NCBI GenBank assembly: GCA_019636755.1
Contig: JAHBWZ010000004.1
Coordinates: 310,001-374,000, forward strand
DNA: 64,000 bases
Reading direction: 5' to 3'
Source: Phycisphaeraceae bacterium
GTDB taxonomy: Bacteria > Planctomycetota > Phycisphaerae > Phycisphaerales > SM1A02
Shown piece after piece: positions 1-64,000 of the stretch. A program made the translations under genes and the position numbers. Position 1 is the stretch's first letter. The number at the start of each line of letters is the position of its first letter. The notes under the pieces were generated by a model. That model was not told where the DNA came from. It saw nothing but the letters and a program-made list of their open reading frames with translations, and did not search any database.

Positions 1-260
1 TGCGCCAGGATGCAGTGGCTGCGCGTCACCCGCGCCAGGTCCAGCAGGTTCCGGTTGTTCCATGCGGGCGAGACCGAACGGAACGTGGCGGGCTGGTGCG
101 AGAGGTCCGGGACGTACCACGTGATGCCGAAGCCGTCGCCGTTGAGCGGCTCCTCGCGCTCGCGGGCCTGGACGCTCTGCCGGATGAGCGAGTGCGATGG
201 TTCCAGCAGCAGCGACGAGACGGTGAGGGGCGGCCCCAGGTACAGCACGAATCGGCACAT
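1..260 (-). CDS. class II glutamine amidotransferase, N-terminal part (runs off the window)
   Basis: The minus strand reads from an ATG at 260 to the window edge without a stop, giving about 86 residues. The protein starts MCRFVLYLGPP, so Cys2 would be the N-terminal nucleophile after Met removal, as in Ntn-type class II glutamine amidotransferases (YafJ/EgtC-like). The following EREEPLNGDGFGITWYVP and SPAWNNRNLLDLARVT stretches are typical of this family. Such enzymes release ammonia from glutamine for an unknown acceptor. The remaining two thirds lie outside the window, so the subfamily cannot be fixed. It is downstream of, and on the same strand as, the broken M60 gene. Confidence 0.85.
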   Translation of the reverse strand, partial: MCRFVLYLGPPLTVSSLLLEPSHSLIRQSVQAREREEPLNGDGFGITWYVPDLSHQPATFRSVSPAWNNRNLLDLARVTRSHCILA

Positions 261-405
261 GGTCGGGCGGGCTCCGAGGTGGGGCGGGTTCACAGGAATC
301 GGCCGGGTCCCGGCCGTGGATGAGCGGCGCGCCCGGCCGGCACACGCCGCCGGTTGCGCCGGGACGGTCGTGCGTCCTCGGCAGGGGTCGGGTCCGGGAA
401 CCGTG

Positions 406-2287
406 TCACCGCATCGTCCGGGACGGCGCCACCCCGCACACCGTCTCCAGGATGTAGAGCGTGAAGAGGTTCACCGTGACCTCGACGGTCCCGTCGAAGG
501 TCCAGTCGCCGGACTGGTGGTTGTGTCCGATCTCGTGGTACGGGCCCCAGCCGTGATCGCCGAGGTCCGCCAGGTCCGTCATGAACGCCGCGGCGTCCAG
601 GTGCGTCATGATCGGATAGCCGCTGTGCATGTACCCGGCGGAGATCTGCCGGTCCGTGACGATGCGCTCCGGTCGCCGCCGCGCCCTGGGGATGGTCGCC
701 AGGTCCGCGGCCGCATCCATCACGCGCTGCCGGTGACGCATCAGGCGTGACGGCTCCGTGATGCGGCGCGTCGACGGCGCCTTCGATCTCCAGGACCAGC
801 GCGCCGCCGGAGGCCTGCCCCGGGACCTCGACGTAGAGCAGCCCGCCGAAGGGACTGGCGACCTGGAGTCTCTCGCCGGTCATCGGCCACGACTGCGTGA
901 TGCGCGGCACACGCTCCCACCGCTCCAGATGCCAGAGTTCGTCCGAGTGCGCACCGATCCGGAGGCTCAGACCGGTCGGCGCGCGTCCCTCGCGCACGTG
1001 CACGACGACCTGGTCGCCCGGCGCCGCGTAGAGCGCGGTCGACTGCCAGTCCGGGATAGCCGGATCAACGGCGACCATGCGGCGGACGCGCGGCGCGGCC
1101 GGCGGAACCTCACCGGGGAAGTCCCGCGCGGCGGCATGCGCGCGGATCCGCTCCGGCGGCAGCCGCTCCAGTTCGCCCACCGCGTAGGCGCCGAGCGCCC
1201 GCTCCAGCACCTGGTCGCGCTGCAGCGGCCGCGCCGCGGTGGGCACGATGTCCGCGCGGCGCTCGCGCAGGATCGCCTGAAGCCGCGGCCGGAGCACCGT
1301 GTCGACGGCGGGCAGCGCCGCGGCCGCGTGTTCCAGGGTGCGGCCCGCCTGGCGGGCACCGGCCCGTGAAAGCCCGGCGTGCGCCGCATCGCCGGCAGTC
1401 AGCAGGTCCAGCGCGTCGCCGCCGTGCAGGACCGGATCCACCGGATCCGGTGCACCCTCGCCGACCAGGAAGCGCTGCGCCCCCGTCGCGCCCGCATACC
1501 CGTCCGTGAACACCAGTCCGGCGGGCGCCAGGATCTCGTTGAGCGGATGATCCGGGACCGGCCGCCGATGGATCTGCGCCCAGCCCCACGGACAGGAGAA
1601 GCAGAGGAACCCGCCGCCCTGCTCCACGAACCGCCGGATGGCGGCACGTTCACGGGCATCGGGATCGGTCAGGCCGCAGACCAGGACATCCAGTCGACCG
1701 CCATCGAGCAGGTCTGCCAGCGCGCGCCGGTCCGTGATCACCATGGACGAGGCGCCCGTCTCCGGGACGAGTGGCGCGAGGTCGCTCGCCAGCAGCCCGA
1801 CGCGCCGCGTGGCGCCCGGCGCCGGTCCGGAGGCGCCTTCGCCGGCCCACCGGATGGCATTGGCGAGAAGACGCCCGGTGTCGAATCGCTGCGCCGCGTC
1901 CATGGTTCCGTAGTCGTGTGCGAAGGCGACGACACGACCGCGACCAAGCGCGCCGGCGCCGACGATCGGAAGGTGCGCCTCGCCGGCGCGCCCGACGACC
2001 ACCGGCAGCGCCCGCGCTCCCCAGACCGCCACGAACCCGACCACGCCGGGTTCACCGATGGCGGTCACGCCATCCGCCAGGGCGCGGTGAGCATTGCGGC
2101 GCCACTCCGCATCGACCGTGTCCGACACCGCCGGCGCCGCCGCGCAGACCGTCGCCGTACCCGTGACCGCAGCCATGAACGCAGCCATGAACGCGGCCAT
2201 GAACGCGGCCGGACACGCGACCGCCACACGCCGGCGGAGGCAGGTCGGATGTCGCTGGTGCGCGGGCGGGGACGCGTGGGACGGCAT
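406..2287 (-). pseudogene. M60-type metallopeptidase (enhancin/gingipain-like), broken by an internal deletion/frameshift
   Basis: The chosen start at 2287 gives a signal-peptide-like N-terminus and lies 11 bases after a TAGACT hexamer. The first frame runs from 2287 to about 765 and ends in a beta-rich region (LLYVEVPGQASGGALVLEIEG). The catalytic part lies in another frame, about 770-406, and contains GWGPYHEIGHNHQS, the HExxH zinc motif of peptidase M60, followed by a Glu-rich helix. Relative to the family as I know it, roughly 40 residues between EGAVDAP and the RRITEPSRL segment are absent and the frame changes there. The C-terminus is also short, stopping soon after the HExxH helix. As sequenced the gene cannot make an active peptidase; it is a true pseudogene or an assembly error. 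Confidence 0.75.
2169..2204 (-). repeat. three 12-bp direct repeats inside the M60 signal peptide
   Basis: Three tandem 12-base units (gcagccatgaac and variants) encode a repeated AAFM motif in the hydrophobic core of the signal peptide. Twelve is a multiple of three, so copy-number change would lengthen or shorten the hydrophobic core without changing the frame. Confidence 0.85.
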
Positions 2288-2298
2288 CACGGCCGCGC

Positions 2299-2304
2299 AG
2301 TCTA
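2299..2304 (-). promoter_or_regulatory. putative -10 element of the M60 gene
   Basis: The minus strand reads TAGACT, then 11 bases, then the ATG at 2287. The same arrangement recurs before several genes in this window (see findings), which implies a leaderless or near-leaderless transcript. No clear -35 box is seen. Confidence 0.45.
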
Positions 2305-2319
2305 CCGTGCGGTCTGCCG

Positions 2320-3015
2320 TCACTCCGTCGAGAGACCGACGATCGAACCGAGCGAGTGCAGCCCGAGCGGCTCCTTCGTGAAGAACGGCTCCGCGGCATG
2401 CGTCCCGATGCGGCTGCCGAAGTACCGGTTCGCCGCCTCCAGCCACTCGACCACCGCCCGGTTCCGCTCCGGAAGGACGAACTGCGTCCGGTACGCGATG
2501 ATCGCATCGCGCTTCGCCTGTTCGTGACCGGTGATGTCGATCAGGAAGGACGGATCTGCCACCCAGCGCAGGTGCGTGCAGTAGTAGTAGAACAGCCAGC
2601 GCGGATAGATGGGATCGCCCGGGAGGTCGATCTTCGTCAGTTTCGCGTCGAATCGTGCGTCCTCGACGATGCGCGTGGTGGCGAGGTGGTCCGGATGCGC
2701 ATCCTGGAAGTACGGCGTGAAGATGACATCCGCGCGGAACGTCCGGATGACGCCGGCCACGCGATGGCGCGCGTCGATCGAGTGCTCCAGTCGGCGGTTC
2801 GGAAGGTCCAGGAGCCGGCGCTCCGCGCCCAGGATCCGCGCCGCCTCGGCCGCCTCGCGGGCGCGGGTCTCCGGGTCCCCGAACGGCGTGGGTTCGCCGT
2901 TCGTCATGTCCAGCAGGAGGACGTGGTGTCCCTGCGCGACCAGCCGGGCGATCGTCCCGCCCATGCCGAGTTCCTGGTCATCCGGATGCGGGCCGACGAC
3001 AAGGATGCGTGCCAT
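2320..3015 (-). CDS. PIG-L family N-acetylglucosaminyl deacetylase (BshB1-like)
   Basis: This 231-residue protein begins MARILVVGPHPDDQELGMGG, the PHPDDxE zinc motif of the PIG-L/LmbE superfamily, and carries the second ligand motif DAHPDHLAT in the middle. These enzymes remove acetyl groups from N-acetylglucosamine conjugates; the length and the motif spacing resemble BshB1 of bacillithiol biosynthesis, but planctomycete homologues are not all bacillithiol enzymes. The start at 3015 has a GGAGG ribosome-binding site just upstream. No signal peptide is seen, so a cytoplasmic location is likely. It is followed upstream, on the same strand, by the metallophosphatase gene (23-base gap). Confidence 0.85.
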   Translation of the reverse strand: MARILVVGPHPDDQELGMGGTIARLVAQGHHVLLLDMTNGEPTPFGDPETRAREAAEAARILGAERRLLDLPNRRLEHSIDARHRVAGVIRTFRADVIFTPYFQDAHPDHLATTRIVEDARFDAKLTKIDLPGDPIYPRWLFYYYCTHLRWVADPSFLIDITGHEQAKRDAIIAYRTQFVLPERNRAVVEWLEAANRYFGSRIGTHAAEPFFTKEPLGLHSLGSIVGLSTE

Positions 3016-3038
3016 GCGAGTGCCTCCATCCGCCCGCG

Positions 3039-4403
3039 TCAGCGCGCGCCCGCCGGTCCTTCCGGCGCGCCGCCGTCCGACTCCGGTCGCGTCCGCGGCT
3101 GCGCCGCGCGGACGTCGTCGAAGACGGTGCCCGATGCATCGATCGCCTGCACATGCATGCTCCCGGCCGGATCGAGCGTCACCAGCAGCAGATGCCGGCG
3201 CGGTTCGGCGTGCGCCAGGTACCACGCCTCGCCCGGCGCGGGCACCGTCCGTGTCCCGACGCCCCAGGCGCCGTCGCCCAGGTACAGGATGCCGTTGTCA
3301 TCGTCCCGTGCGTTCCGGCGGATCCGGTGTGTCCGCTTGTAGGTGTGGTGATCGTGCTCGAACACCGCCGTGAGTCCGTATCGCTCGAAGATCGGAAGCC
3401 AGTGTTCCCGGATCCGCGTCGGCACGGCACCGTCGCTCGGCAGCAACCCGTCCGGCGCCTTCGTCGTCCCCCAGGCCGGGACGTGATAGCAGGCGAACAG
3501 GAAGCGCTGCCCGGTCCGGCGCGCCATCGCGTCGGCCAGCCACGCCGCCTGCGCCCCGTCCACGGGCTGCGTGTGGTCGGAGTCGAGCACGACGAAGGAG
3601 AGGTAGTCGCCCACGTCCACCGCGAAGTTCGTCGATCCGCCCGGAAGGTCGAAGAGTCCGGCGAAGTACGGGGCATCCTCGGCCAGGCGGCCCCCATACC
3701 CGCCCGCGACCTCGTGATTGCCGACGGCGACGATCATCGGGATGAGCAGGCCCTCCGGCGTCCGCGCGTGGCGGGTCCATGACTGGAGCCAGTCGATCCA
3801 GCGCGACGCGCGGGCACCGTCGTCGTAGGCCAGGTCGCCTCCCAGCAGTGCGAACGCGGGATCGAGCGCGCCGGCCCGACGGTTCATTGCGTCCACCCAC
3901 TCGCGGCGGTGCATCATGTCGCCGCCCGCGACGAAGCGCAGCGGCGCGTCGAGCGCTGCGGGCAGCGTGCGGAACCGCAGCGCGCCGCGGGGGGCCGGCT
4001 CGACCGGCGGCGCCGCGGCGATGACGAGGTGGTACGTCTCCCCCGGCACGAGCCCGCGCAGATCCGCCTTGCGCCGGATCATCGTGGACGGCCGCACGCG
4101 GTGCACCGTTGCCTCCGCGGAGCGCCACGCCGGCGGTCCCCCGTCCGCGGGTTGCGGCGCCGAGGCCGCGCGGAACCAGACGGTCGCGGGGCCCTCGTCG
4201 AAGAGATCGACCCAGTTGACCTGCACGGTCGTCGTCGGATCGTCCGGCCAGAGCAGGTAGACGCCGATCGGGTCATGGCTGGCCGGCGCGACCTGCGCGA
4301 ACAGCTGCGCCAGGATGATGGTGAACAGCCGCGTGCCCAGCCGGGCACAGCCCGCGTGTCGTCTGTCGACGCCGTTCCCTCGGGGCCCGTCCTGTGATCG
4401 CAT
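3039..4403 (-). CDS. exported purple-acid-phosphatase-like metallophosphoesterase
   Basis: The 454-residue protein has an N-terminal export signal (hydrophobic stretch LFTIILAQLFAQVAPA), a fibronectin-like domain with PGETYHLVIAA, then a calcineurin-type phosphoesterase domain. The five metal motifs are visible in order: GGDMMH, LGGDLAYDD, VGNHEVAGG, CYHVPAWG and FEHDHHTYKRT. The order and the GNHE core match purple acid phosphatases and related phosphodiesterases; the last motif has Glu where Gly is usual (EHDHH). It probably hydrolyses phosphate esters in the periplasm or outside. The start at 4403 lies nine bases after a TACGAT hexamer. Confidence 0.8.
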   Translation of the reverse strand: MRSQDGPRGNGVDRRHAGCARLGTRLFTIILAQLFAQVAPASHDPIGVYLLWPDDPTTTVQVNWVDLFDEGPATVWFRAASAPQPADGGPPAWRSAEATVHRVRPSTMIRRKADLRGLVPGETYHLVIAAAPPVEPAPRGALRFRTLPAALDAPLRFVAGGDMMHRREWVDAMNRRAGALDPAFALLGGDLAYDDGARASRWIDWLQSWTRHARTPEGLLIPMIVAVGNHEVAGGYGGRLAEDAPYFAGLFDLPGGSTNFAVDVGDYLSFVVLDSDHTQPVDGAQAAWLADAMARRTGQRFLFACYHVPAWGTTKAPDGLLPSDGAVPTRIREHWLPIFERYGLTAVFEHDHHTYKRTHRIRRNARDDDNGILYLGDGAWGVGTRTVPAPGEAWYLAHAEPRRHLLLVTLDPAGSMHVQAIDASGTVFDDVRAAQPRTRPESDGGAPEGPAGAR

Positions 4404-4412
4404 CACGCGGCG

Positions 4413-4418
4413 ATCGTA
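4413..4418 (-). promoter_or_regulatory. putative -10 element of the metallophosphoesterase gene
   Basis: TACGAT on the minus strand is followed by nine bases and the ATG at 4403, the short-leader layout seen at other genes here. No clear -35 box is visible. Confidence 0.4.
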
Positions 4419-4504
4419 CCGACGTCTCCCCGGCCCTGCATGACACTTCGCGACCTTCGGCGTGCGGTGCGCGGGGGACAGGCCTCGAGAGCGCCCGTTC
4501 CCGA

Positions 4505-5626
4505 TCAGGGCCGCCAGGCGACGGGCACTTCCGCCACGACGTTCCCATGTGCATCCAGCACCTCGACGCGATCCGCACCCGCCCGGGCGTCGACCAGCGC
4601 GGGGTCGACCCGCACCCTGAGCGTCCAGCGACCCGCGTCCATGGCGTTCGGCGTGAGTTCTGCCGCGAGTCCCGCTGTGCGCCCGACGCACTCGGCCCGG
4701 AGCGGCCCTCCACCGGCGGCGTCATGAATCTCGATGTGCGCGATTCGACTGACCGGTGCGGCTGCATCCGCTGCATCCAGACGGAGCATCGCACCGGCGG
4801 GGACCGCGTATCCGCGCGGCACGACGCGCAGGGAAACCGGGATCACGACGGTGTGATCCATGTCGTCGCTTCGCGCATCACCGGCGATCAGGACCTGGAT
4901 CGTACCGACGTAGACACCCGGTCGAGACGGATGCCGGGCGTCCATCGTGATCCAGACGGCACCCTCGTCGTCCGGTTCTGTATTGAATGTCGGCTCGATC
5001 GGGAGGTCCAGCGGTGTGATTCCGACAAGGCGCAGGTCACCGCCGCCGAAGCGCCAGATCCGCACGCGACGGGAGAACGGCTCACCCGCACCACCGGTGA
5101 TGTCATCCAGCGACATCGGCCGGACCCAGAAGTCCAGTGCCGGCACGAGCGCCAGCCCGAGTTCAATGAGGTGCCCGTCCTCGGACGCATCCTCGAAGTC
5201 CGGCTGACTCCCCGGGCGCCCGGCCCAGAACAGCGCCCGGTGCTGCTGGACGCCGGCCACGGGTGGCGCGAACATCGCCAGCGAGATCGTCGTCCGGGCG
5301 CGGGCGCCCAGTTGCGCCGATCCGTCGGGCAGGGTGACGTCGAGACACGGACAGGTCTTCCTGAGCAGACGGAGTTCCACCACCTCATCGGTCTCGTTCA
5401 CCAGGACGAAATCCGCCACCGAATGTTCATGGACAGGGACCGTGCCCTTCGAGACGTGGGTGGGGCCTGCGACGCGCACATGCGGTCGCAGGCTGACCTG
5501 GTGATGCGAGCGGACATCCTCGGCCGCACCCGGCGCCGCCTGCCCTGTGCATCCGCCCAGGCTCGCCAGGACGTACAGTCCGAGCGCGAGTGCATGGTGA
5601 CGCCATCCGCCGGGTCGGAGCCTCAT
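4505..5626 (-). CDS. lipoprotein with DUF1573-like domain
   Basis: The 373-residue product starts with a basic stretch and hydrophobic run ending in LASLGGC, a lipobox, so it should be lipid-anchored. The segment after residue 60 (VADFVLVNETDEVVELRLLRKTCPCLDV) is the Ig-like fold and CxC motif found in DUF1573 proteins, which are abundant in planctomycetes. The rest is a further beta-rich domain ending with VEVPVAWRP. No enzymatic motif is visible. Its start overlaps the stop of the upstream gene by four bases (5623-5626), so the two are translationally coupled and probably act on the same outer-surface process. Confidence 0.65.
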   Translation of the reverse strand: MRLRPGGWRHHALALGLYVLASLGGCTGQAAPGAAEDVRSHHQVSLRPHVRVAGPTHVSKGTVPVHEHSVADFVLVNETDEVVELRLLRKTCPCLDVTLPDGSAQLGARARTTISLAMFAPPVAGVQQHRALFWAGRPGSQPDFEDASEDGHLIELGLALVPALDFWVRPMSLDDITGGAGEPFSRRVRIWRFGGGDLRLVGITPLDLPIEPTFNTEPDDEGAVWITMDARHPSRPGVYVGTIQVLIAGDARSDDMDHTVVIPVSLRVVPRGYAVPAGAMLRLDAADAAAPVSRIAHIEIHDAAGGGPLRAECVGRTAGLAAELTPNAMDAGRWTLRVRVDPALVDARAGADRVEVLDAHGNVVAEVPVAWRP

Positions 5627-6843
5627 GGATGATCCCCTGCTGCGCGATCCCCCTGGAGGGCAGGATCACCGGGCTCGCCGACGGTGTATCGGATGTCGCG
5701 CGCCTCGTCAGCGATGAGCGCTCCGGGCGGGAACTCGATCCTGAATCGCTCCACCGGAAGCCGCTGGTTGACGGAGCGGATGGCCGTCACCTCGATGTAC
5801 CGTTCGTCCTCGTCGATCTGCGTGAACGGCACACCACCCGGCCCCATGATCTCCCGCGTCAAGGCGCGCATCCTTGCCGTCAACGCCGCCCTGGCCATCG
5901 CCGCCTCCGCAGTCACAGGGTCCACGTGAGATGGCGGGGGGGGCAGGTCATCCAGGTGTCGCTGGAGCGCCGCCAGCCGATCGCGCACTGCCGGCGTGAG
6001 GAGTTCCTCTGCCGCCTCGATGAAGAGGAGTCGATCGCCACCGGTCGGGATGGCGATCCCGTCGTGTACTTCGAATCTGTCTGTCCGGTCGATCACCTGC
6101 GGCTGCCCGGTCAGCGGGTCGTACGAGAAGATCGAGATCAGGCGCGGCGGGGCGTCGACGTCCACGGTGACTCTCAGAAGGCCCCAGTTATGCCATTGGC
6201 TCCAGGTCCTCCCCTCGATCACCGCGGTCATGCGCCCATTCCCATCATCCGTGACATCGTGAATGATCGGGGCCCGGCGGATGACCTCCGCCAGAGAGAC
6301 CTGGTTCAACGCTTTGCGCCTGCCGAGCAGGTGCTCGAGGCTCGGCCATGCCAGGAACTCCTCCGTGTGGCGCCGGACATTCCCGCTGGGCGGCTGGTTC
6401 AACTCGCTCATGGCGCGCATGAATTCGCCGTCATACGCATACCAGACCGGGTGCATGAAGAGATCATCGGTCCCGGGCTGCCGAATGCCATGCCGGCCGC
6501 GCAGCAGCCACCGGCCGTGCTCGTCGAACGCCATCTCGTCCGCATCGGTCAGCACGCGCGTGGGCTTGCCATGCCGCCGACCCCAGCACCGCTGCGACCA
6601 CTCCAGCGTTCGAATGGAGCGATCCTGCATCTCGATCGCGGCTGCCACGACTTCTGCGCGGCGCCGCAGGTCCGCCACCACCTCGGGATCGGTCGGAGGC
6701 GGCCCGCCGAACCACGGCGTGATGGATGCCAGTTCGGTCGGCGGCGGCATGACGCCGGCAGCGTCAACCGACTGCGCGAGCGATGGACGCAGCGGATGCA
6801 GCGCGAGCAGCAGCAGGCACGGCGCGATCCGGATGGCACGCAT
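5623..6843 (-). CDS. exported protein of unknown function
   Basis: The 406-residue protein has a clear signal peptide (APCLLLLALHPLRPSLAQS, cleavage after the AQ region). The mature part contains a region with many Arg, Trp and His residues (residues 60-120) and strands such as RMTAVIEGRTWSQWHNWG and RLISIFSYDPLTGQPQVIDRTD, which look like a LolA-like or outer-membrane lipoprotein-sorting type beta-sheet, but I cannot assign it. The start has GGAGATCG upstream at a suitable distance. It is cotranscribed with the DUF1573 lipoprotein downstream (four-base overlap) and lies 54 bases after the cysteine-rich protein gene. Confidence 0.6.
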   Translation of the reverse strand: MRAIRIAPCLLLLALHPLRPSLAQSVDAAGVMPPPTELASITPWFGGPPPTDPEVVADLRRRAEVVAAAIEMQDRSIRTLEWSQRCWGRRHGKPTRVLTDADEMAFDEHGRWLLRGRHGIRQPGTDDLFMHPVWYAYDGEFMRAMSELNQPPSGNVRRHTEEFLAWPSLEHLLGRRKALNQVSLAEVIRRAPIIHDVTDDGNGRMTAVIEGRTWSQWHNWGLLRVTVDVDAPPRLISIFSYDPLTGQPQVIDRTDRFEVHDGIAIPTGGDRLLFIEAAEELLTPAVRDRLAALQRHLDDLPPPPSHVDPVTAEAAMARAALTARMRALTREIMGPGGVPFTQIDEDERYIEVTAIRSVNQRLPVERFRIEFPPGALIADEARDIRYTVGEPGDPALQGDRAAGDHP

Positions 6844-6897
6844 GAATCGATCTCCGTGGTGGCTGGCCGGGTCCTGCAGGGACGGCGCGGACCCGGG

Positions 6898-7458
6898 TCA
6901 GATGCACTGATGCACCATGCAGATATTGGACGTCACGACCGTGTCGCCGCTGACGCAATAGCAGCCGTTTGGCGTCCAGAACTGACCGGGTGGCGGGCCA
7001 GCCATCCATCCGCAGCCATTGATCCGCCGAGAGATGGTTCCGCAGTTGATCTGCGGGAGTATCGTCGTGCTGACAACGTTGCAGGTGGAAGTCCCATCGT
7101 AAATGCAGAAGTCACCACCTGATCCTGTCGGGTTGCCCGTACACCATTCACATGTTCCTGAGCACTGCGTCCCGTTGGACGCCAGCTTGCACCCCTTGTA
7201 GTTCCCGTTCCCGTCGCGGATGTACCCGGGCGGGCAGCTGCTTGCGTGCGCGCACCTGAATCCGGGCCAGGATCCGATCACGACCGTCGACGCGGAGGCA
7301 TCTTCGTTCTCCCCAACCACCATGTGCGCCCAGGGAGATCCATCCGGCGGGACATCGCGATCGCCCGCAGCGCCGGCACCGACGATCGCACCAAGGGCGG
7401 CCAGCGCCAGGACCATCATCGTGCGTCCGATCCGACGGGTATGCGTGCATGCGTGCAT
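6898..7458 (-). CDS. small secreted cysteine-rich protein
   Basis: From the ATG at 7458 this gives 186 residues: a basic start, a hydrophobic signal segment (VLALAALGAIVGAGA) and a mature part with about 16 cysteines in CxxC and CxC pairs, such as SGTCEWCTGN, NGCYCVSGD and SNICMVHQC. Disulphide-rich secreted proteins of this kind are known from planctomycetes but have no assigned role. A second possible start is the MM pair at 7419. The start region is an octamer repeat that carries ATGs in several frames behind one ribosome-binding site (aggag), so the frame used may vary. Confidence 0.6.
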   Translation of the reverse strand: MHACTHTRRIGRTMMVLALAALGAIVGAGAAGDRDVPPDGSPWAHMVVGENEDASASTVVIGSWPGFRCAHASSCPPGYIRDGNGNYKGCKLASNGTQCSGTCEWCTGNPTGSGGDFCIYDGTSTCNVVSTTILPQINCGTISRRINGCGWMAGPPPGQFWTPNGCYCVSGDTVVTSNICMVHQCI

Positions 7459-7472
7459 GCGTGCATGCGTGC
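7441..7472. repeat. four perfect octamer repeats at the start codon of the cysteine-rich protein
   Basis: The unit atgcgtgc occurs four times head to tail. On the minus strand this gives ATG codons eight bases apart, of which only one (7458) opens the long frame; the ATG at 7466 runs to a stop after about 15 codons. Gain or loss of one unit would shift which ATG lies at the right distance from the ribosome-binding site. Confidence 0.9.
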
Positions 7473-7498
7473 GCTCCTGATTTCTGAGTTCCCTGGGT

Positions 7499-7521
7499 CC
7501 CGGGCCGAACATCAGCCCGGG
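7499..7521 (-). terminator. GC hairpin after the amidohydrolase operon
   Basis: CCCGGGC at 7499-7505 pairs with GCCCGGG at 7515-7521 around a nine-base loop. It lies between the last amidohydrolase gene and the cysteine-rich protein gene. There is no T-run, so it is a possible but unproven terminator. Confidence 0.35.
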
Positions 7522-7571
7522 GGCATGTTCGAGCGGCATCGTACCAGAGTCAAAGGCGGCGTCAAGTGCCC

Positions 7572-9014
7572 TCACCACGGCATGCCGAGCCGGCGCGGCC
7601 AGTGGTCCGCGGGCGGCGGGGCATCCCAGTCGCCGTCGGGGCGGATGTGGTCGAAGATGCCCTCGGCCTGCTTGTCGTAGGCGACGCGACCGTTCACGAT
7701 CGTCCACCTGGCGTGCGTGGCGTAGTGCAGGATGTCGCCGTCGGCGACGATCAGGTCCGCGTCCTTGCCGACCTCGATCGAGCCGACGCGGTCTTCGATT
7801 CCGAGGATCCGCGCCGCGTCCAGCGTGATCGCGCGCAGCGCCGCGTCGTTCGACAGGCCGCCGCGCACACCGAACGCCGCCTCCAGCCGCAGGTGCAGCA
7901 GGTCGCGTCCGCCCAGCCCGCCGAAACTGACGCCCGTCTGCGACGGGATGATCGCCACCGGCACGCCGGTCCGGTGGAGGATGGCGGCGTTCTCGATGTT
8001 CGACCCGTTCTCCCGGTTCAGCCGGTCGTCCGCATCCTGCCGCGCGCGCGGCGTCACGATGACGCCCACGCGGGCGCGGGACAGTTCCGGCGCGACGATC
8101 CACCCCTCCGTCGCGCCGACGACCACCGCGCGGATGCCGTACTGCTCCACGAAGTCGACCACCTGGAGAAGATCGTGCACGCGGTCCGCGGTGAAGACCG
8201 CCACCGCCTCGCCCCGGAGGAGCGCGCGGTACCGGGCAAGATCACCGCGGATCCACGCCTCGTCCGGCTTCTTCGCGTCCGGTTCATCCCGGCGACGGCG
8301 CTCCCACGCCTCGACCTCCTGCTGGTGCCGGCGCAGTCGATCGAAGTTCTCGCGCAGCCGGCGCCGTCCCTGCGGATCCCGCGTGCCGTAGGCGAGCGGA
8401 ACATGCAGGTCCTTGCGCACCACCATGTCGTCGATGGAGCGGTACGCCACCTTGTACGCACCGCTGCCGGAGAAGACTGTCGTGACGCCGCCCGCGAGCG
8501 CGGTCACCGCGGCCAGCGAGAAGGCATCGGTCGTCTCCTCGGGCGGATCGGCGCCCACGAGACCGCTGCTGCGCACGGCGACCAGGCCCGGATAGACGCG
8601 GTGTCCGGTCGCGTCGATCACCTCGGCGCCTTCCGGGATCTCCAGGCCGCGTCCGATCGCCGCGATGCGCGTGCCGCGGCAGAGGATCGTGACGTCACGC
8701 AGCACCGGTCCGGAGACGGTGTGCACGGTGCCGCCGCGGATGGCGAGCCAGCGCTCGGCGGCGTCGTCCGCGGCGGCGGTCGGCGCGGCCTCCTCGGTGG
8801 CAGGCGGCGCGGCACCGGCGTCGTCCTGCCACGGCGCCGCCCCGGCGCGCCCGGCCCCGCATGTGAGCATCACCGCACACAGCAGCAGGAGGGCCGCCAT
8901 CGGATGGCGCCCGCCGATGGCCGGCATCACCCGGATCGGACCCGTCGCGCCCGCACGCGCCGATGGCACCGTCGGCGAAGGCGCCCGGCGGACTTCAGCA
9001 TCACGCATGATCAT
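7572..9014 (-). CDS. exported amidohydrolase-fold protein with degenerate metal site (operon gene 8)
   Basis: The 480-residue product has an Ala/Arg-rich N-terminus with a hydrophobic export segment (MAALLLLCAVMLTCGAG). It then follows the amidohydrolase superfamily: small beta-sandwich strands (GGTVHTVSGPVLRDVTILC), the barrel, and the terminal LGIEDRVGSIEVGKDADLIV signature. At the position of the metal-binding HxH after PG, it reads YPGLVAVRSSGL, so both histidines are missing, and the usual NTD/SDSP aspartate near the end is replaced by SQTGVSF. It is therefore likely catalytically inactive or uses other residues. It overlaps the preceding gene by four bases (ATGA). Confidence 0.75.
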   Translation of the reverse strand: MIMRDAEVRRAPSPTVPSARAGATGPIRVMPAIGGRHPMAALLLLCAVMLTCGAGRAGAAPWQDDAGAAPPATEEAAPTAAADDAAERWLAIRGGTVHTVSGPVLRDVTILCRGTRIAAIGRGLEIPEGAEVIDATGHRVYPGLVAVRSSGLVGADPPEETTDAFSLAAVTALAGGVTTVFSGSGAYKVAYRSIDDMVVRKDLHVPLAYGTRDPQGRRRLRENFDRLRRHQQEVEAWERRRRDEPDAKKPDEAWIRGDLARYRALLRGEAVAVFTADRVHDLLQVVDFVEQYGIRAVVVGATEGWIVAPELSRARVGVIVTPRARQDADDRLNRENGSNIENAAILHRTGVPVAIIPSQTGVSFGGLGGRDLLHLRLEAAFGVRGGLSNDAALRAITLDAARILGIEDRVGSIEVGKDADLIVADGDILHYATHARWTIVNGRVAYDKQAEGIFDHIRPDGDWDAPPPADHWPRRLGMPW

Positions 9015-10378
9015 GGCTTCTCCTCGAACACCGTCTCGCCCAGGATCATGACGCGCGTCACCTTCGCCAGTCCGTCCAGCGGATCGCTCGTCAGGAAGAT
9101 GAGGTCACCGTCGCGGCCCTCGGCGATGGCGCCCAGCCGGTCGTCCACGCCCGCGTAGATGGCCGGGTTGATGGTCAGGGCACGCAGCGCGGCCTCGCGT
9201 GACAGGCCGCTGCGCACCAGGTCCGCGACACGGGCGAAGAGGCTCGAGAGTCGGCCGGTGGGCACGAACGCGACCTCGCAGCCGGCCTGCACCAGTTCGG
9301 CGGCGGAGTTCGTGCGGATCGCGGTGGTCGGCACGGTCCGGATGGTCGGTGCCATCGCCACCAGCGCCTTGCGCTCGCCCAGTCGGGACGCGACCTCGAA
9401 CCAGTCACCGCCGTTGCCGTCCAGGAACCACTGCACGCGCGACCTGATCGGCTGCCGGGCGATGATCGTGTCCACGTGCAGCAGGTCCGAGGCTCGCGCG
9501 AGTTCGATCGCGAGCACCGGCGCGTCCCTGCCGTCCAGCAGGTCCATGAACGGCTGCGCGGCGGGATCGGTCCTGGGCGGCGTGAACTCCGCCGGCTTCG
9601 GCGCCTCGCCTTCCTTCGCAGGCTCGCCTTCCGGCGGCGCGGCGCCGCCGCCGCCGCGCGCCGACGGGCGCGGCGCTTCGGGGCGCGGAGGCGCGGGCGT
9701 CTCCGGCTTCGCTTCCTCCGCCTTCTTCGCCTCGGCCTGCTTCTTCTCCCACTCCTCGCGCGCCTTGCGGATCTTCTCGTTCTCGGCCTTGCCCTTGTCG
9801 AAGCCCTCGCGGATCGCGCGGCGGCCGCTCAGGCTCGATCCGACGATGCGCAGGTACGACGACTCGCGGAGCACGCGTGCGGACGCCGGTCCCGCGGTCC
9901 GGACCACCGCGGCGTGGCCCGGGATGTCCGTGCCCGCCGGGATGTACGCCGCGGCCGTGTATCCGGCGCGGAGCAGGCCGCCGAAGTCGTGTTCATCCAG
10001 GACCAGCTCGTCGAAGGCGCGACGATCCGCGCGGAGTCCCGTGCGCCGGTATTCGGACAGCCCCTGCCGCGTCCGGAGGTGCACGAGCGCGGGCATGACG
10101 ACGGCATCGCCGGCATCGATGACCGTGGCACCGGGCGGGTACTCCGCGCTGGAGCCGACCGATCGGATGCGACCGCCGATGATCACGACCACGCCGGGGG
10201 CATGCTCTTCTCCGGTGCCGGTGATGACGCGCGCCGCGCGCACCACCACGATCGGCTCGTCATCGACCATGGCGGCGCCCGTGGCGGCGCCGACAGGCCA
10301 CCCGCACAGGAGCGCGGCGAGGAGGGCGACCGCGACAAGCGCAGGGGCACGGGTGAGCGTGGATGGCGGCGTCGGCAT
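9011..10378 (-). CDS. exported amidohydrolase-fold protein with degenerate metal site and charged insert (operon gene 7)
   Basis: The 455-residue protein has a signal segment (LVAVALLAALLCGWPVGAA). The site that should hold HxH reads MPALVHLRTRQGL, without the metal pair. In the middle there is a long Glu/Lys/Ala coiled-coil-like stretch (KAREEWEKKQAEAKKAEEA) followed by a Pro/Gly/Ala-rich linker, then a second half of the barrel beginning near FMDLLDGRDAPVLAIELA. The end keeps YAGVDDRLGAIAEGRDGDLI. The linker makes a two-lobed extended protein likely. It is 46 bases after gene 6 and overlaps gene 8 by four bases. Confidence 0.75.
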   Translation of the reverse strand: MPTPPSTLTRAPALVAVALLAALLCGWPVGAATGAAMVDDEPIVVVRAARVITGTGEEHAPGVVVIIGGRIRSVGSSAEYPPGATVIDAGDAVVMPALVHLRTRQGLSEYRRTGLRADRRAFDELVLDEHDFGGLLRAGYTAAAYIPAGTDIPGHAAVVRTAGPASARVLRESSYLRIVGSSLSGRRAIREGFDKGKAENEKIRKAREEWEKKQAEAKKAEEAKPETPAPPRPEAPRPSARGGGGAAPPEGEPAKEGEAPKPAEFTPPRTDPAAQPFMDLLDGRDAPVLAIELARASDLLHVDTIIARQPIRSRVQWFLDGNGGDWFEVASRLGERKALVAMAPTIRTVPTTAIRTNSAAELVQAGCEVAFVPTGRLSSLFARVADLVRSGLSREAALRALTINPAIYAGVDDRLGAIAEGRDGDLIFLTSDPLDGLAKVTRVMILGETVFEEKP

Positions 10379-10424
10379 TGGGTCCTTCCGAGTGGGTCCT
10401 TCCGAGTGATGCCTTCCGTCCCGG

Positions 10425-11717
10425 TCAGAACACGCGCTGCACGGCGGCGTCGTAGTGCACGCGGCCGTCGATGACTGTCATGAGGCACTGCGACCGCGGA
10501 TCGATCGGGTCGCCGGTCCAGAGGCCGAAGTCGGCATCCTTGCCGACCTCGATGGAGCCGACGCGCGACTCGATCCGCAGTGCCCGGGCGCCGATCCGCG
10601 TGATTCCCTTGAGCGCCTCGTACGGCTTCCATCCGTAGTACACGCCCATCGCCGCCTGGTACGAGAGTTCCTCCTGCGGGATGACCGGCGCGTCGGTGTT
10701 GATGCCCAGGTCGCGCAGGCCTCCCTGCCACCACCGCGCCGCGATGCCGTTGAACCGCCGCTGGGTCGGATCCAGGTAGAACGCGCGCGGACCGCAGATC
10801 GTCATGACGTGGCCGGCCTCGAGCACGAGCGGCGCGGTCTTCCACGCGTCGAAGGTGCTGTGATCGAGCACGGTGAACAGGCCGAGCCGGTTCGCCAGCA
10901 TGTCGACGGTCGTCATGACGACCTGGTACTGCTGCGTGTGCACGGACGCGATCATGTCCCACGTGAAGAGCCCGCGGAAGTCCTCGTAGATCGGATTGAA
11001 CCTGGGGCGCTCCGCGGACTCGCCCGACTCGAATCGCACCCACGCGTCGTGGTACGCCTTGGCGCCCTCCAGCGTCCGACGGGTGTTGTAGTTCATCATC
11101 GTCCGGCCCACGCCGAACCAGTACCGTTCCGGGTTGCCTGCCTGCGCCACCTTCAGGGAACCGGGCGACTGCACCACCATGTCGTCCACGGTGGGACCGG
11201 AGAACTTCACGATCGTTCCGAATCCGGTGATGTTGGTGCCCGACCCCGGAATGAGCAGCGCGGTCGTGACGCCGCCCGCGCGCGCCCGCTTGACGTTCGG
11301 CGACTCCGGCACGACGGTCTCCAGCGACCGGAGCCCCGGATTGGCAAGGTAGACGAGGTCGTTCAGATCGCCCAGGGCGCCGGCGGTGTGGTTGTGCAGT
11401 TCCACCAGTCCGGGCACCAGCCACGCCTGCGGCTGCTCGATCACGCGGCTGCCCGCGGGAATCTCCACCGCGCGTGCACGTCCCACCTGCGTGATCCGGC
11501 CGTTCTGCACGAGGACGACCGCGTTGTTGATCACGCGCTCCTCGTCGTCCATCGTGATGACCTTGCCGACCCGGAAGGCGATCGTCGTCCCGTCGTCGCT
11601 CCCCTGCGCGTGCGCCGGGACCGCCGCCGACAGCACGACCGGCAGGAGCGCCATCGCCATCGCGATCGCCCGCGCCATCGTTCCCATCGGACTCGTCGGA
11701 TGCATCGGACGCGTCAT
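10425..11717 (-). CDS. exported amidohydrolase, the only one of the operon with intact metal motifs (operon gene 6)
   Basis: The 430-residue protein has a signal peptide (MAMALLPVVLSAAVPAHAQ). The canonical motif VPGLVELHNHTAG carries the HxH metal pair at about residues 90-95. Further superfamily features are LDHSTFDAWK, GHVMTICGPR and INTDAPVIPQEE, the last giving the catalytic aspartate. The end is RVGSIEVGKDADFGLWTGDPID. By family it should be a metal-dependent hydrolase acting on an amide, imide or ester bond outside the cytoplasm; the substrate is unknown. The contrast with its seven degenerate neighbours suggests that it is the catalytic member of a set. Confidence 0.85.
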   Translation of the reverse strand: MTRPMHPTSPMGTMARAIAMAMALLPVVLSAAVPAHAQGSDDGTTIAFRVGKVITMDDEERVINNAVVLVQNGRITQVGRARAVEIPAGSRVIEQPQAWLVPGLVELHNHTAGALGDLNDLVYLANPGLRSLETVVPESPNVKRARAGGVTTALLIPGSGTNITGFGTIVKFSGPTVDDMVVQSPGSLKVAQAGNPERYWFGVGRTMMNYNTRRTLEGAKAYHDAWVRFESGESAERPRFNPIYEDFRGLFTWDMIASVHTQQYQVVMTTVDMLANRLGLFTVLDHSTFDAWKTAPLVLEAGHVMTICGPRAFYLDPTQRRFNGIAARWWQGGLRDLGINTDAPVIPQEELSYQAAMGVYYGWKPYEALKGITRIGARALRIESRVGSIEVGKDADFGLWTGDPIDPRSQCLMTVIDGRVHYDAAVQRVF

Positions 11718-14497
11718 GGCATCACCTCCTCGCCCTTGATGAGCACCCGCCTGACCATGGACGCGGGCTCCAGCGGATGGTCGGAATACAGCACAAGGTC
11801 GGCGTCCAGGCCGGGCTCGATCCGCCCGACCCGATCCTCGATCCCGAGCAGCGCCGCGGCGTCCATGGTCGCCGCGGCCATGGCGCGCTCCGGCGAGAGA
11901 CCGCGCTCGACCGCGGCGAGCAGGCGCTCGCGCAGATTCCGGGCGCCGTCCTCTGCGCCGCTGGCGAATGCGGCCCGGATGCCGAGCCTGCCCAGCGACT
12001 CCATCCTGGCGCGGCCCGCGGCGTCCGCGGCCTCCGGCGGAAGGATGACACCGACGTTCTTCTCCTTCAGGAGATCGGCGACGACGTGCGCCTGCGCGGC
12101 GCCCATGAGAACCAGCCGCGCGCCGGCATCCGAGGCCGTCTGCACGATCTGCCGGATCTGCACGGCGCCGTCCACCTCGACGAGCAGCGGCGCCTTCCCC
12201 TGGAGCACCGCGCGGAGCGGCTCCAGCGCGTCGTTGACCGCCGGGGGCTGCGGACGGCCATCCCGCGCGCGGCTGCGCGACGGGGCAAGCACGCGCACCG
12301 CCGCGGTCTTCTCCACGCGCGTGGCTTCGAATGCGATCGAGATGCCCATGAGCGCGATCTGGCCGGACATCCGGTCCTCGCCGGTCAGGCGACCGGTGAA
12401 GGACGGCGTGCCCATGCCGCCCGTTTCGATCTCGATGCGGCCGGAGATCCGGTCACCCTCCAGGGTGCCGACGATGCGGTGCTCCACGTCCGTCGCAGGC
12501 TCGATCAGCCGTCCTTCGAAAGACGCGCCGGTCAGTCGAAGCGACACGCGGCCGGACATCGGTTCCGGCAGCGGCATGCCGCTCATCGTGCCCGACCACA
12601 CCCCGGTGATCGGATCGGTCTCCTGCCGGACGACCGGCTCGGCGGGTTCCGGCGCGTCGGCCGGCTTCGCCGCCGAGGCGCCCTCCGCCTGCTTCTTCGT
12701 CCACTCCGCGAGATCGTTCTCGTACTTCGTCCACAGGTCGAGATACCGCTTCGCCTCGGCCAGTCGCGTGCGCAGCGGCGCCGCGGCATCCAGCGGGTCG
12801 CCCGATCGAAGGTCGAAGTGCACCGCGCCCGGCGCGCGGACCAGTCGGGCGCTTCGCCCGGCGGATCCCGTCGCGACGATCGCGGTCTGCGACCCGCCGG
12901 CCGCAGGCTCGTACGCGGTGACGTGCACGGTGGTGACGCCCGCCATCGCCAGGCGCTGTTCGGGTCGATCGCCGAGGCCGATCAGCCGTGCGAGCGACAG
13001 TCCGGGTCCGACCTGCCGTCGATCGCCGCGCAGCCCGAGATGGCCCCGCGCGTCGATGAAGCCCGGCGCCAGGAACGCACCGGCCCCGGCATCGATGACG
13101 CGGGCGCCGGGCGGCTGCGCCACGCGATGGCCGACCTCGACGATCCGCCCGTTCTCGATGAGCACGCCGCCGCCGTGCAGCACGCTGCCCGGACCGCGCC
13201 AGATGGTGCCCGCGCGAACGACAAGCGTGTCATGCACGGGCGCACGCCAGGCGAGCCGGCCGCGGACGTAGGTCCGCTGGACATGCGCCACCGCCTGCAG
13301 CGGATCATCGGTCAGGACGACGAAGTCCGCGTCCATCCCCGCGCGGATCGCGCCGACGCGATCGCCCACGCCGAGGATCTCCGCCGGAACGCGCGTGATC
13401 GCGGCAAGGATGCGTTCGGCGGACAGTCCCGAGCGCGCGGCAACGGCCGCGGCGAGCCGGAACCGCTGCGGCTGATCGACGGGCGGCGCGAAGGCGAGCG
13501 TGAGATGCGCCAGCCCGGCGAGTGCCCGCAGGTCCGGATCGACGACCGACGTGTCGGTCCCCAGGTCCGGTGCGGCGCCGTTCAGGTGCACTTCCAGCGG
13601 ATGCACCAGCGGAATGCCGCCCTCGGCAAGCCGGTCCGCGGCGCGCACCACGCGGCTGTTCCCGATCACGTACCCCGACCGCGAAGACGCCAGCAGGAAG
13701 GCCACCGCCGCGTGGACATCCGCCGGCTCATCCGCGCGGATCCGCAGCGGCGAGCCCGCGCGCCACGCGGAGGCCAGCGCTTCGTCGTGCACCCGGTCCG
13801 GGCCCGGGCCGGCGAGCGACCGCTCGATCGCTCCCTTGAGCGTCGCCACCTGCGTCGCGCGCGATCCCGGGCGCTGCGGCACCGGCGGCTGGATTGCAAG
13901 ATCGGACGCGGGAGGCACCAGAAACTCCACGCGATCGGGCGGGCGCCAGGCGCCAGGCCCCAGCGCGACGGAGAGGTCCGCCTCCTCCAGCAGCAGGCGC
14001 TGTTCCGGCGGCCCGAAGAGGCGCACGACCGCACCGCGCCCGGCGATCAGTCGATGTTCGCCGGGTCCGACGTGCACTGTCGTGATGCCGGCGCCCAGCC
14101 ATGCCGTCGCGTCGGCGTACAGATCGACCGCGTCGACCGCGCGATAGGCGGCGCCGGTCGATTCCTCGCCACGATGCGGCGCGCCGAAGCCGGACGCTGC
14201 GACCAGGCCCGGGATCAGGACGGAGTCCGGGAGATCGAGCAGCGGCAGGTCATCGGGAATCGAGAGGTCGGATCCGACCGCGGCGATCACGCCGTCACGG
14301 ATGATGAGTACGCCCGGCTCGAAGACCGCCGGTCCATCCGCGGCGGCCGTGTGGATCCGCCTGGCACGGACCGCGAGCGAACTCTCATCCGCCATCGACG
14401 GCGCCGCCGTCAGCACGACGAGTACCGCGGCGATCGCGCCGCGATGCCACTGCGGACGCCGCGCATCCGCCGGACGCCTCCGGGCGGTGTCGATCAT
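11714..14497 (-). CDS. double-domain amidohydrolase-fold protein with inserted beta domain (operon gene 5)
   Basis: The 927-residue product has a signal segment (GAIAAVLVVLTAAPSMADE) and two amidohydrolase halves. The first (about residues 40-420) reads IPGLVAASGFGAP where HxH is expected; the second (about 430-927) reads APGFIDARGHLGLRG, keeping only the second His. Both halves end in the LGxxDRxGxIxxGxDADxV signature. The second half is interrupted by a charged linker and a domain of repeated short beta strands (DPITGVWSGTMSG, SGRVSLRLTG, GDRISGRIEIETGG, GEDRMSGQIAL) that may be a small barrel or carbohydrate-contacting module. It looks like a fusion of two neighbouring genes of the same type. 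Confidence 0.75.
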   Translation of the reverse strand: MIDTARRRPADARRPQWHRGAIAAVLVVLTAAPSMADESSLAVRARRIHTAAADGPAVFEPGVLIIRDGVIAAVGSDLSIPDDLPLLDLPDSVLIPGLVAASGFGAPHRGEESTGAAYRAVDAVDLYADATAWLGAGITTVHVGPGEHRLIAGRGAVVRLFGPPEQRLLLEEADLSVALGPGAWRPPDRVEFLVPPASDLAIQPPVPQRPGSRATQVATLKGAIERSLAGPGPDRVHDEALASAWRAGSPLRIRADEPADVHAAVAFLLASSRSGYVIGNSRVVRAADRLAEGGIPLVHPLEVHLNGAAPDLGTDTSVVDPDLRALAGLAHLTLAFAPPVDQPQRFRLAAAVAARSGLSAERILAAITRVPAEILGVGDRVGAIRAGMDADFVVLTDDPLQAVAHVQRTYVRGRLAWRAPVHDTLVVRAGTIWRGPGSVLHGGGVLIENGRIVEVGHRVAQPPGARVIDAGAGAFLAPGFIDARGHLGLRGDRRQVGPGLSLARLIGLGDRPEQRLAMAGVTTVHVTAYEPAAGGSQTAIVATGSAGRSARLVRAPGAVHFDLRSGDPLDAAAPLRTRLAEAKRYLDLWTKYENDLAEWTKKQAEGASAAKPADAPEPAEPVVRQETDPITGVWSGTMSGMPLPEPMSGRVSLRLTGASFEGRLIEPATDVEHRIVGTLEGDRISGRIEIETGGMGTPSFTGRLTGEDRMSGQIALMGISIAFEATRVEKTAAVRVLAPSRSRARDGRPQPPAVNDALEPLRAVLQGKAPLLVEVDGAVQIRQIVQTASDAGARLVLMGAAQAHVVADLLKEKNVGVILPPEAADAAGRARMESLGRLGIRAAFASGAEDGARNLRERLLAAVERGLSPERAMAAATMDAAALLGIEDRVGRIEPGLDADLVLYSDHPLEPASMVRRVLIKGEEVMP

Positions 14498-15960
14498 TCG
14501 ACGATCCTTTCGCGGCGCCCGGGGCGCTGGCCCGGCGCCGGTGCCGCAGGCGCCGGCGCCGCACCGGCGGTCCCGTCCGTGCGCTCCGCCGCCGGCGCAT
14601 CGTCGCCGCTCTCATCATCGCCGGTCGAGCCGGCCTGGAGCAGGCGCTGAAGCCGGTGATCGCGCGACCGGTCATACGCATGCACTCCGTCGATCCATGC
14701 GTGCTCGACCCACGAGGAGAAATCCAGCGGATCTCCGGTCAGCGCGACGATGTTCGCACGCTTCCCGGGCTCGATCGAGCCGAGCCGGTCCGCCAGGCCC
14801 AGCATCTCCGCCGGTCGCAGCGTGATTGCCCGCAGGGCCTCGTCGCGAGGCACGCCGCCCCGGACGCAGACCGCGGCCTGGTAGGTCAGGTAGCGTTCCG
14901 CCAGCGAGCCGTCGGGGTCGGGCCTGATGGCGAACGGAATGCCCGCCGCGTGCAGGACCGCCGGCAGGAACGTCTCCACGATCTCTTCCGTGTCCGGATC
15001 GACGCGGCGCTCGACGAGCGCCGGGCCGATCACCACCGGGCGCCGGACGCGGGTGAGTTCCGCGATCGCCCGGTGCGCATCCGTGCCGACGATGAAGACG
15101 GCGCGGTCGAGGATCTTCTCCTCCTCCGCGAAGCGCACCGCGTTCCGCAGGTCCGTCGCGGTCACCGCGTGGAAGAACGGGATGATCGCCCCGCGCGAGA
15201 GTCGGACCAGGTTGCGGATCGGATCGCCCAGGTCGGTCTCCCGGACCAGGTCCGCGCCCCGGCGCCGCGCCTCCGCCGGCGCCACGTCGACGGGCTTCGA
15301 CGCCTTCTTCTGCGCTTCCTCGTACTTCGTCTCCGCAAGGGTGTCGAAGTCGTACCGCATCCGCGCGAATGCATCGCGGAGGCGGAACATCTGCTCCATG
15401 CGATCCGCCCCGGAACGCGGCGAGGTCACGAGCTTGAGGGCGACCTCCGGCGCGATGGTCATCTCGCCGACGCTCAGACCGATCGGTCGGACGACCCGGC
15501 TGACCGCACTGATGGCGCAGTTGGGTCCCTGCATGACGTGCACAGTGGTGATGCCGCTGCGCAGGGCATCCTCGAAGTACAGCCGCGACGGGTCGATCGC
15601 GTCGTAGACGTCCAGGAACGGCACGACCGGGATGTTCTCGTTCGGGATGTCGAGCCCGCGGAACGAGTCCGGGTCGATCATGCCCGGCATGAGGACCAGG
15701 CCGGTGCAGTCCACCTCCATCGCGTCATAGGGGATGGACACCTCGCGACCGACCGCGACGATCAGCCCGTCCTCGATGAGGATGGTGCCGTCGTCGATGT
15801 CATCGCCTGCGACGGGAATGATCCGGGCGCCGGTCAGCGCCAGTTTCGACGGTGGTGCAGGCGCCTGCGCCCACGCCGGCCCGGCGGCACCCAGCACGGC
15901 AGAGACGAGGCACAGGGCCAGTCGCCGGAGGCGACCGGCGACGGGAGGACAGGTACTCAT
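14494..15960 (-). CDS. exported amidohydrolase-fold protein with degenerate metal site (operon gene 4)
   Basis: The 488-residue protein has a signal segment (LALCLVSAVLGAAGPAWAQ). The motif after PG is MPGMIDPDSFRGLDI, which lacks both histidines. The pattern PRDEALRAITLRPAEMLGLADRLGSIEPGKRANIV shows the usual C-terminal half. The tail is a Glu/Asp then Ala/Pro-rich, low-complexity extension. It overlaps genes 3 and 5 by four bases on each side, so translation is coupled along the operon. Confidence 0.75.
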   Translation of the reverse strand: MSTCPPVAGRLRRLALCLVSAVLGAAGPAWAQAPAPPSKLALTGARIIPVAGDDIDDGTILIEDGLIVAVGREVSIPYDAMEVDCTGLVLMPGMIDPDSFRGLDIPNENIPVVPFLDVYDAIDPSRLYFEDALRSGITTVHVMQGPNCAISAVSRVVRPIGLSVGEMTIAPEVALKLVTSPRSGADRMEQMFRLRDAFARMRYDFDTLAETKYEEAQKKASKPVDVAPAEARRRGADLVRETDLGDPIRNLVRLSRGAIIPFFHAVTATDLRNAVRFAEEEKILDRAVFIVGTDAHRAIAELTRVRRPVVIGPALVERRVDPDTEEIVETFLPAVLHAAGIPFAIRPDPDGSLAERYLTYQAAVCVRGGVPRDEALRAITLRPAEMLGLADRLGSIEPGKRANIVALTGDPLDFSSWVEHAWIDGVHAYDRSRDHRLQRLLQAGSTGDDESGDDAPAAERTDGTAGAAPAPAAPAPGQRPGRRERIVE

Positions 15961-17633
15961 GCGGCGGGTCTCCTCCGGGGCGTCCGGGAGGGGGCAGGTT
16001 CTTCGGCGGGTGCGGCGCCGGGCGCGGCGCCCGGGGCGGCGCTGTCCGCCACGGCCGGTGGACGTTCATCGAGCACGATCCGGCCGCCGATCAGGATCAG
16101 CATCGGCCGGGCGCCCGCTTCGTGCGGCGCGGCGTTCCAGACGACAAGATCGGCGTCCTTGCCCGCGGCGACGGTCCCGAAGCGATCGTCGATTCCGAGC
16201 ACGCGGGCGGGAATCGACGTGGTGGCGCGCAGGGCGTTCTCCGGAGAGAGCCCCGCGCGCACGGCATGCATCATCTGACGCGCCAGCCCGTCCTCCTCGC
16301 GGAGGTCGCGGGCGGAGAGCGCCGTCTCGATGCCTGCCTCGAAGAGCCGGACGATCGTGCCCAGCCGGGCACCGCGCGACTCCGCCGCGCGCATCCCGGG
16401 ACCGCGCGGGGACCACTCGATGGGACCGAAGACGACCGGCATCGCCGCGGCGCGGATCTCGTCCAGGCACTTGTGCGCCTCGACGCCCTCCAGCAGCGTG
16501 AAGCGCAGGTCGAACTCCTGCGCCAGGCGGAGCGCGGACAGGATGTCGTGCTGCTCCCGCGCCTGCATGCGCAGCGGGACCTCTCCGCGCAGCACGTCGC
16601 CCAGGGCGCGCAGCGCCGGCTCCGACGGCGTATCAGCGCCGCCGGTCAGGGGTTCACCGCGCTCGAACGCGCGGGCCTCGTAGAACGCCTTGCGCATGAC
16701 CCAGGTCAGGCCCATGCGCGTGCTCGGGCGCCGGCTTCGAATGGAGAGATTGAATCGCGAGGGCGGGCCCTTGCGGACGGCGCCGCGGAAGGGATCGCTG
16801 CCGACGACCGCGGTGACCGCGCTGGTCTCCTGGACGAACCGCTGCCGGATGGGGCCCGCGGTCCGGACGACCGCGCCGGCCGGTCCGATGACCACCGACG
16901 GATCCGGTGCGGCGAAGACCGTGGTCACCCCGCCGCGGAGCAGACGTGCGAAGTCCGTTCCGCGCAGGTTGATCGCATCGGCGATGCGGATGTGCGGCAC
17001 GATCTCCTCGGAGGTCTCGCTCAGGACCAGGCCAGGTCGCACGCCCGACGCGAGGTCGCCGATCAGGTGCTCGAAGATGGAACCGGGCCAGCCGCAGACG
17101 GGGCAGATGATGCCGTCGTCCAGTTCGTCATGCACCGCGGCGAAGGCGCAGCTGATCGTGCCGTCGCACGCGGCGCAGTTCGCCGGATCGTGCGTCTGCA
17201 GGAACATCGTCTGCATCGGGTTCATCCTGCCTTCCTGCGACCGCGGAAGCAGATTCGCCGGCTCCACCAGCGCATTCGCGTCGATCAGGCCGGGTGTCAG
17301 GACCAGCCCCGCGATGTCGATCACCGTGGCGCCGCGCGGCAGGTCACCGACGGCACCGGATGCGAAGACACCGTCGATCCGCCCGTCGCGAATGACGACG
17401 GTGCCGCCCTCGAGCGCGGTGCCGTCACCCACCAGGATCGTCGCCTGTCGCAGGACGATGACGCGTTCGGACGCGGCACACGCGTCGCGCACCACCGCCG
17501 GCGGCAGGAGCAGGCCGGCAACGGCGAGCAGGATCCCGATCATCGCCCGCGCGGCGCCGTCGGCGCGGACCGCAGGCGCCCGGTGCGTCGCATGACCCGG
17601 AGAAGCGGAGACCGTCGAATCAGTGCTGAGCAT
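15957..17633 (-). CDS. amidohydrolase-fold protein with a four-cysteine insert (operon gene 3)
   Basis: I start this gene at the ATG at 17633 because a GAGGTGA ribosome-binding site lies five bases upstream; a GTG at 17726 that overlaps the previous stop is the alternative. The 558-residue product has a signal segment (IGILLAVAGLLLPPAVV). The HxH site reads TPGLIDANALVEPANL and is lost. Directly after it comes an insert with two cysteine pairs, NCAACDGTISC and GIICPVCGWPGS, spaced like a zinc ribbon, which I do not know from ordinary amidohydrolases. The C-terminal signature LGIDDRFGTVAAGKDADLVVW is present, followed by an Ala/Pro/Arg-rich tail. Confidence 0.75.
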   Translation of the reverse strand: MLSTDSTVSASPGHATHRAPAVRADGAARAMIGILLAVAGLLLPPAVVRDACAASERVIVLRQATILVGDGTALEGGTVVIRDGRIDGVFASGAVGDLPRGATVIDIAGLVLTPGLIDANALVEPANLLPRSQEGRMNPMQTMFLQTHDPANCAACDGTISCAFAAVHDELDDGIICPVCGWPGSIFEHLIGDLASGVRPGLVLSETSEEIVPHIRIADAINLRGTDFARLLRGGVTTVFAAPDPSVVIGPAGAVVRTAGPIRQRFVQETSAVTAVVGSDPFRGAVRKGPPSRFNLSIRSRRPSTRMGLTWVMRKAFYEARAFERGEPLTGGADTPSEPALRALGDVLRGEVPLRMQAREQHDILSALRLAQEFDLRFTLLEGVEAHKCLDEIRAAAMPVVFGPIEWSPRGPGMRAAESRGARLGTIVRLFEAGIETALSARDLREEDGLARQMMHAVRAGLSPENALRATTSIPARVLGIDDRFGTVAAGKDADLVVWNAAPHEAGARPMLILIGGRIVLDERPPAVADSAAPGAAPGAAPAEEPAPSRTPRRRPAA

Positions 17634-17722
17634 CGTCGTCACCTCGTCTGCATTCCACCGGAGACGTGTCATCCCCCGTGCCGCGCGGCCGTTCGACGCC
17701 GCATCACGATGGATCTCTCTGA

Positions 17723-19069
17723 TCACGCGCCACCCCCGCTCTCATCGTCCTCCAGCGTCCCCGGCCCGCCGTTCCCCGCCGGCCGCCGTCGCGGACGATC
17801 GGGCACCGCCGGTCGCACTTCCACGCCCGCCAGCCGTTCTCCCTGGACGTAGACGGCAAGGACGCGGGAGGCCGGATGCAGCGGGTCGCCCGAGAACACG
17901 ACGAGGTCCGCGTCCAGCCCCGGCGCGATGGAGCCGAGGCGCCCGTCCAGTCCGAGCGTGCGCGCGGCGTCGCGCGTCATGGCCCGGCGCGCCGCGGCGG
18001 GATCGAGCCCGGATCGCACGGCGCGCATCGCGCCCGCTCGCATCGCGTCCGGTCGTCTCAGCGGCACGCCGCCACCGAATGTGAACGGCAGGCCCGCGCG
18101 TTCCATCTGCCGGGCGACCGTGAGCCGTTCGATCGAGTCCGTGTCGGCGGGGATCGGAAGAATGAGCGGGATCGTGGAGCCGCCCTCCAGTTCCTCGACC
18201 AGCACCGAGGCGCGCACGCCGGCGCCCACGGAAAACACCAGGCGCGGTGTCCCCGACCCGAAGAGGATCAGCGCGGCGTCCAGGTCCTCCGATGATGCGA
18301 TGTGCACGAGCAGGGTCCGGTCGCCCCGCATCGCCTCGGCAAGTGGATCGGCCGCGCCGGCGGCACGACCGGTGGCCTGGCCGGCGGCGATCGCCTCGCG
18401 GAGCATCGAGATGGCGCCCGCACGGCTCGACGGCGCACGATCGAAGGCCAGCGCCGACGGTCCGAGCGTCACGAGCAGCGGGCCGTCATGCTCCAGGATC
18501 TCGCCCGCGCCGCGCGCGGTCTGCGTCCGGATGACGGCGCAGCACCCGCCGATGAGCAGGGAGTCCGCGGGCCTGATGAGCGCGGTGGTGACGCCGCCGC
18601 GGACCGCGTCAAGCAGCGCGGGGTCGTACGGATCGAAGGCGTCCGCGACGCGCGTCGAGGCGTCGATCGACGACGCCCGCTCGTCGGCGCGCCCATGCAC
18701 GCCGAGCACCGAGAGCGTGTCGATCAGGCCCGGTGACAGCACCGCGCCCGGCCAGTCCTCGATGATCCAGCCGGCGCCGGCCACCCCGGCCGGGTGCGCC
18801 CCCGGCGCATGGATCGCCGTGATCCGCCCGCCTTCAACCGCGACCACGCGGTCCGTCGCCAGCGTTCCGTCGGGCAGCACGATGGCGCCGGGACGGATCA
18901 GGCGGCGCGCGGGTTCCTCGCGCGGCGCGCCCCAGGCCGGCACCGGCCCGGACGCGGCCACGGCCAGCGCGATCAGCGCCGATGTCTGCACGAGCGCGGC
19001 CACCCGCGTCCCGCGCCGCGCCGCGGCGACGCGCGCTCCCGGGGCGCGCCCTGGATTCATGACGCTCAT
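17723..19069 (-). CDS. exported amidohydrolase-fold protein with degenerate metal site (operon gene 2)
   Basis: The 448-residue protein has a signal segment (LVQTSALIALAVAASGPVPAWG). The key motif is SPGLIDTLSVLGVHGRA, where the HxH pair is absent. The barrel carries DAVRGGVTTALIRPADS and the end is TLGLDGRLGSIAPGLDADLVVFSGDPL, followed by an Arg/Pro/Gly-rich tail. Start and stop overlap neighbours by four bases. Confidence 0.75.
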   Translation of the reverse strand: MSVMNPGRAPGARVAAARRGTRVAALVQTSALIALAVAASGPVPAWGAPREEPARRLIRPGAIVLPDGTLATDRVVAVEGGRITAIHAPGAHPAGVAGAGWIIEDWPGAVLSPGLIDTLSVLGVHGRADERASSIDASTRVADAFDPYDPALLDAVRGGVTTALIRPADSLLIGGCCAVIRTQTARGAGEILEHDGPLLVTLGPSALAFDRAPSSRAGAISMLREAIAAGQATGRAAGAADPLAEAMRGDRTLLVHIASSEDLDAALILFGSGTPRLVFSVGAGVRASVLVEELEGGSTIPLILPIPADTDSIERLTVARQMERAGLPFTFGGGVPLRRPDAMRAGAMRAVRSGLDPAAARRAMTRDAARTLGLDGRLGSIAPGLDADLVVFSGDPLHPASRVLAVYVQGERLAGVEVRPAVPDRPRRRPAGNGGPGTLEDDESGGGA

Positions 19070-20662
19070 GGCGCCTCCCCGCCGATCCGCGCGGCGTCAT
19101 AGACCTGCGTGCCACCGATCCAGACCTGCGCGACGCGGCTTCCCGGCTCGCGCGGATCGCCGGTCCAGAGAACGAAGTCCGCGAGCAGCCCCGGCGCGAT
19201 TCGACCGACGTCGCCGGCCATCCCCAGGGCGCTTGCCGCCTGTGCGGTGACCACCGCCAGCGGATCGCACGCACCCCGCGCCACGGCACCGGCGGCATCC
19301 AGGAGGAAGCGGGCCGCGGATCCGCCGCCCGATCCGAATGACCACGTCACGCCCGCGCGCGTCAGTCGCTCGATGCCGTCCATCGGCGCCCGGCGCCAGG
19401 GGCCGTCGCTCACGCCGCCCGCCTCGGGCGCAGGCAGGAGCACGACCGACGCACCGGCGGCGGCGATCTCATCGGCGAGCAGTCCCGCTTCCGCGCCGCC
19501 CTCGATGACGATCTTCAGCCCGAACTCGGCGCCGATCTCCAGGGCGTTGAGGATGTCCTCGCTCTCGTGCGCCCGGACGCGCACCGGGATCTCGCCGCGC
19601 AGCGCCGGCGCCATCGCCTCCAGCGAGGGATCGCGGCGCGGCGGCTGCGGCTTCTTTCCCGGCTCCGTGCGCGGACGCGCCGTCGCACCGCGCGGTTCCG
19701 CGGCCGGCGGCGGTCCACCCGGCCCGGCGGGTCCCGCGCCGGGACGGCGCCTCGGACGCGGGGGCGGCGGCGGTTCGTCGTCCAGCGTGCCCGGCTCCAC
19801 GAGGTCCCCGTCATCGGGCTCCGCGTCCGCCGCGCGCCAGACCCCTCGCGCGGCGGCCGCCGCCCGGGCGGGCCGCCCTCGCGCGACGCGCCGGGCCACC
19901 GCGCGACGCGGGCAGCGCCTTCCGCCCGGCCAAGGCGTCGGCAGGCGGCAAAACGGCCGCCGGCGCCTCCTTCTCCTCTTCGCCCAGCTTCGCGATGTAC
20001 TCGGCCAGTTCCGCCTCGTAGTCGGTCCACGCGTCCAGGTTCGCCTTCGCCTGTCGCAGCCGGGCACGGATCTGGTCCAGCACGCCCAGCCGGTCGATCG
20101 TGCGCTCGCCCGGTCGAAGGTCGATCGTGTACGTCGCGATGGCGCGGAGCGGTCGACCGAACGCGGCGCCATCCCGCTCCAGCCGAAGCACACCGCCCGC
20201 GGGGCCGACGCCGCGCAGCGGCGCGGGCGACAGGTGCAGCGTGGTGACGCCGCCGGCGAGCAGTTCCTCGATGGAGCGCGTCGCCATGCCGTCGAACGCG
20301 TCGATCATGCGGCCCGCGGGATCGGCCCAGCCCGCATCGCCGGTCAGGAACGTGGAAGCCACGTCGATCAGGCCGGGCGTCAGCACGAGACCGCTCGCAT
20401 CGATGCGCCGTGCGCCACGGACCTGGACGGTGTCTGCCTCGACACGGTCGATCCGACCACCGCGCACGACGACCGTGCCGCGCTCCAGGTCACGGCCATC
20501 CATCGTGAGAATGCGGGCGCCCTCGATGACCGTGGGACGCGCTCCGAACTGGCCGTGGGCGGAGGTCGCGGAGGCGAACAGGGCCAGCGCGATCGGGACG
20601 GGACGGAACCGTCGACCGGCGCCCCTCACGCCATGCCGACCCGACTGGCGATCGCTCGTCAT
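19066..20662 (-). CDS. amidohydrolase-fold protein with frameshift in the linker (operon gene 1)
   Basis: Two frames together give one member of the family. The first, from 20662, has a signal segment (VPIALALFASATSAHGQ), the motif TPGLIDVASTFLTGDAG without HxH, and a helical linker (LDAWTDYEAELAEYIAKLGEEEKE). The second frame continues from about 19880 with GVWRAADAEPDDGDLVEPGT, a Pro/Arg linker and the second barrel half ending GDVGRIAPGLLADFVLWTGDP. The shift falls in an extremely GC-rich Ala/Arg linker around 19850-19920, so a base-calling error is as likely as a real mutation. It is the promoter-proximal gene of the operon. Confidence 0.65.
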
Positions 20663-20669
20663 GCGGGGC

Positions 20670-20675
20670 AGCGTA
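20670..20675 (-). promoter_or_regulatory. putative -10 element of the amidohydrolase operon
   Basis: TACGCT on the minus strand is followed by seven bases and the ATG at 20662. No upstream gene on this strand exists within the preceding 4 kb, so this is the natural promoter position for the operon. Confidence 0.45.
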
Positions 20676-20936
20676 CACGCTGGTATTGCCTTCAGTTGCA
20701 TGGAACCACTCCGAATCTCCTCCCCCGGGCGGCGCGATCGGTCGGACCCGTGTCCGCCCGCCGCTACCATGGCGACCTGATCCGGCAGGCCCTGCACGTC
20801 GCCGACCCCGCGCCCCGACGATGCCCGACGGCGCGCGCCTGGTGACACCGTCGCCTCGCGGATGCCTGCCTCGCACGGCTCCGAGTCCTTCTCTTCCCCA
20901 CCCCGCCCGACCCGCCCCACGCGAGAACTCCCCCGG

Positions 20937-22136
20937 ATGAAGTCCCCCGTCATCATCGCCGCCCGCCGTACCGCCATCGGCCGATTCATGGGCCGCCTTT
21001 CCCGCGTTCCGAGCCCGGTGCTCGGATCCCTGGTCGCCTCCGCCGTGCTCGATGAGGTCGGCGGCGACGTCCGCGCCCGCGTGGACGAGTGCATCATGGG
21101 CTGCGTCCTCCAGGCGGGACTCGGCCAGAACCCCGCGCGACAGGCCGGACTCAAGGCGAACCTGCCCGAGACGCTGAACGCCATGACGGTGAACAAGGTG
21201 TGCGGGTCGGGCCTGCAGGCCGTCATGCTCGCCGCCCAGTCCATCCGCGCGGGCGTGAACCGACTGGTGCTCTGCGGCGGGTTCGAGAACATGTCGCTCG
21301 CGCCGCACCTGGTCCACGCCCGTGCCGGGATCAAGTACGGGCCCGGCACGCTCGTCGATCACATGCAGTTCGACGGACTGACCTGTCCGTTCGAGGGATG
21401 GGCGATGGGCAATGCCGCCGATCACATTGCGCAGTCCCACGGCATCTCGCGGCGCGAGCAGGATCGCTTTGCCGCGCAGTCGCATCAGCGCGCCCACGCC
21501 GCCACCGCACAGGGCTTCTTCCGCGACGAGATCCTGCCGCTCACCGGGGCGCAGATCGGCGACCGGAAGAACCCGGGCGCGGAGGGCGGCCTGTCGCAGG
21601 ACGAGGGCGTGCGGCCGGACTCCACGGCCGAGGGACTGGCCGGACTGCCGCCGGCCTTCCAGAAGGAGGGAACGGTCACCGCGGGCAACGCTTCGCAGAT
21701 CAGCGACGGTGCCGCCGCGCTGCTTGTCGCGGACGAGGCCATGGCCTCGGAACTCGGCCGGCCGGTGCTTGCGAGGCTCATCGACATGCATACCGCGGGC
21801 GTGGCACCCCGCGACATCTTCCATGCGCCGGCACTCGGCGTCCGCGCGATCCTGGATCGCAACCGCCTCAGCGTGGACGACATCGATCTCTTCGAGATCA
21901 ACGAGGCGTTCGCCGCGCAGGTGCTCGCGAACCGCAAGGTCCTCGATATCCCGGAGGACCGGCTCAACGTCTGCGGCGGCAGCATCGCGATCGGCCACCC
22001 GATCGGCGCTTCCGGCGCACGCGTCTTCACGACGCTTCTTCACCAGCTCCGCCGGACCGGTGGACGCCGCGGCATCGCGAGCCTCTGCCTGGGAGGCGGC
22101 AATGCCGTGACGGTCCTCGTGGAGCGCGGCGACTGA
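20937..22136 (+). CDS. acetyl-CoA acetyltransferase (thiolase)
   Basis: The 399-residue protein has all thiolase motifs: NKVCGSGLQAVMLA with the acyl-accepting Cys near residue 88, INEAFAAQ, GGSIAIGHPIGASGAR with the catalytic His, and CLGGGNAV with the second Cys. It joins or cleaves acetyl-CoA units in fatty-acid degradation, ketone body or related pathways. The start at 20937 (MKSPVIIAARRTAIG) matches the usual thiolase N-terminus. Its stop overlaps the start of trkA by one base (TGATG), an unexpected pairing with potassium uptake. Confidence 0.95.
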   Translation: MKSPVIIAARRTAIGRFMGRLSRVPSPVLGSLVASAVLDEVGGDVRARVDECIMGCVLQAGLGQNPARQAGLKANLPETLNAMTVNKVCGSGLQAVMLAAQSIRAGVNRLVLCGGFENMSLAPHLVHARAGIKYGPGTLVDHMQFDGLTCPFEGWAMGNAADHIAQSHGISRREQDRFAAQSHQRAHAATAQGFFRDEILPLTGAQIGDRKNPGAEGGLSQDEGVRPDSTAEGLAGLPPAFQKEGTVTAGNASQISDGAAALLVADEAMASELGRPVLARLIDMHTAGVAPRDIFHAPALGVRAILDRNRLSVDDIDLFEINEAFAAQVLANRKVLDIPEDRLNVCGGSIAIGHPIGASGARVFTTLLHQLRRTGGRRGIASLCLGGGNAVTVLVERGD

Positions 22137-23479
22137 TGAACATCGTCGTCTGCGGGGCGGGCGAGATCGGCTCACACGCCGTGGAGACACTGGCGCGGCA
22201 GGCCCATCGCATCACGCTGGTCGACGTCGACGGCGAGCGGCTGCGCAGCCTGGGCGACAACTTCGACATCGGCACCATCGAAGGCAATGCGGCGCGCGGC
22301 GACGTCCTGGCGCGGGCCGGTGCCGCCGACGCGGACCTGGTGCTCGCGGCGACCGACCTGGACGAGATCAACCTCCTCGCAGCCGCGGTGGCGAAGGCGC
22401 TCGGCGCGGCGCGGACCGTGGCGCGCGTCCACCAGACCGAGTTCTACCAGCAGCGCGGGATCGACTACCGCCGGCACCTCGGTATCGACCTGCTCATCTG
22501 CCCGGAGTACGCCGCGGCGCAGGCGATCGCACGCCGGATCCGCACGCCCGGCGCGGTCGCGATCGAGACGTTCGCGCGCGGCCGGATCGAGATGCAGGAA
22601 CTGCTGGCAAGCGAGGGCGGCTCGGCCATCGGCCGCCGCCTTGCCGACGTGCGCATGCCGGACGGGTCCCGGCTCGCGCTCATCCGCCGGCGCCGGGAAG
22701 CGCTCGTGCCGGAGGCGAAGAGCGTGGTCGTGGCGGGAGACTCGATCACGCTCGTCGCGAACGCGGACGTCTTCGATGATGCACGCAGGCGGTTCGTCGA
22801 CGACAAGGCGCCGAGGAAGCGCATCGTGCTGATGGGCGGCGCCCCGATCGCTGTCTGGCTGTGTTCCTTCCTCCGTGGTCGCTCGTACGCGATCAGGCTC
22901 TTCGAGCAGAACCGGGTCCGAGCGGAGGAACTGGCCGAACAGCTCTCCTGGGTCACGGTCATCAACTCCGACCCCACCGACCGGTCCGTCTTCGAGGACG
23001 AGGACCTGGCCCAGGCCGATGCCTTCGTCTCGCTGCTCGACTCGGACGAGGCGAACATCATCTCCGCGGTCTTCGCCAAGACGCGCGGCGTGCCGGACGT
23101 CCTGACGGTCGTGCACAAGGCCAAGTACCTGGACATGGTCTACGACCTCGGTGTGGATGCGGCGTTCAGCACGCGCCGGACCGCCGTCGAGGAGATCGAG
23201 TCCTTCATCGATGCCAGCCCGCTGCGACTCATGGGCATGCTCGCGGACGGCACGGCACAGGTGGTCCGCGTCCGCGTGCCCGAACGTTCCCCGGCCGTCG
23301 ATCGATCGCTGCGCGAACTTGCGCTGTCGCCGGACTGGGTGGTCGCCGCGATCGAACACGGCGATGCGATGACGGTTCCCGGGGCATCGGATGTCGTGCA
23401 CGCCGGTGACAACGTCCTCCTGATCGGGCGCAGCGGATCCGAGAAGACCGTGGAGACCGTCTTCGGGATCCATCGATAG
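22136..23479 (+). CDS. trkA: Trk potassium uptake regulatory protein TrkA
   Basis: The 447-residue protein has two repeats, each an NAD-binding RCK_N domain followed by RCK_C. The first begins MNIVVCGAGEIGSHAVETL, with the Rossmann GxGxxG; the second begins near residue 225 with IVLMGGAPIAVWL, where the glycine motif is weaker. Conserved ATDLDEINLL and DSDEANIISAVFAK segments are typical. TrkA binds nucleotides at the membrane and gates the TrkH channel, which is encoded next. It is coupled to the thiolase gene by a TGATG overlap. Confidence 0.95.
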   Translation: MNIVVCGAGEIGSHAVETLARQAHRITLVDVDGERLRSLGDNFDIGTIEGNAARGDVLARAGAADADLVLAATDLDEINLLAAAVAKALGAARTVARVHQTEFYQQRGIDYRRHLGIDLLICPEYAAAQAIARRIRTPGAVAIETFARGRIEMQELLASEGGSAIGRRLADVRMPDGSRLALIRRRREALVPEAKSVVVAGDSITLVANADVFDDARRRFVDDKAPRKRIVLMGGAPIAVWLCSFLRGRSYAIRLFEQNRVRAEELAEQLSWVTVINSDPTDRSVFEDEDLAQADAFVSLLDSDEANIISAVFAKTRGVPDVLTVVHKAKYLDMVYDLGVDAAFSTRRTAVEEIESFIDASPLRLMGMLADGTAQVVRVRVPERSPAVDRSLRELALSPDWVVAAIEHGDAMTVPGASDVVHAGDNVLLIGRSGSEKTVETVFGIHR

Positions 23480-23484
23480 CGCGG

Positions 23485-23490
23485 TACACT
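23485..23490 (+). promoter_or_regulatory. putative -10 element before trkH
   Basis: TACACT, preceded by GCGG, lies 25 bases before the trkH start and just after the trkA stop. It resembles the other TACACT elements of this window and could give trkH its own transcript in addition to read-through from trkA. Confidence 0.4.
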
Positions 23491-23515
23491 CCCCGCGCCC
23501 GCCGGATACCGCCGC

Positions 23516-25081
23516 ATGCGACTGCGATTCGTCATCCGCCAGGTCGGCCTGCTCTTCGTGGTCCTCGGCGGAGCGATGGCGGTCGTCGCGCTGGTCGGAC
23601 TGGCCGACTGGCTGCTCGCGCGGGATGAAGCCAGCGAGCGCGCCGCCTCCCTGGCGCTGATGGGCAGCGCGGTGCTCGGCCTCCTGGGCGGCGGTCTCAC
23701 GTGGTTCCTCGCACGCGAGGAATCCGCCACGCTCGGGCGTCGGGAAGCGCTGCTCATGGTCGCGATCACGTGGATCGGCGGCTCGCTCTTCGCGGCGATG
23801 CCGTTTCTCGCCTGGGCGCACCTTGCATCCGCGGGCGGCGTGGAGGCGGCGGTCGGCCACCCGTTCCTGCATCCGGCCGACGCGTGGTTCGAGTCCATGA
23901 GCGGGCTCACGACGACCGGTGCGACGATCCTCACCGAGATCGAGACACTGCCGCGGGCCATGCACCTCTGGCGGGCCCTGACGCACTGGCTGGGCGGACT
24001 GGGCATCGTCGTGCTCTTCGTCGCCGTCCTTCCGACGCTCGGCGCGGGCGGGAAGCGCCTCGTCCGATTCGAGGTCAGCGGTCCGCGCAAGGAAGGACTG
24101 GGGCCCAGCATCCGGGAGACCGCCCGACTGATCGCGTGGATCTACATCGGACTCTCGCTCGTCTGCGGATTCTCCTACTGGATCCTGACGCCCATGGATG
24201 CCTTCGACGCGCTCTGCCACGCGATGTCGACGGTGAGCACCGGCGGATTCAGCACGAAGAACACCAGCATCGCCCACTGGGACTCCCCCGCGCTGGAGTG
24301 GATCTCGATGGTGTTCATGCTGCTCGCGGGCGTGAGTTTCGCGCTGTACTTCCTGCTGCTCACCCGGCGCTGGCGCGATGCAGCACGCGACCCGGAACTG
24401 CGCGTCTACCTCGGCATGCAGCTCGTGGTCACGTTCATCATCACCGCGTCCATGCTCGGGAAACCGATCATCGATGTTGCCGGCCACGCGGTGAGCGGCG
24501 CCGATCTGGCGACCCATCTCCGGGCGGCTGCGTTCGCGACCGTGACCATCCACACCGGCACAGGCTTCTCCGCGCCCGACTACGACCACTGGGGACCACT
24601 GGCGCACTGGCTGCTGCTCTTTCTCTCGCTCATCGGGGGCTGCGCGGGATCGACCGCGGGGGGCATCAAGGTGGTGCGCGTCTGGATCGCCTTCAAGGTG
24701 ATGATCGCGGAGCTGGAGAAGGCGTACCGGCCGAACGTGGTCCGCACGATCCGCGTGGGGACCGGCGTGCTGGACGCAGACCTCCGCCTCGGCAGCCTGG
24801 CGTACCTGCTCGGATTCCTCGCGGTGCTGGCCATCGGCACCGCGCTGGTCGCCGTCTGCGAAGCCGGCGAACCGCGCGCCGACATGCTGACCACGTTCTC
24901 CGCGTGCGCGGCAACACTGGCCAACGTCGGCCCGGGTTTCGGGAGCGTGGGACCGAGCCAGAACTACGGCTGGCTGGGCGCGCCGTCGAAGGTCGTCCTG
25001 ACCCTGCTCATGGCGCTCGGCCGCATCGAGTTCTTCGCGCTGCTGGTCCTGCTGACGCCGCGGTTCTGGCGCGGGACCTGA
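23516..25081 (+). CDS. trkH: Trk potassium transporter membrane subunit TrkH
   Basis: The 521-residue protein has about ten hydrophobic segments and the four pore loops of the TrkH/KtrB family, with selectivity-filter-like glycines: SMSGLTTTGATI, AMSTVSTGGFST, IHTGTGFS and ATLANVGPGFG. It also has SLIGGCAGSTAGGIKVVR, a conserved TrkH intramembrane segment. It transports K+ with TrkA as cytoplasmic partner. The protein ends at the edge of IS-derived DNA. Confidence 0.95.
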   Translation: MRLRFVIRQVGLLFVVLGGAMAVVALVGLADWLLARDEASERAASLALMGSAVLGLLGGGLTWFLAREESATLGRREALLMVAITWIGGSLFAAMPFLAWAHLASAGGVEAAVGHPFLHPADAWFESMSGLTTTGATILTEIETLPRAMHLWRALTHWLGGLGIVVLFVAVLPTLGAGGKRLVRFEVSGPRKEGLGPSIRETARLIAWIYIGLSLVCGFSYWILTPMDAFDALCHAMSTVSTGGFSTKNTSIAHWDSPALEWISMVFMLLAGVSFALYFLLLTRRWRDAARDPELRVYLGMQLVVTFIITASMLGKPIIDVAGHAVSGADLATHLRAAAFATVTIHTGTGFSAPDYDHWGPLAHWLLLFLSLIGGCAGSTAGGIKVVRVWIAFKVMIAELEKAYRPNVVRTIRVGTGVLDADLRLGSLAYLLGFLAVLAIGTALVAVCEAGEPRADMLTTFSACAATLANVGPGFGSVGPSQNYGWLGAPSKVVLTLLMALGRIEFFALLVLLTPRFWRGT

Positions 25082-25087
25082 TACGGC

Positions 25088-25824
25088 TCACAGATGAGCC
25101 TCCGGCGTGATCCGTTTCGGCCAGCGGAGTTCCTTCGAGCAATGCCATCCTGCTCCGTCCAGGATCATCACCGCGTGCTCGCGCGGCCTGATGTGCGACG
25201 CGGTGCGGTCGAGGAACGTCTGCATCGACTCCGTGTCCGCATGGCGGGCGACCATCGCCATCGACCATCCACGCGCTGGTTCCACCGCCGCGAACACCCG
25301 GATGGAGCGGCGTCCGTTCTGCCTGATCACGGTCGGGCGCTTCGCCTGGACCGCCTGTCGTCGGCCGGATCCTGTTTCGGATGCCGTGGCCGCGGGTGCA
25401 GACACGAGAAGCCGTTGCGTGCGAGGATGTTGTACACGGCGTTCAACGAGTGAACGACTCCGAACTCGTTCTCGAGGATGTGGCGCCGCTGCGGCCCTCG
25501 CAGCGCAGACACGCCGTCCTCGGGCGTCGCGCCGCGTCGAACGCGCGCGATGAACCTGGCCTCCTGCTCGGGCGTGAGGAATCGCGCGCGTCCCGGGGCG
25601 GTCCCGCCGCGAATGGCCCTGAGGCCGCCGTCGCGATACGCGTACGCCCACCTCTGGACGAAGGCCCGGCTCCGGCCGAGCGTCTCCGCGATCTCGAGCG
25701 TCTCTCGACCGTCGATCGCGAGTGCGACCGCGCGCAGGCGGTCGCGCTGCAGGGCGTCCCGCTCCGCCCTGATACTCCGACCGAGCTTCTGACGGTCGCC
25801 GCGACTCCGTTCGTGCACGTTCAT
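25088..25824 (-). pseudogene. IS630-family transposase remnant
   Basis: The start at 25824 opens an N-terminal helix-turn-helix part (LEIAETLGRSRAFVQRWAYAYRDGGLRAI) and the winged segment ending HPRPRHPKQDP. The DDE domain then continues in another frame with RPTVIRQNGRRSIRVFAAV and VMILDGAGWHCSKEL, which holds the second Asp. The stretch that should carry the first Asp (DExxF) is missing, roughly 40 residues relative to the family, and the protein stops before the catalytic Glu. It is a dead relic lying against the 3' end of trkH. Confidence 0.8.
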
Positions 25825-26264
25825 ATGGCCTCCTGCCGATGGGGTCCACATCATGCACGACCGCGCGCGATCGCGCAACCCTGACAGGCGCCGAACGGCG
25901 CGCGAGGGTCCTCTGGGAGCCGCATGAGCCCGCACCGGTCGCGCCCGTGCGGGACGCGCACGCCTGCCGGCGCGTCCGATCCGCGGTGGGACGGACAGCC
26001 GTGCCGCTTCGCGCCGCCCCCCGATGGCCTGCACGTGGCGCGCCTGCCCGTGCAGCCGGGATCGGCGCCGGGAATCACCACGATCATCGACATGCGTGCA
26101 ACCGCGGGTGCGTGCAGGCGACCGAGGGATCCGCCGGCACGTCCGGCGGATTCATGCACGCAGACGGCCGGGGGATCCGCCCGGGGGATCCGCCGGGCGC
26201 GTTCCGGGTACCTGGAGGACAGGCAGGGTCCGGCGTGCAGCCGATATGGAGTCGGGATGGGGAG
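25825..26264. other. intergenic stretch with hairpins, no gene
   Basis: I see no convincing gene. The stretch contains a perfect nine-base inverted repeat, ATCCGCCGG (26129-26137) and CCGGCGGAT (26143-26151), followed by further ggatccgcc copies at 26175-26195, so it is rich in potential hairpins. It leads directly into the 36-bp repeat array. Confidence 0.5.
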
Positions 26265-26428
26265 CCGGCATCGGGACACGCACTCGCCCCAGCCTGCGGG
26301 CCGGCATCGGGACACGCACTCGCCCGAGCCTGCGGGCCGGCATCGGGACACGCACTCGCCCGAGCCTGCGGGCCGGCATCGGGACACGCACTCGCCCGAG
26401 CCTGCGGGCCGGCATCGGGACACGCACT
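26265..26428. repeat. 36-bp tandem repeat array left of the RAYT gene
   Basis: Five units start at 26265, 26301, 26337, 26373 and 26409, exactly 36 bases apart and nearly identical, the last one incomplete. On the minus strand each unit contains GCGAGTGCGTGTCCC. The same core occurs on the plus strand in the array at 28263-28441, so the two arrays are inverted relative to each other around the transposase gene. There are no unique spacers. Confidence 0.9.
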
Positions 26429-26753
26429 TTCCCCGCGACCCACCCGGATCGAACGCGGACATGCACGCTCGCCCACCCAGCCTCCTGCGTCACTCGCGGC
26501 AATTTGATCACCTCTGCCAGAGTCGGCGGACGCGAGCGGTAGAGTCCGTGCGGCGTGAGCAGTCGATCGCGCGGCGCGGTGCCGTGTGCGGCTCATGCAC
26601 GATCGGGGCGCCGTGCCGAGGCGTCGGGCACCCGATCGTCGCGGCTCCGGCACCGGCCCTCCTCGGTCCGTGTCCGGGGTTCACAGTTCAGGTGTTCCGG
26701 GGTCCGTCGACGGTCATGTCCACGGCAGCACCCGGGGAAGGGGGAGCGTCCGA

Positions 26754-27872
26754 ATGCGTCCACGAAGCGAACAGGTCGATCAGTCCGTCGTCGGCACCTA
26801 CCACTGCATCTCGCGATGCGTCCGGCGCGCCTCGCTGCTCTCCGCGGGCAAGCAGATCCTTCCTGCCCGCAAGCCGTGGATCGAGTCACGACTGCGGCAT
26901 CTGGTCTCGATCTTCGCGGTGGAACTGGACACTTTCACACTGATGGACAACCACATGCACCTCGTACTCACCATCCGGCCGGACATCGTGGCCGGATGGT
27001 CGGACGAGGAGGTGGCCAAGCGATGGCTCACCTACCTGCCGCCGGTCACGCGCGGCGTGCGGCGAACGGCGACGGAGGAGGACATCAGGAAGCTGCAGCG
27101 TGACCCGGCGAAGATCGCAAAGTGCCGGCTCCGACTCTGTGAGCTGGGCGAATTCCACAAGGCGCTCAAGCAGCCGCTCGCCAGACTGGTCAACATCCAG
27201 GAGAACGTGACCGGCCACTTCTGGGAGGGCCGGTACAAGTCGCGCCGGGTGCTCGATCTCGCGGCGCTGCTCTCGACCATGGCGTACGTGGACCTCAATC
27301 CCGTCCGCGCCTCGATCGCAAGGACGCCGGAGCAGAGCCCGTTCACGGGCATGTATCACCGGGCAAATGCGCGCGACCACGTCCTCCGGCGGATGTCGAG
27401 GAGAGAACGTGCGCGCCTGCAGACGGCGGCCAAGCGTCTGGACGGCTGGCGACGCGGATGCGTTGCGTTCCCGAGTGAGCCGGTGCCGTCGTTCCTGACG
27501 CCGATCGCGCACACAGAAGAGCGCCGAGGACTCTTCGGAGACATGACGCTGGACGAGTACCTGGTGGTGGTCGACCGGATCGGCCGGGAAGTCCGTCGGA
27601 ACCAGCAGGACCGTCGAGGCCGGATCCCGCACGACCTTGCGCCGATCCTGGAGCGGATCGAGGTAGACGGGAAGTCATTCCTGGCACAGATGGCCTCGAC
27701 GGCGAAGTGGTTCGGAAGCGTGATCGGGCTGGAGGCATCCTGCGCGCTCGAGTCCGCGCGCGTCGGGCGGACGCGCGTCGTGTCGGCGCTGCGCCTGGAC
27801 CGGGAGAAGCCTGGCCGCGGCCGCGCGGCGGGATCTCGGTCCAAGCAGGACCGCGCCAAGGTCCAGCGCTGA
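26754..27872 (+). CDS. REP-associated tyrosine transposase (RAYT, Y1 family)
   Basis: The 372-residue protein begins with RPRSEQVDQSVVGTYHCISRC, the usual first strand of TnpA_REP proteins. It has the HUH motif in LMDNHMHLVL and the region VTGHFWEGRYKSRRVLD, whose Tyr is the likely nucleophile, then YVDLNPVRASIA, a hallmark of the family. It nicks single-stranded DNA at repetitive palindromic sequences and is thought to spread or maintain them. It is longer than typical RAYTs of about 170-250 residues because of an insert after the HUH motif and a basic C-terminal extension. I chose the ATG at 26754 because GGGAG lies nine bases upstream. It sits between two inverted repeat arrays. Confidence 0.85.
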   Translation: MRPRSEQVDQSVVGTYHCISRCVRRASLLSAGKQILPARKPWIESRLRHLVSIFAVELDTFTLMDNHMHLVLTIRPDIVAGWSDEEVAKRWLTYLPPVTRGVRRTATEEDIRKLQRDPAKIAKCRLRLCELGEFHKALKQPLARLVNIQENVTGHFWEGRYKSRRVLDLAALLSTMAYVDLNPVRASIARTPEQSPFTGMYHRANARDHVLRRMSRRERARLQTAAKRLDGWRRGCVAFPSEPVPSFLTPIAHTEERRGLFGDMTLDEYLVVVDRIGREVRRNQQDRRGRIPHDLAPILERIEVDGKSFLAQMASTAKWFGSVIGLEASCALESARVGRTRVVSALRLDREKPGRGRAAGSRSKQDRAKVQR

Positions 27873-28262
27873 CCGCGCGACTCGCGGGAAGGCACCACCT
27901 CTGACCGGCACCCCGCCGCGGCGCGATCCGACGGCGCTGCGCGCAGGCGTGCGGCCTTGCGCGGCCTGTCCGATCCCCAGGATCGCGGCGTTCGCGTGGC
28001 TGCATCCACGCTGGCCCGCCTGAGCAGCGCGGTCGAGGATCTGCGAGCGTCCGATGCACGAGCGCGCCCCTGTGATCTCGTCGGGAGTGCTCCTGCCTGC
28101 CGGCGACGGCTGCCGCGCTGCCCTCGGCGAGCCGATGCGCAACGATCTGGCCGCGCCGATTCGAGCGCGTGGTCCAGGCACCCCCCGCATACGCTCGCCG
28201 TACTCCCGGTTGCGGCACTCGCGCGAGTTCGTGGCCCGTGCCGTATCCCCGGACACGGCAGC

Positions 28263-28441
28263 TTGCGCGAGTGCGTGGCCCAGATCCTGCGGCACCTTGC
28301 GCGAGTGTGTGGCCCAGAGCCTGACACGGCACCTTGCGCGAGTGCGTGGCCCAGAACCTGTGCGGCACCTTGCGCGAGTGTGTGGCCCAGAGCCTGTGCG
28401 GCACCTTGCGCGAGTGCGTGGCCCAGAACCTGTGCCGAACC
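28263..28441. repeat. 36-bp tandem repeat array right of the RAYT gene
   Basis: Units beginning TTGCGCGAGTG start at 28263, 28297, 28334, 28370 and 28406, with spacing 34-37 bases, and a diverged copy lies near 28216. Each carries GCGAGTG(C/T)GTGGCCC on the plus strand. The shared core matches the left array in reverse orientation. Units alternate between GTGCGTGG and GTGTGTGG variants, a sign of duplication in pairs. Confidence 0.85.
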
Positions 28442-28576
28442 TGGACCGGCCACCCGGGACACTCCGTCGCTCACGCCCGGAGCCCCGATCCGCCCGGTGT
28501 CGATGCCGCCCAGCGGCGGGCTCCGCTGGGCGGGAGGACCGGGAGCGCGCCTGGGAGTCTTCGTCGCGTGCATGCA

Positions 28577-28628
28577 GCCGGCCATCGCAGCCGGCCATCG
28601 CAGCCGGCCATCGCAGCCGGCCATCGCC
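28577..28628. repeat. four 13-bp direct repeats upstream of lepA
   Basis: The unit gccggccatcgca is repeated four times head to tail. Each unit contains the palindrome GGCC within gccggc. Together with the arrays on its left, it makes most of 27.9-28.7 kb repetitive; I see no gene between the RAYT stop and lepA. Confidence 0.9.
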
Positions 28629-28806
28629 GGCGCGTGGATGCGCGTGCGTCGCCGCCACGCGCGCGATCCCGACGGACGTGCCTCGACCGACGCCCGACCG
28701 CCGTGCCGCCGCCCCGCGCCGGATCCTTTCCGCACCCCCGTACAGGCGCTCGACCCGGTCCACGACCGCCGCCGGCACCACGGAACGGCGTCCACACCGC
28801 GGTCGC

Positions 28807-28812
28807 TACAAT
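28807..28812 (+). promoter_or_regulatory. putative -10 element of lepA
   Basis: GCTACAAT, with TACAAT matching the sigma-70 consensus at five of six positions, lies 98 bases before the lepA start. It is the best candidate between the repeats and the gene. Confidence 0.4.
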
Positions 28813-28910
28813 GGCCGCCCCACCCGGGCGCCGCGCCCGACACCGCGTCCCGGCCATCGCAGTCTCCGTTCGACCCGCCCACGGCGGCCCCCGCCCGCCG
28901 ACCGTCATCC

Positions 28911-30716
28911 GTGCAGATTCGCAACTTCTCCATCATCGCCCACATCGATCACGGCAAGAGCACCCTCGCCGACCGCCTGCTCCAGGCGACGCGCGCGGTT
29001 TCCGAGCGCGAGGCGCGGGAGCAGTTCCTGGACTCCATGGACCTGGAGCGGGAACGCGGCATCACCATCAAGGCCTCCGCGGTCACCGTGCGCCACACCG
29101 TGGACGGGGAAGAGTTCGAACTCAACTTCATCGATACGCCGGGCCACGTGGACTTCGCCTACGAGGTCAGCCGCGCCCTGACCGCGTGCGAGGGCGCCCT
29201 GCTGGTGGTCGATTCGACGCAGGGCGTGGAGGCACAGACCGTCGCCAATGCCTACCTGGCGGTCGAGAACAACCTGGAACTCATCCCCGTCATCAACAAG
29301 ATCGACCTTCCCGCCGCCGACCCCGACGGCGTGGCGATGGAGATCGAGCAGGTCCTCGGACTCCCCGCGGAGGAGTGCATCCTCTGTTCGGCGAAGACCG
29401 GGCAGGGCATCATCGAACTCCTCGACGCGATCTGCCGCCGGCTTCCCGCACCGCGCGCGGCCACGACCGACCGCACCCGCGCGCTCATCTTCGACAGCCA
29501 CTACGACGATTACCGCGGCGTGGTCGTCTACTTCCGGATCTTCGACGGCGCCCTCAAGGTGGGCGACCGCATCCGCATGATGGGAACCGGCCGGTCGTAC
29601 ACGATCGGCGAACTGGGCCGGAACACGCCCTTCCCGACGAAGGTCCCCTCGCTCGGGACGGCGCAGGTCGGCTACATGATCGCGTCGATCAAGGATCTCG
29701 GCGACGTGCGCGTCGGTGACACGATCACGCTGGAGCATGCGCCCGCCGAAGAGCCTCTGCCGGGCTATCGCGAACCGAAGCAGATGGTCTTCTGCGACTT
29801 CTATCCCTCCTCCAGCGGCGATCCGGGGAAGCGGAATGACTTCGAAGCGCTGCGCGAGGCGATCGAGAAACTCAGACTCAACGACGCCTCCTTCACCTAC
29901 GAGATGCAGCACTCCGAGGCGCTGGGCTTCGGCTTCCGCTGCGGGTTCCTGGGCCTCCTCCACATGGAGATCGTGCAGGAGCGCCTGGAGCGGGAAGGCG
30001 GCGTGGACATCGTTCAGACCGCGCCGACCGTCTCGTACGAGGTCGAACTCAACAGCGGGGAAGTCGTCGAGATCCACAACCCCGCCGACCTGCCGGACCC
30101 CAACCTGATCCGCGAGATCCGCGAGCCCATCGTCCGCCTCGAGATCATCTGCCCGAAGGAGAACATCGGCGACCTGATGAAGCTCTGCGACTCGCGGCGC
30201 GGCATCTTCCGGACACAGCGATTCCTCTCGGAGACGCGGCAGATCCTCGATTATGAACTGCCGCTCGCCGAGATCATCTACGACTTCTACGACAAGCTGA
30301 AGTCGATCACCCGCGGCTACGGCACGATGGACTACGAGATCATCTGCTACCGGGCGGATCGACTGGCCAAGGTACAGATCCTGGTGAATGGGGCGCCGGT
30401 GGAAGCGCTGTCCCTCATCTGCCATCGCGATACCGCGGACTACCGCGGGCGGATCATCCTGAAGAAGCTCAAGGGCCAGATCGATCGCCACCAGTTCGAG
30501 ATCCCGCTCCAGGCGGCGATCGGCGGAAAGATCATTGCCCGCGAGTCCATCAAGGCGGTCCGCAAGAACGTCACCGCGAAGTGCTACGGCGGCGACGTCA
30601 CCCGCAAGCGCAAGCTGCTGGAGAAGCAGAAGGAAGGCAAGAAGCGGATGAAGACCGTCGGATCGGTCTCCATTCCGCAGGAGGCCTTCATGGCGGTGCT
30701 CTCCACCGAGGAGTGA
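28911..30716 (+). CDS. lepA: elongation factor 4 (LepA) GTPase
   Basis: The 601-residue protein starts at a GTG (28911) and has the normal length of LepA. GTPase motifs are all present: IAHIDHGKSTLADRL (G1), RGITIKAS (G2), DTPGHVDF (G3), NKIDLP (G4) and CSAKTG (G5). The C-terminal LepA-specific domain is seen in HRDTADYRGRIILKKLK and KNVTAKCYGGDVTRKRKLL. It is a membrane- and ribosome-associated translation factor acting on stalled or initiating ribosomes. No Shine-Dalgarno sequence is obvious before the GTG. Confidence 0.97.
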   Translation: MQIRNFSIIAHIDHGKSTLADRLLQATRAVSEREAREQFLDSMDLERERGITIKASAVTVRHTVDGEEFELNFIDTPGHVDFAYEVSRALTACEGALLVVDSTQGVEAQTVANAYLAVENNLELIPVINKIDLPAADPDGVAMEIEQVLGLPAEECILCSAKTGQGIIELLDAICRRLPAPRAATTDRTRALIFDSHYDDYRGVVVYFRIFDGALKVGDRIRMMGTGRSYTIGELGRNTPFPTKVPSLGTAQVGYMIASIKDLGDVRVGDTITLEHAPAEEPLPGYREPKQMVFCDFYPSSSGDPGKRNDFEALREAIEKLRLNDASFTYEMQHSEALGFGFRCGFLGLLHMEIVQERLEREGGVDIVQTAPTVSYEVELNSGEVVEIHNPADLPDPNLIREIREPIVRLEIICPKENIGDLMKLCDSRRGIFRTQRFLSETRQILDYELPLAEIIYDFYDKLKSITRGYGTMDYEIICYRADRLAKVQILVNGAPVEALSLICHRDTADYRGRIILKKLKGQIDRHQFEIPLQAAIGGKIIARESIKAVRKNVTAKCYGGDVTRKRKLLEKQKEGKKRMKTVGSVSIPQEAFMAVLSTEE

Positions 30717-30765
30717 CGCGGGGCGCCGCGACGTGCCCGCTCCCGCCCCGGTTCCCCGAGGACGC

Positions 30766-31194
30766 ATGTCAGACACGATGCCCATCAACCCCGCCGGCGC
30801 GGGCGACACGTTCGGCCCCGACCGGACGCCGTACGACGCGCTGGGCGGCGGCGAGCGCGTGCGGGCACTGGTCGACGCGTTCTACGACCGCATGGACAGC
30901 GACCCCGGCGCGAAGACGATCCGCGCGCTGCATCCACCGGATCTGTCCGGCTCCCGCGACAAGCTCTTCATGTTCCTCTCCGGCTGGCTCGGCGGACCGC
31001 CGCTCTATATCGAACGCCACGGTCACCCGCGCCTCCGCATGCGCCACGCCCCTTTCCCCATCGGCGAAGCCGAGCGCGACCAGTGGCTCGCGTGCATGGC
31101 ACACGCGCTGGACACGCTTGATGTGACCGGCGACCTGCGCGCGTTCCTGGATGGGAGACTGGCGCATGTGGCGGACTTCATGAGGAATTGTTAG
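30766..31194 (+). CDS. group II truncated haemoglobin
   Basis: The 142-residue protein has the truncated globin layout: YDALGGGERVRALVDAFYDRMDSDP (B helix with Tyr B10), LFMFLSGWLGGPPLY (E region), RMRHAPFPIGEAERDQWLACM, in which His is the proximal haem ligand and Trp is at G8. Group II globins bind oxygen or nitric oxide and are linked to protection from oxidative or nitrosative stress. The ATG at 30766 follows GAGGA; a GTG at 30733 is less likely. It lies 49 bases after lepA. Confidence 0.9.
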   Translation: MSDTMPINPAGAGDTFGPDRTPYDALGGGERVRALVDAFYDRMDSDPGAKTIRALHPPDLSGSRDKLFMFLSGWLGGPPLYIERHGHPRLRMRHAPFPIGEAERDQWLACMAHALDTLDVTGDLRAFLDGRLAHVADFMRNC

Positions 31195-31207
31195 TGGGTG
31201 CTTGGCT

Positions 31208-31825
31208 TCAGGGAATGACCTCGCCGAGGATGCTGATGCTTCCGTCCTGCGCGATCTCAATCTGAATACTGGAATCCGGGTTTCGCCCATCTACTTCGCC
31301 ATACGGACTGGCGTCACGCTTGCGCTGCACGATCTCCAGTATCTGGGGGGCGCACCGTGCTACATTCGAAATCTCCCAGATGATCTCGACCGGGTCTTCT
31401 GACGTGATGACAAGTCCTGCATTGCGCTGGGTCCCGGGAATCCAGACGGCGATCGTCACCGTCTGATCCCTCTGACGAAGTGCTGCAATCGCCTCGATGA
31501 GCCTCTTGAACGGCGCCGCACTGGCCCTGCGCAGCGCCTCGGCATAGTTCTCGCGATTCTTCCACACCTCGGCAGCACTGCGTTTGCCAAGTTCCGATAC
31601 GAAGCTTATCGCGAACTTGCCGCCAAGGAGGAGTCCAAATGCCCCCAGCGCCTTCGGCCATGTTGCCGCGTCGATGAGAATCTGAACAACGTCATTCGGT
31701 CCGGCAAAGCCTTGTATTGGCCTGCGCTCCGGCTCCTCGCCGGTCAGGCTCAGGATTGCCTGGCTGAGTTCGGCCACCTCGCGCGGGTGGGGCTCATACA
31801 CGGTTCCGAGGCTGATCGTGGTCAT
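31208..31825 (-). CDS. protein of unknown function
   Basis: The 205-residue product starts at an ATG (31825) preceded by GGGAGAT. It has a hydrophobic segment LGAFGLLLGGKFAISFVSEL (about residues 60-80), a helical charged part (AEVWKNRENYAEALRRASAAPFKRLIEAI) and a beta-rich C-terminal half. I recognise no family. Base composition is lower in GC than lepA, and it begins the accessory stretch. It points toward the globin gene on the other strand, with a 14-base gap. Confidence 0.5.
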   Translation of the reverse strand: MTTISLGTVYEPHPREVAELSQAILSLTGEEPERRPIQGFAGPNDVVQILIDAATWPKALGAFGLLLGGKFAISFVSELGKRSAAEVWKNRENYAEALRRASAAPFKRLIEAIAALRQRDQTVTIAVWIPGTQRNAGLVITSEDPVEIIWEISNVARCAPQILEIVQRKRDASPYGEVDGRNPDSSIQIEIAQDGSISILGEVIP

Positions 31826-31852
31826 GGCTATCTCCCGACGGTCCTGAGGCAC

Positions 31853-32591
31853 GCTCCTCGTTCGTGCGGCCGAGTTTACAGTCTCGGCAGGGACTGTACT
31901 CTCCTGCGATCGACGGCATGGGCCACTTTCAAGGAGCGTGCTGGTCTTCCATAGGCGCGCCCACGCCGCCCGCGCCGTACGACCTTGGCGCGCAGTGTCA
32001 CCTGCGAGTCGCGTCGCCTGACCTTCTCTGATGCCGATCTCCGAGCAGGCTCGACAGCGGGGATACTGATCTGAACAGGCGCCTTGGTCGACACCCCCGT
32101 CCGCAGCGCGCAGGTCAGCACGCCCTTGGCGTCGCGTTCGCGGCGCGATCCGAGCGGCGCGTCAACTACTGCCAGTGCTGTCAATCCGCTCCTGGAGAAG
32201 TCTCGATCAACGGGCCCGATGATGCAACGGTCCCGAGCATCGACTGCCCGCCAGGCTCAGGCCCCAGCCCCGTCGAGGGGCACAGGGTGTCCAAGGGAAC
32301 AGGGCCCTCGTCTCCCCCGGTTGTTCCGGGGACAGCTCCGGATCACGCGACCGTCGTCCATCGCAGCGAGACGTACCGCGGGCGATCATCGGCGCAGCTC
32401 GCATCGTGAGCGGGTCGCCTCCATTGCTTGACGTGTTCTGCGGTGCGAGCAGATGAGGGTCGACGCCATGAGGGAGACCGTCGTCACTCTCGGTGGTGGC
32501 GAAGACCGTTGCGACGCTCCTGTCCCTGTAACACTGAGAGCGGGATCGCGCGCCGCCACTGATCCGGCGCGCTGGTCTATCCTTTGGAGCA
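31853..32591. other. 739-bp gap without a recognisable gene
   Basis: Open frames in this stretch have no family resemblance and poor starts. The sequence looks like decayed coding DNA or intergenic filler between two accessory genes. A TATCCT box followed by a TTGGAG ribosome-binding site lies at its right end, before the nuclease-like gene. Confidence 0.4.
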
Positions 32592-33332
32592 ATGAGTTCA
32601 CCTGAACCAGAGAGCGCTGATCGTGACCTGGAGGCACGTGCGGCACTGTGGCGAGCAATCTGCATCGCAGCCGATGACGTTCGGGCGCGACACCGGGTCG
32701 GTACGATCCTCGGCCCAGGCGACACACAAGTCTCACGTAGCTCCAGTATCCCACGGGTCGCCACGTGGCGACTTGTCGAGGCGCTGAGTCTACTCGCTGT
32801 ACTGATTCGGTCGGAGGATGCTACTGTGGATGTCCTCCGGATCTTTGGAAGAACCGGGCCCGTCGAAGTTCGCGAAGACGGGATCGCGAGGTACCTCTGG
32901 GCGCAGTGGACACTCCAAGGTGCGAAGAGTGCGTTGAGTGGTCGCCCTGACCTGATTGTGACATCCACAGCGGAGCAACCAAGCCCGAAGAATGCCACAC
33001 GAGTCATCGAGGCAAAGTGCGTGAAGCAACTGAGCACACCTGTTATCCGCAGCGAGTTCGGGAAGGCCCACGACCTGCGAGTAGCGACATACTTCATTTG
33101 GAGCTTCTACTCCCCTTCTCCCAGGCTGATTGAAGGAGCTCGTCGCCTCGGCATTGATATCGAACCGCTCGGCTTCGACACTGATCACCGCGACGACCTT
33201 GTTCGGAGTCCAGATGCACTGATCGCGAAGGTGGCCCAATCGCAGGAGGAGTCGCGACGTGGGCAGAGATTCGCACGGACCTTGGCGGAGGCGAGCGACG
33301 AGGCAAGTCGAAAGCACCTGCCAGTGCGATAG
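32592..33332 (+). CDS. PD-(D/E)XK nuclease-like protein
   Basis: The 246-residue protein has GRPDLIVTS with Asp120 and RVIEAKCVKQ with Glu140-Ala-Lys142, spaced as in PD-(D/E)XK nucleases. It is followed by an alpha/beta segment, SEFGKAHDLRVATYFIWSF, like the last strands of such folds. The N-terminal 110 residues are helical and could be a DNA-recognition part. It resembles a stand-alone restriction endonuclease or a repair nuclease; no methyltransferase lies next to it. TTGGAG is placed six bases before the ATG. Codon use is less GC-biased than in the core genes. Confidence 0.55.
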   Translation: MSSPEPESADRDLEARAALWRAICIAADDVRARHRVGTILGPGDTQVSRSSSIPRVATWRLVEALSLLAVLIRSEDATVDVLRIFGRTGPVEVREDGIARYLWAQWTLQGAKSALSGRPDLIVTSTAEQPSPKNATRVIEAKCVKQLSTPVIRSEFGKAHDLRVATYFIWSFYSPSPRLIEGARRLGIDIEPLGFDTDHRDDLVRSPDALIAKVAQSQEESRRGQRFARTLAEASDEASRKHLPVR

Positions 33333-33577
33333 ACGTACGCCAAGATCCCGTTCTACTCACGAGAATCTACTCGCGCCGTGCATGCAATAGGCGGTCTCGA
33401 GGCGCTCGGCGGCGGAGCGCGACAACAAGCAGGAGTTGATCTCTCCCGCCGCCGCGCGTTCGCCACAATGCGGACCCGCTGAATCTCAGCCCGATCCTGG
33501 CCATCAGCGCAGAGCACTGCGGGGAGGTCGTTCGTCGCGCGCTTACGTCGCACCGGGCTTGACCGATTGCCTGCAGT

Positions 33578-34018
33578 TCAGGCCTGAGGCGACGGGTCGT
33601 TCTCGGTGGGCCACACCACCGTCGATGCTTGAGCCAATGCGAACGCATGCTCCTTGACGGTCACCTCCCCTTCGGGGTCACTCATCATTGCGAAGTTCAT
33701 CTCGGGGATGACGGCATGGCCGCAATCGCGATTGGTCGGCCTTGGTACCACAGTCAGGCCGCGACCTGTTGCCGCCAAGGTGGGGAACTCGGCGAGGCAA
33801 TCCCGCTTGCCCTTCGCGGTGGTGCTTGCCATCGCGATCGTCGACACGCCTGCCTGAGAGACGGAAAGGCCGGCGGCGTCGTTGCTGTTCGGCCAAAAGC
33901 GACTGACAGGCAGGTGATTAAGTCTGCCCTTCCTGACCGCGGAATGCCACCAATCCATCGGAAGCCGACGATAAAGCGAAGAAGCTATGGCAGGCTGCTT
34001 GGCGTGCTGGGTTTCCAT
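33578..34018 (-). CDS. unknown protein, third gene of the TIGR04255 module
   Basis: From the ATG at 34018 this gives 146 residues (METQHAKQPAIASSL). It contains MDWWHSAVRKGRLNHLPVSRFWPN and VEFPTL/VVPRPTN-like short strands, but no motif I can name. It follows the second gene by 26 bases and is probably cotranscribed with it. Its constant position suggests a functional unit of three proteins. Confidence 0.5.
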   Translation of the reverse strand: METQHAKQPAIASSLYRRLPMDWWHSAVRKGRLNHLPVSRFWPNSNDAAGLSVSQAGVSTIAMASTTAKGKRDCLAEFPTLAATGRGLTVVPRPTNRDCGHAVIPEMNFAMMSDPEGEVTVKEHAFALAQASTVVWPTENDPSPQA

Positions 34019-34044
34019 GCAACCCCGCTTGATCTCGGGGTCGT

Positions 34045-34494
34045 TCAGCCGCCGAGTTCCAACTTCCTGGTTTGGGGGTTGCGGCTCAGCACGCCCTTCT
34101 CGATGACGCGCCCATCGGCGAACCTCGTGTACTTTGCATGGCCGCGACCGACGAACTCGATAATCATCGTGCTTCGGCGGTAGTGCCACTCGAAGGCAAC
34201 CTTGCCGTTCCCGGAGGGGATGATGATCGTCGGGGCTGGGCCACCACGGGTGCGCTCATCGACCGCGAAGTCGATGGCTGTGTCGAGGATCTCGATGGAC
34301 GGTTCGTCTTCCTCGTTGAACTGTCCCGGGTTCCCCCGCCAATCCAGCATGCGTTCGCATGCATCATCCCAGAGCGAGGCGTCGTCGTTAGTAGACGTCG
34401 CCAGCGCGTCAGGCGATGCACCGTGGGTCCGCGAGAACGGCGTCACACAGCCTGTAGCGTCTGACAAGATGTTCCTTGCGTCCAGGGTGCTCAT
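34045..34494 (-). CDS. unknown protein, second gene of the TIGR04255 module
   Basis: The 149-residue protein starts at 34494 (MSTLDARNIL), where ATGA overlaps the stop of the TIGR04255 gene; a start at 34518 is possible. It has an acidic middle (DEPSIEILDTAIDFAVDE) and a beta-rich C-terminal half (APTIIIPSGNGKVAFEWHY, MIIEFVGRGHAKYTRFADG). No family is recognised. Tight coupling makes a shared role with the first gene likely. Confidence 0.55.
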   Translation of the reverse strand: MSTLDARNILSDATGCVTPFSRTHGASPDALATSTNDDASLWDDACERMLDWRGNPGQFNEEDEPSIEILDTAIDFAVDERTRGGPAPTIIIPSGNGKVAFEWHYRRSTMIIEFVGRGHAKYTRFADGRVIEKGVLSRNPQTRKLELGG

Positions 34495-35318
34495 CCTGCG
34501 GTTGCCTCTTGTTCCCATACTTCGGTCCGGACCCGCTCACCAGCCATCTGCCCGAACGACCTGACGATCGCCTCGCGTCCCAAGGCCAGCCCCGCCGCCA
34601 CATCGCGGGATTCGTCGATGCCGCCCCGGGCCGTCAACTGAACGATGAGGAGTTCATCGGCATCCTCGTCCGGACCCGCGAATCCGTGCGTCACTTCTAC
34701 GTGCAGCCTACCGGCATTGTCTGGCAGTGCGAAGTGTGCGTGGCATCCCATGCTCTCGAACTCGCCCACAGAGACCGCCCCGGTCGACCCGATAACGCCT
34801 GGGAGCACAGCCTGCCACTCCGATGAAGCGTTCCACTCGCGACCCCTGACCAGATGGTTGACATACGTCACTTCCCACTGGTTGGGTTCGATGGCCCCGA
34901 GTTCCTCGGCGTCCGCGAACGCCGTCAACTCCCGCAGGGCAGCTTGGAACTGCGGCTCGACCCGCGTCCATCGCGGGTACTCGTTCTCGCCGTCGAGCCG
35001 ACGCCAGTTGAACACCAGGCGGCCGTTCTGGAGTTGGAGCATGACATGACCGCTCGCGGAGGACATCCGAAGGCGGGCAGGCGGATGGGATGCGGCGATA
35101 CGGAGTTGCGGGAACCGGACCCGGGGAACATCGGTGCCGAATCGCTCAATCTGGGGCTCGATCGGATCGGCGTCCTGGAGCTTGGGGTAGGCCCCCCGGA
35201 CCCGACTCCAGAAGAGCCCGAGATGCGCATTCGACATCCGCTTCAGCGGCCGGAACTGCACGCTCAACGCGGTCTCGATGACCGGCGGCTTTCGGAACGA
35301 CGGAAGTGCTTGGTCCAT
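34491..35318 (-). CDS. TIGR04255 family protein
   Basis: The 275-residue product starts MDQALPSFRKPPVIETALSVQF, matching the conserved N-terminus of the sporadically distributed TIGR04255 family. It continues with LGLFWSRVRGAYPKLQD, RWTRVEPQFQAALREL and WEVTYVNHLV. Its function is unknown; members occur in scattered bacteria and in genome islands. It is the first gene of a three-gene minus-strand module (four-base overlap, then 26-base gap), immediately beside the dead integron integrase. Confidence 0.7.
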   Translation of the reverse strand: MDQALPSFRKPPVIETALSVQFRPLKRMSNAHLGLFWSRVRGAYPKLQDADPIEPQIERFGTDVPRVRFPQLRIAASHPPARLRMSSASGHVMLQLQNGRLVFNWRRLDGENEYPRWTRVEPQFQAALRELTAFADAEELGAIEPNQWEVTYVNHLVRGREWNASSEWQAVLPGVIGSTGAVSVGEFESMGCHAHFALPDNAGRLHVEVTHGFAGPDEDADELLIVQLTARGGIDESRDVAAGLALGREAIVRSFGQMAGERVRTEVWEQEATAG

Positions 35319-35448
35319 AGCGAGGCGAGAACGAGCAATCTGCGTACCAGACACGCCTTCATCGCCCGCTCGGACCAAGGATAGCCGGGGCCAAGCGGCC
35401 CTGCTCGGTCTCCCGCTCTACCGCCCGAACATGGCCCACGGTTCGGGA

Positions 35449-35680
35449 TCATCGGGAAGTCGGACAGGACAGGCACGAGTAAGTCAGTCCCCCCTCGTTC
35501 CTGTTCCCACGGCCTCGCGTGCGGCGATCGCCCGGGAGCACCCGTGGCCAACCCCAGGGTGCTGAGCCCGGGTCCACGCCCCGGAACGTGTCGATGAACT
35601 CGTCCTGGCAGAGGTCCGCGACGACGCGCTCTCGCTCTTCGTCCGAGAGACGACGCGGATGCGAGCGCGAGCGCGGCACA
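35449..35680 (-). pseudogene. decayed IS3-type transposase fragment
   Basis: The minus strand encodes HPRRLSDEERERVVADLCQ followed by DEFIDTF, which resembles the N-terminal part of IS3-group OrfB proteins. It lacks the rest of the integrase core and changes frame. It lies directly behind the integron integrase stump, where the C-terminal half of IntI should be, so an insertion-linked deletion may have removed it. Confidence 0.4.
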
Positions 35681-35782
35681 GGGGAGGACGCCGGACCCCC
35701 GCGCCTTGCGGCGACACCACTCGGCGAGTTCGCGCTTCAGCCGCTGCCGCGCATTCTCATGCCCCAGTCGCGCATGCTCGTG

Positions 35783-36106
35783 CCTGCGCCGCGTCTTCCT
35801 CGCCCGCACTGCACTGAACGCGCCGAGGTCCACCTCCAGCACATGCCTGTACAGAAACACGATCGCGTTCAGAGCCTGATTCTGAGTCGCCGCAGCCACA
35901 CGCCGTTGTACCGCAAGGCGGGTGAGAAACGCCTCAACCTCCGCCGCACCCATCTGCGAAGGATGCCGCCATCCGGACGGTCCGCGGTGAAATCGCAGAA
36001 AGGCCATGATCCAGGACCAACAGGTCCGATCCGTCCGGCAGGAATAGTGCTTCCGCCGAATCACAGCCGTGAACTGCTCCCGGAGCGTCATCGTGTGGGC
36101 GACCAT
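35783..36106 (-). pseudogene. intI: integron integrase IntI, N-terminal stump
   Basis: About 108 residues from the ATG at 36106 match the core-binding domain of integron integrases: LREQFTAVIRRKHYSCRT, WIMAFLRFHRGPSGWRHPSQ, GAAEVEAFLTRLAVQRRVAA, TQNQALNAIVFLYRHVLEVD and a terminal Arg cluster. The catalytic domain with its RHRRY residues and the IntI-specific patch is absent; the frame continues into unrelated sequence and an IS3-like fragment. The stump points away from the cassette array, the standard integron layout. The integrase is therefore inactive, and any cassette movement would need an enzyme supplied from elsewhere. Confidence 0.85.
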
Positions 36107-36227
36107 ACTGCCGGATGAAGCCCGGGGACCGGACCGCTGCCGAACGGCCCGAGGGTCAATCTGCGGCCTTGCTCGAACCGGTGCTGCCCCGATTCCGCAC
36201 TCTGCCCTTTCCGCATGTCCTCCTCGA

Positions 36228-36258
36228 TTGCCAGGTTCTGCGGAAAACCAGATATCAT
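36228..36258 (+). promoter_or_regulatory. candidate cassette promoter (Pc)
   Basis: TTGCCA (36228-36233) and TATCAT (36253-36258) each match the sigma-70 consensus at five of six positions, but the 19-base spacer is longer than optimal. It lies between intI and the first cassette and points into the array, where an integron Pc is expected. Confidence 0.4.
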
Positions 36259-36299
36259 GGTCGCAGGACGGTGGTATGGGGAATTCCGCAGAATCAATG

Positions 36300-36306
36300 G
36301 TTAGGC
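36300..36306 (+). other. attI-type recombination core site
   Basis: GTTAGGC is a perfect GTTRRRY core. It stands between the intI stump and the first cassette gene, so cassette 1 begins at 36301 after the G. Its complement GCCTAAC is exactly the R'' box of attC1 at 37170, as expected if cassette 1 was inserted here. Confidence 0.8.
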
Positions 36307-36321
36307 ATCTCAGGGGACACC

Positions 36322-37164
36322 GTGGCAACTCGTAGCAAAAGGCCGACTCCGCCCGTGATCGGCGCGCCTGAACTGCCGCCTGAGAAGGCGATTGCGCTGC
36401 TCCGCAGGCACCGTGAAAACGGCGAAGCACTCCTCGCTCGTGGCGGCATCAGTAGTGACGACCACTCCACCTGGGTAATGCTTGCGCGCAACTACCTTGA
36501 GAAGGCGTTCGGTCAGAACTCACCCAACGTGACGACGGTTACAAGCGCCGGCCGGTATGGATCCTTTCCCATGAACGCTGGGGAAGCATGGTGGCAAAAC
36601 CACCGCGCGGAGACGCTTCAGTCACAGCTCAAGAAGATTGATGGACTTATCGAATTGCTAACTACAGAAGTTGCCCTTCAGCACGACCATGTTGTGCCAA
36701 CACCTGAGGCGAAGCATGGGCACAAGATCTTCCTTGTGCATGGCCACGATGCGCTAGCCCTGCATGAAACCGCGCGATTCCTTGAGAAGCTCCGCCAGGA
36801 AGTCGTTGTGCTCCGTGAGCAACCCAATCAGGGCAGGACCATCGTCGAGAAGTTTGAAGACTATGCCGACGTTGGCTTCGCGATTGTTTTGCTCACCGCT
36901 GATGACCGAGGCGGGCCGAAGAGTTCAGATCCATCGGCACTTCAGTACCGGGCCCGACAGAACGTTATCTTCGAGCTGGGCTACTTCAATGGGCGGCTGG
37001 GTCGTGGTCGAGTATGCGCGCTGTACCAGTCTGGCGTTGAGATTCCTTCTGACTACGCCGGAGTTCTGTACGTTGAGCTCGACGATCGAGGCGCGTGGAG
37101 ACTCCAACTCGCAAAGGAACTACGTGCCGCCGGTCTCAGCGTCGACATGAACGACGCACTCTGA
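36322..37164 (+). CDS. TIR-like nucleotide-binding protein (cassette 1)
   Basis: The 280-residue product has a helical N-terminal half and a C-terminal TIR-like domain of the family first called predicted nucleotide-binding protein and now linked to CAP12/Pycsar-type effectors (PF10137). Visible motifs are HKIFLVHGHDALAL at the first strand, VVVLREQPNQGRTIVEKFEDYA, FAIVLLTADDRGG, and RQNVIFELGYFNGRLGRGRV, whose Glu is the likely NAD-cleaving residue. Such proteins deplete NAD when triggered by phage infection. I start at the GTG at 36322, inside the cassette and behind an AGGGGA site; upstream in-frame codons lie in the integron platform. No cyclase gene is next to it. Confidence 0.75.
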   Translation: MATRSKRPTPPVIGAPELPPEKAIALLRRHRENGEALLARGGISSDDHSTWVMLARNYLEKAFGQNSPNVTTVTSAGRYGSFPMNAGEAWWQNHRAETLQSQLKKIDGLIELLTTEVALQHDHVVPTPEAKHGHKIFLVHGHDALALHETARFLEKLRQEVVVLREQPNQGRTIVEKFEDYADVGFAIVLLTADDRGGPKSSDPSALQYRARQNVIFELGYFNGRLGRGRVCALYQSGVEIPSDYAGVLYVELDDRGAWRLQLAKELRAAGLSVDMNDAL

Positions 37165-37169
37165 GAGAT

Positions 37170-37298
37170 GCCTAACCCCTCGCTCAAGCTGACCCGCTAC
37201 GGCAGGCACTGTAAGCCCGGCCCGAGGTACTCCGTGCATTGTCTCAGTCCGGGCTTACAGTACCTGCCTCCGCGGGCAGCTTAGCTCGAACGTTAGGG
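37170..37298 (+). other. attC site of cassette 1
   Basis: The 129-base site runs from R'' GCCTAAC (37170-37176) to R' GTTAGGG (37292-37298). It folds into a long stem: GGCAGGCACTGTAAGCCCGG (37201-37220) pairs with 37251-37270 at 19 of 20 bases, with a further GC-rich pair outside. It is longer and of a different sequence type from the other five sites, so this cassette came from another source. Confidence 0.9.
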
Positions 37299-37510
37299 CG
37301 ACTGGATCAGATGATGCCGACGGACTTCACAATGTCGTTCCAGTTCGCACCGTCCGAACTCGGCGCGGGCGTCGCGGTCGTGATGAACGGCGCTGGCGAC
37401 ATTCCTCGGCTACGCTGGCACCACTCGTCCAGTCGCGGCGCTCGCCCGGCGATGTGCTCGAGTCCGCCGTCGGCTGCCGTTGCACGGGGCTCCTCGATGC
37501 AACGCCGGCG
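37299..37510. other. cassette 2 body, no convincing gene
   Basis: Cassette 2 spans 37293-37603. Open frames on both strands run into its attC or past its ends, and none has a recognisable domain or a good ribosome-binding site. It may be a non-coding or regulatory cassette, or a truncated one. Confidence 0.5.
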
Positions 37511-37609
37511 CCCCAACAAGCCGCTGCAGCCGACGCGGGCCGTTGCGGCCTTTGCTGTAACGGGAGGCGCGCGTCTCGGCCCGCGCGGCTGAGCGGCAGC
37601 GCGTTCGGC
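37511..37609 (+). other. attC site of cassette 2
   Basis: R'' is CCCCAAC (37511-37517) and R' is GTTCGGC (37603-37609). The L boxes gctgcagccgac and gcggctgagc are shared with the next sites. The complement of the cassette's own start (GTTAGGG) is CCCTAAC, six of seven matches to its R''. Confidence 0.8.
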
Positions 37610-37661
37610 GTACTGAATCGGCATCGAGTAGCTGGTAATTTGGTCTCTAAGGAGATTGGTG

Positions 37662-38285
37662 ATGGGGCTACCGGAGTCATACGTCAACAACGTCGGCAAC
37701 CTGGTGAAGTTCCTGGATCAGATCCGCGCCGCCGGCGTCCCGGACCGGGTGACCGTCGAGTTCCTGAAGACGCTCGGCTTCAAGAGTAGCAATGACCGCC
37801 CAATCATCGCGGTTCTCAAAGGGATCGGGTTCCTGGACGCGAATGGCACCCCAACGGACGCCTATCGAGCGTTCCGTGATCCGCACGGTGGACCGAAGGT
37901 GCTCGCACGCGCGCTGCGGACAGCCTACTCGGATCTGTTCCTCGCGAACACGAAGGCGCACGAGCTGCCGGTGGATAAGCTCAAGGGAATCATCGCGACC
38001 AAGACGTCCAAGGGCGAAACCGTCGTCAAGCTCATCGCGGCAACGTTTAAGGCTCTCTGCAAGGCCGCGGATTTCTCCGAGCCTCTCGAAGAAGTCGCTC
38101 AACCGCCCACACAGCAGACGAAGAAGAAGCATGACAAGGGCGTAGACGACATCACTCCGCCACCTCCGCCGCCGGTCGGCGTACCGGGCTTCCACTACAA
38201 CATCCAGATTCATCTGCCGACCACCACCGACATCACGGTCTACAATGCGATCTTCAAGAGCCTGAAGGAGCACCTCTTGTCATGA
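37662..38285 (+). CDS. DUF5343-like protein (cassette 3, first gene)
   Basis: The 207-residue protein starts at an ATG with AAGGAG seven bases upstream. GLPESYVNNVGNLVKFLDQIRAAG, FLKTLGFKSSNDRPIIAVLKGIGFLD and AYRAFRDPHGGPKVLARALRTAY are typical of DUF5343, a helical winged-helix-like family. The C-terminal end has a basic then Pro-rich linker (HDKGVDDITPPPPPP) and a short strand-rich tail (GFHYNIQIHLPTTTDITVY). Its ATGA overlap with the HEPN gene makes a two-gene unit; a sensor or antitoxin role is an inference from this arrangement. Confidence 0.75.
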   Translation: MGLPESYVNNVGNLVKFLDQIRAAGVPDRVTVEFLKTLGFKSSNDRPIIAVLKGIGFLDANGTPTDAYRAFRDPHGGPKVLARALRTAYSDLFLANTKAHELPVDKLKGIIATKTSKGETVVKLIAATFKALCKAADFSEPLEEVAQPPTQQTKKKHDKGVDDITPPPPPPVGVPGFHYNIQIHLPTTTDITVYNAIFKSLKEHLLS

Positions 38286-38875
38286 CCCAAGGGCACGACA
38301 CCCAAGTTCGGGACTTCGTTTTCCGCGGCCTTCTTTGCTTGGACTCGCTTCAGCAGCTCGAACACACTGGCGTCTATCTTCGCGACAGCCACCGACGCCT
38401 GGGCCGAGCGCTCGCAGAGCTCTCGTTTGCTGAGTTCAGCCCACAGATCCAAGACGGTGCGGAGAAGATGTCCCGTCTCTACGTTGCATTTTTCTGTTTC
38501 GAGAACTCCGTCCGCGAACTTGTTGCACAGAAGCTGCGTGACTCACACGGCGACACGTGGTGGGATACGAAGGTTCCGCCGACAATTCGAAAGAAGGTCG
38601 AGGATCGGAAGACACAAGAACAGAAGAATAAGTGGCATCAGCCCCGGAGCCGCAGCAACATCAACTACACGGACTTTGGCGACATGCCAGGGGTAATCCT
38701 CAATAACTGGGCCGACTTTCAGGACCTCTTCGATTCGCAAGAATGGGTGAAGTCCCGATTCGGCGAGATGGAGAAATCTCGAAACGTGATCGCCCACAAC
38801 AACGTGCTTGAGGATGCGGAGATTGAGCGCATCCGGCTCTATCTCCAAGACTGGGCGCGCATCGTGGGTCTGTGA
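38282..38875 (+). CDS. Swt1-like HEPN domain protein (cassette 3, second gene)
   Basis: The 197-residue protein is largely helical and ends with KSRNVIAHNNVLEDAE, in which Arg167 and His172 form the Rx4H motif of HEPN ribonucleases. The N-terminal half (YVAFFCFENSVRELVAQKL) matches the Swt1-type HEPN group. HEPN proteins cut RNA and serve in toxin-antitoxin, abortive infection and CRISPR systems. It overlaps the DUF5343 gene by four bases, so the pair is probably made and kept together. Confidence 0.8.
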   Translation: MTQGHDTQVRDFVFRGLLCLDSLQQLEHTGVYLRDSHRRLGRALAELSFAEFSPQIQDGAEKMSRLYVAFFCFENSVRELVAQKLRDSHGDTWWDTKVPPTIRKKVEDRKTQEQKNKWHQPRSRSNINYTDFGDMPGVILNNWADFQDLFDSQEWVKSRFGEMEKSRNVIAHNNVLEDAEIERIRLYLQDWARIVGL

Positions 38876-38884
38876 GAACCAGAC

Positions 38885-38948
38885 GCCGAACAACCGGTTG
38901 CAGCGGACGGTCCGCTGCGCGGCCCGCCGCTGAACCGGAGCGTTAGAC
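38885..38948 (+). other. attC site of cassette 3
   Basis: R'' GCCGAAC (38885-38891) and R' GTTAGAC (38942-38948) enclose a 64-base site with a near-perfect stem. The cassette begins TTCGGC after G, whose complement GCCGAAC equals R'' exactly. The last 39 bases before the crossover recur at 49734-49772. Confidence 0.9.
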
Positions 38949-38955
38949 AGCCATC

Positions 38956-39294
38956 ATGGTTCTGTTTCTCGTTTGGGTGGTCGGTCCGGTCGCGATCACG
39001 GCCGCCTTGGCGCGGGCATTCCGGATCGGTGGATGGCGCCTGATGTGGAAGGGCGCAGCCGCCCTTAGTGCTGCACTCCTTCTCTTCAGCGCCTTCCAAC
39101 CCGAGGTGACGTTCTATTATGCTGGGCCGCTCATGGCGTCTGGTTGCTACACTTGGCCATGGCCGATCGCTCCGATTGCCGTTGGCGCCGTAGTGCACGC
39201 TCTGTCGCACCCCAAGGTTCCGGTTCTGGTTCGGGTAGTTCCAGCTGCGCTTTCGGCATGGATTGCCTTTCAGTGGGCTGGGTGGATTGCATGA
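38956..39294 (+). CDS. small membrane protein (cassette 4)
   Basis: The 112-residue product starts seven bases after attC3 and has three or four hydrophobic segments: LVWVVGPVAITAALARAF, AAALSAALLLFSAF, IAPIAVGAVVHAL and RVVPAALSAWIAFQWAGW. There is no ribosome-binding site between attC3 and the ATG. No family is recognised. Small membrane proteins in cassettes may act as effectors or immunity factors, but nothing in the sequence proves this. Confidence 0.6.
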   Translation: MVLFLVWVVGPVAITAALARAFRIGGWRLMWKGAAALSAALLLFSAFQPEVTFYYAGPLMASGCYTWPWPIAPIAVGAVVHALSHPKVPVLVRVVPAALSAWIAFQWAGWIA

Positions 39295-39301
39295 GCCACC
39301 T

Positions 39302-39398
39302 GTCTAACAGGGCGCTGCAGCCGACGCGGGCCGCGGGGCCGAACGGACCAACGGGGGCGGCGCGTTCCGGCCCGCGCGGCTGAGCGCCAGCGTTAGCT
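39302..39398 (+). other. attC site of cassette 4
   Basis: R'' GTCTAAC (39302-39308) and R' GTTAGCT (39392-39398). The cassette start GTTAGAC is the exact complement of R''. The arms gctgcagccgacgcgggcc and ggcccgcgcggctgagcgcc pair well. Confidence 0.9.
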
Positions 39399-39412
39399 CC
39401 TTGGAGTAATCG

Positions 39413-40219
39413 ATGGGCTGGGTCTTTCAGGGAAATCCAAAGGCATTCGATATCGACGACTACTTGTCCCGATATCCTGAACTCATCTATTGGAGAACTC
39501 CTCGATATGCCTCTGAGATTGCTATCGGAGATCGCGCGTTTCTTTGGCGCGCCGGCAGCGAAGCTGGGGCAGTTGCGATAGGAGTCGTGGTAGAGCGGCC
39601 GACGCCGGCCAATCGCGTTCAGCACCCTGAGGCACTGGGGGAGGATCTTTGGATTGCAGAGCGCCCAGACCCTGCTGAGAAAAAGACAGGAATCCGCATT
39701 GAGGAGCTTCGTGTCTCGCCATCCGAAATGGTGCCTCGGCACCTAGTTAAGGAAGATTCTCTGCTTGCCACCACGACGCTCATCACCATGCCAAACGGAA
39801 CGGTGTTTCGGCTGTCGGCACAAGAGACAGAGACATTGGAAAGGCTCTGGGGCATTTCATCGGCACTCGCGGCGGAATCATCCGTATCTGAAGGCGAGCG
39901 AAAACTCAGGGCTCACTTCGTCCGTGAAAGATCTCCTAGACTGCGAGCCGATAAGGTCTCGGCGTTCCGTGCTGAGCACGGTCATTTGCGGTGCGAAATA
40001 TGCGGCCATGCCGAGGTTGGCGTGTATCCGTCGGGCTTTGGTGACAAGATGTTTGAAGTTCACCATCGTGCGCCATTGGCCAAAACAACTGAGCCCATTC
40101 GCACGACATTGGCCGACCTTGCAGTTTTATGCGCAAACTGTCATCGCTCAGTGCACTCAACTAAAGCAGTCGAGGACAACTACAACTGCTTAGTCAGTCA
40201 CTTCTCGGAGCGGAGCTAA
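39413..40219 (+). CDS. EVE-HNH endonuclease (cassette 5)
   Basis: The 268-residue protein has an N-terminal EVE-like domain (MGWVFQGNPKAFDIDDYL, RYASEIAIGDRAFLWRAG, GAVAIGVVVERP, about residues 1-145) and a C-terminal HNH nuclease. HNH residues are Cys194/Cys197 in CEICG, His217-His218 in FEVHHRAPL, and Cys240/Cys243 with His244 and His248 in LCANCHRSVH. EVE folds read modified bases, so it probably cuts phage DNA with altered cytosine or similar marks. TTGGAG precedes the ATG. Codon use is visibly less GC-rich than the chromosome. The stop codon lies inside the attC R'' box. Confidence 0.85.
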   Translation: MGWVFQGNPKAFDIDDYLSRYPELIYWRTPRYASEIAIGDRAFLWRAGSEAGAVAIGVVVERPTPANRVQHPEALGEDLWIAERPDPAEKKTGIRIEELRVSPSEMVPRHLVKEDSLLATTTLITMPNGTVFRLSAQETETLERLWGISSALAAESSVSEGERKLRAHFVRERSPRLRADKVSAFRAEHGHLRCEICGHAEVGVYPSGFGDKMFEVHHRAPLAKTTEPIRTTLADLAVLCANCHRSVHSTKAVEDNYNCLVSHFSERS

Positions 40220-40281
40220 CAACAGGCTGCAGCCGACGTGTCCGCCTCCGGCAGTCACGCGGCTGAGCCTGAGCGTTGGCC
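40214..40281 (+). other. attC site of cassette 5
   Basis: R'' AGCTAAC (40214-40220) and R' GTTGGCC (40275-40281). The cassette start GTTAGCT is the exact complement of R''. It is 68 bases long with the ctgcagccgac / gcggctgagc arms. Confidence 0.9.
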
Positions 40282-40314
40282 AGCCGTGGTCCGCGTAGGA
40301 GGACACATAGAATC

Positions 40315-40950
40315 ATGATGAACAATCCGCCGGACGTATCCCTGGACGACTTCACTGCTGCGAAGGAGATCTTCGAGAAGTTGCACGACCTGCCGAGCGA
40401 CAGGCAGCAGCGTGTTCTGCGGTGGGTGGCAGAGGGACTCGGCTTGATGCCTGTGGTCGGCACCCAGGCTCCAACTACCCTGGCTCCGATTGCGCATCCG
40501 GGCGGCGCGCCGCTTGGTATGGCGCCGACCCCCGAACCGCTCCGTCACGGTCCGGGCCCGCACCTCGACATCAAGTCGTTCGTGCTCCAGAAGTCCCCCA
40601 CGAGTGACATGCAGTTTGCCGCAGTGGTCGCGTACTGGTACCGGTTTGAGGCGCCACCAGCAGAACGCAAGGAAACCATCACGTCTGACGTACTCATCGA
40701 GGCCGCTCGTTTGTCAGGGAGGAAGCGCCCTCCAAAACCCCGGATGACTCTTACCAATGCCAAGAACCAGGGCTACTTGGACAGCGTTTCGCGCGGAGAG
40801 TACAGCATCAACAGCGTGGGAGAAAACCTTGTCGCGATGACTTTGGGTGGCGATGGCGCGCCCGCTCCTCGCAGGGGAAAGAAGAAGGCGAACGCAAAGA
40901 AGCCAAGCCGATCCAAGAAGCCAGGATCCACGAAATCCAAGAGTCGATGA
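40315..40950 (+). CDS. winged-helix-like protein (cassette 6, first gene)
   Basis: The 211-residue protein has an N-terminal helical pair (DDFTAAKEIFEKLHDLPSDR), a Pro/Ala-rich linker and a domain with SDMQFAAVVAYWYRFEAPP, DVLIEAARLSGR and LTNAKNQGYLDSVSRGEYSI. This looks like a winged helix of the kind found beside HEPN genes, similar in outline to the DUF5343 protein of cassette 3. It ends in a Lys/Arg/Ser tail that could bind nucleic acid. TAGGAGG lies 12 bases before the ATG. Its stop overlaps the next gene (ATGA). Confidence 0.6.
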   Translation: MMNNPPDVSLDDFTAAKEIFEKLHDLPSDRQQRVLRWVAEGLGLMPVVGTQAPTTLAPIAHPGGAPLGMAPTPEPLRHGPGPHLDIKSFVLQKSPTSDMQFAAVVAYWYRFEAPPAERKETITSDVLIEAARLSGRKRPPKPRMTLTNAKNQGYLDSVSRGEYSINSVGENLVAMTLGGDGAPAPRRGKKKANAKKPSRSKKPGSTKSKSR

Positions 40951-41741
40951 GCGACGCTCTAAATGCGATCGAGGCGAGCATCGAGGAGGCTGCCAAGGCT
41001 CGCGGTCAAGTCTTGCGCGTGCGCCAACCTCAAGTGCGTGGGCGAGAGCTGCGCAGCTACTTGGCTTCTGTAGCGCACACTTGGTTTCGTTCACGACGCC
41101 CGGTCCTTGAGTCTCATTTTGCTGGAGATGTTCTCGCGCCCATCGACGAGACCTACAAACGCATCCTGGCGGCAACTGATCGGTTGACCGCTAGGGCGAC
41201 CTACCTTGAGTCCCTCAAGAGACTCAAGGACCAGCTTTCGGATCTGCGTGGCACCGCTGTGGCCCTGCCTCCGACGGCCAACACCGATGACTCCGCGCCC
41301 GACTTCTCTCCGCTTGCCGGCGATCCTGCGATGCGGGAGATTCTGAACCGCCGCTGGTCTGAGTGCGGACGGTGCCTCCACGCACGGGCGTTCCTCGCGG
41401 CGACCGTTATGATGGGAGGGCTTCTTGAGGCGCTGTTTGTCGCCAAGGCGAACACGCTCTCGGACAAATCCCCACTCTTCCGATGCAAGAGCACGCCTCT
41501 CAATCCGGCAACCAAGAAAACTCTGGATCTCCGCGAATGGACGTTGGCGCCCTACATCGCAGTGGGTCACGAACTGGGTTGGATCACGCAGTCCGCAAAG
41601 GACGTCGCGGTGATCCTTCGCGACTACCGCAACTACGTGCATCCGGAGAAGGAGAAGTCCCACGGGGTGGTGCTTGGTGCGGAGGATGCGAAGATGTTCT
41701 GGGAGCTGACCAAGAGCCTCTCAAGGCAGCTCGTGAGATGA
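40947..41741 (+). CDS. HEPN-like protein (cassette 6, second gene)
   Basis: The 264-residue, mostly helical protein contains VILRDYRNYVHPEKE, with Arg225 and His232 as an Rx6H motif followed by the Pro that is frequent in HEPN families. The preceding ARAFLAATVMMGGLLEALFVAKA helix also fits HEPN-type four-helix bundles. An RNase or toxin role is inferred from the motif. Together with the gene before it, this repeats the winged-helix-plus-HEPN layout of cassette 3 with different sequences. Confidence 0.65.
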   Translation: MSDALNAIEASIEEAAKARGQVLRVRQPQVRGRELRSYLASVAHTWFRSRRPVLESHFAGDVLAPIDETYKRILAATDRLTARATYLESLKRLKDQLSDLRGTAVALPPTANTDDSAPDFSPLAGDPAMREILNRRWSECGRCLHARAFLAATVMMGGLLEALFVAKANTLSDKSPLFRCKSTPLNPATKKTLDLREWTLAPYIAVGHELGWITQSAKDVAVILRDYRNYVHPEKEKSHGVVLGAEDAKMFWELTKSLSRQLVR

Positions 41742-41761
41742 TGATGGGTGATGAGGACGCT

Positions 41762-41861
41762 GGCCAACTACACGCAGCAGCCGACGGGCCACGCGATCAC
41801 GCAACCGCGAGATCCAGCAACACCGCGCGCGGCCCGCGGCTGAGCGTGAGAGACGTTGACA
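41762..41861 (+). other. attC site of cassette 6, last of the array
   Basis: R'' GGCCAAC (41762-41768) and R' GTTGACA (41855-41861). The cassette start GTTGGCC is the exact complement of R''. No TGTCAAC box, the partner expected for a seventh cassette, is seen downstream, so the array ends here. Confidence 0.85.
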
Positions 41862-41877
41862 CTTGAATCGGAACGTG

Positions 41878-42228
41878 TCAGTGAGACCCACCCGTCCCTC
41901 CCACACCAAACTCCTTCCTGGAGCCGCCATCCAGCAGGCCCCACAGGCCGAACGCGCCGAGCGGGAGAAAGAGCGACGGCAGGTAGATGCCGAAGACGCA
42001 GAGCCCCGCGATCCAGGCCCAGAGTTTCCGGCGGCGCAGGCCGACGACCACGAACTCGATGCCCGCGGCAAGCACCAGGCAGAGTATCAGGGTGCCGACG
42101 CCGAACACCATGCCCGCGCCGGTGTCGTCGGTCGAGAGGAAGAACCACAGCGCCAGGACGCCGACCAGGATGTACAGCACGGCGCTGATGTGCAGGCAGA
42201 CGATCGCCATTCCGATTCGATGTCTCAC
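41878..42228 (-). CDS. small membrane protein at the end of the array
   Basis: The 116-residue protein starts at a GTG (42228) with GGAGG eight bases upstream. It has three to four hydrophobic segments (IVCLHISAVLYILVGVLALWFFL, GVGTLILCLVLAAGIEFVVVGL, LWAWIAGLCVFGIYLPSLFLPLG). It faces the array and ends 17 bases from attC6. High GC and normal codon use suggest that it belongs to the chromosome, not to a cassette. Confidence 0.65.
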   Translation of the reverse strand: MRHRIGMAIVCLHISAVLYILVGVLALWFFLSTDDTGAGMVFGVGTLILCLVLAAGIEFVVVGLRRRKLWAWIAGLCVFGIYLPSLFLPLGAFGLWGLLDGGSRKEFGVGGTGGSH

Positions 42229-42281
42229 GTTCGTTCCTCCACCGGCTGACTGGTAACGTCACCTCGTCGTCGTCATCATCA

Positions 42282-42809
42282 TCACCGCTTCTCACGTCGC
42301 CAGTGAGCGCGCCCGCACTGCACGGCGTACGCCCAGGGCTGAAGGTCCGGGGGCCGGATTCCCAGGACCGCGAGCGCCGCTCGGACCTGTTCACGATGCG
42401 CGGCGCCGTGATGGAGCGCCTGGGCGATGACCACGCTTGCGTGGCATTCGTACGCCCCCGCGTCGAGCGTGAGCCGACGCTCCGAGTCGAGCGGCGCGGC
42501 GAGGATCTCCTCCCACAGTCGCTCCGTCCCGTCGACCCGGGCCTCGAGCTGATCGAGATCATCGGTCTCGCTGCCGTCGGCCATCCAACCGGTCCGGGTG
42601 CCCGTCAGGATCGTCGCATAGATGGCATCGGACAGCACGACATGATTCAGCGTCGCGAGTATGCTGCCATAGCCGCGCGCGGGCTGCCTGAGGAGTTCGA
42701 CCGGGAGTGCTCGACATGCCGCGATGAGCGTCCTGGTGGCCCAGGCGCCATGGCGGAATGCCTCGCTCAGCATCTCGTTCAACGGTGCACTTCCTGCCTG
42801 GCGGGCCAT
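42282..42809 (-). CDS. DinB/YfiT-like metalloprotein
   Basis: The 175-residue protein has the DinB four-helix layout: LSEAFRHGAWATRTLIAACR, SILATLNHVVLSDAIYATIL, and VVIAQALHHGAAHREQVRAAL. The histidines in LNHVV and HHGAAHREQ are the expected metal ligands. The role may be thiol-dependent detoxification or a damage-inducible function; the substrate is unknown. The start at 42809 is my choice; an ATG at 42773 (MLSEAFRHGAW) is also possible. Confidence 0.75.
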   Translation of the reverse strand: MARQAGSAPLNEMLSEAFRHGAWATRTLIAACRALPVELLRQPARGYGSILATLNHVVLSDAIYATILTGTRTGWMADGSETDDLDQLEARVDGTERLWEEILAAPLDSERRLTLDAGAYECHASVVIAQALHHGAAHREQVRAALAVLGIRPPDLQPWAYAVQCGRAHWRREKR

Positions 42810-43013
42810 CGCCTGTCCGGAACCGCTCCCCTCCACCTCCTGCTGCGGGCCATGGTACCCCGTCCTGACTCCGCACCTGTGTCCGCCGTTCGGGGACCAT
42901 CGCACTCACCCACCGCCAGGCCTCTTGCGAAACACCTGCAGGCGAATACGCTACGCGGGTCTCGTGCGCCAGGAGAGGCGCACGCCCTGCCCCATTCCTC
43001 GACACCTGCCCCC

Positions 43014-43796
43014 ATGAGCCAGATCCAAGCCGTTCAACTCCCAGGCGCGCCATCGAAGCGAGCTGCCTCCCGCACACCCACCCGCCTGTTCTATATCGGC
43101 TCCGCAGCGCTGATGCTGCTGCTCGCGTTCATCGGCTTCAACCGGTTCTACCTGCACGGACAGGCGTTCCCCGGACGGGAGATCGCGCCGCCCATCCGTG
43201 CGCTTGTCATCACGCACGGCATCGCGATGACCGCCTGGCTGGGACTGCTTCTTGCCCAGCCGACGCTCATCGCGGTCCGCAGGCATCGGCTGCACATGCA
43301 GATCGGCAGGCTCGGCGCCGCCCTCGCAGCAGTCATTCTCATCACCGGCGTCTGGCTTGCGATCCGCTCCGCGGCCGTCACGCCGCCGGAAGTCATTCTC
43401 TTCGGCCTGCCGCCCAGGCCGTTCATGGCAATACCGTTTCTTTCGGTCATCATCTTCGCGATATTCGTGACACTGGGCGTGCTGTACCGCCGCAAGCCGC
43501 AGGTTCACCGTTCAATGATGCTGCTGGCGACGCTCAGCGCGATGTCTGCCGCCGTCGCGCGCATTCAGCCGCTCAACGATCTGTACGCGGGCACCGAGTG
43601 GGAGCGACTCTTCGGGCCGTTCCTGTTCACGCTGCTTATCGGTCTTGCACTGCTCGCCATCCGCAGCGCCATGATGCGCGCGGTCGATCGCCCGTTCGCC
43701 ATCGGCATGGTCGCGCTGACCGCGGCGTCCGTCGGCATCATGCTGCTTGCGCCGACCGGCGCCTGGGCCGCGTTCACGAGCCTGGTCGTGCGGTGA
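43014..43796 (+). CDS. multi-pass membrane protein of unknown function
   Basis: The 260-residue protein has about seven hydrophobic segments, for example YIGSAALMLLLAFIGF, IRALVITHGIAMTAWLGLLL, RLGAALAAVILITGVWLAI, FLSVIIFAIFVTLGVLYRR and FTLLIGLALLAIRSA. His-rich loops (THGIAMT, RRHRLHMQIGR, QVHRSMMLLATL) resemble haem-binding or cytochrome-b561-like membrane proteins, but I cannot assign a function. It is convergent with the DUF2071 gene. Confidence 0.6.
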   Translation: MSQIQAVQLPGAPSKRAASRTPTRLFYIGSAALMLLLAFIGFNRFYLHGQAFPGREIAPPIRALVITHGIAMTAWLGLLLAQPTLIAVRRHRLHMQIGRLGAALAAVILITGVWLAIRSAAVTPPEVILFGLPPRPFMAIPFLSVIIFAIFVTLGVLYRRKPQVHRSMMLLATLSAMSAAVARIQPLNDLYAGTEWERLFGPFLFTLLIGLALLAIRSAMMRAVDRPFAIGMVALTAASVGIMLLAPTGAWAAFTSLVVR

Positions 43797-43820
43797 CCCT
43801 GGGAGGGGCCGATCCGGCCA

Positions 43821-44701
43821 TCAGGCGAGCGGGGTGCGCTCTCCAGGCGCGTTGCCGTCGCGCCGTGCCTGACGGTGCTCGGGACCGACCGGTGCATACC
43901 GCCCCGGCGGCAGGTAGATCGTAACGCCGTCCTGTGCTGCAGCAGCACGCTGTGCGGTCGACCCTGCTCGGCCCAGGGAACGAGGCCGAGGCGGTCGAAC
44001 AGCCCGATCCTGGCGCGCACCACCCGGCCGGTGGTGCACGCAAGTCGGTCGTGCCAGACGCTGTACGTACCCAGCCGTCCGTCGCGGCGCACGTAGACCG
44101 CGGTGAGCGGATGGGTCAGCACGACCAGGCCCGCCTCCAGGTCCTCGATCCCCTCCAGAGCGGTCACCGGTGCGCCGGTGTCGTGCAGTTCCAGGTCCAC
44201 CGGTGCCCACGTGCTCTTCGTCGTCATCCGGTAGTGCATGTACCGGCCGGCCGCCGCATCGAAGTCGCAGGTGAAGCGCACACGCCCGCGGTGCCACGGC
44301 AGCCTCCCGACGTGCCGTGGCAGCGCGACCGTCCACGAATCCAGCGTGGTGCCGAAGAACCAGACGGCGCGACGGCCGGTCGAACGATCCACGACGTAGG
44401 TGCGGTAGTTCGTCTGGCCGAACCGGAACCGGGGCCACGGCAGCGCGACGAACCGGAAGTCCCGGTCCTCGAACGGGGCCATCGACACCAGCACCACCGG
44501 GTCGCCGTTCGGACCGGGGAACGCGTCCAGTTCGAACGCGGGGTGCACGTGCGGACGGACACGCGCCACGGGGACGGCATACGAGACGATGGCGAAGTGC
44601 GCGAGCGTGACGACGACATCCCGGCCCGAGACCTCCGGGCGCGCCAGCAGTCCGTCGTTGAACGACAGCCCCGAGAACGCGTCGGATGTCACCGGATGCA
44701 C
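43821..44701 (-). CDS. DUF2071 (YqjF-like) protein with a one-base lesion
   Basis: The frame from 44701 gives the DUF2071 fold (FAIVSYAVPVARVRPHVHP, YRTYVVDRSTGRRAVWFFGT, CDFDAAAGRYMHYRM, GRPHSVLLQ). At about 43938 the frame changes: the expected ending DGVTIYLPPGRYAPV is in another frame that stops at 43821. Insertion of one G after CTGCAG would restore it. Without the repair, the frame would run on into the opposite gene, so I take the shift as real damage or a sequencing error. The family is of unknown function. Confidence 0.65.
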
Positions 44702-44820
44702 TCCACAGCCGGGCAGACTCCTTCCGCAGGGTCACCCGGTCTCCGGGTGCGCTCTCCGTACGCCATCGCCCGGCTGCGTTCCTCGGCACGTTGACGGTCC
44801 CGGACGGTGAACATGAGCGG

Positions 44821-45621
44821 TCACACGAGCAGCTCGCCGCGGAGGACGGTCACGGCGCGGCCGCCGAGCACGACTCGATCGTCCGCGAGTCGCACATGAA
44901 CAACGCCGCCGCGCCGGGATGCCTGGAATCCGGTCATTGCTGTCCTGCCCAGGCGCGCACCCCAGAACGGCGCGAGCGTGCAGTGGGCGGAACCCGTGAC
45001 GGGATCCTCATCGACTCCGGCGCCCGGCGCAAAATAGCGCGAGATGAAATCGAACCGGGCATCGCTCGAGGCGCTGGTGGCGATCACGCCGCGCAGGCCC
45101 GTGATCTCCCGCAGCGCCCGGAAGTCCGGCACGATCGATCGCACCGACGCCTCGGACTCGACCAGGAGGAACGTGTCGAACCGTGACCTGCCGACGAACG
45201 ATGGCCTGACGCCGACGGCGTCGAGCAGGCCCGGCGGCGGATCGCATTCCGTCGCCGGCATGGCGGGAAAGTCGAGCTCGATCAACGCATCCCTCTGACC
45301 ACACGTCAGCACGCCGCTCTGCGTGTGAAACCGGATCGTCTCTCCGGCCGGGACGTGGCCCTCGCTCCAGAGCGCGTGCGCGGATGCCAGCGTCGCATGA
45401 CCACAGAGTGCCACTTCGACGGCTGGCGTGAACCAGCGCAGATCGAACCCGGGATCACCACTTCGCCGGCGCACGAATGCCGTTTCGGACAGGTTCATCT
45501 CCGCCGCGACCGACTGCATCCAGTCGGACGACTTCTCATCATGGAGCACGCACACCGCCGCCGGATTTCCCCGGAAGGGGCTCCCGGCAAAGGCGTCGAC
45601 CTGGTAGATGGGGATGGCCAT
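44821..45621 (-). CDS. PhzF-family isomerase/epimerase-like protein
   Basis: The 266-residue protein begins MAIPIYQVDAFAGSPFRGNPAAVCVL, the hallmark of PhzF enzymes, and has SETAFV with the catalytic Glu, VALCGHATLASAHAL, and GVDEDPVTGSAHCTLAP near the end. The family performs proton transfer in small-molecule metabolism, as in phenazine synthesis; most members have unknown substrates. It follows the cupin gene after 21 bases and is probably cotranscribed. Confidence 0.92.
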   Translation of the reverse strand: MAIPIYQVDAFAGSPFRGNPAAVCVLHDEKSSDWMQSVAAEMNLSETAFVRRRSGDPGFDLRWFTPAVEVALCGHATLASAHALWSEGHVPAGETIRFHTQSGVLTCGQRDALIELDFPAMPATECDPPPGLLDAVGVRPSFVGRSRFDTFLLVESEASVRSIVPDFRALREITGLRGVIATSASSDARFDFISRYFAPGAGVDEDPVTGSAHCTLAPFWGARLGRTAMTGFQASRRGGVVHVRLADDRVVLGGRAVTVLRGELLV

Positions 45622-45642
45622 GTCCTGGGACTCAGCGCCACT

Positions 45643-46023
45643 TCAGGCTCGATGCTGCACCCGATCAACGCCCGTCGCCTCGCTCGACGGGCTGAAGATG
45701 TCGAGCAGCAGCGAGTCCTCCACGGCATGGGCGGAGTGGTGGACGTCCGGCGGCAGATGCACCACCGCGCCGGCCTTCGCGTCGATGAAGCGATGATCCG
45801 ACCCGCCCGCCTCCCCGAGACCGAAGCGCACGCAGCCGCTGAGCACGACTGCGAACTGCTCGTTCGCGTGATGGTGCGATGGCACATCGCAGCCGCGCTG
45901 GAGAAACACCTCCGAGATCATCACCTTCTCACCGATGATGCGCCGACGCGCAAGCATTGCCATGGGATGATCGCGCGGCAGGTCGTCCCAGCGATAGACG
46001 GTGGCGCGTGGCGGGGTGGTCAT
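45643..46023 (-). CDS. cupin-domain protein
   Basis: The 126-residue single cupin has CDVPSHHHANEQFAVVLSG, where three His and one Glu form motif 1, and AGAVVHLPPDVHHSAHA as motif 2. It should bind a metal and may act as a small dioxygenase, isomerase or sensor. It is the first of a pair with the PhzF gene, 21 bases downstream. Confidence 0.85.
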   Translation of the reverse strand: MTTPPRATVYRWDDLPRDHPMAMLARRRIIGEKVMISEVFLQRGCDVPSHHHANEQFAVVLSGCVRFGLGEAGGSDHRFIDAKAGAVVHLPPDVHHSAHAVEDSLLLDIFSPSSEATGVDRVQHRA

Positions 46024-46228
46024 GCGGGATCCATCCGTACACAGACTGACCGGGAGGCATCCTACACGAAGGACATCACGCCTGGCGCCCGACAGGCGCG
46101 CGCCCAGTGGAGGCAGCGATGCGACATGCCGCCGGAGACGGTCGTTCCCGGGCCCGATGATGGCGCTCTCGACCCGCGGTCGGTAGGCGCCAGGACACGG
46201 TCGCGGGAGGAAGCCCTGAGGGAACGTG

Positions 46229-46234
46229 TAGACT
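46229..46234 (+). promoter_or_regulatory. putative -10 element of the 46241 gene
   Basis: TAGACT is followed by only six bases and the ATG at 46241, the closest such spacing in the window and the best case for a leaderless transcript. Confidence 0.45.
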
Positions 46235-46240
46235 GCACCG

Positions 46241-46981
46241 ATGCCGCAGGCAGGACGAACGCAGCGTGCCCGGCGGTGGCCTCGGGCCGCGACCGCGGCG
46301 ATGCTGCGCCTCGCATGCGGTGCGTTGCTGACGGTCGCGGTGTCATGGGGGTGTGCAGTCCGCGAGATCGGCCGCGCTCGAGCACTGCATGCCGGTCGTT
46401 CGTTCGATGTCGCCGGCGTCGCGGAGTGGAACGTGAACACGGTCGTCGGGCTCGGATCGACGCATGTGCTCTCGCAGGCCTTCGGGTCGCGCATCAGTGA
46501 TCCCGCGGAGGAATCGCCCTGCGTGATGAGCGCACCGGACGCCCTCCCCTGGTGGAGTCCGTGGCTGCATCCCGACACGCCGCTCGGGGAAGCCGGGTGG
46601 ATGTCCAGGTCGGCCCTGGCCCATGGCCTGCCGGTGCGTGCAATGGTCGTGGTCCATGACGAAGTCAACACGGCGCACGCGCGCGGCGCGCGGCCCTGGC
46701 GCGTGCACGGCATTCCGCCGTGGGTGCGCGGACGGACAGGTCGCGGTGCCTGGCCGACCGGTCCGGTCGAGTTGCCGCTCCAGCCGATCTGGGCGGGCCT
46801 CGCATGCAACACTCTGTTCTACGCCCTGCTTCTCTGGCTGGTCAGCATCGCACTGTTCACCGCGCGGCGCGTCCGTCGCCGCAGGCGTGGCCTGTGCGAG
46901 CAGTGTGCCTACCCCGTCGGCGCCGGCCCCGACTGCACCGAGTGCGGCGCGGCGGTCCCTCGGATGAGCCGTGCACGGTGA
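46241..46981 (+). CDS. membrane protein with C-terminal zinc ribbon
   Basis: The 246-residue protein has one N-terminal hydrophobic segment (LRLACGALLTVAVSWGCA), an outer domain, a second membrane segment (NTLFYALLLWLVSIALFTA) and then a basic stretch with RGLCEQCAYPVGAGPDCTECGA, a four-cysteine ribbon. This layout of two membrane segments and a terminal cytoplasmic ribbon is common in Phycisphaerae and related planctomycetes. A paralogue lies at 49780-50286. Function unknown. Confidence 0.7.
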   Translation: MPQAGRTQRARRWPRAATAAMLRLACGALLTVAVSWGCAVREIGRARALHAGRSFDVAGVAEWNVNTVVGLGSTHVLSQAFGSRISDPAEESPCVMSAPDALPWWSPWLHPDTPLGEAGWMSRSALAHGLPVRAMVVVHDEVNTAHARGARPWRVHGIPPWVRGRTGRGAWPTGPVELPLQPIWAGLACNTLFYALLLWLVSIALFTARRVRRRRRGLCEQCAYPVGAGPDCTECGAAVPRMSRAR

Positions 46982-47170
46982 GCGGCACGCGCGTCGTTCA
47001 TCGATCGCGCCTCCAGGCACACACGCGTGACCGCAACCCCGCGCCGGAAGGTCGCACGCCGATGGGGGCCCGCCTGGTTGAACCACCCGTGCGAGCGCCT
47101 GGCGACGGGTCGCCGTTCGCGCCGCACTCGGCGTGTCACGTCCCGCCGCCCCGCGTGTCGATCCGACCAC

Positions 47171-49255
47171 TCACTCCGCCTGGCGCAGTTCGAACACGTA
47201 TCCGAATTCATCCGCCGAACCGCGATACGTCGCGCTGTGTCCGACGAGCGATCCGTCCGGTCCCGGCATGACGACCAGGTTGAATCGACCGGAGAGCATG
47301 TCCCGTCCGATCTCATCGAGATCCGGCATCGTGCGGACACGCTCCGGTGACGGTTCCAGCAGGAGGAATGCATGCGGTGACCCGATGGGCTGCACCGTGC
47401 CCTCGAAGCGCTGCTGCACGCGCGCATCGCCGACCATGCGCGCCATCGCGGTCACGCGGCGGGAGGTCGCATCCTGGCCGATGATCGTGAGCGTCCAATG
47501 CTCGGTGTGTCCGTGCCGGTCCCGGGACCGGTCGGCTCGTGACGACCCGAACATGCCATCGCGTGTTCGGGGCGCGTCCTCGTTCCCCTCGAGCGACTTC
47601 ATCCGGAACCGCATCGTTCCGCGGAACACGGCACCCTGCGGCACGCGCGCCAGGATCTCGTCTGTCCTGCGTGAACGCCAGTCCCGCAGGGCGGCGTCGG
47701 GATCATCGCGAAGTGCCGCGACGAGGCGTGCCTCGTCCGTCCCCTCCGGCAGGAACCCGAGCAACCGGTCCGTGGACCGGCTGCCCCAGGGGTGCCGGTC
47801 CGCGAGCGCATACATCCAGGCGAGGTCGAACCTGCCCGCGGCCAGCGCCTGGTCGGGGAAGCGCTGGTGTCCGTACGGCATCACGCCCTGCTCGCTCCAC
47901 GCGGCCATGCCGGTGGCGACGAGGCCCGCGATCTCCTTGAGCGCCTGGACCTCACGCGCATCCGATTTCCAGGGCTCTGCGTTGGAGGGACGGCTGATCT
48001 GCCGGATCTGCGCCTCAGTCAGCGCGAGGTTCCGGACCAGGTCCTTCGCGACATGGACCGTCTGGTCGCGCGGCCACGATTCGACCGCGATGACGTGCGC
48101 CGACTCGCAATAGGGGAAGGTCTGAAAGTGATAGAGATCGCAGCGCACGAGGACCCGCGTGAGATCCATCCCGGAGACGTTCGTGAAACCGAGAACGTGC
48201 ACGCCCGCCGAGTCCCTGACGATGACCGGTTCCACCAGCCGTGGCACGATCGGTGCGGCGGCGTAGCGGTCCTCCGCGCCTTCCAGGAGCGCGGTCCAGG
48301 CAGGCGGTTGTGAAGCACGCATGCACGCGGCGACCTTCCCCTCGATCATGGCCGGGGCCGCCAGCCCCCGGAGGATCGAGAGCGACTGTGACGTGATGAC
48401 CGCGAATCCCGCCTCTCCGCCGTCGGAAGCACTGGAAAGCAGGCGCGTATTGCCGTGGCGGTCCTGGCTGACGGAGAGGTGCTCTCGCTCGCTGCTGAGT
48501 TCTCCGCGGATCGCGCGCTCCAGGATGGTGGCGGCGCGCTCCCGGGATTGCGCGACTCGATCGAGCACGCGCTGCGTCTCGCGCTCGGCACAGAGGCGGC
48601 CCCGCTCCAGCGCCTCACCGCATGCCCGGACGGCCGGTATCGCAGACTCCCGGAGCAGCGCCGCCCCGGTCAGGAGTCGCAGCGGTGCGTCGGCGTCGAT
48701 CGTCTTCACGTCGTCCACGTCCGTCCAGTAGCGCTGTGCGGACAGGAGGGCCGCCAGGTCGAACGCCCGATGCGTGTCGTCGATCCGTGTCTCCGGCGCG
48801 ATGCGATCGGCGCCAGCAGCGCCAACCGCGTCCAGAGCAGCCGCCGCATCGCCGTCGGGTGCGGCATGCGGCTCCCGGCCGGCACCCGGATCGGGATCGC
48901 GCGCCGCGGAGATCGCCTGCTCGGCGGACGTGAGCGCAGGCGCGGCGTCCGCGGATCGCGCCGCCGGCCCCGGCGATCCGGGCGCCCCGCGATCTCCCGG
49001 TCCCGACCCGCCGCCGGAGAGGATCGCCCCCAGCCCGACGGCACCGCCGATGACCAGCACGCCGGCCGCGACGAGCACCCGGCGGCGCGCCCGGCGGGAC
49101 GGGGCGGGCGGCGGCGCCGCCACTGCCGGCGCGGCCGGATCGCCTGGCACACGGATCGGTTCCTTGCACTGCGCGCAGGGGCGGACGTGGCCGAGCGCCG
49201 CAGCGTCGGCTCGGAGCCGAGCCCCGCACTGCGGACACGTGAATCGAATCGACAT
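47171..49255 (-). CDS. zinc-ribbon, single-span membrane protein of unknown function
   Basis: The 694-residue protein starts MSIRFTCPQCGARLRADAA, with a second pair in HVRPCAQCKEPIRV: an N-terminal zinc ribbon of the kind often seen in planctomycete membrane proteins. A Pro/Ala linker leads to one membrane segment (RRVLVAAGVLVIGGAVGLGAIL), then a large outer domain that is mainly helical with a beta-rich end. No enzyme motif is visible. GAGGAGG lies about ten bases before the ATG, and a TACGCT box lies 63 bases upstream (49319-49324). Confidence 0.6.
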   Translation of the reverse strand: MSIRFTCPQCGARLRADAAALGHVRPCAQCKEPIRVPGDPAAPAVAAPPPAPSRRARRRVLVAAGVLVIGGAVGLGAILSGGGSGPGDRGAPGSPGPAARSADAAPALTSAEQAISAARDPDPGAGREPHAAPDGDAAAALDAVGAAGADRIAPETRIDDTHRAFDLAALLSAQRYWTDVDDVKTIDADAPLRLLTGAALLRESAIPAVRACGEALERGRLCAERETQRVLDRVAQSRERAATILERAIRGELSSEREHLSVSQDRHGNTRLLSSASDGGEAGFAVITSQSLSILRGLAAPAMIEGKVAACMRASQPPAWTALLEGAEDRYAAAPIVPRLVEPVIVRDSAGVHVLGFTNVSGMDLTRVLVRCDLYHFQTFPYCESAHVIAVESWPRDQTVHVAKDLVRNLALTEAQIRQISRPSNAEPWKSDAREVQALKEIAGLVATGMAAWSEQGVMPYGHQRFPDQALAAGRFDLAWMYALADRHPWGSRSTDRLLGFLPEGTDEARLVAALRDDPDAALRDWRSRRTDEILARVPQGAVFRGTMRFRMKSLEGNEDAPRTRDGMFGSSRADRSRDRHGHTEHWTLTIIGQDATSRRVTAMARMVGDARVQQRFEGTVQPIGSPHAFLLLEPSPERVRTMPDLDEIGRDMLSGRFNLVVMPGPDGSLVGHSATYRGSADEFGYVFELRQAE

Positions 49256-49733
49256 CAGGGGAGCCTCCTCGAACGGCGGATCGCCACCGATCGGCGACGG
49301 ATGATCCGCGCTCCGTGCAGCGTACTGGCAAGTCACCAGCATGAGAAGCCGCCTGACGCGCTCCAGGGTCTGCGCTCGGTCGTGGGGAAACCGGGCGCCG
49401 CGATCGACGCGCGCCACGCTGAGATCGACTCGCTCCGTGCACAGAGCACCGATCCTGCCGCGCGGCGCTCGTCGATGGCGCGGGCCATCACGCAACTGCT
49501 CGCGGAGACGTCCGCCCGCGAGTCCGCGAGTCCGGTCTCGCGCGATCGCGACCTCTGTCGTTCCGTCTGCGGCGGTCGGCTCGCCGGGGCGCGTGCGTGT
49601 CGCCGTGCAGTGCCGGGTGCACGATCTCTCTCGTCGCCGCCTCCGGACCGGCGTCACGGACGGTCCGGCGGACCGCCCCGCATGTCCGGCTCCGGCGACC
49701 AGTCCTGCGGGAAACGAGATACCATCGGCGCGC

Positions 49734-49776
49734 GACGGTCCGCGGCGCGGCCCGCCGCTGAACCGGAGCGTTCTCC
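49734..49776 (+). other. orphan right half of an attC site
   Basis: Bases 49734-49772 match the right part of attC3 (38906-38944) at 38 of 39 positions, and continue as GTTCTCC, a poor core. The left half with R'' is absent. It lies immediately before a chromosomal-type gene, in the same orientation as the array. Confidence 0.75.
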
Positions 49777-49779
49777 CGC

Positions 49780-50286
49780 ATGAGGTTCGTCGCGCTCGCC
49801 GTCCCGGCCGCCATGTCTGCGCTCCTGCTGGTCGCGACCTGCGCGCTCTGGGTCCGCAGCCACATCATGACGGACGACATCTCCTGGTATGGCAAGGGCC
49901 GGATGACGCGCTTCCGCTCGAGTGGGGGTGGCTTCTGGTTTGAAACGCGCCCGTGGCAGCTCACGGGCCCGCCTCGCACGGAATGGCACCGCTTCCCGGG
50001 CAAGGCACAGCGTCCGTTCTCAGCGTCACCCGGTGCGCCGGTCCATGAGCGGCTCGGGTTCATGGCGTCGACGACGGGCTACGACCTCCTGCTGGTCGCC
50101 CCCTGGTGGGCGCTCGCGCTGATCTCCGCGCCGCTCCCGCTGGTCTGGATGCGGCCTCGGCGACGTATCCGGCGCTGGTGGCGTCTTCGACGCGGGCTGT
50201 GCACCGGATGCGGGCATGATCTGCGCGCGCCGCCGGAAGGCTGTCCTGAGTGCGGCTATCCGGCTGCCGGACAGCCCGCCCGTTGA
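49780..50286 (+). CDS. membrane protein with C-terminal zinc ribbon (paralogue of 46241)
   Basis: The 168-residue protein has an N-terminal hydrophobic segment (ALAVPAAMSALLLVATCALWV), a short outer loop, a second membrane segment (LLLVAPWWALALISAPLPLVWM) and the ribbon GLCTGCGHDLRAPPEGCPECGYP. It is the compact form of the protein encoded at 46241. The ATG starts eight bases after the core of the orphan attC half. Function unknown. Confidence 0.7.
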   Translation: MRFVALAVPAAMSALLLVATCALWVRSHIMTDDISWYGKGRMTRFRSSGGGFWFETRPWQLTGPPRTEWHRFPGKAQRPFSASPGAPVHERLGFMASTTGYDLLLVAPWWALALISAPLPLVWMRPRRRIRRWWRLRRGLCTGCGHDLRAPPEGCPECGYPAAGQPAR

Positions 50287-50830
50287 CTGCGATCCTCGGT
50301 CATCCGGCCGGAGTTCCTCTCATGACCGCGCCAGGGCACCACCAACTGCCCCAGACACTCAGGCCGCGCGACAGTGCCTTCGATATGGCCTTCGCCCTCG
50401 GCAGCGAACTCCGCTGGGAGATCCCCTGCGGGGCGCTGCAGCGCCCCGGCGAGATCGACACGAATGTCTGTCACGCCACGACGTCCTGCACGCGATCGGA
50501 TGGGTTCGCGTACCATGGGTCATCGCGACTCTGTGGTCTCTGTGTCCTCTTTGTGAACCCTCGTCACTCCGGTCACGCCCGGGTACTGCGCACAACGCGG
50601 ATCCACCACAGAGGACTCCGAGAGCACAGAGCGGAATGGGACTCGATGGTCGGGGGAAGGGGGACGCACGGAGGGATGGATGCCACCTGACATGCCGCTC
50701 CAGCCGATGAGGGGCAGGGCCTCCCCTCCGGCTGAGGTGGTACACTCGGACTCACCGCTCGATTCTGAGCGGTCGCGCAGCGTCCGGCCGATCTCAGAAC
50801 TTCGCGCCGTCCACATGAGGAACGTCGGTG
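50287..50830. other. 544-bp intergenic stretch with an inverted repeat
   Basis: No gene is convincing here. The stretch holds an inverted repeat with 28-base arms (50529-50556 and 50604-50631, 20 of 28 bases pairing) rich in ctctgtg / cacagag. This kind of repeated CTCTGTG element is found between genes in many environmental bacteria. Confidence 0.55.
50741..50746 (+). promoter_or_regulatory. putative -10 element of the 50831 gene
   Basis: GGTACACT is identical to the hexamer before trkH and lpxA, but here the start codon is 84 bases downstream. Confidence 0.35.
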
Positions 50831-51199
50831 ATGCCCTGGTCCGCGAGAGAGAGCACCTCACCCGCCTCCGTGCACCCGACCAGACGCCGCGAGACCAGAG
50901 CCCTGATCGCGAGTGCAGCGGCCACTGTTGCCCTGGCACTGCTGGCCGTTCCGTACCTGTTCGCGGCGATGTTCAGCGTGATGATGTTCGACGCCCCCGG
51001 GTCGACGTCCAACCCGTGGATCTGGCTGGCATTCCTGGCCGTGTGCGCCTACCCGCTCCTGATCGTCGCTGCCGTGGTTTCCGCATGGGTGTTCCTCGGT
51101 CGGCAGCGATATACCGCGGCGTTCAGGGCGGCCATCACCGGCATCGTTCTCGTGGTCGTCCCCGCCGCCCTGTTCCTGTCCGCGGTCGTGGTCGGCTAG
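50831..51199 (+). CDS. small membrane protein of unknown function
   Basis: The 122-residue product has three hydrophobic segments: ASAAATVALALLAVPYLFAAMF, WIWLAFLAVCAYPLLIVAAVVSAWVFL and AITGIVLVVVPAALFLSAVVV. A GTG three bases earlier is an equally possible start. No family is recognised. Confidence 0.6.
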   Translation: MPWSARESTSPASVHPTRRRETRALIASAAATVALALLAVPYLFAAMFSVMMFDAPGSTSNPWIWLAFLAVCAYPLLIVAAVVSAWVFLGRQRYTAAFRAAITGIVLVVVPAALFLSAVVVG

Positions 51200-51412
51200 T
51201 CTGCTGAGCCCGTCGCGCATCGGCGCGCGCGTTGGCGCCGGGCGTGCCGCACCAGGACGTCATCCGGACAGCGCCGCGTGCGCGACACTCGGGCCCGGAT
51301 CGGGCGCGGGAGGTGCATGGGGCGCCCCCGCTCGCCCGCCGCAATCTCGGGAAAGTCCGGCGTTCCGGCGGCGGGAGGCTGTGCGCTCAATGATGATGCC
51401 CGGAAACCGCCG

Positions 51413-51907
51413 ATGCATGAACCGCCCGTCCAGAACATCCGAGGGTCCGCACGCTGGCTTGGGCTGACCGTCTGCCTGGTGGTGTGCTTCAGCCCGGCGC
51501 TGACCGGGGCACTCTTCCCGCCGGGTGCCTGGTATGCGGGACTTCACAAGCCGTCGTGGAATCCCCCCGGCTGGGTCTTCGGCCCGGTGTGGAGCGCGCT
51601 CTACGCGATGATGGCCCTGGCCGCGTGGCTGGTCTGGCAACGCGGCGGGTTCCTGGCGCAGCGCCGGGCGCTGGTGTGCTTCATCGTGCAACTCGCGCTG
51701 AACGCGGCATGGACGCCGCTCATTTTCGGCCTGCACCTCCCGGCCGTCGCATTCGTCGAACTGCTGATGCTGTGGGCGGCGATCGCGGTGACGCTGCGCG
51801 CGTTTCACCGGATCGACCGCCTCGCGGGGTGGCTGCTGGTGCCGTACCTGGCGTGGGTGAGTTTCGCGGCCGTGCTCAACTTCGCCCTGTGGAGGCTGAA
51901 TCCGTGA
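51413..51907 (+). CDS. tspO: TspO/MBR family protein
   Basis: The 164-residue protein has five membrane segments and the aromatic-rich TspO signature: LHKPSWNPPGWVFGPVWSALYAMMALAAWLVW, then LALNAAWTPLIFGLH and YLAWVSFAAVLNFALWRLNP. I describe the first in parts because it is the core family motif (Trp, Pro and Trp ligand-pocket residues). TspO proteins bind porphyrins and regulate stress or light responses. It overlaps the uvsE start (GTGA), so the two are coupled, which fits a light-stress context. Confidence 0.92.
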   Translation: MHEPPVQNIRGSARWLGLTVCLVVCFSPALTGALFPPGAWYAGLHKPSWNPPGWVFGPVWSALYAMMALAAWLVWQRGGFLAQRRALVCFIVQLALNAAWTPLIFGLHLPAVAFVELLMLWAAIAVTLRAFHRIDRLAGWLLVPYLAWVSFAAVLNFALWRLNP

Positions 51908-52821
51908 AGCACGGACGTCCATCCCCGCTTCGACTCGGCCTGTGCTGCCAGTTCGCGGCTGAGCCGATCCGGTTCCGCACGACGACGGCCGCGGCGATGC
52001 TGCGCCTGAGCAGGCCGGCGCGGCTGGCGCGGCTGGCCGGGCTGTGCCGCGCCAACGCCGACGCCCTCATGGCCGCGCTGGCGTACTGCGCGGGTCATGC
52101 CATCGGCGCCTTCCGCATCAACAGCCGCGTACTGCCGGTCAGGACACATCCGGAGGCAGGGTACGCGATGGACGAACTGCCTGGCGCCGCGGAGATCGAG
52201 GCGCGCTTCCGGGCGTGCGGTCGATTCGCCCGCGAGAACGACCTGCGACTCTCGTTCCATCCGGACCAGTTCGTGGTGCTCAACTCCCCGGACCCACGGA
52301 CGCTGGCGCACTCGCTTGCCGAACTGGATTCCCACGCCGAGATCGCGGCGTGGGTCGGCGCGGACACGATCAACCTCCACGGTGGCGGCGCATACGGCGA
52401 CAGGGCCGCCGCGCTGGTCACGCTGCGCCGGACCATCGAGCACCTGCCGGACGCGGTGCGGTCGCGCCTGACGCTCGAGAACGATGACAGGATCTACACG
52501 CCCTCGGACCTCCTGCCGGTCTGTGCCGACACCGGCGTGCCGCTGGTCTACGACGTGCACCACCACCGGTGCCTCCCCGACGGCCTGAGCGTGGCCGAGG
52601 TCACCGATCGCGCCCGGGATACCTGGCAGAACGAGCCGCACTTTCACATCTCCAGCCCGCTCGAGGGGTGGGGCGGTCCGAGGCCGGAGCGACACCACGA
52701 CTACATCGACGCCGGGGACTTCCCCCCGGAGTGGCTGGGGTGGCCGCTGACGGTGGACGTCGAAGCCAGGGCCAAGGAACTCGCCGTCGCGAGGCTGCGT
52801 GCAGCGCTTCACGGAACGTAG
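51904..52821 (+). CDS. uvsE: UV-damage endonuclease UvsE (UVDE)
   Basis: The 305-residue protein starts at a GTG overlapping the tspO stop. It has the TIM-barrel UVDE layout: RLGLCCQFAAEPIRFRTTT, AFRINSRVLPV, LRLSFHPDQFVVLNSP, INLHGGGAYGDR, LTLENDDRIYTPSDLL, LVYDVHHHRCLPD and HFHISSPLEGWGG, with the metal ligands His, Glu and Asp in place. It nicks DNA 5' to UV photoproducts, an alternative to nucleotide excision. Confidence 0.95.
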   Translation: MKHGRPSPLRLGLCCQFAAEPIRFRTTTAAAMLRLSRPARLARLAGLCRANADALMAALAYCAGHAIGAFRINSRVLPVRTHPEAGYAMDELPGAAEIEARFRACGRFARENDLRLSFHPDQFVVLNSPDPRTLAHSLAELDSHAEIAAWVGADTINLHGGGAYGDRAAALVTLRRTIEHLPDAVRSRLTLENDDRIYTPSDLLPVCADTGVPLVYDVHHHRCLPDGLSVAEVTDRARDTWQNEPHFHISSPLEGWGGPRPERHHDYIDAGDFPPEWLGWPLTVDVEARAKELAVARLRAALHGT

Positions 52822-52830
52822 ACGCGCAGG

Positions 52831-54303
52831 ATGTCCATGCCCGCGGGATCGCTCATTCTTGTCACGGGTGCAACCGGGTATGTCGGCGGGCGCCTGCTGC
52901 CGCTGCTGGTGGACGCCGGCTGGCGGGTGCGATGTCTCGCGAGGCATCCGGAGCGACTGGCGCCGCGCGTGCCGGCGGGTGTCGAGGTCGTGCCGGGCGA
53001 TGTGCTCGATGCCGCGTCGCTGCCGCCGGCGATGCAGGGAGTCGAGGCCGCCTTCTACATGGTGCACGCCATGGGTTCGACGGGCGACTTCGCGGCACAG
53101 GACAGGATCGCGGCGGATCACTTCGCTGCGGCTGCTCGCGCCGCGGGCGTCCGGCGGATCGTGTACCTCGGCGGCCTCGGCGAGGATGGTCCCGATCTGT
53201 CGGCACACCTGCGCAGCCGACACGAGGTCGGGGAGCGGCTCCGCGCGCACGGCGTACCGGTGGTCGAACTGCGCGCGTCCATCATCATCGGCTCAGGCAG
53301 CCTGTCGTTCGAGATGATCCGCGCGCTCGTGGAGCGCCTGCCGGTCATGGTGACGCCGCGCTGGGTGCACGTGAAGGCGCAGCCCATCGCCATCGAGGAC
53401 GTACTGGCATACCTGCGCGAGGCGCTGACGCTCGAGACTGGCGATCGCAGCATCATCATCGAGATCGGTGGCCCCGACCAGGTCTCCTACGGCGAACTGA
53501 TGCACGAGTACGCGCGGCAGCGCGGCCTGCGACGCTGGATGATCCCCGTGCCGCTGCTGACGCCGCGGCTCTCCAGCCTCTGGCTGGGCCTGGTCACGCC
53601 GCTGTACGCCCGGGTGGGACGGAAACTGATCGACAGCCTGCGTCACCCAACGGTGGTGCGCGACGACACCGCATCGCGCATCCCTGCGATCCGGCCGGTC
53701 GGCGTGCGGGAAGCGATCTCCCGCGCGCTGAAGAACGAGGACGCGGCCTTCGCCCGGACCCGCTGGTCGGACGCCTTCTCGGCCGCCGGCGCGCACCGGC
53801 AGCACTGGGGAGGGACACGATTCGGCAACCGGCTGGTGGACTCCCGGTCGATGACCGTGGCCGCCGAGCCCCGTGCGGTGTTCGCCGCCGTGGAGCGCAT
53901 CGGTGGCGCGACAGGCTGGTACTACGCGAACTGGCTCTGGACCGTGCGCGGCTGGCTGGACCTGCTCCTGGGCGGCGTGGGGATGCGCCGGGGGCGGCGC
54001 GACCCGCAGCACCTGGAGGTTGGTGACACGCTGGACTGCTGGCGCGTGGAGCATGTGGAGCAGAACGGGAGGCTGCGCCTTGCGGCCGAGATGAGACTTC
54101 CGGGGCGCGCGTGGCTGGAGTTCGAGGTGCGACCCCGCGACGGCGGATCCGAACTGCGCCAGACGGCCACGTTCGCGCCGCGTGGACTGGCAGGCCTTGC
54201 CTACTGGTACGGCGTCTGGCCACTGCACCAGGTCGTGTTCGCAGGCATGCTGCGCGGGATGGCGCGTGCCGCGGAGTCCGAGCGCGGCCGGGAGGTGCAG
54301 TAG
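52831..54303 (+). CDS. NAD(P)-dependent epimerase-like protein with DUF2867 domain
   Basis: The 490-residue protein has an N-terminal Rossmann domain (LILVTGATGYVGGRLLPLLV, about residues 1-300) with the TGATGYVG dinucleotide motif, followed by a DUF2867-type domain (WYYANWLWTVRGWLDLLLGGVGM, RLAAEMRLPGRAWLEFEV). It is of the atypical SDR class, likely acting on a lipid-linked or quinone-like substrate at the membrane. It follows uvsE after nine bases. Confidence 0.85.
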   Translation: MSMPAGSLILVTGATGYVGGRLLPLLVDAGWRVRCLARHPERLAPRVPAGVEVVPGDVLDAASLPPAMQGVEAAFYMVHAMGSTGDFAAQDRIAADHFAAAARAAGVRRIVYLGGLGEDGPDLSAHLRSRHEVGERLRAHGVPVVELRASIIIGSGSLSFEMIRALVERLPVMVTPRWVHVKAQPIAIEDVLAYLREALTLETGDRSIIIEIGGPDQVSYGELMHEYARQRGLRRWMIPVPLLTPRLSSLWLGLVTPLYARVGRKLIDSLRHPTVVRDDTASRIPAIRPVGVREAISRALKNEDAAFARTRWSDAFSAAGAHRQHWGGTRFGNRLVDSRSMTVAAEPRAVFAAVERIGGATGWYYANWLWTVRGWLDLLLGGVGMRRGRRDPQHLEVGDTLDCWRVEHVEQNGRLRLAAEMRLPGRAWLEFEVRPRDGGSELRQTATFAPRGLAGLAYWYGVWPLHQVVFAGMLRGMARAAESERGREVQ

Positions 54304-54618
54304 CATGACGCGCGCTGCGCGTGCCTCCGCAGCGGATCGGTCCACGATCATGCGGGTGAACCATGGCGACGATCGCCGCGCGATGGCGCGACGTCCATGC
54401 GTCACGGGCGAACGATCTGCGCAGGGTGGAAGGAGAGAGCACGTTCGCCGGGCAGCAGCGGTTCCTTGACGTGACGGCGTCGCTGGCACGCGAAGGCCGA
54501 CGTTCCCGGGTCGCGTTCCGTGCGGCCAGGCGGGATGGGGCGTGCGGAGTCCAGGGGGAGGGCATGGGAGGACACGGGACAGGCACTCGCGCGACATTCG
54601 ACGGCGGCGGGGTCCCGA
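54304..54618. other. 315-bp gap without a recognisable gene
   Basis: Open frames here have no family resemblance. The gap separates two convergent genes and ends at the lipB stop, beside a run of nine C (54622-54630) that lies inside the last lipB codons. Confidence 0.45.
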
Positions 54619-55317
54619 TCACCCCCCCCCGAACGCCTTCAGCAGCCCCTGCCGCACCTCCGCCATCGTGGGGGTCCGGTCGCCGAGCAGCGCGCGCATG
54701 CTGGTGACCGGCCGGCCGGCCAGGCCGCAGGGGACGATGAGCGCGAACTGCGAGAGATCGGGATCCACGTTCAGCGCCAGGCCGTGCATCGTCACCCAGC
54801 GTGACACGCGCACGCCCATCGCGCAGATCTTGGCGGCGGGTGCCTCGGGGTCCGGGTGCACCCAGACACCCGTGGCGCCTTCGTCTCGCGCGGCCCGGAT
54901 GCCGAACGATCCGAGCGTCTCGATGACCGCGCCTTCCAGGGCGCGCATGTACTCGTGGATGCGCAGGCCCAGCCGCTGGAGGTCGAGGATCGGGTAGACC
55001 ACCTGCTGGCCGGGGCCGTGCCAGGTGATGTCGCCGCCGCGGTCGGTCTCCGCCACCTCGATGCCGCGCCGCGCAAGTTCGGCGCTGGACGCCAGCAGGT
55101 GCGACGCCGCGCCCGGACGGCGCGTGATGGTGATGACCGGCGGATCGTGCTCCACGAAGAGGATGGTGCCCGCGTCGGTCGCGACGCCGCGCTCGCGCGA
55201 CTGGACCACCTGCCGGTGCACCTCCCGCTGGAGCGTGAGCGCGTCGGCGTACCCCATCCGGCCGCAGTCGCGCATGTGGACCGGGTGTCCGCGGAAGGAT
55301 GACGTCGCCACCGGCAT
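54619..55317 (-). CDS. lipB: octanoyl-[acyl carrier protein]:protein N-octanoyltransferase LipB
   Basis: The 232-residue protein has the LipB motifs RGGDITWHGPGQQVVYPI, AAKICAMGVRVSRWVTMHGLALNV with the catalytic Lys, and IVPCGLAG with the catalytic Cys. It transfers octanoate to lipoyl domains in lipoic acid synthesis. The ATG at 55317 lies nine bases after a TATCGT hexamer; a later ATG at 55275 is possible. The last codons are a G9 run, so the C-terminal end is prone to slippage. Confidence 0.93.
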   Translation of the reverse strand: MPVATSSFRGHPVHMRDCGRMGYADALTLQREVHRQVVQSRERGVATDAGTILFVEHDPPVITITRRPGAASHLLASSAELARRGIEVAETDRGGDITWHGPGQQVVYPILDLQRLGLRIHEYMRALEGAVIETLGSFGIRAARDEGATGVWVHPDPEAPAAKICAMGVRVSRWVTMHGLALNVDPDLSQFALIVPCGLAGRPVTSMRALLGDRTPTMAEVRQGLLKAFGGG

Positions 55318-55326
55318 GCCGGTCGG

Positions 55327-55332
55327 GACGAT
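55327..55332 (-). promoter_or_regulatory. putative -10 element of lipB
   Basis: TATCGT on the minus strand is followed by nine bases and the ATG at 55317, again the short-leader layout. Confidence 0.35.
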
Positions 55333-55392
55333 AGCCGACGGCCATCCCGGCGGGGCCGCGCGGCGCCGTCCGGACCGTCGCGCCGCCCGCGG

Positions 55393-55398
55393 TACACT
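55393..55398 (+). promoter_or_regulatory. putative -10 element of lpxA
   Basis: GGTACACT: TACACT ends ten bases before the lpxA ATG at 55409. It and the lipB element lie back to back within 72 bases. Confidence 0.45.
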
Positions 55399-55408
55399 CC
55401 GCCGGCGT

Positions 55409-56215
55409 ATGCCATCCCACGTGCATCCGACGGCGATCCTGGAGGGCGAGGTCACGCTGGCCGAGGACGTGCGCATCGGACCCTGGTGCGTCGTCAACGG
55501 CCCGGCGCGGATCGGCCCGGGCACGGTCCTCCTGGGCCAGAACTTCATCCAGGGCCCGATCGAGCTGGGTGCCGGCAACGTGCTCTATCCCGGTGTGCAC
55601 CTGGGCTTCGCGCCGCAGTCGCTGAGGTATGACCCGCAGCAGCCCGGGCACGGTCTGGTGATCGGCGATCGGAACATCTTCCGCGAGGGCACCACGATCC
55701 ACCGCGCCATGACGGATGAGGGACCGACGCGGATCGGCAACGCCAACTTCTTCATGGCGAACGCCCACGCCGGCCACGACGCGCAGATCGGCCACCACTG
55801 CGTCTTCGCCAACGGCACACTCATCGCCGGACATGTCACCGTGGAGGATCGCGTCATCACCGGCGGCAACGCCACCGTGCACCAGTTCGTCCGGCTGGGC
55901 CGGGGATGCATGATCTCCGGGCTTGTCGGCACGGGACATGACGTCCTGCCCTGGATGATGGTGACCGCCATCAACATCGCCGGCGGGATCAACCTGGTCG
56001 GCCTGCGGCGCAGCGGCGCATCGGCGCAGGACATCGATGACATGCGCTGGATCTACCGGGTCGTCTGCCGCATGAACCTGCTGCCCGCCGGGGCGCTCGA
56101 GCGCCTCCGGGAGCGCGCCGAACGTCCCCTTGTGGCGGAGGCGATCGCGTTCTTCGGCCGTTCGACGCGCGGCATCCTGCGCGCCCGCGGCAAGGCGGCG
56201 CGAGGGACGGCATGA
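55409..56215 (+). CDS. lpxA: acyl-ACP--UDP-N-acetylglucosamine O-acyltransferase LpxA
   Basis: The 268-residue protein has the left-handed beta-helix hexapeptide pattern from residue 5 on and the catalytic region MANAHAGHDAQIGHH, where His aligns with the general base of E. coli LpxA. IGDRNIFREGTTIHRA and FFGRSTRGILR match the family. It starts lipid A synthesis, so the organism should have lipid A-type outer-membrane lipid or a relative of it. Its stop overlaps the next gene by four bases. Confidence 0.93.
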   Translation: MPSHVHPTAILEGEVTLAEDVRIGPWCVVNGPARIGPGTVLLGQNFIQGPIELGAGNVLYPGVHLGFAPQSLRYDPQQPGHGLVIGDRNIFREGTTIHRAMTDEGPTRIGNANFFMANAHAGHDAQIGHHCVFANGTLIAGHVTVEDRVITGGNATVHQFVRLGRGCMISGLVGTGHDVLPWMMVTAINIAGGINLVGLRRSGASAQDIDDMRWIYRVVCRMNLLPAGALERLRERAERPLVAEAIAFFGRSTRGILRARGKAARGTA

Positions 56216-57159
56216 GCGACGCACCGGCATCGCTGTCGTTCCGCGTGCTCGGCAGCGGGTCGCGCGGCAACGCGACGCTCATCCGATACCGGCAGGGCGA
56301 GGCCACCCGGCACATCCTGATCGACTGCGGCCTCTCTCCGCGCGCGGTCCGCCTTCGGATGGCCGAGCCCTCCGCAGTCGCGCCGGCGGCCGCCGCGCCT
56401 GTCCGCGCCGGGGGTGGATCGCCGCGTTCCGCGCCCGCGCGTCCCTTCGTTCCGGACGCGATCGTGCTGACGCATCTCGATCACGATCACCTGCAGCCCG
56501 GCTGGCTCACGGTGGCGGCGTGCAGCGGCGTACCGATCTACCTGCACAGGCGCCATCGGACGCGCGCGCTCCAGCAGGGCGTCTCCGGGTCGCTGCTCCG
56601 GCTCTTCGAGGACGTGCTGGAACCCGTGCCCGGACTATCGCTGGAGCCGTTGCTGTTCAGCCACGATGAACTGGGCACCGTGGGCTTCGTGGTCGAGGGC
56701 GCGTCGCGCCGACTTGGGTTCGCGACCGATCTCGGCCATCCGCCGGAACATCTCTTCGATCGCTTCCGCAATCTCTCCGCGCTGGCGATCGAGTCGAACT
56801 ACGACCCCGACCTCCAGCTCAGCAGCGGACGGCCCGCGTTCCTTGTCCGACGGATCATGGGCGGCGGCGGACATCTCTCCAATGCGCAGGCCGCCGCGGC
56901 GGCGCATCGCATCGCCACCGCGACGGACGCGCTCAGCGCGGTCGTTGCCCTGCATCTGTCCCGGCAGTGCAATCACCCGGACCTGGTGCGACGGTCGTTC
57001 CGGCAGCACGCCGCGTCCGTCGCATCCCGGCTCATCGTCTCGGACCAGGCGCGCCCGACGCCGTGGATCGACGTGCCGCCCGCGGACCGGGGACCGCACG
57101 CCGAGCCCTTCCCCATGACCGCCGCCGGTCGAGCCGTTCCGTCACTCTTCGACGCGTAG
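56212..57159 (+). CDS. metallo-beta-lactamase-fold protein (YycJ-like) with altered metal motif
   Basis: The 315-residue protein begins SFRVLGSGSRGNATLIRY and has ILIDCGLSP, as in YycJ/VicX-type proteins. The zinc motif reads LTHLDHDHLQP, so the second His of HxHxDH is Asp here. The later GFATDLGHPPE and ALAIESNYD motifs are intact. An Ala/Pro-rich insert lies just before the zinc motif. The family includes a DNA-damage-linked nuclease in Bacillus; here a hydrolase role is likely but unproven. It is coupled to lpxA by ATGA overlap. Confidence 0.8.
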   Translation: MSDAPASLSFRVLGSGSRGNATLIRYRQGEATRHILIDCGLSPRAVRLRMAEPSAVAPAAAAPVRAGGGSPRSAPARPFVPDAIVLTHLDHDHLQPGWLTVAACSGVPIYLHRRHRTRALQQGVSGSLLRLFEDVLEPVPGLSLEPLLFSHDELGTVGFVVEGASRRLGFATDLGHPPEHLFDRFRNLSALAIESNYDPDLQLSSGRPAFLVRRIMGGGGHLSNAQAAAAAHRIATATDALSAVVALHLSRQCNHPDLVRRSFRQHAASVASRLIVSDQARPTPWIDVPPADRGPHAEPFPMTAAGRAVPSLFDA

Positions 57160-57297
57160 CGGCACGGGTCTCCCCCAGCCCAGCGGTGCCGTCGATCGTG
57201 CAGCGGGGCGGTGAGCCGGGCGGCACAGGATCCGGCAGGCGTCGCGTGCGAGTACGAGCGCGGGCACCGAGGAATCGACGCGGCGCATCGTGTCACG

Positions 57298-59598
57298 TCA
57301 CCGCACGGGCGCGTTCTCTGCCGGCCGCTCTCCCTCCAGCGCGCTCAGCAGGCGCAGCGCCACCGCCCCCGCATACGCCTCGGCCGCCGCGGCCTCGTCG
57401 CGCCGACCGAGGCGTCGGGCGGTATCCGCTTCGATGACGAAGAGCGAGAGATCCGCCAGGCGCGCCGCTTCCGACCGGAGAAAGGCGCCTTCCGGCGCCG
57501 GTTCGCCGCAGCGGCACAGGAGCGTCTCCCACGCGCCGGCCGGCGCGGAGACCCTGGCCGCGACCGCCGCGGAGAGCGCCAGCAGTACGCGCGTGACCGG
57601 CGCGTCGCGCTCCAGGCGCTCCACCTGGTGCGCCAGTCCACGCCAGTCGCCGTCCGCGGCGGCGGCACACGCCACGCGCAGCCGGGTCGGCAGGTCACCC
57701 TCGATGCGTGCGCGCAGCGGCGCGGGGATCTCGACCAGCGCCCACCGCTCCAGCACCGCCGCGAATCCCTCGGCGCCCTCGGCGATGGGCTGCGACCGCG
57801 CCGCCTCGTCCAGGGCGCGCATCAGCGTGAAGAGCAGTTCCAGTCGCCGGAGCTGTTCGGCGTCGGGCTCGCCGACCGCCCATGCCTCCACCCAGAGGCG
57901 CCGCTCGGACAGGATCAGCGCATGCAGCCGGTCGTGGACCCCGCTCGAGAGTCGGATCGACACCGCGTCGGGCTCCGCCAGGCGCGACTCGAACGGCATC
58001 GGATCGAATCGCGCCACCTGCCGCTCCAGGCGGCGCAGCACGCGCATCGCCGCATCACGCCGGATGGGGTCGGCCTGCGCCTCGCCCAGCGTCCGCATCC
58101 GGGCGAGCAGGTGACTGCGCGCCCGGGGTGATGCCGCCGCCATGCGCGACACCCACCGGTCCAGGTCGTAGAGGCGAAGGCGCGCGCGGCGGTACTCACC
58201 GCACGCGGAGACCGCGGCGAGGAAGCCGGGATCCGAGAGCGCGCCCGCGTCGGTCGCCAGCCGGTCCAGTTCATTGATGAGCGTGCGCTCGGCGATGCGT
58301 GCCAGCCGATCGAGCGCGCCGGCCGCCTGCGCGAAGTCACGCGGCGGCCGCTCATCGGCGCGATGCCTCGACCGGTCCAGCGTCGTGACGAGGTCCGTGA
58401 ACCACTCGATCCGCCTCGCGCGGTCCGCGAGCGGCACCGCCGCCGGTCCTTCCAGTCGCGCGAGCACGCGGCCCAGCGTGCGCCGCGTCGGCGCATCCGG
58501 CGCCGCGCTGACCGCCGCCAGCGCCAGCGCGCTGCGGCGAAGGTCCGTCGCCGTCGTGGCACCGTCACCGGACGGATCCGCGGGCGGCGGCGCCGCCGTG
58601 GTCGCGATCGCCGCGTCGATCCGCCCCCGGTACCACGCCAGGACCGGTGGATCCATCCATCGCGCCGTCCCGGTGCACGCGATCTGCAGGTCCAGCGCGA
58701 GATCCAGCAGGGCGGCGGCCCGATCGATCGCCTCGGCGCGCGCCGGGTCGTCCAGTCCGTCCGCCAGCCGATGGGCCGCCGCAGCGATCGCCCCGCCGTC
58801 CGCCGCGTCGCGCGCCCGCGCCGCGATGGCCGCCAGGCGCGCCGCGCGACCGGCGCCCGCGGGCAGCGGTGCCGCGGCCGGCGTGCTGCCGTCCGGATGC
58901 GGCGCGGTGGGCGCCCCCTCCAGCCAGCACGCGGCGCCGGCGCCGTCGCCGATCGGCGCCAGGACGCGGACCGCGCCGCGAACGGCCTGCAGGAACGCCT
59001 GGACAGGCGCCTCGCGCCGCACCTCGACATGATCGACCACGGCGGCGACGAACCGGTGCGCCGCGTCGATGGCGCCGTCGCGCCGCGCGGGATCCAGCTC
59101 CGCGGCGAGCAGGGCCCGATCGAGCGTGTGCCGGCCGTTGGCCAGCCGCATCCCTGCGAGCGCCACCTCCATGTCCTCGTCGGTCGCCTCGCCCGCGCGA
59201 AGCGGCGGCAGCGCGCGGCGCAGGGTCTCTGCCGCGAGCAGCCGCCACTCCGCCATCGCTCTCAGCAGGACGGCGCGCGCCTCCGGCGCTGATTCCCCGG
59301 CGCTCCGCGCCCCGGGTGCGGGCGCGGCGCCGCCCGCCGGGTGAGCGCTGCGCCGCCCGGACTCCGCGATCTCGTGTTCAAGCCGGCGCAGCAGGTCCCG
59401 CAGCCAGGACTGGTCATCCAGCGCGGGCCGAGGCACGGCCACCGGGATCGAGAGTTCCTGCGCCGAGGCGCCGGGCAGCCTCCCGTCGATCGGAGGCAGG
59501 ACGCCCCACGGCGCCAGGACGATCCAGGCGGCGGCGCAGGACCGGATGCCTCGGCCCCCCGGTCCCGTACGGCCCGCGCTCGCATGGACCGGTCTCAT
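57298..59598 (-). CDS. large helical protein of unknown function
   Basis: The 766-residue protein has an N-terminal hydrophobic segment that may be a signal (CAAAWIVLAPWGVLPPI) and then almost only helices rich in Ala, Arg and Leu, with pairs such as RRLERQVARFDP and RRLELLFTLMRALDEAARS. It could be a repeat scaffold of TPR-like helices, though no repeat unit is clear. Its start overlaps the glycosyltransferase stop by four bases, so both are made together and may work in the same envelope process. Confidence 0.6.
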   Translation of the reverse strand: MRPVHASAGRTGPGGRGIRSCAAAWIVLAPWGVLPPIDGRLPGASAQELSIPVAVPRPALDDQSWLRDLLRRLEHEIAESGRRSAHPAGGAAPAPGARSAGESAPEARAVLLRAMAEWRLLAAETLRRALPPLRAGEATDEDMEVALAGMRLANGRHTLDRALLAAELDPARRDGAIDAAHRFVAAVVDHVEVRREAPVQAFLQAVRGAVRVLAPIGDGAGAACWLEGAPTAPHPDGSTPAAAPLPAGAGRAARLAAIAARARDAADGGAIAAAAHRLADGLDDPARAEAIDRAAALLDLALDLQIACTGTARWMDPPVLAWYRGRIDAAIATTAAPPPADPSGDGATTATDLRRSALALAAVSAAPDAPTRRTLGRVLARLEGPAAVPLADRARRIEWFTDLVTTLDRSRHRADERPPRDFAQAAGALDRLARIAERTLINELDRLATDAGALSDPGFLAAVSACGEYRRARLRLYDLDRWVSRMAAASPRARSHLLARMRTLGEAQADPIRRDAAMRVLRRLERQVARFDPMPFESRLAEPDAVSIRLSSGVHDRLHALILSERRLWVEAWAVGEPDAEQLRRLELLFTLMRALDEAARSQPIAEGAEGFAAVLERWALVEIPAPLRARIEGDLPTRLRVACAAAADGDWRGLAHQVERLERDAPVTRVLLALSAAVAARVSAPAGAWETLLCRCGEPAPEGAFLRSEAARLADLSLFVIEADTARRLGRRDEAAAAEAYAGAVALRLLSALEGERPAENAPVR

Positions 59599-60800
59599 GC
59601 GGACGCACCCGGCCCGGCAGGCACCGCCGGCGCGCGCGGCGCCAGCACCTCTCGATACACCTCGTCCAGCGCCTCCACCATCGCGCCGGCACTGAAGCGG
59701 TCCCGACAGAGGGCGCGGCCCGCGGCGCCGAACCGCGCCCGCAGCGCCGGATCCGCACGGAGCGACAGGACGGCATCGCGCAGGCCGGCGCAGTCGCCCG
59801 GCTTCACCAGCCTTCCGGTCTCACCGTCGATGCACACTTCGCGCGTTCCGTCCACGTCGTACGCCACCACCGCCAGGCCGCTCAGGAGCGCCTGCGTGAC
59901 GACGCGCGGCAGCCCCTCGCGGTAACTGGGATGCACCAGCAGGTCCATGGCCTGATGAAACTTCGGAATCTGCTCCGGCGGCACCAGGCCCGTCGTGACG
60001 ACGCGCCCGGTCAGCCCCAGGTCCGACACGCGGCCGAGCAGTCGGTCCCGCCACCACCCGTCTCCCACCCAGAGCAGGCGCAGGTGCGGATCGGCCTGCA
60101 GCGCCGGGCCCAGCGCGTCCAGCAGATCGTCGTGTCCCTTGAGTTCGGCCAGCCGCGCGACGGTCCCGATGACGAAGTCGTCCTCCGCCAGTCCGAGCGC
60201 CTGCCGGACCTCCGTGCGCGACCACTGCGGCGCGAGGAACGGCTCGACGTCCATGCCGGACCAGACCGTCCGGTACTGCGCCGGCCGCCCGATGCCCGCC
60301 GCGAGCGACTGGTCGCGCATGGCATCCGCCACGCCGAGGATCCGATGACAGCGCCGGGCCGCGGCGCGCTCGGCGAGGATGTAGACCCGGTTCCGCCAGC
60401 CACGCTCGTACGGGTGGAAGGCAAGCCCGTGAATCGTGTGGACCACGCACGGCACGTGTTCCCGCCACGCCGCGAACCGGCCCAGGATCCCCGCCTTGGA
60501 CGAGTGCGTATGCACGACGTCCGGCCGCCAGTCCCGGATGATCCGGCGCAGGTCGCGCAGGCAGCGAAGATCACGGCACGGTGCCAGTTCCCGCACCAGG
60601 TGCGGCGTCTCGATCAATTCGATGCCGCCGTGCGCACGCGCACGCTCGTAGAGCGATCCCTCGGGGCCGTAGATGGGGCCGAAGACCAGGCCCACCGTGT
60701 GGCCGCGATCCGCCTGGCCTTCGCAGGAGAGCACCGTGTTCTCCTGCGAGCCGCCGAGAATGAGCCGGGTCGAGATGTGCAGGATGCGGAGCGGTCGCAT
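59595..60800 (-). CDS. glycosyltransferase family 4 protein
   Basis: The 401-residue protein has the GT-B layout: ILHISTRLILGGSQENTVLS at the start, DVVHTHSSKAGILGRFAA and VHTIHGLAFHPYE in the acceptor half, and IGTVARLAELKGHDDLLDA with HPSYREGLPRVVTQAL in the donor half; the Glu of the last motif is typical for retaining GT4 enzymes. It probably adds a sugar to an envelope polysaccharide. It is divergent from truA. Confidence 0.92.
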   Translation of the reverse strand: MRPLRILHISTRLILGGSQENTVLSCEGQADRGHTVGLVFGPIYGPEGSLYERARAHGGIELIETPHLVRELAPCRDLRCLRDLRRIIRDWRPDVVHTHSSKAGILGRFAAWREHVPCVVHTIHGLAFHPYERGWRNRVYILAERAAARRCHRILGVADAMRDQSLAAGIGRPAQYRTVWSGMDVEPFLAPQWSRTEVRQALGLAEDDFVIGTVARLAELKGHDDLLDALGPALQADPHLRLLWVGDGWWRDRLLGRVSDLGLTGRVVTTGLVPPEQIPKFHQAMDLLVHPSYREGLPRVVTQALLSGLAVVAYDVDGTREVCIDGETGRLVKPGDCAGLRDAVLSLRADPALRARFGAAGRALCRDRFSAGAMVEALDEVYREVLAPRAPAVPAGPGASA

Positions 60801-60823
60801 CGGAGGACCAGAGGTGAGCCGAT

Positions 60824-60831
60824 AGCATACT
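60824..60831. promoter_or_regulatory. overlapping divergent -10 elements, glycosyltransferase and truA
   Basis: AGCATACT reads CATACT toward truA (nine bases before its ATG) and TATGCT on the other strand toward the glycosyltransferase (23 bases before its ATG). Both lie in the same eight bases, so only one polymerase could use the spot at a time. Confidence 0.4.
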
Positions 60832-60840
60832 CCCCCGCCG

Positions 60841-61632
60841 ATGCCGCACTACCGGCTCACCATCGCCTACGACGGCACCGACTTCCACGGGTGGCAGCGC
60901 CAGGAGCCGCCCGGCGCCGAGCCGCTTCGCACCGTGCAGGGCGTCGCAGAGCACGTCATCCGCACGGTCGTGCGTGAGCCGATTCTCCTGGTCGGCGCGT
61001 CGCGGACGGACTCCGGCGTCCACGCCGAGGGCCAGGTCGCCGCGTTCGGCACCGCGCTGGACATCCCGCCCGATCGGATGCGGATGGCGATCAACAGCCG
61101 CCTGCCGGCCGACGTGCTGGTGCGTTCGGTCGACCCCTGCGATCCCGGGTTCAACCCGATCGCCGATGCGCGGGAGAAGTGCTACGTCTACCGCCTTGCC
61201 CACGGCATGGCCCGGGGCCGGCCGCGCCCCCTCTTCGATCGGCACATCGTCGCGGCGTTCCCGTACATCCTGGATGCGGAGGCGATGCAGCGCGCGGCAC
61301 CGGCGTTCCTGGGCGTGCACGACTTCGCGTCGTTCACCCGGCTGCATCACGGCCGTGAGTCCACGGTGCGGACCGTCCTGGCGTGCGACGTGCGGGTCAT
61401 CCGCGAGGACCGGATGGAGATCGAAGTCCGCGGGCCGGGCTTCCTGCACAACATGATCCGCATCATGGTCGGCACGCTCATCGAGATCGGCCGCGGGGCG
61501 CGCGATCCCGAGGCGGTGCCCGCCATGCTGGCGGCGTGCGACCGCCGCGCCGCCGGTCCGACCGCACCGCCGGAAGGGCTGTGCCTGCAGTGGATCAGGT
61601 ATGACGGGGACGACGGCGATCGTGCATGCTGA
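60841..61632 (+). CDS. truA: tRNA pseudouridine(38-40) synthase TruA
   Basis: The 263-residue protein has YDGTDFHGWQRQ at the start, GASRTDSGVHAEGQ with the catalytic Asp57, and CDVRVIREDRMEIEVRGPGFLHNMIRIMVGTL near the end in parts. It makes pseudouridine at positions 38-40 of tRNA anticodon stems. The C-terminal end APPEGLCLQWIRY is typical. Confidence 0.95.
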   Translation: MPHYRLTIAYDGTDFHGWQRQEPPGAEPLRTVQGVAEHVIRTVVREPILLVGASRTDSGVHAEGQVAAFGTALDIPPDRMRMAINSRLPADVLVRSVDPCDPGFNPIADAREKCYVYRLAHGMARGRPRPLFDRHIVAAFPYILDAEAMQRAAPAFLGVHDFASFTRLHHGRESTVRTVLACDVRVIREDRMEIEVRGPGFLHNMIRIMVGTLIEIGRGARDPEAVPAMLAACDRRAAGPTAPPEGLCLQWIRYDGDDGDRAC

Positions 61633-61731
61633 TCAGCGTGCTCGCGCGAAGGGGCGGCGCCCCGCGGAGACGACGGACGGCGGCACCGGCGCGGGTGCGC
61701 GGTGCCGCCGTCCGAAGCGGCCTGGTCCTGA

Positions 61732-62412
61732 TCAGGCGACTCTCGCACGTCGGCGGCGCCCCGGGATCCCGGCGAGCAGGATCATCGCGAGCGCGCCGGG
61801 CGTCGGGACGAGGAAGGACTGTCGCACAAGCGCGCCGGTCACATTGCCGGCAAGGTAGTCCGTCATGCCCTGGAAGGTGAAGGTGCTGCCCTCCGCCAGC
61901 GTGAACTGCGCAATCACGATGTCCGGTCCGAAGACCTCGGAGCCGACGCCGGGGTTCTGGTCGAAGTAGCCACCGTTGTTGAGCTGGCCCCAGGAAGCGC
62001 CCTGGATGACCGAGTTCGTTCCGTTTCCACCGGCGAAGCCCGGGGTGAACGCGACGTTCGACCTGGACGCATCGAGGCCGAGGGTCACCCACGAGTCGTA
62101 GGCGAACTGCACGGGGCTGCCGGCACCCTGGTAGATGTCGAGCAGCGGGTACACCGGGAACGCTTCGCCCTGCACGAGGGGACTGTCGGCATCGAAGCTC
62201 AGAGCGATGCCGTCCGGGACCTCGCCCAGGGCACCGGAAACGGCGAGTTGCTTGTCCAGCGGGTTGTTGTAGTGCAGCAGGACGCGATAGGTCTGGGTGC
62301 CGGCCAGCAGCGAGCCCATCTCCTGGATGCTGGCATGCGTGAAGCCGGCGTGCAGCGATGTTGAGGTGGCAGGCAGGAACAGCATGACGAGTGCGACTGA
62401 GGCGCGTGACAT
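61732..62412 (-). CDS. exported protein with PEP-CTERM-like sorting tail
   Basis: The 226-residue protein has a signal peptide (ALVMLFLPATSTSLHAG), a beta-rich, Gly/Asn-rich body and a C-terminal tail: VPTPGALAMILLAGI followed by a run of Arg (RRRRAR). This is the variant PEP-CTERM form (PTPGA) common in planctomycetes, cut and attached by exosortase. GGGAGA lies eight bases before the ATG. The function of the body is unknown; envelope or matrix protein is likely. Confidence 0.75.
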   Translation of the reverse strand: MSRASVALVMLFLPATSTSLHAGFTHASIQEMGSLLAGTQTYRVLLHYNNPLDKQLAVSGALGEVPDGIALSFDADSPLVQGEAFPVYPLLDIYQGAGSPVQFAYDSWVTLGLDASRSNVAFTPGFAGGNGTNSVIQGASWGQLNNGGYFDQNPGVGSEVFGPDIVIAQFTLAEGSTFTFQGMTDYLAGNVTGALVRQSFLVPTPGALAMILLAGIPGRRRRARVA

Positions 62413-63331
62413 GGTCAGAGTCTCCCAGTGAACAGCGGTGGTGCGCCGCCGGGAACAGCCCCGGCGAACTCCATGCTCACGGGGTTCTCGGTCACATCGG
62501 TTCGCGTGTTCAGTCCGACTGGCGGTTCACTGGAAACCGCCGCGCGCCGGCGCCGCGGCCCGCCACCGCCAACCATCGGAGGCACCGCAGCTCAGGCCGC
62601 TGCTGTCGGACTCGGTCGGGTGCAGAATCGCGAAGAACGCGCCAGGACTCAGCGCAGATTGCGGGGCATCTCCCCGGGAAACGACGAGAGTGAGCGGCGC
62701 AGTCATGGCGCCTCTGCACTGCTCGCGTGCAGCCGGGCGAAGTCCGTCGACAGTCCGCAGGTCACCACACAGCACGCCGACCTCGCACCGGGCGTGGCGA
62801 GCATGTGGCCGGCCTGACGTGACCGTGCAGGCGCTCGGCGCCCACTGCGGAAGCGCCAGTCGCGCGGCCGAGACGCTCACGCCGCCACCGCCACCGCCAG
62901 GGCGGGTACGCGGCGCCAGCCACCATTCGCGTGCGTGCGCGCTGCGTGGGACTCGAGTGCGCGCACGGGGCGTGTCGACGTCGATCAGGCACGCACATCG
63001 CTCGCGGCGCGACGTCGCCGCCAGACGTCCTCGGCGCGCGACCTTGGACCCTGATGCGCGCAGACACCACCACCCGCGCGCCGGCTGACCACCGCCACCA
63101 TCATGCGCGCAAGGGGGTTGCAGGGGGGGGCCTCAGCCCCCCTGCGCTCGCGCACCCATACGGAGATCCAAGTCACCAAGGAGCCCAGACGTCAACCGCG
63201 GGCCTTGGCAAAAGAGAGAGAGAGAGCGAGCGCGCACGAGTCAGCACATCCCGTGACAGGGCGCTGATCGACACGGACGCATCGGGTCCACCGCCGGACA
63301 CCCGGTCATCCGCGACGCCCCGCGGCCCGCG
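62413..63331. other. 919-bp intergenic stretch, no gene
   Basis: No coding sequence can be supported. It separates the PEP-CTERM gene start from the end of the partial gene on the right. It contains a strong hairpin (see next entry) and a short GA dinucleotide run at 63213-63226. The size is unusual for this compact window. Confidence 0.5.
63120..63145. terminator. strong GC hairpin downstream of the partial gene
   Basis: GCAGGGGGG (63120-63128) pairs perfectly with CCCCCCTGC (63137-63145) around an eight-base loop. It lies about 190 bases beyond the stop of the minus-strand gene at 63332. No T-run follows; a terminator or REP-like role is possible. Confidence 0.4.
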
Positions 63332-64000
63332 TCACACGTGGCCGAAGAGGTCCCGCGTCGCCAGGTACCCGCGCTCGTCGAAGTACGACAGGGCCTCGTC
63401 CACGCTGCGGAACCACTTCGTCGCGGTCTCGGTGATGAACGGGCTCGGATGGCGCTTCGGCTTCCAGACGACGTAGACCTCCTTCGTGTGCTCGAACGCG
63501 TGCTGGAGTTCGCGTTCGACGCCGCTGGAGAGGCCCGGGACACCGCCGGCGAGTTCCGGGACCAGCGAGACGATCATGTCCGACTGGTCGATCAGTTTGA
63601 AGTCCCGCATGTAGATCTGGCCGTCGATGTCGCCGGCGATCTCCATCACCTCGCGGACGCGGACGCGGATGGTCTCGCCCTGCTTCCGGCCACCGAAGGT
63701 GTGCGGCTCCACGTCCAGCCAGTCCAGGCCGTCGCGCGTCGCGGCGATCGCCCGCTCCAGCAGCAGCTTCTCGTCCACGTCGCCGGGATCGAAGGTAATG
63801 AAGTGCCGTGCCAGCTGCGCCCGGAAGGCGTCGATCTCCGCCAGCACGTCGGGCATGTCCACCACGTGACTCATGGGGAACGACGGATACACCTTGCGCA
63901 TGTCGGGACGCGTGACCAGTCGCAGGCAGGTCTCGATCGTGTCGCTCTGCCGGCCCCGGCTCAGGATGTAGAACCGGTTGCTCGCCCCCATCGCCTGCGC
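63332..64000 (-). CDS. unknown protein, partial at the window edge
   Basis: The frame is open to the edge (a Met at 63991 may or may not be the start), giving at least 220 residues. The C-terminal half has KLIDQSDMIVSLVPELAGG, LSSGVERELQHAFEHTKEVYVVW and KRHPSPFITETATKWFRSVDEA, which recalls the nucleoside 2-deoxyribosyltransferase-like fold, where such Glu and Ser residues sit in the active site. The N-terminal part (RLVTRPDMRKVYPSFPMSHV) could be an NTP-binding or sensor part. I cannot name the family with certainty. Confidence 0.5.
   Translation of the reverse strand, partial: AQAMGASNRFYILSRGRQSDTIETCLRLVTRPDMRKVYPSFPMSHVVDMPDVLAEIDAFRAQLARHFITFDPGDVDEKLLLERAIAATRDGLDWLDVEPHTFGGRKQGETIRVRVREVMEIAGDIDGQIYMRDFKLIDQSDMIVSLVPELAGGVPGLSSGVERELQHAFEHTKEVYVVWKPKRHPSPFITETATKWFRSVDEALSYFDERGYLATRDLFGHV

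Follow-up and report, generated by a model that had tools for sequence, protein, structure and literature searches.

Pseudoenzymes that scaffold or regulate an active partner are already known, usually with one or two of them per system. Protease cores of the ClpP/ClpR type and similar paralogue rings are hetero-oligomers that mix active and inactive paralogues, which are co-encoded in cyanobacteria. Among proteins of the amidohydrolase fold, the inactive pDHO chain of the Pseudomonas aeruginosa ATCase is needed for both the assembly and the activity of its partner enzyme (PMC7053772), and the animal CRMP/DPYSL family comprises several paralogous proteins without dihydropyrimidinase activity that prefer to form heterotetramers (PMC4051505). 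Here, we describe an operon in which a single amidohydrolase with an intact metal site is encoded among degenerate paralogues. No description of this operon was found in the open literature searched, a collection with few subscription papers.

Layout of the operon and its catalytic-type subunit

On the minus strand of the window (the whole stretch of 64,000 nucleotides analysed here), eight genes run from 20662 to 7572 in the transcription order g8, g7, g6, g5, g4, g3, g2 and g1. They encode nine amidohydrolase-fold domains, since g4 carries two; the initial annotation had described eight proteins. All eight genes score above the 25-bit cut-off of Pfam Amidohydro_1 (PF01979), g8 through its C-terminal part. 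The first gene, g8 (19066–20662; motif IDVASTF), codes for a predicted exported, degenerate amidohydrolase and is frameshifted in the window; it is followed by g7 (17723–19069; IDTLSVL; 448 aa), g6 (15957–17726; IDANALV; 589 aa counted from the longest-ORF GTG) and g5 (14494–15960; IDPDSFR; 488 aa), each encoding a further protein of this kind. Next comes g4 (11714–14497), whose exported product joins two degenerate domains in one chain, 4a (about 13226–14377; VAASGFG) and 4b (11714–13225; IDARGHL), and then g3 (10425–11717; VELHNHTAG; 430 aa), the putative catalytic-type member, likewise exported. Two further exported degenerate amidohydrolases, g2 (9011–10378; VHLRTRQ; 455 aa) and g1 (7572–9014; VAVRSSG; 480 aa), complete the operon. 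The gene calls are mechanical, and those of g6 (GTG) and g1 (ATG) are longest-ORF starts, such that the true starts may lie further in.

Six of the seven gene junctions are 4-base stop/start overlaps (five ATGA and one GTGA), the exception being a 46-base gap between g3 and g2; the overlaps suggest translational coupling. Hydrophobic export signals, judged from hydropathy and AxA-type sites, precede the domains both in the window and in its relatives, and the C-terminal LGxxDRxGxIxxGxDADxV signature is recognisable in all nine domains, although more diverged in g2 and g8. The initial annotation is borne out on each of these points, having noted that nearly all genes overlap by four bases and that all members keep export signals and the C-terminal signature; the motifs it quoted were also found in place, with the HxH pair in g3 only. 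Directly downstream of g1, on the same strand, lies a small exported Cys-rich protein with a hydrophobic start and numerous closely spaced Cys residues (6898–7400), and a 406-aa exported protein is encoded further downstream of the operon, also on the minus strand (5623–6843).

The two halves of g8 sit in different frames, with the shift located somewhere between about 19940 and 19820, inside a Pro/Ala/Arg-rich low-complexity linker. Orthologues of g8 are single open frames in the eight genomes checked and in one further locus (L043); the shift in the window may be a real mutation or an assembly error, two origins that look alike in the sequence at hand. Another single frameshift within the operon was seen in genome G019, where the g6 orthologue is spread over two frames (L034, 6422–8072).

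By sequence alignment, the metal ligands of g3 are H108 and H110 (11388–11396), H260 (10938–10940), H286 (10860–10862) and D342 (10692–10694), all on the minus strand. Of the g3-type domains, 95 are fully covered and all 95 have the full H,H,H,H,D set, three more rows being truncated. All five columns are invariant, with an entropy of zero; we infer a metal-dependent activity for this subunit. Its nearest solved protein is PDB 3ooq from Thermotoga maritima (E 9e-36), an amidohydrolase of unknown function. None of the named amidohydrolase equivalogs in NCBIfam, Xaa-Pro dipeptidase among them, reached its curated cut-off. All matches fell far below, the best for g3 scoring 71.7 bits where 500 are required, and no substrate can be named in this way. 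A small amide, a dipeptide-like compound or a cyclic amide would be in keeping with the superfamily, yet this substrate class is only a guess.

The former metal site and the fold of the degenerate domains

At all loci examined, the complete ligand set is absent from every domain of the other eight groups. The least degraded group is g4b, where the second His persists in 54 of 73 domains, the Asp in 25 of 77 and the HxH pair in a few; g5 retains the first His in 50 of 65. The degenerate groups have 40 columns that correspond to ligands, and 27 of these exceed the 60th percentile of column entropy, as opposed to their invariance in g3, so that selection in these members appears to hold the fold and not the old pocket. 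Conserved exceptions are a Gly at the β-6 site of g1, g4a and g8, a Gln and a Glu in g6, and a His and a Leu in g5. The column analysis revealed no alternative conserved set of metal ligands at the old site in the degenerate groups, most of whose former ligand columns are highly variable. In g6, we also identified a zinc-ribbon-like insert with a Cys/His cluster (CxxC..C..H..CxxCG; 17091–17177, minus strand), present in most aligned orthologues, lost in some and located in a low-confidence region of the AF2 model. Together with the conserved Gln/Glu of g6 and the His of g5, this cluster leaves a little room for alternative ligands, which the initial annotation had named as an observation contrary to its reading.

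The AF2 models of g4 and g6 display a TIM barrel with a β-sandwich cap, matching 3ooq and other amidohydrolases, and the fold is assigned to the other genes of the operon by sequence alignment only. The g6 model has a core pLDDT above 90 and 3ooq as its best fold match (E 1.9e-33, TM 0.87 by target). For the g4 model, with a pLDDT of 88, domain 4a aligned to 3ooq with a Z of 42.4 and domain 4b to other amidohydrolases with a Z of about 24. Domain 4b additionally contains an all-β insert of about 100 aa (about 12308–12616, minus strand).

Distribution, gene order and selection across the Planctomycetota

A scan of one genome per species returned 173 relatives of g3. We retained 80, nearly all of them from Planctomycetota or uncultured MAGs. 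With profiles for the nine groups, 56 of 83 loci contained all nine domains in the order g8-g7-g6-g5-g4a-g4b-g3-g2-g1. The incomplete loci are mostly cut at contig ends, one is a split operon (L087), and in two others (L103 and L105) g6 is too diverged for its profile. Exceptions to the order were seen in 2 of the 83 loci, each consisting of one odd match assignment among g6–g8, and no member on the opposite strand was found in the 83 loci. The gene order that the initial annotation had proposed to look for in Phycisphaerae was found there and reaches other Planctomycetota—the nine-domain arrangement is not a product of chance, as the nine corresponding domains recur in matching order across the phylum.

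Among 392 sampled Planctomycetota genomes, g3 was detected in 100 (E<=1e-80), g5 in 97 and g1 in 88 (both at E<=1e-70), with g3 and g5 occurring together in 91 against 25 expected, an expectation that ignores kinship. Every genome in which g3 seemed to lack g5 has weaker g5-type matches, in most cases also on the contig of g3, and some of these matches are other operon members picked up by the g5 profile. Conversely, all g5 genomes lacking a strong g3 have weaker g3-type matches. In G375 and G426 these share the contig of g5, as does a partial match in G504; in G183, G237 and G321 they lie on a different contig and may be paralogues. Across clades there was no conserved neighbour other than amidohydrolases, and the unit is therefore self-contained; a flanking partner gene as a clue to the substrate was likewise ruled out, the neighbours being clade-specific only.

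Copy number varies at the catalytic position. Between g4b and g2, five distant lineages have 4, 4, 1, 5 and 2 catalytic copies with the order unchanged, and all copies carry HHHHD bar one with HHHHN. The eight degenerate positions are constant in these lineages, although a few domains have diverged so far that they score best, weakly, with the profile of a neighbouring group. Two loci (L087 and L093) contain g3-g2-g1 only, with g8-g7-g6-g5-g4a-g4b on another contig of each genome. We also found separate loci of the same order, pairs and trios, in which a catalytic domain is accompanied by one degenerate domain or two, frequently fused to it within one ORF; they were picked by their match to g3, a choice that guarantees the active domain but has no bearing on the degenerate neighbour. 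Examples are L039 (3343–9233) and L040 (3062–6222) in the window's own genome and L042 (4115–6855) in G028, each with a single catalytic domain beside one or two that are degenerate. The β insert of g4b resembles a segment of the trio protein of L039 (a weak match, E 0.005, one pair), which weakly hints at a shared origin of the insert and the trio linker.

A tree built from 120 domains resolves every one of the nine positions as one group (SH-aLRT 97–100, including 100 for g1; 76 for g8), from which it follows that the positions are old; it also unites the catalytic domains of the pairs and trios with those of the operon (SH-aLRT 84). Selection was estimated as omega with the Nei-Gojobori method, a simple one, on nine to twelve close pairs per group. 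The median was 0.042 for g3 and 0.055–0.09 for the degenerate groups, indicating strong purifying selection on the degenerate paralogues. Relaxed selection on these members, which the initial annotation had named as an observation that would speak against it, is rejected by these values.

A putative exported assembly, its alternatives and its known relatives

We regard it as rather probable that the products form an exported hetero-oligomer, in which a constant scaffold of pseudoenzymes offers one exchangeable slot for a catalytic subunit. The nine paralogous domains would be exported through Sec-type signal peptides to the periplasm or outside the cell and assemble there, g3 would serve as the metal-dependent hydrolase subunit, and the eight domains without a metal site would provide an unchanging framework, structural or regulatory, by which g3 is held, stabilised or gated; in other lineages, the same framework would be paired with up to five catalytic copies. 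We favour this reading because of the fixed frame, the variable slot, the likely coupling, the fusions of degenerate to catalytic domains and the selection on the fold rather than the pocket; the physical assembly and the scaffold role themselves are what we infer from this pattern of genes. The g4a–g4b fusion, the retention of both halves where the operon is split, the co-occurrence of g3 and g5, the self-contained nature of the unit and the two precedents of the same fold, pDHO and the CRMPs, were also counted in its favour. The initial annotation had read the locus as encoding an exported complex of several subunits, one of them catalytic and many others pseudoenzymes with a structural or regulatory part, and that reading is supported. 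A more specific version, which we put forward tentatively and hold to be somewhat less probable than its negation, is a eukaryote-like paralogue ring in which eight position-specific pseudoenzyme domains frame one slot, filled by one to five catalytic subunits, across much of the phylum.

Against a hetero-oligomer, it can be said that conserved order and coupling would also be seen in proteins that are co-regulated without binding one another, that the degenerate members are unequally dead, as seen in the residues kept by g4b, g5 and g6, and that the window's own g8 is frameshifted. The degenerate proteins might be separate exported binding proteins that capture, store or sense the substrates or products of g3, co-expressed with it and not part of a complex. 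Co-regulation would account for the shared operon and order, each group has conserved motifs specific to it, and the conserved pocket replacements (Gly at β-6 in g1, g4a and g8; Gln/Glu in g6) could bind a ligand. However, a conserved binding site would not vary as most positions of the former pocket do, which rank with the more variable columns. Fusions of degenerate to catalytic domains in sister loci speak for contact, and independent binders would not require all eight positions to be kept together phylum-wide. We hold this explanation to be unlikely.

We give still less weight to the idea that some degenerate members are enzymes with a metal-independent or differently liganded site, which would turn the operon into a multi-enzyme pathway. 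The strong purifying selection on each degenerate member and the partial retention of ligands in g4b (His 54/73, Asp 25/77), of one His in g5 and of the Gln/Glu and Cys/His cluster in g6 would fit such a pathway, but in g1, g2, g4a, g7 and g8 no other set of ligands is conserved where the metal site used to be, the Cys cluster of g6 is absent from some orthologues, and amplification is limited to the catalytic slot. As for decaying duplicates carried along with g3, the frameshift of g8 in the window and the split g6 of G019 are what such decay would look like; nevertheless, we reject it as very improbable on the omega medians of 0.055–0.09 over nine to twelve close pairs per group and on an order fixed across the phylum, to which the ancient orthologue group formed by each of the nine positions can be added.

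Set beside known systems, the proposed hetero-oligomer has parallels in part. PDB 3ooq is the closest solved relative of g3 and the best fold match of both the g6 model and domain 4a, but it is one catalytic-type protein, bearing HxH, H, H and D, and its PDB entry has the same sequence in all ten chains; we know of no degenerate partners for it, and the literature searched yielded no paper on it. The Planctomycetota pairs and trios, for which no functional study was found in the open literature searched, belong to the same sub-family and place a degenerate domain beside or fused to a catalytic one, with their catalytic domains falling next to g3 in the tree (SH-aLRT 84) and the C-terminal partner of the trios grouping with g5 (SH-aLRT 95); where the operon has eight degenerate domains, however, they have only one or two. 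In the P. aeruginosa ATCase, as in the proposed complex, an inactive amidohydrolase-fold chain serves an active partner, but that system is cytosolic, has one type of pseudo-chain and works with a transcarbamoylase rather than an amidohydrolase. The CRMP/DPYSL proteins resemble the operon products as a set of several amidohydrolase-fold paralogues, in their case without dihydropyrimidinase activity, yet they are cytosolic signalling proteins with no operon and no active subunit in the same unit. Finally, ClpP/ClpR cores have an unrelated fold, fewer inactive types and a cytosolic or plastid location.

For most genes of the operon, the annotation 'amidohydrolase family protein' is misleading as to function, and the locus opens to experiment, in a bacterium, the broad question of why dead copies of an enzyme are kept by selection, and how. 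Compared with the one or two pseudoenzymes usual in the described systems, eight position-specific degenerate domains are here kept around one putative catalytic subunit, phylum-wide and, as their export signals suggest, outside the cytosol.
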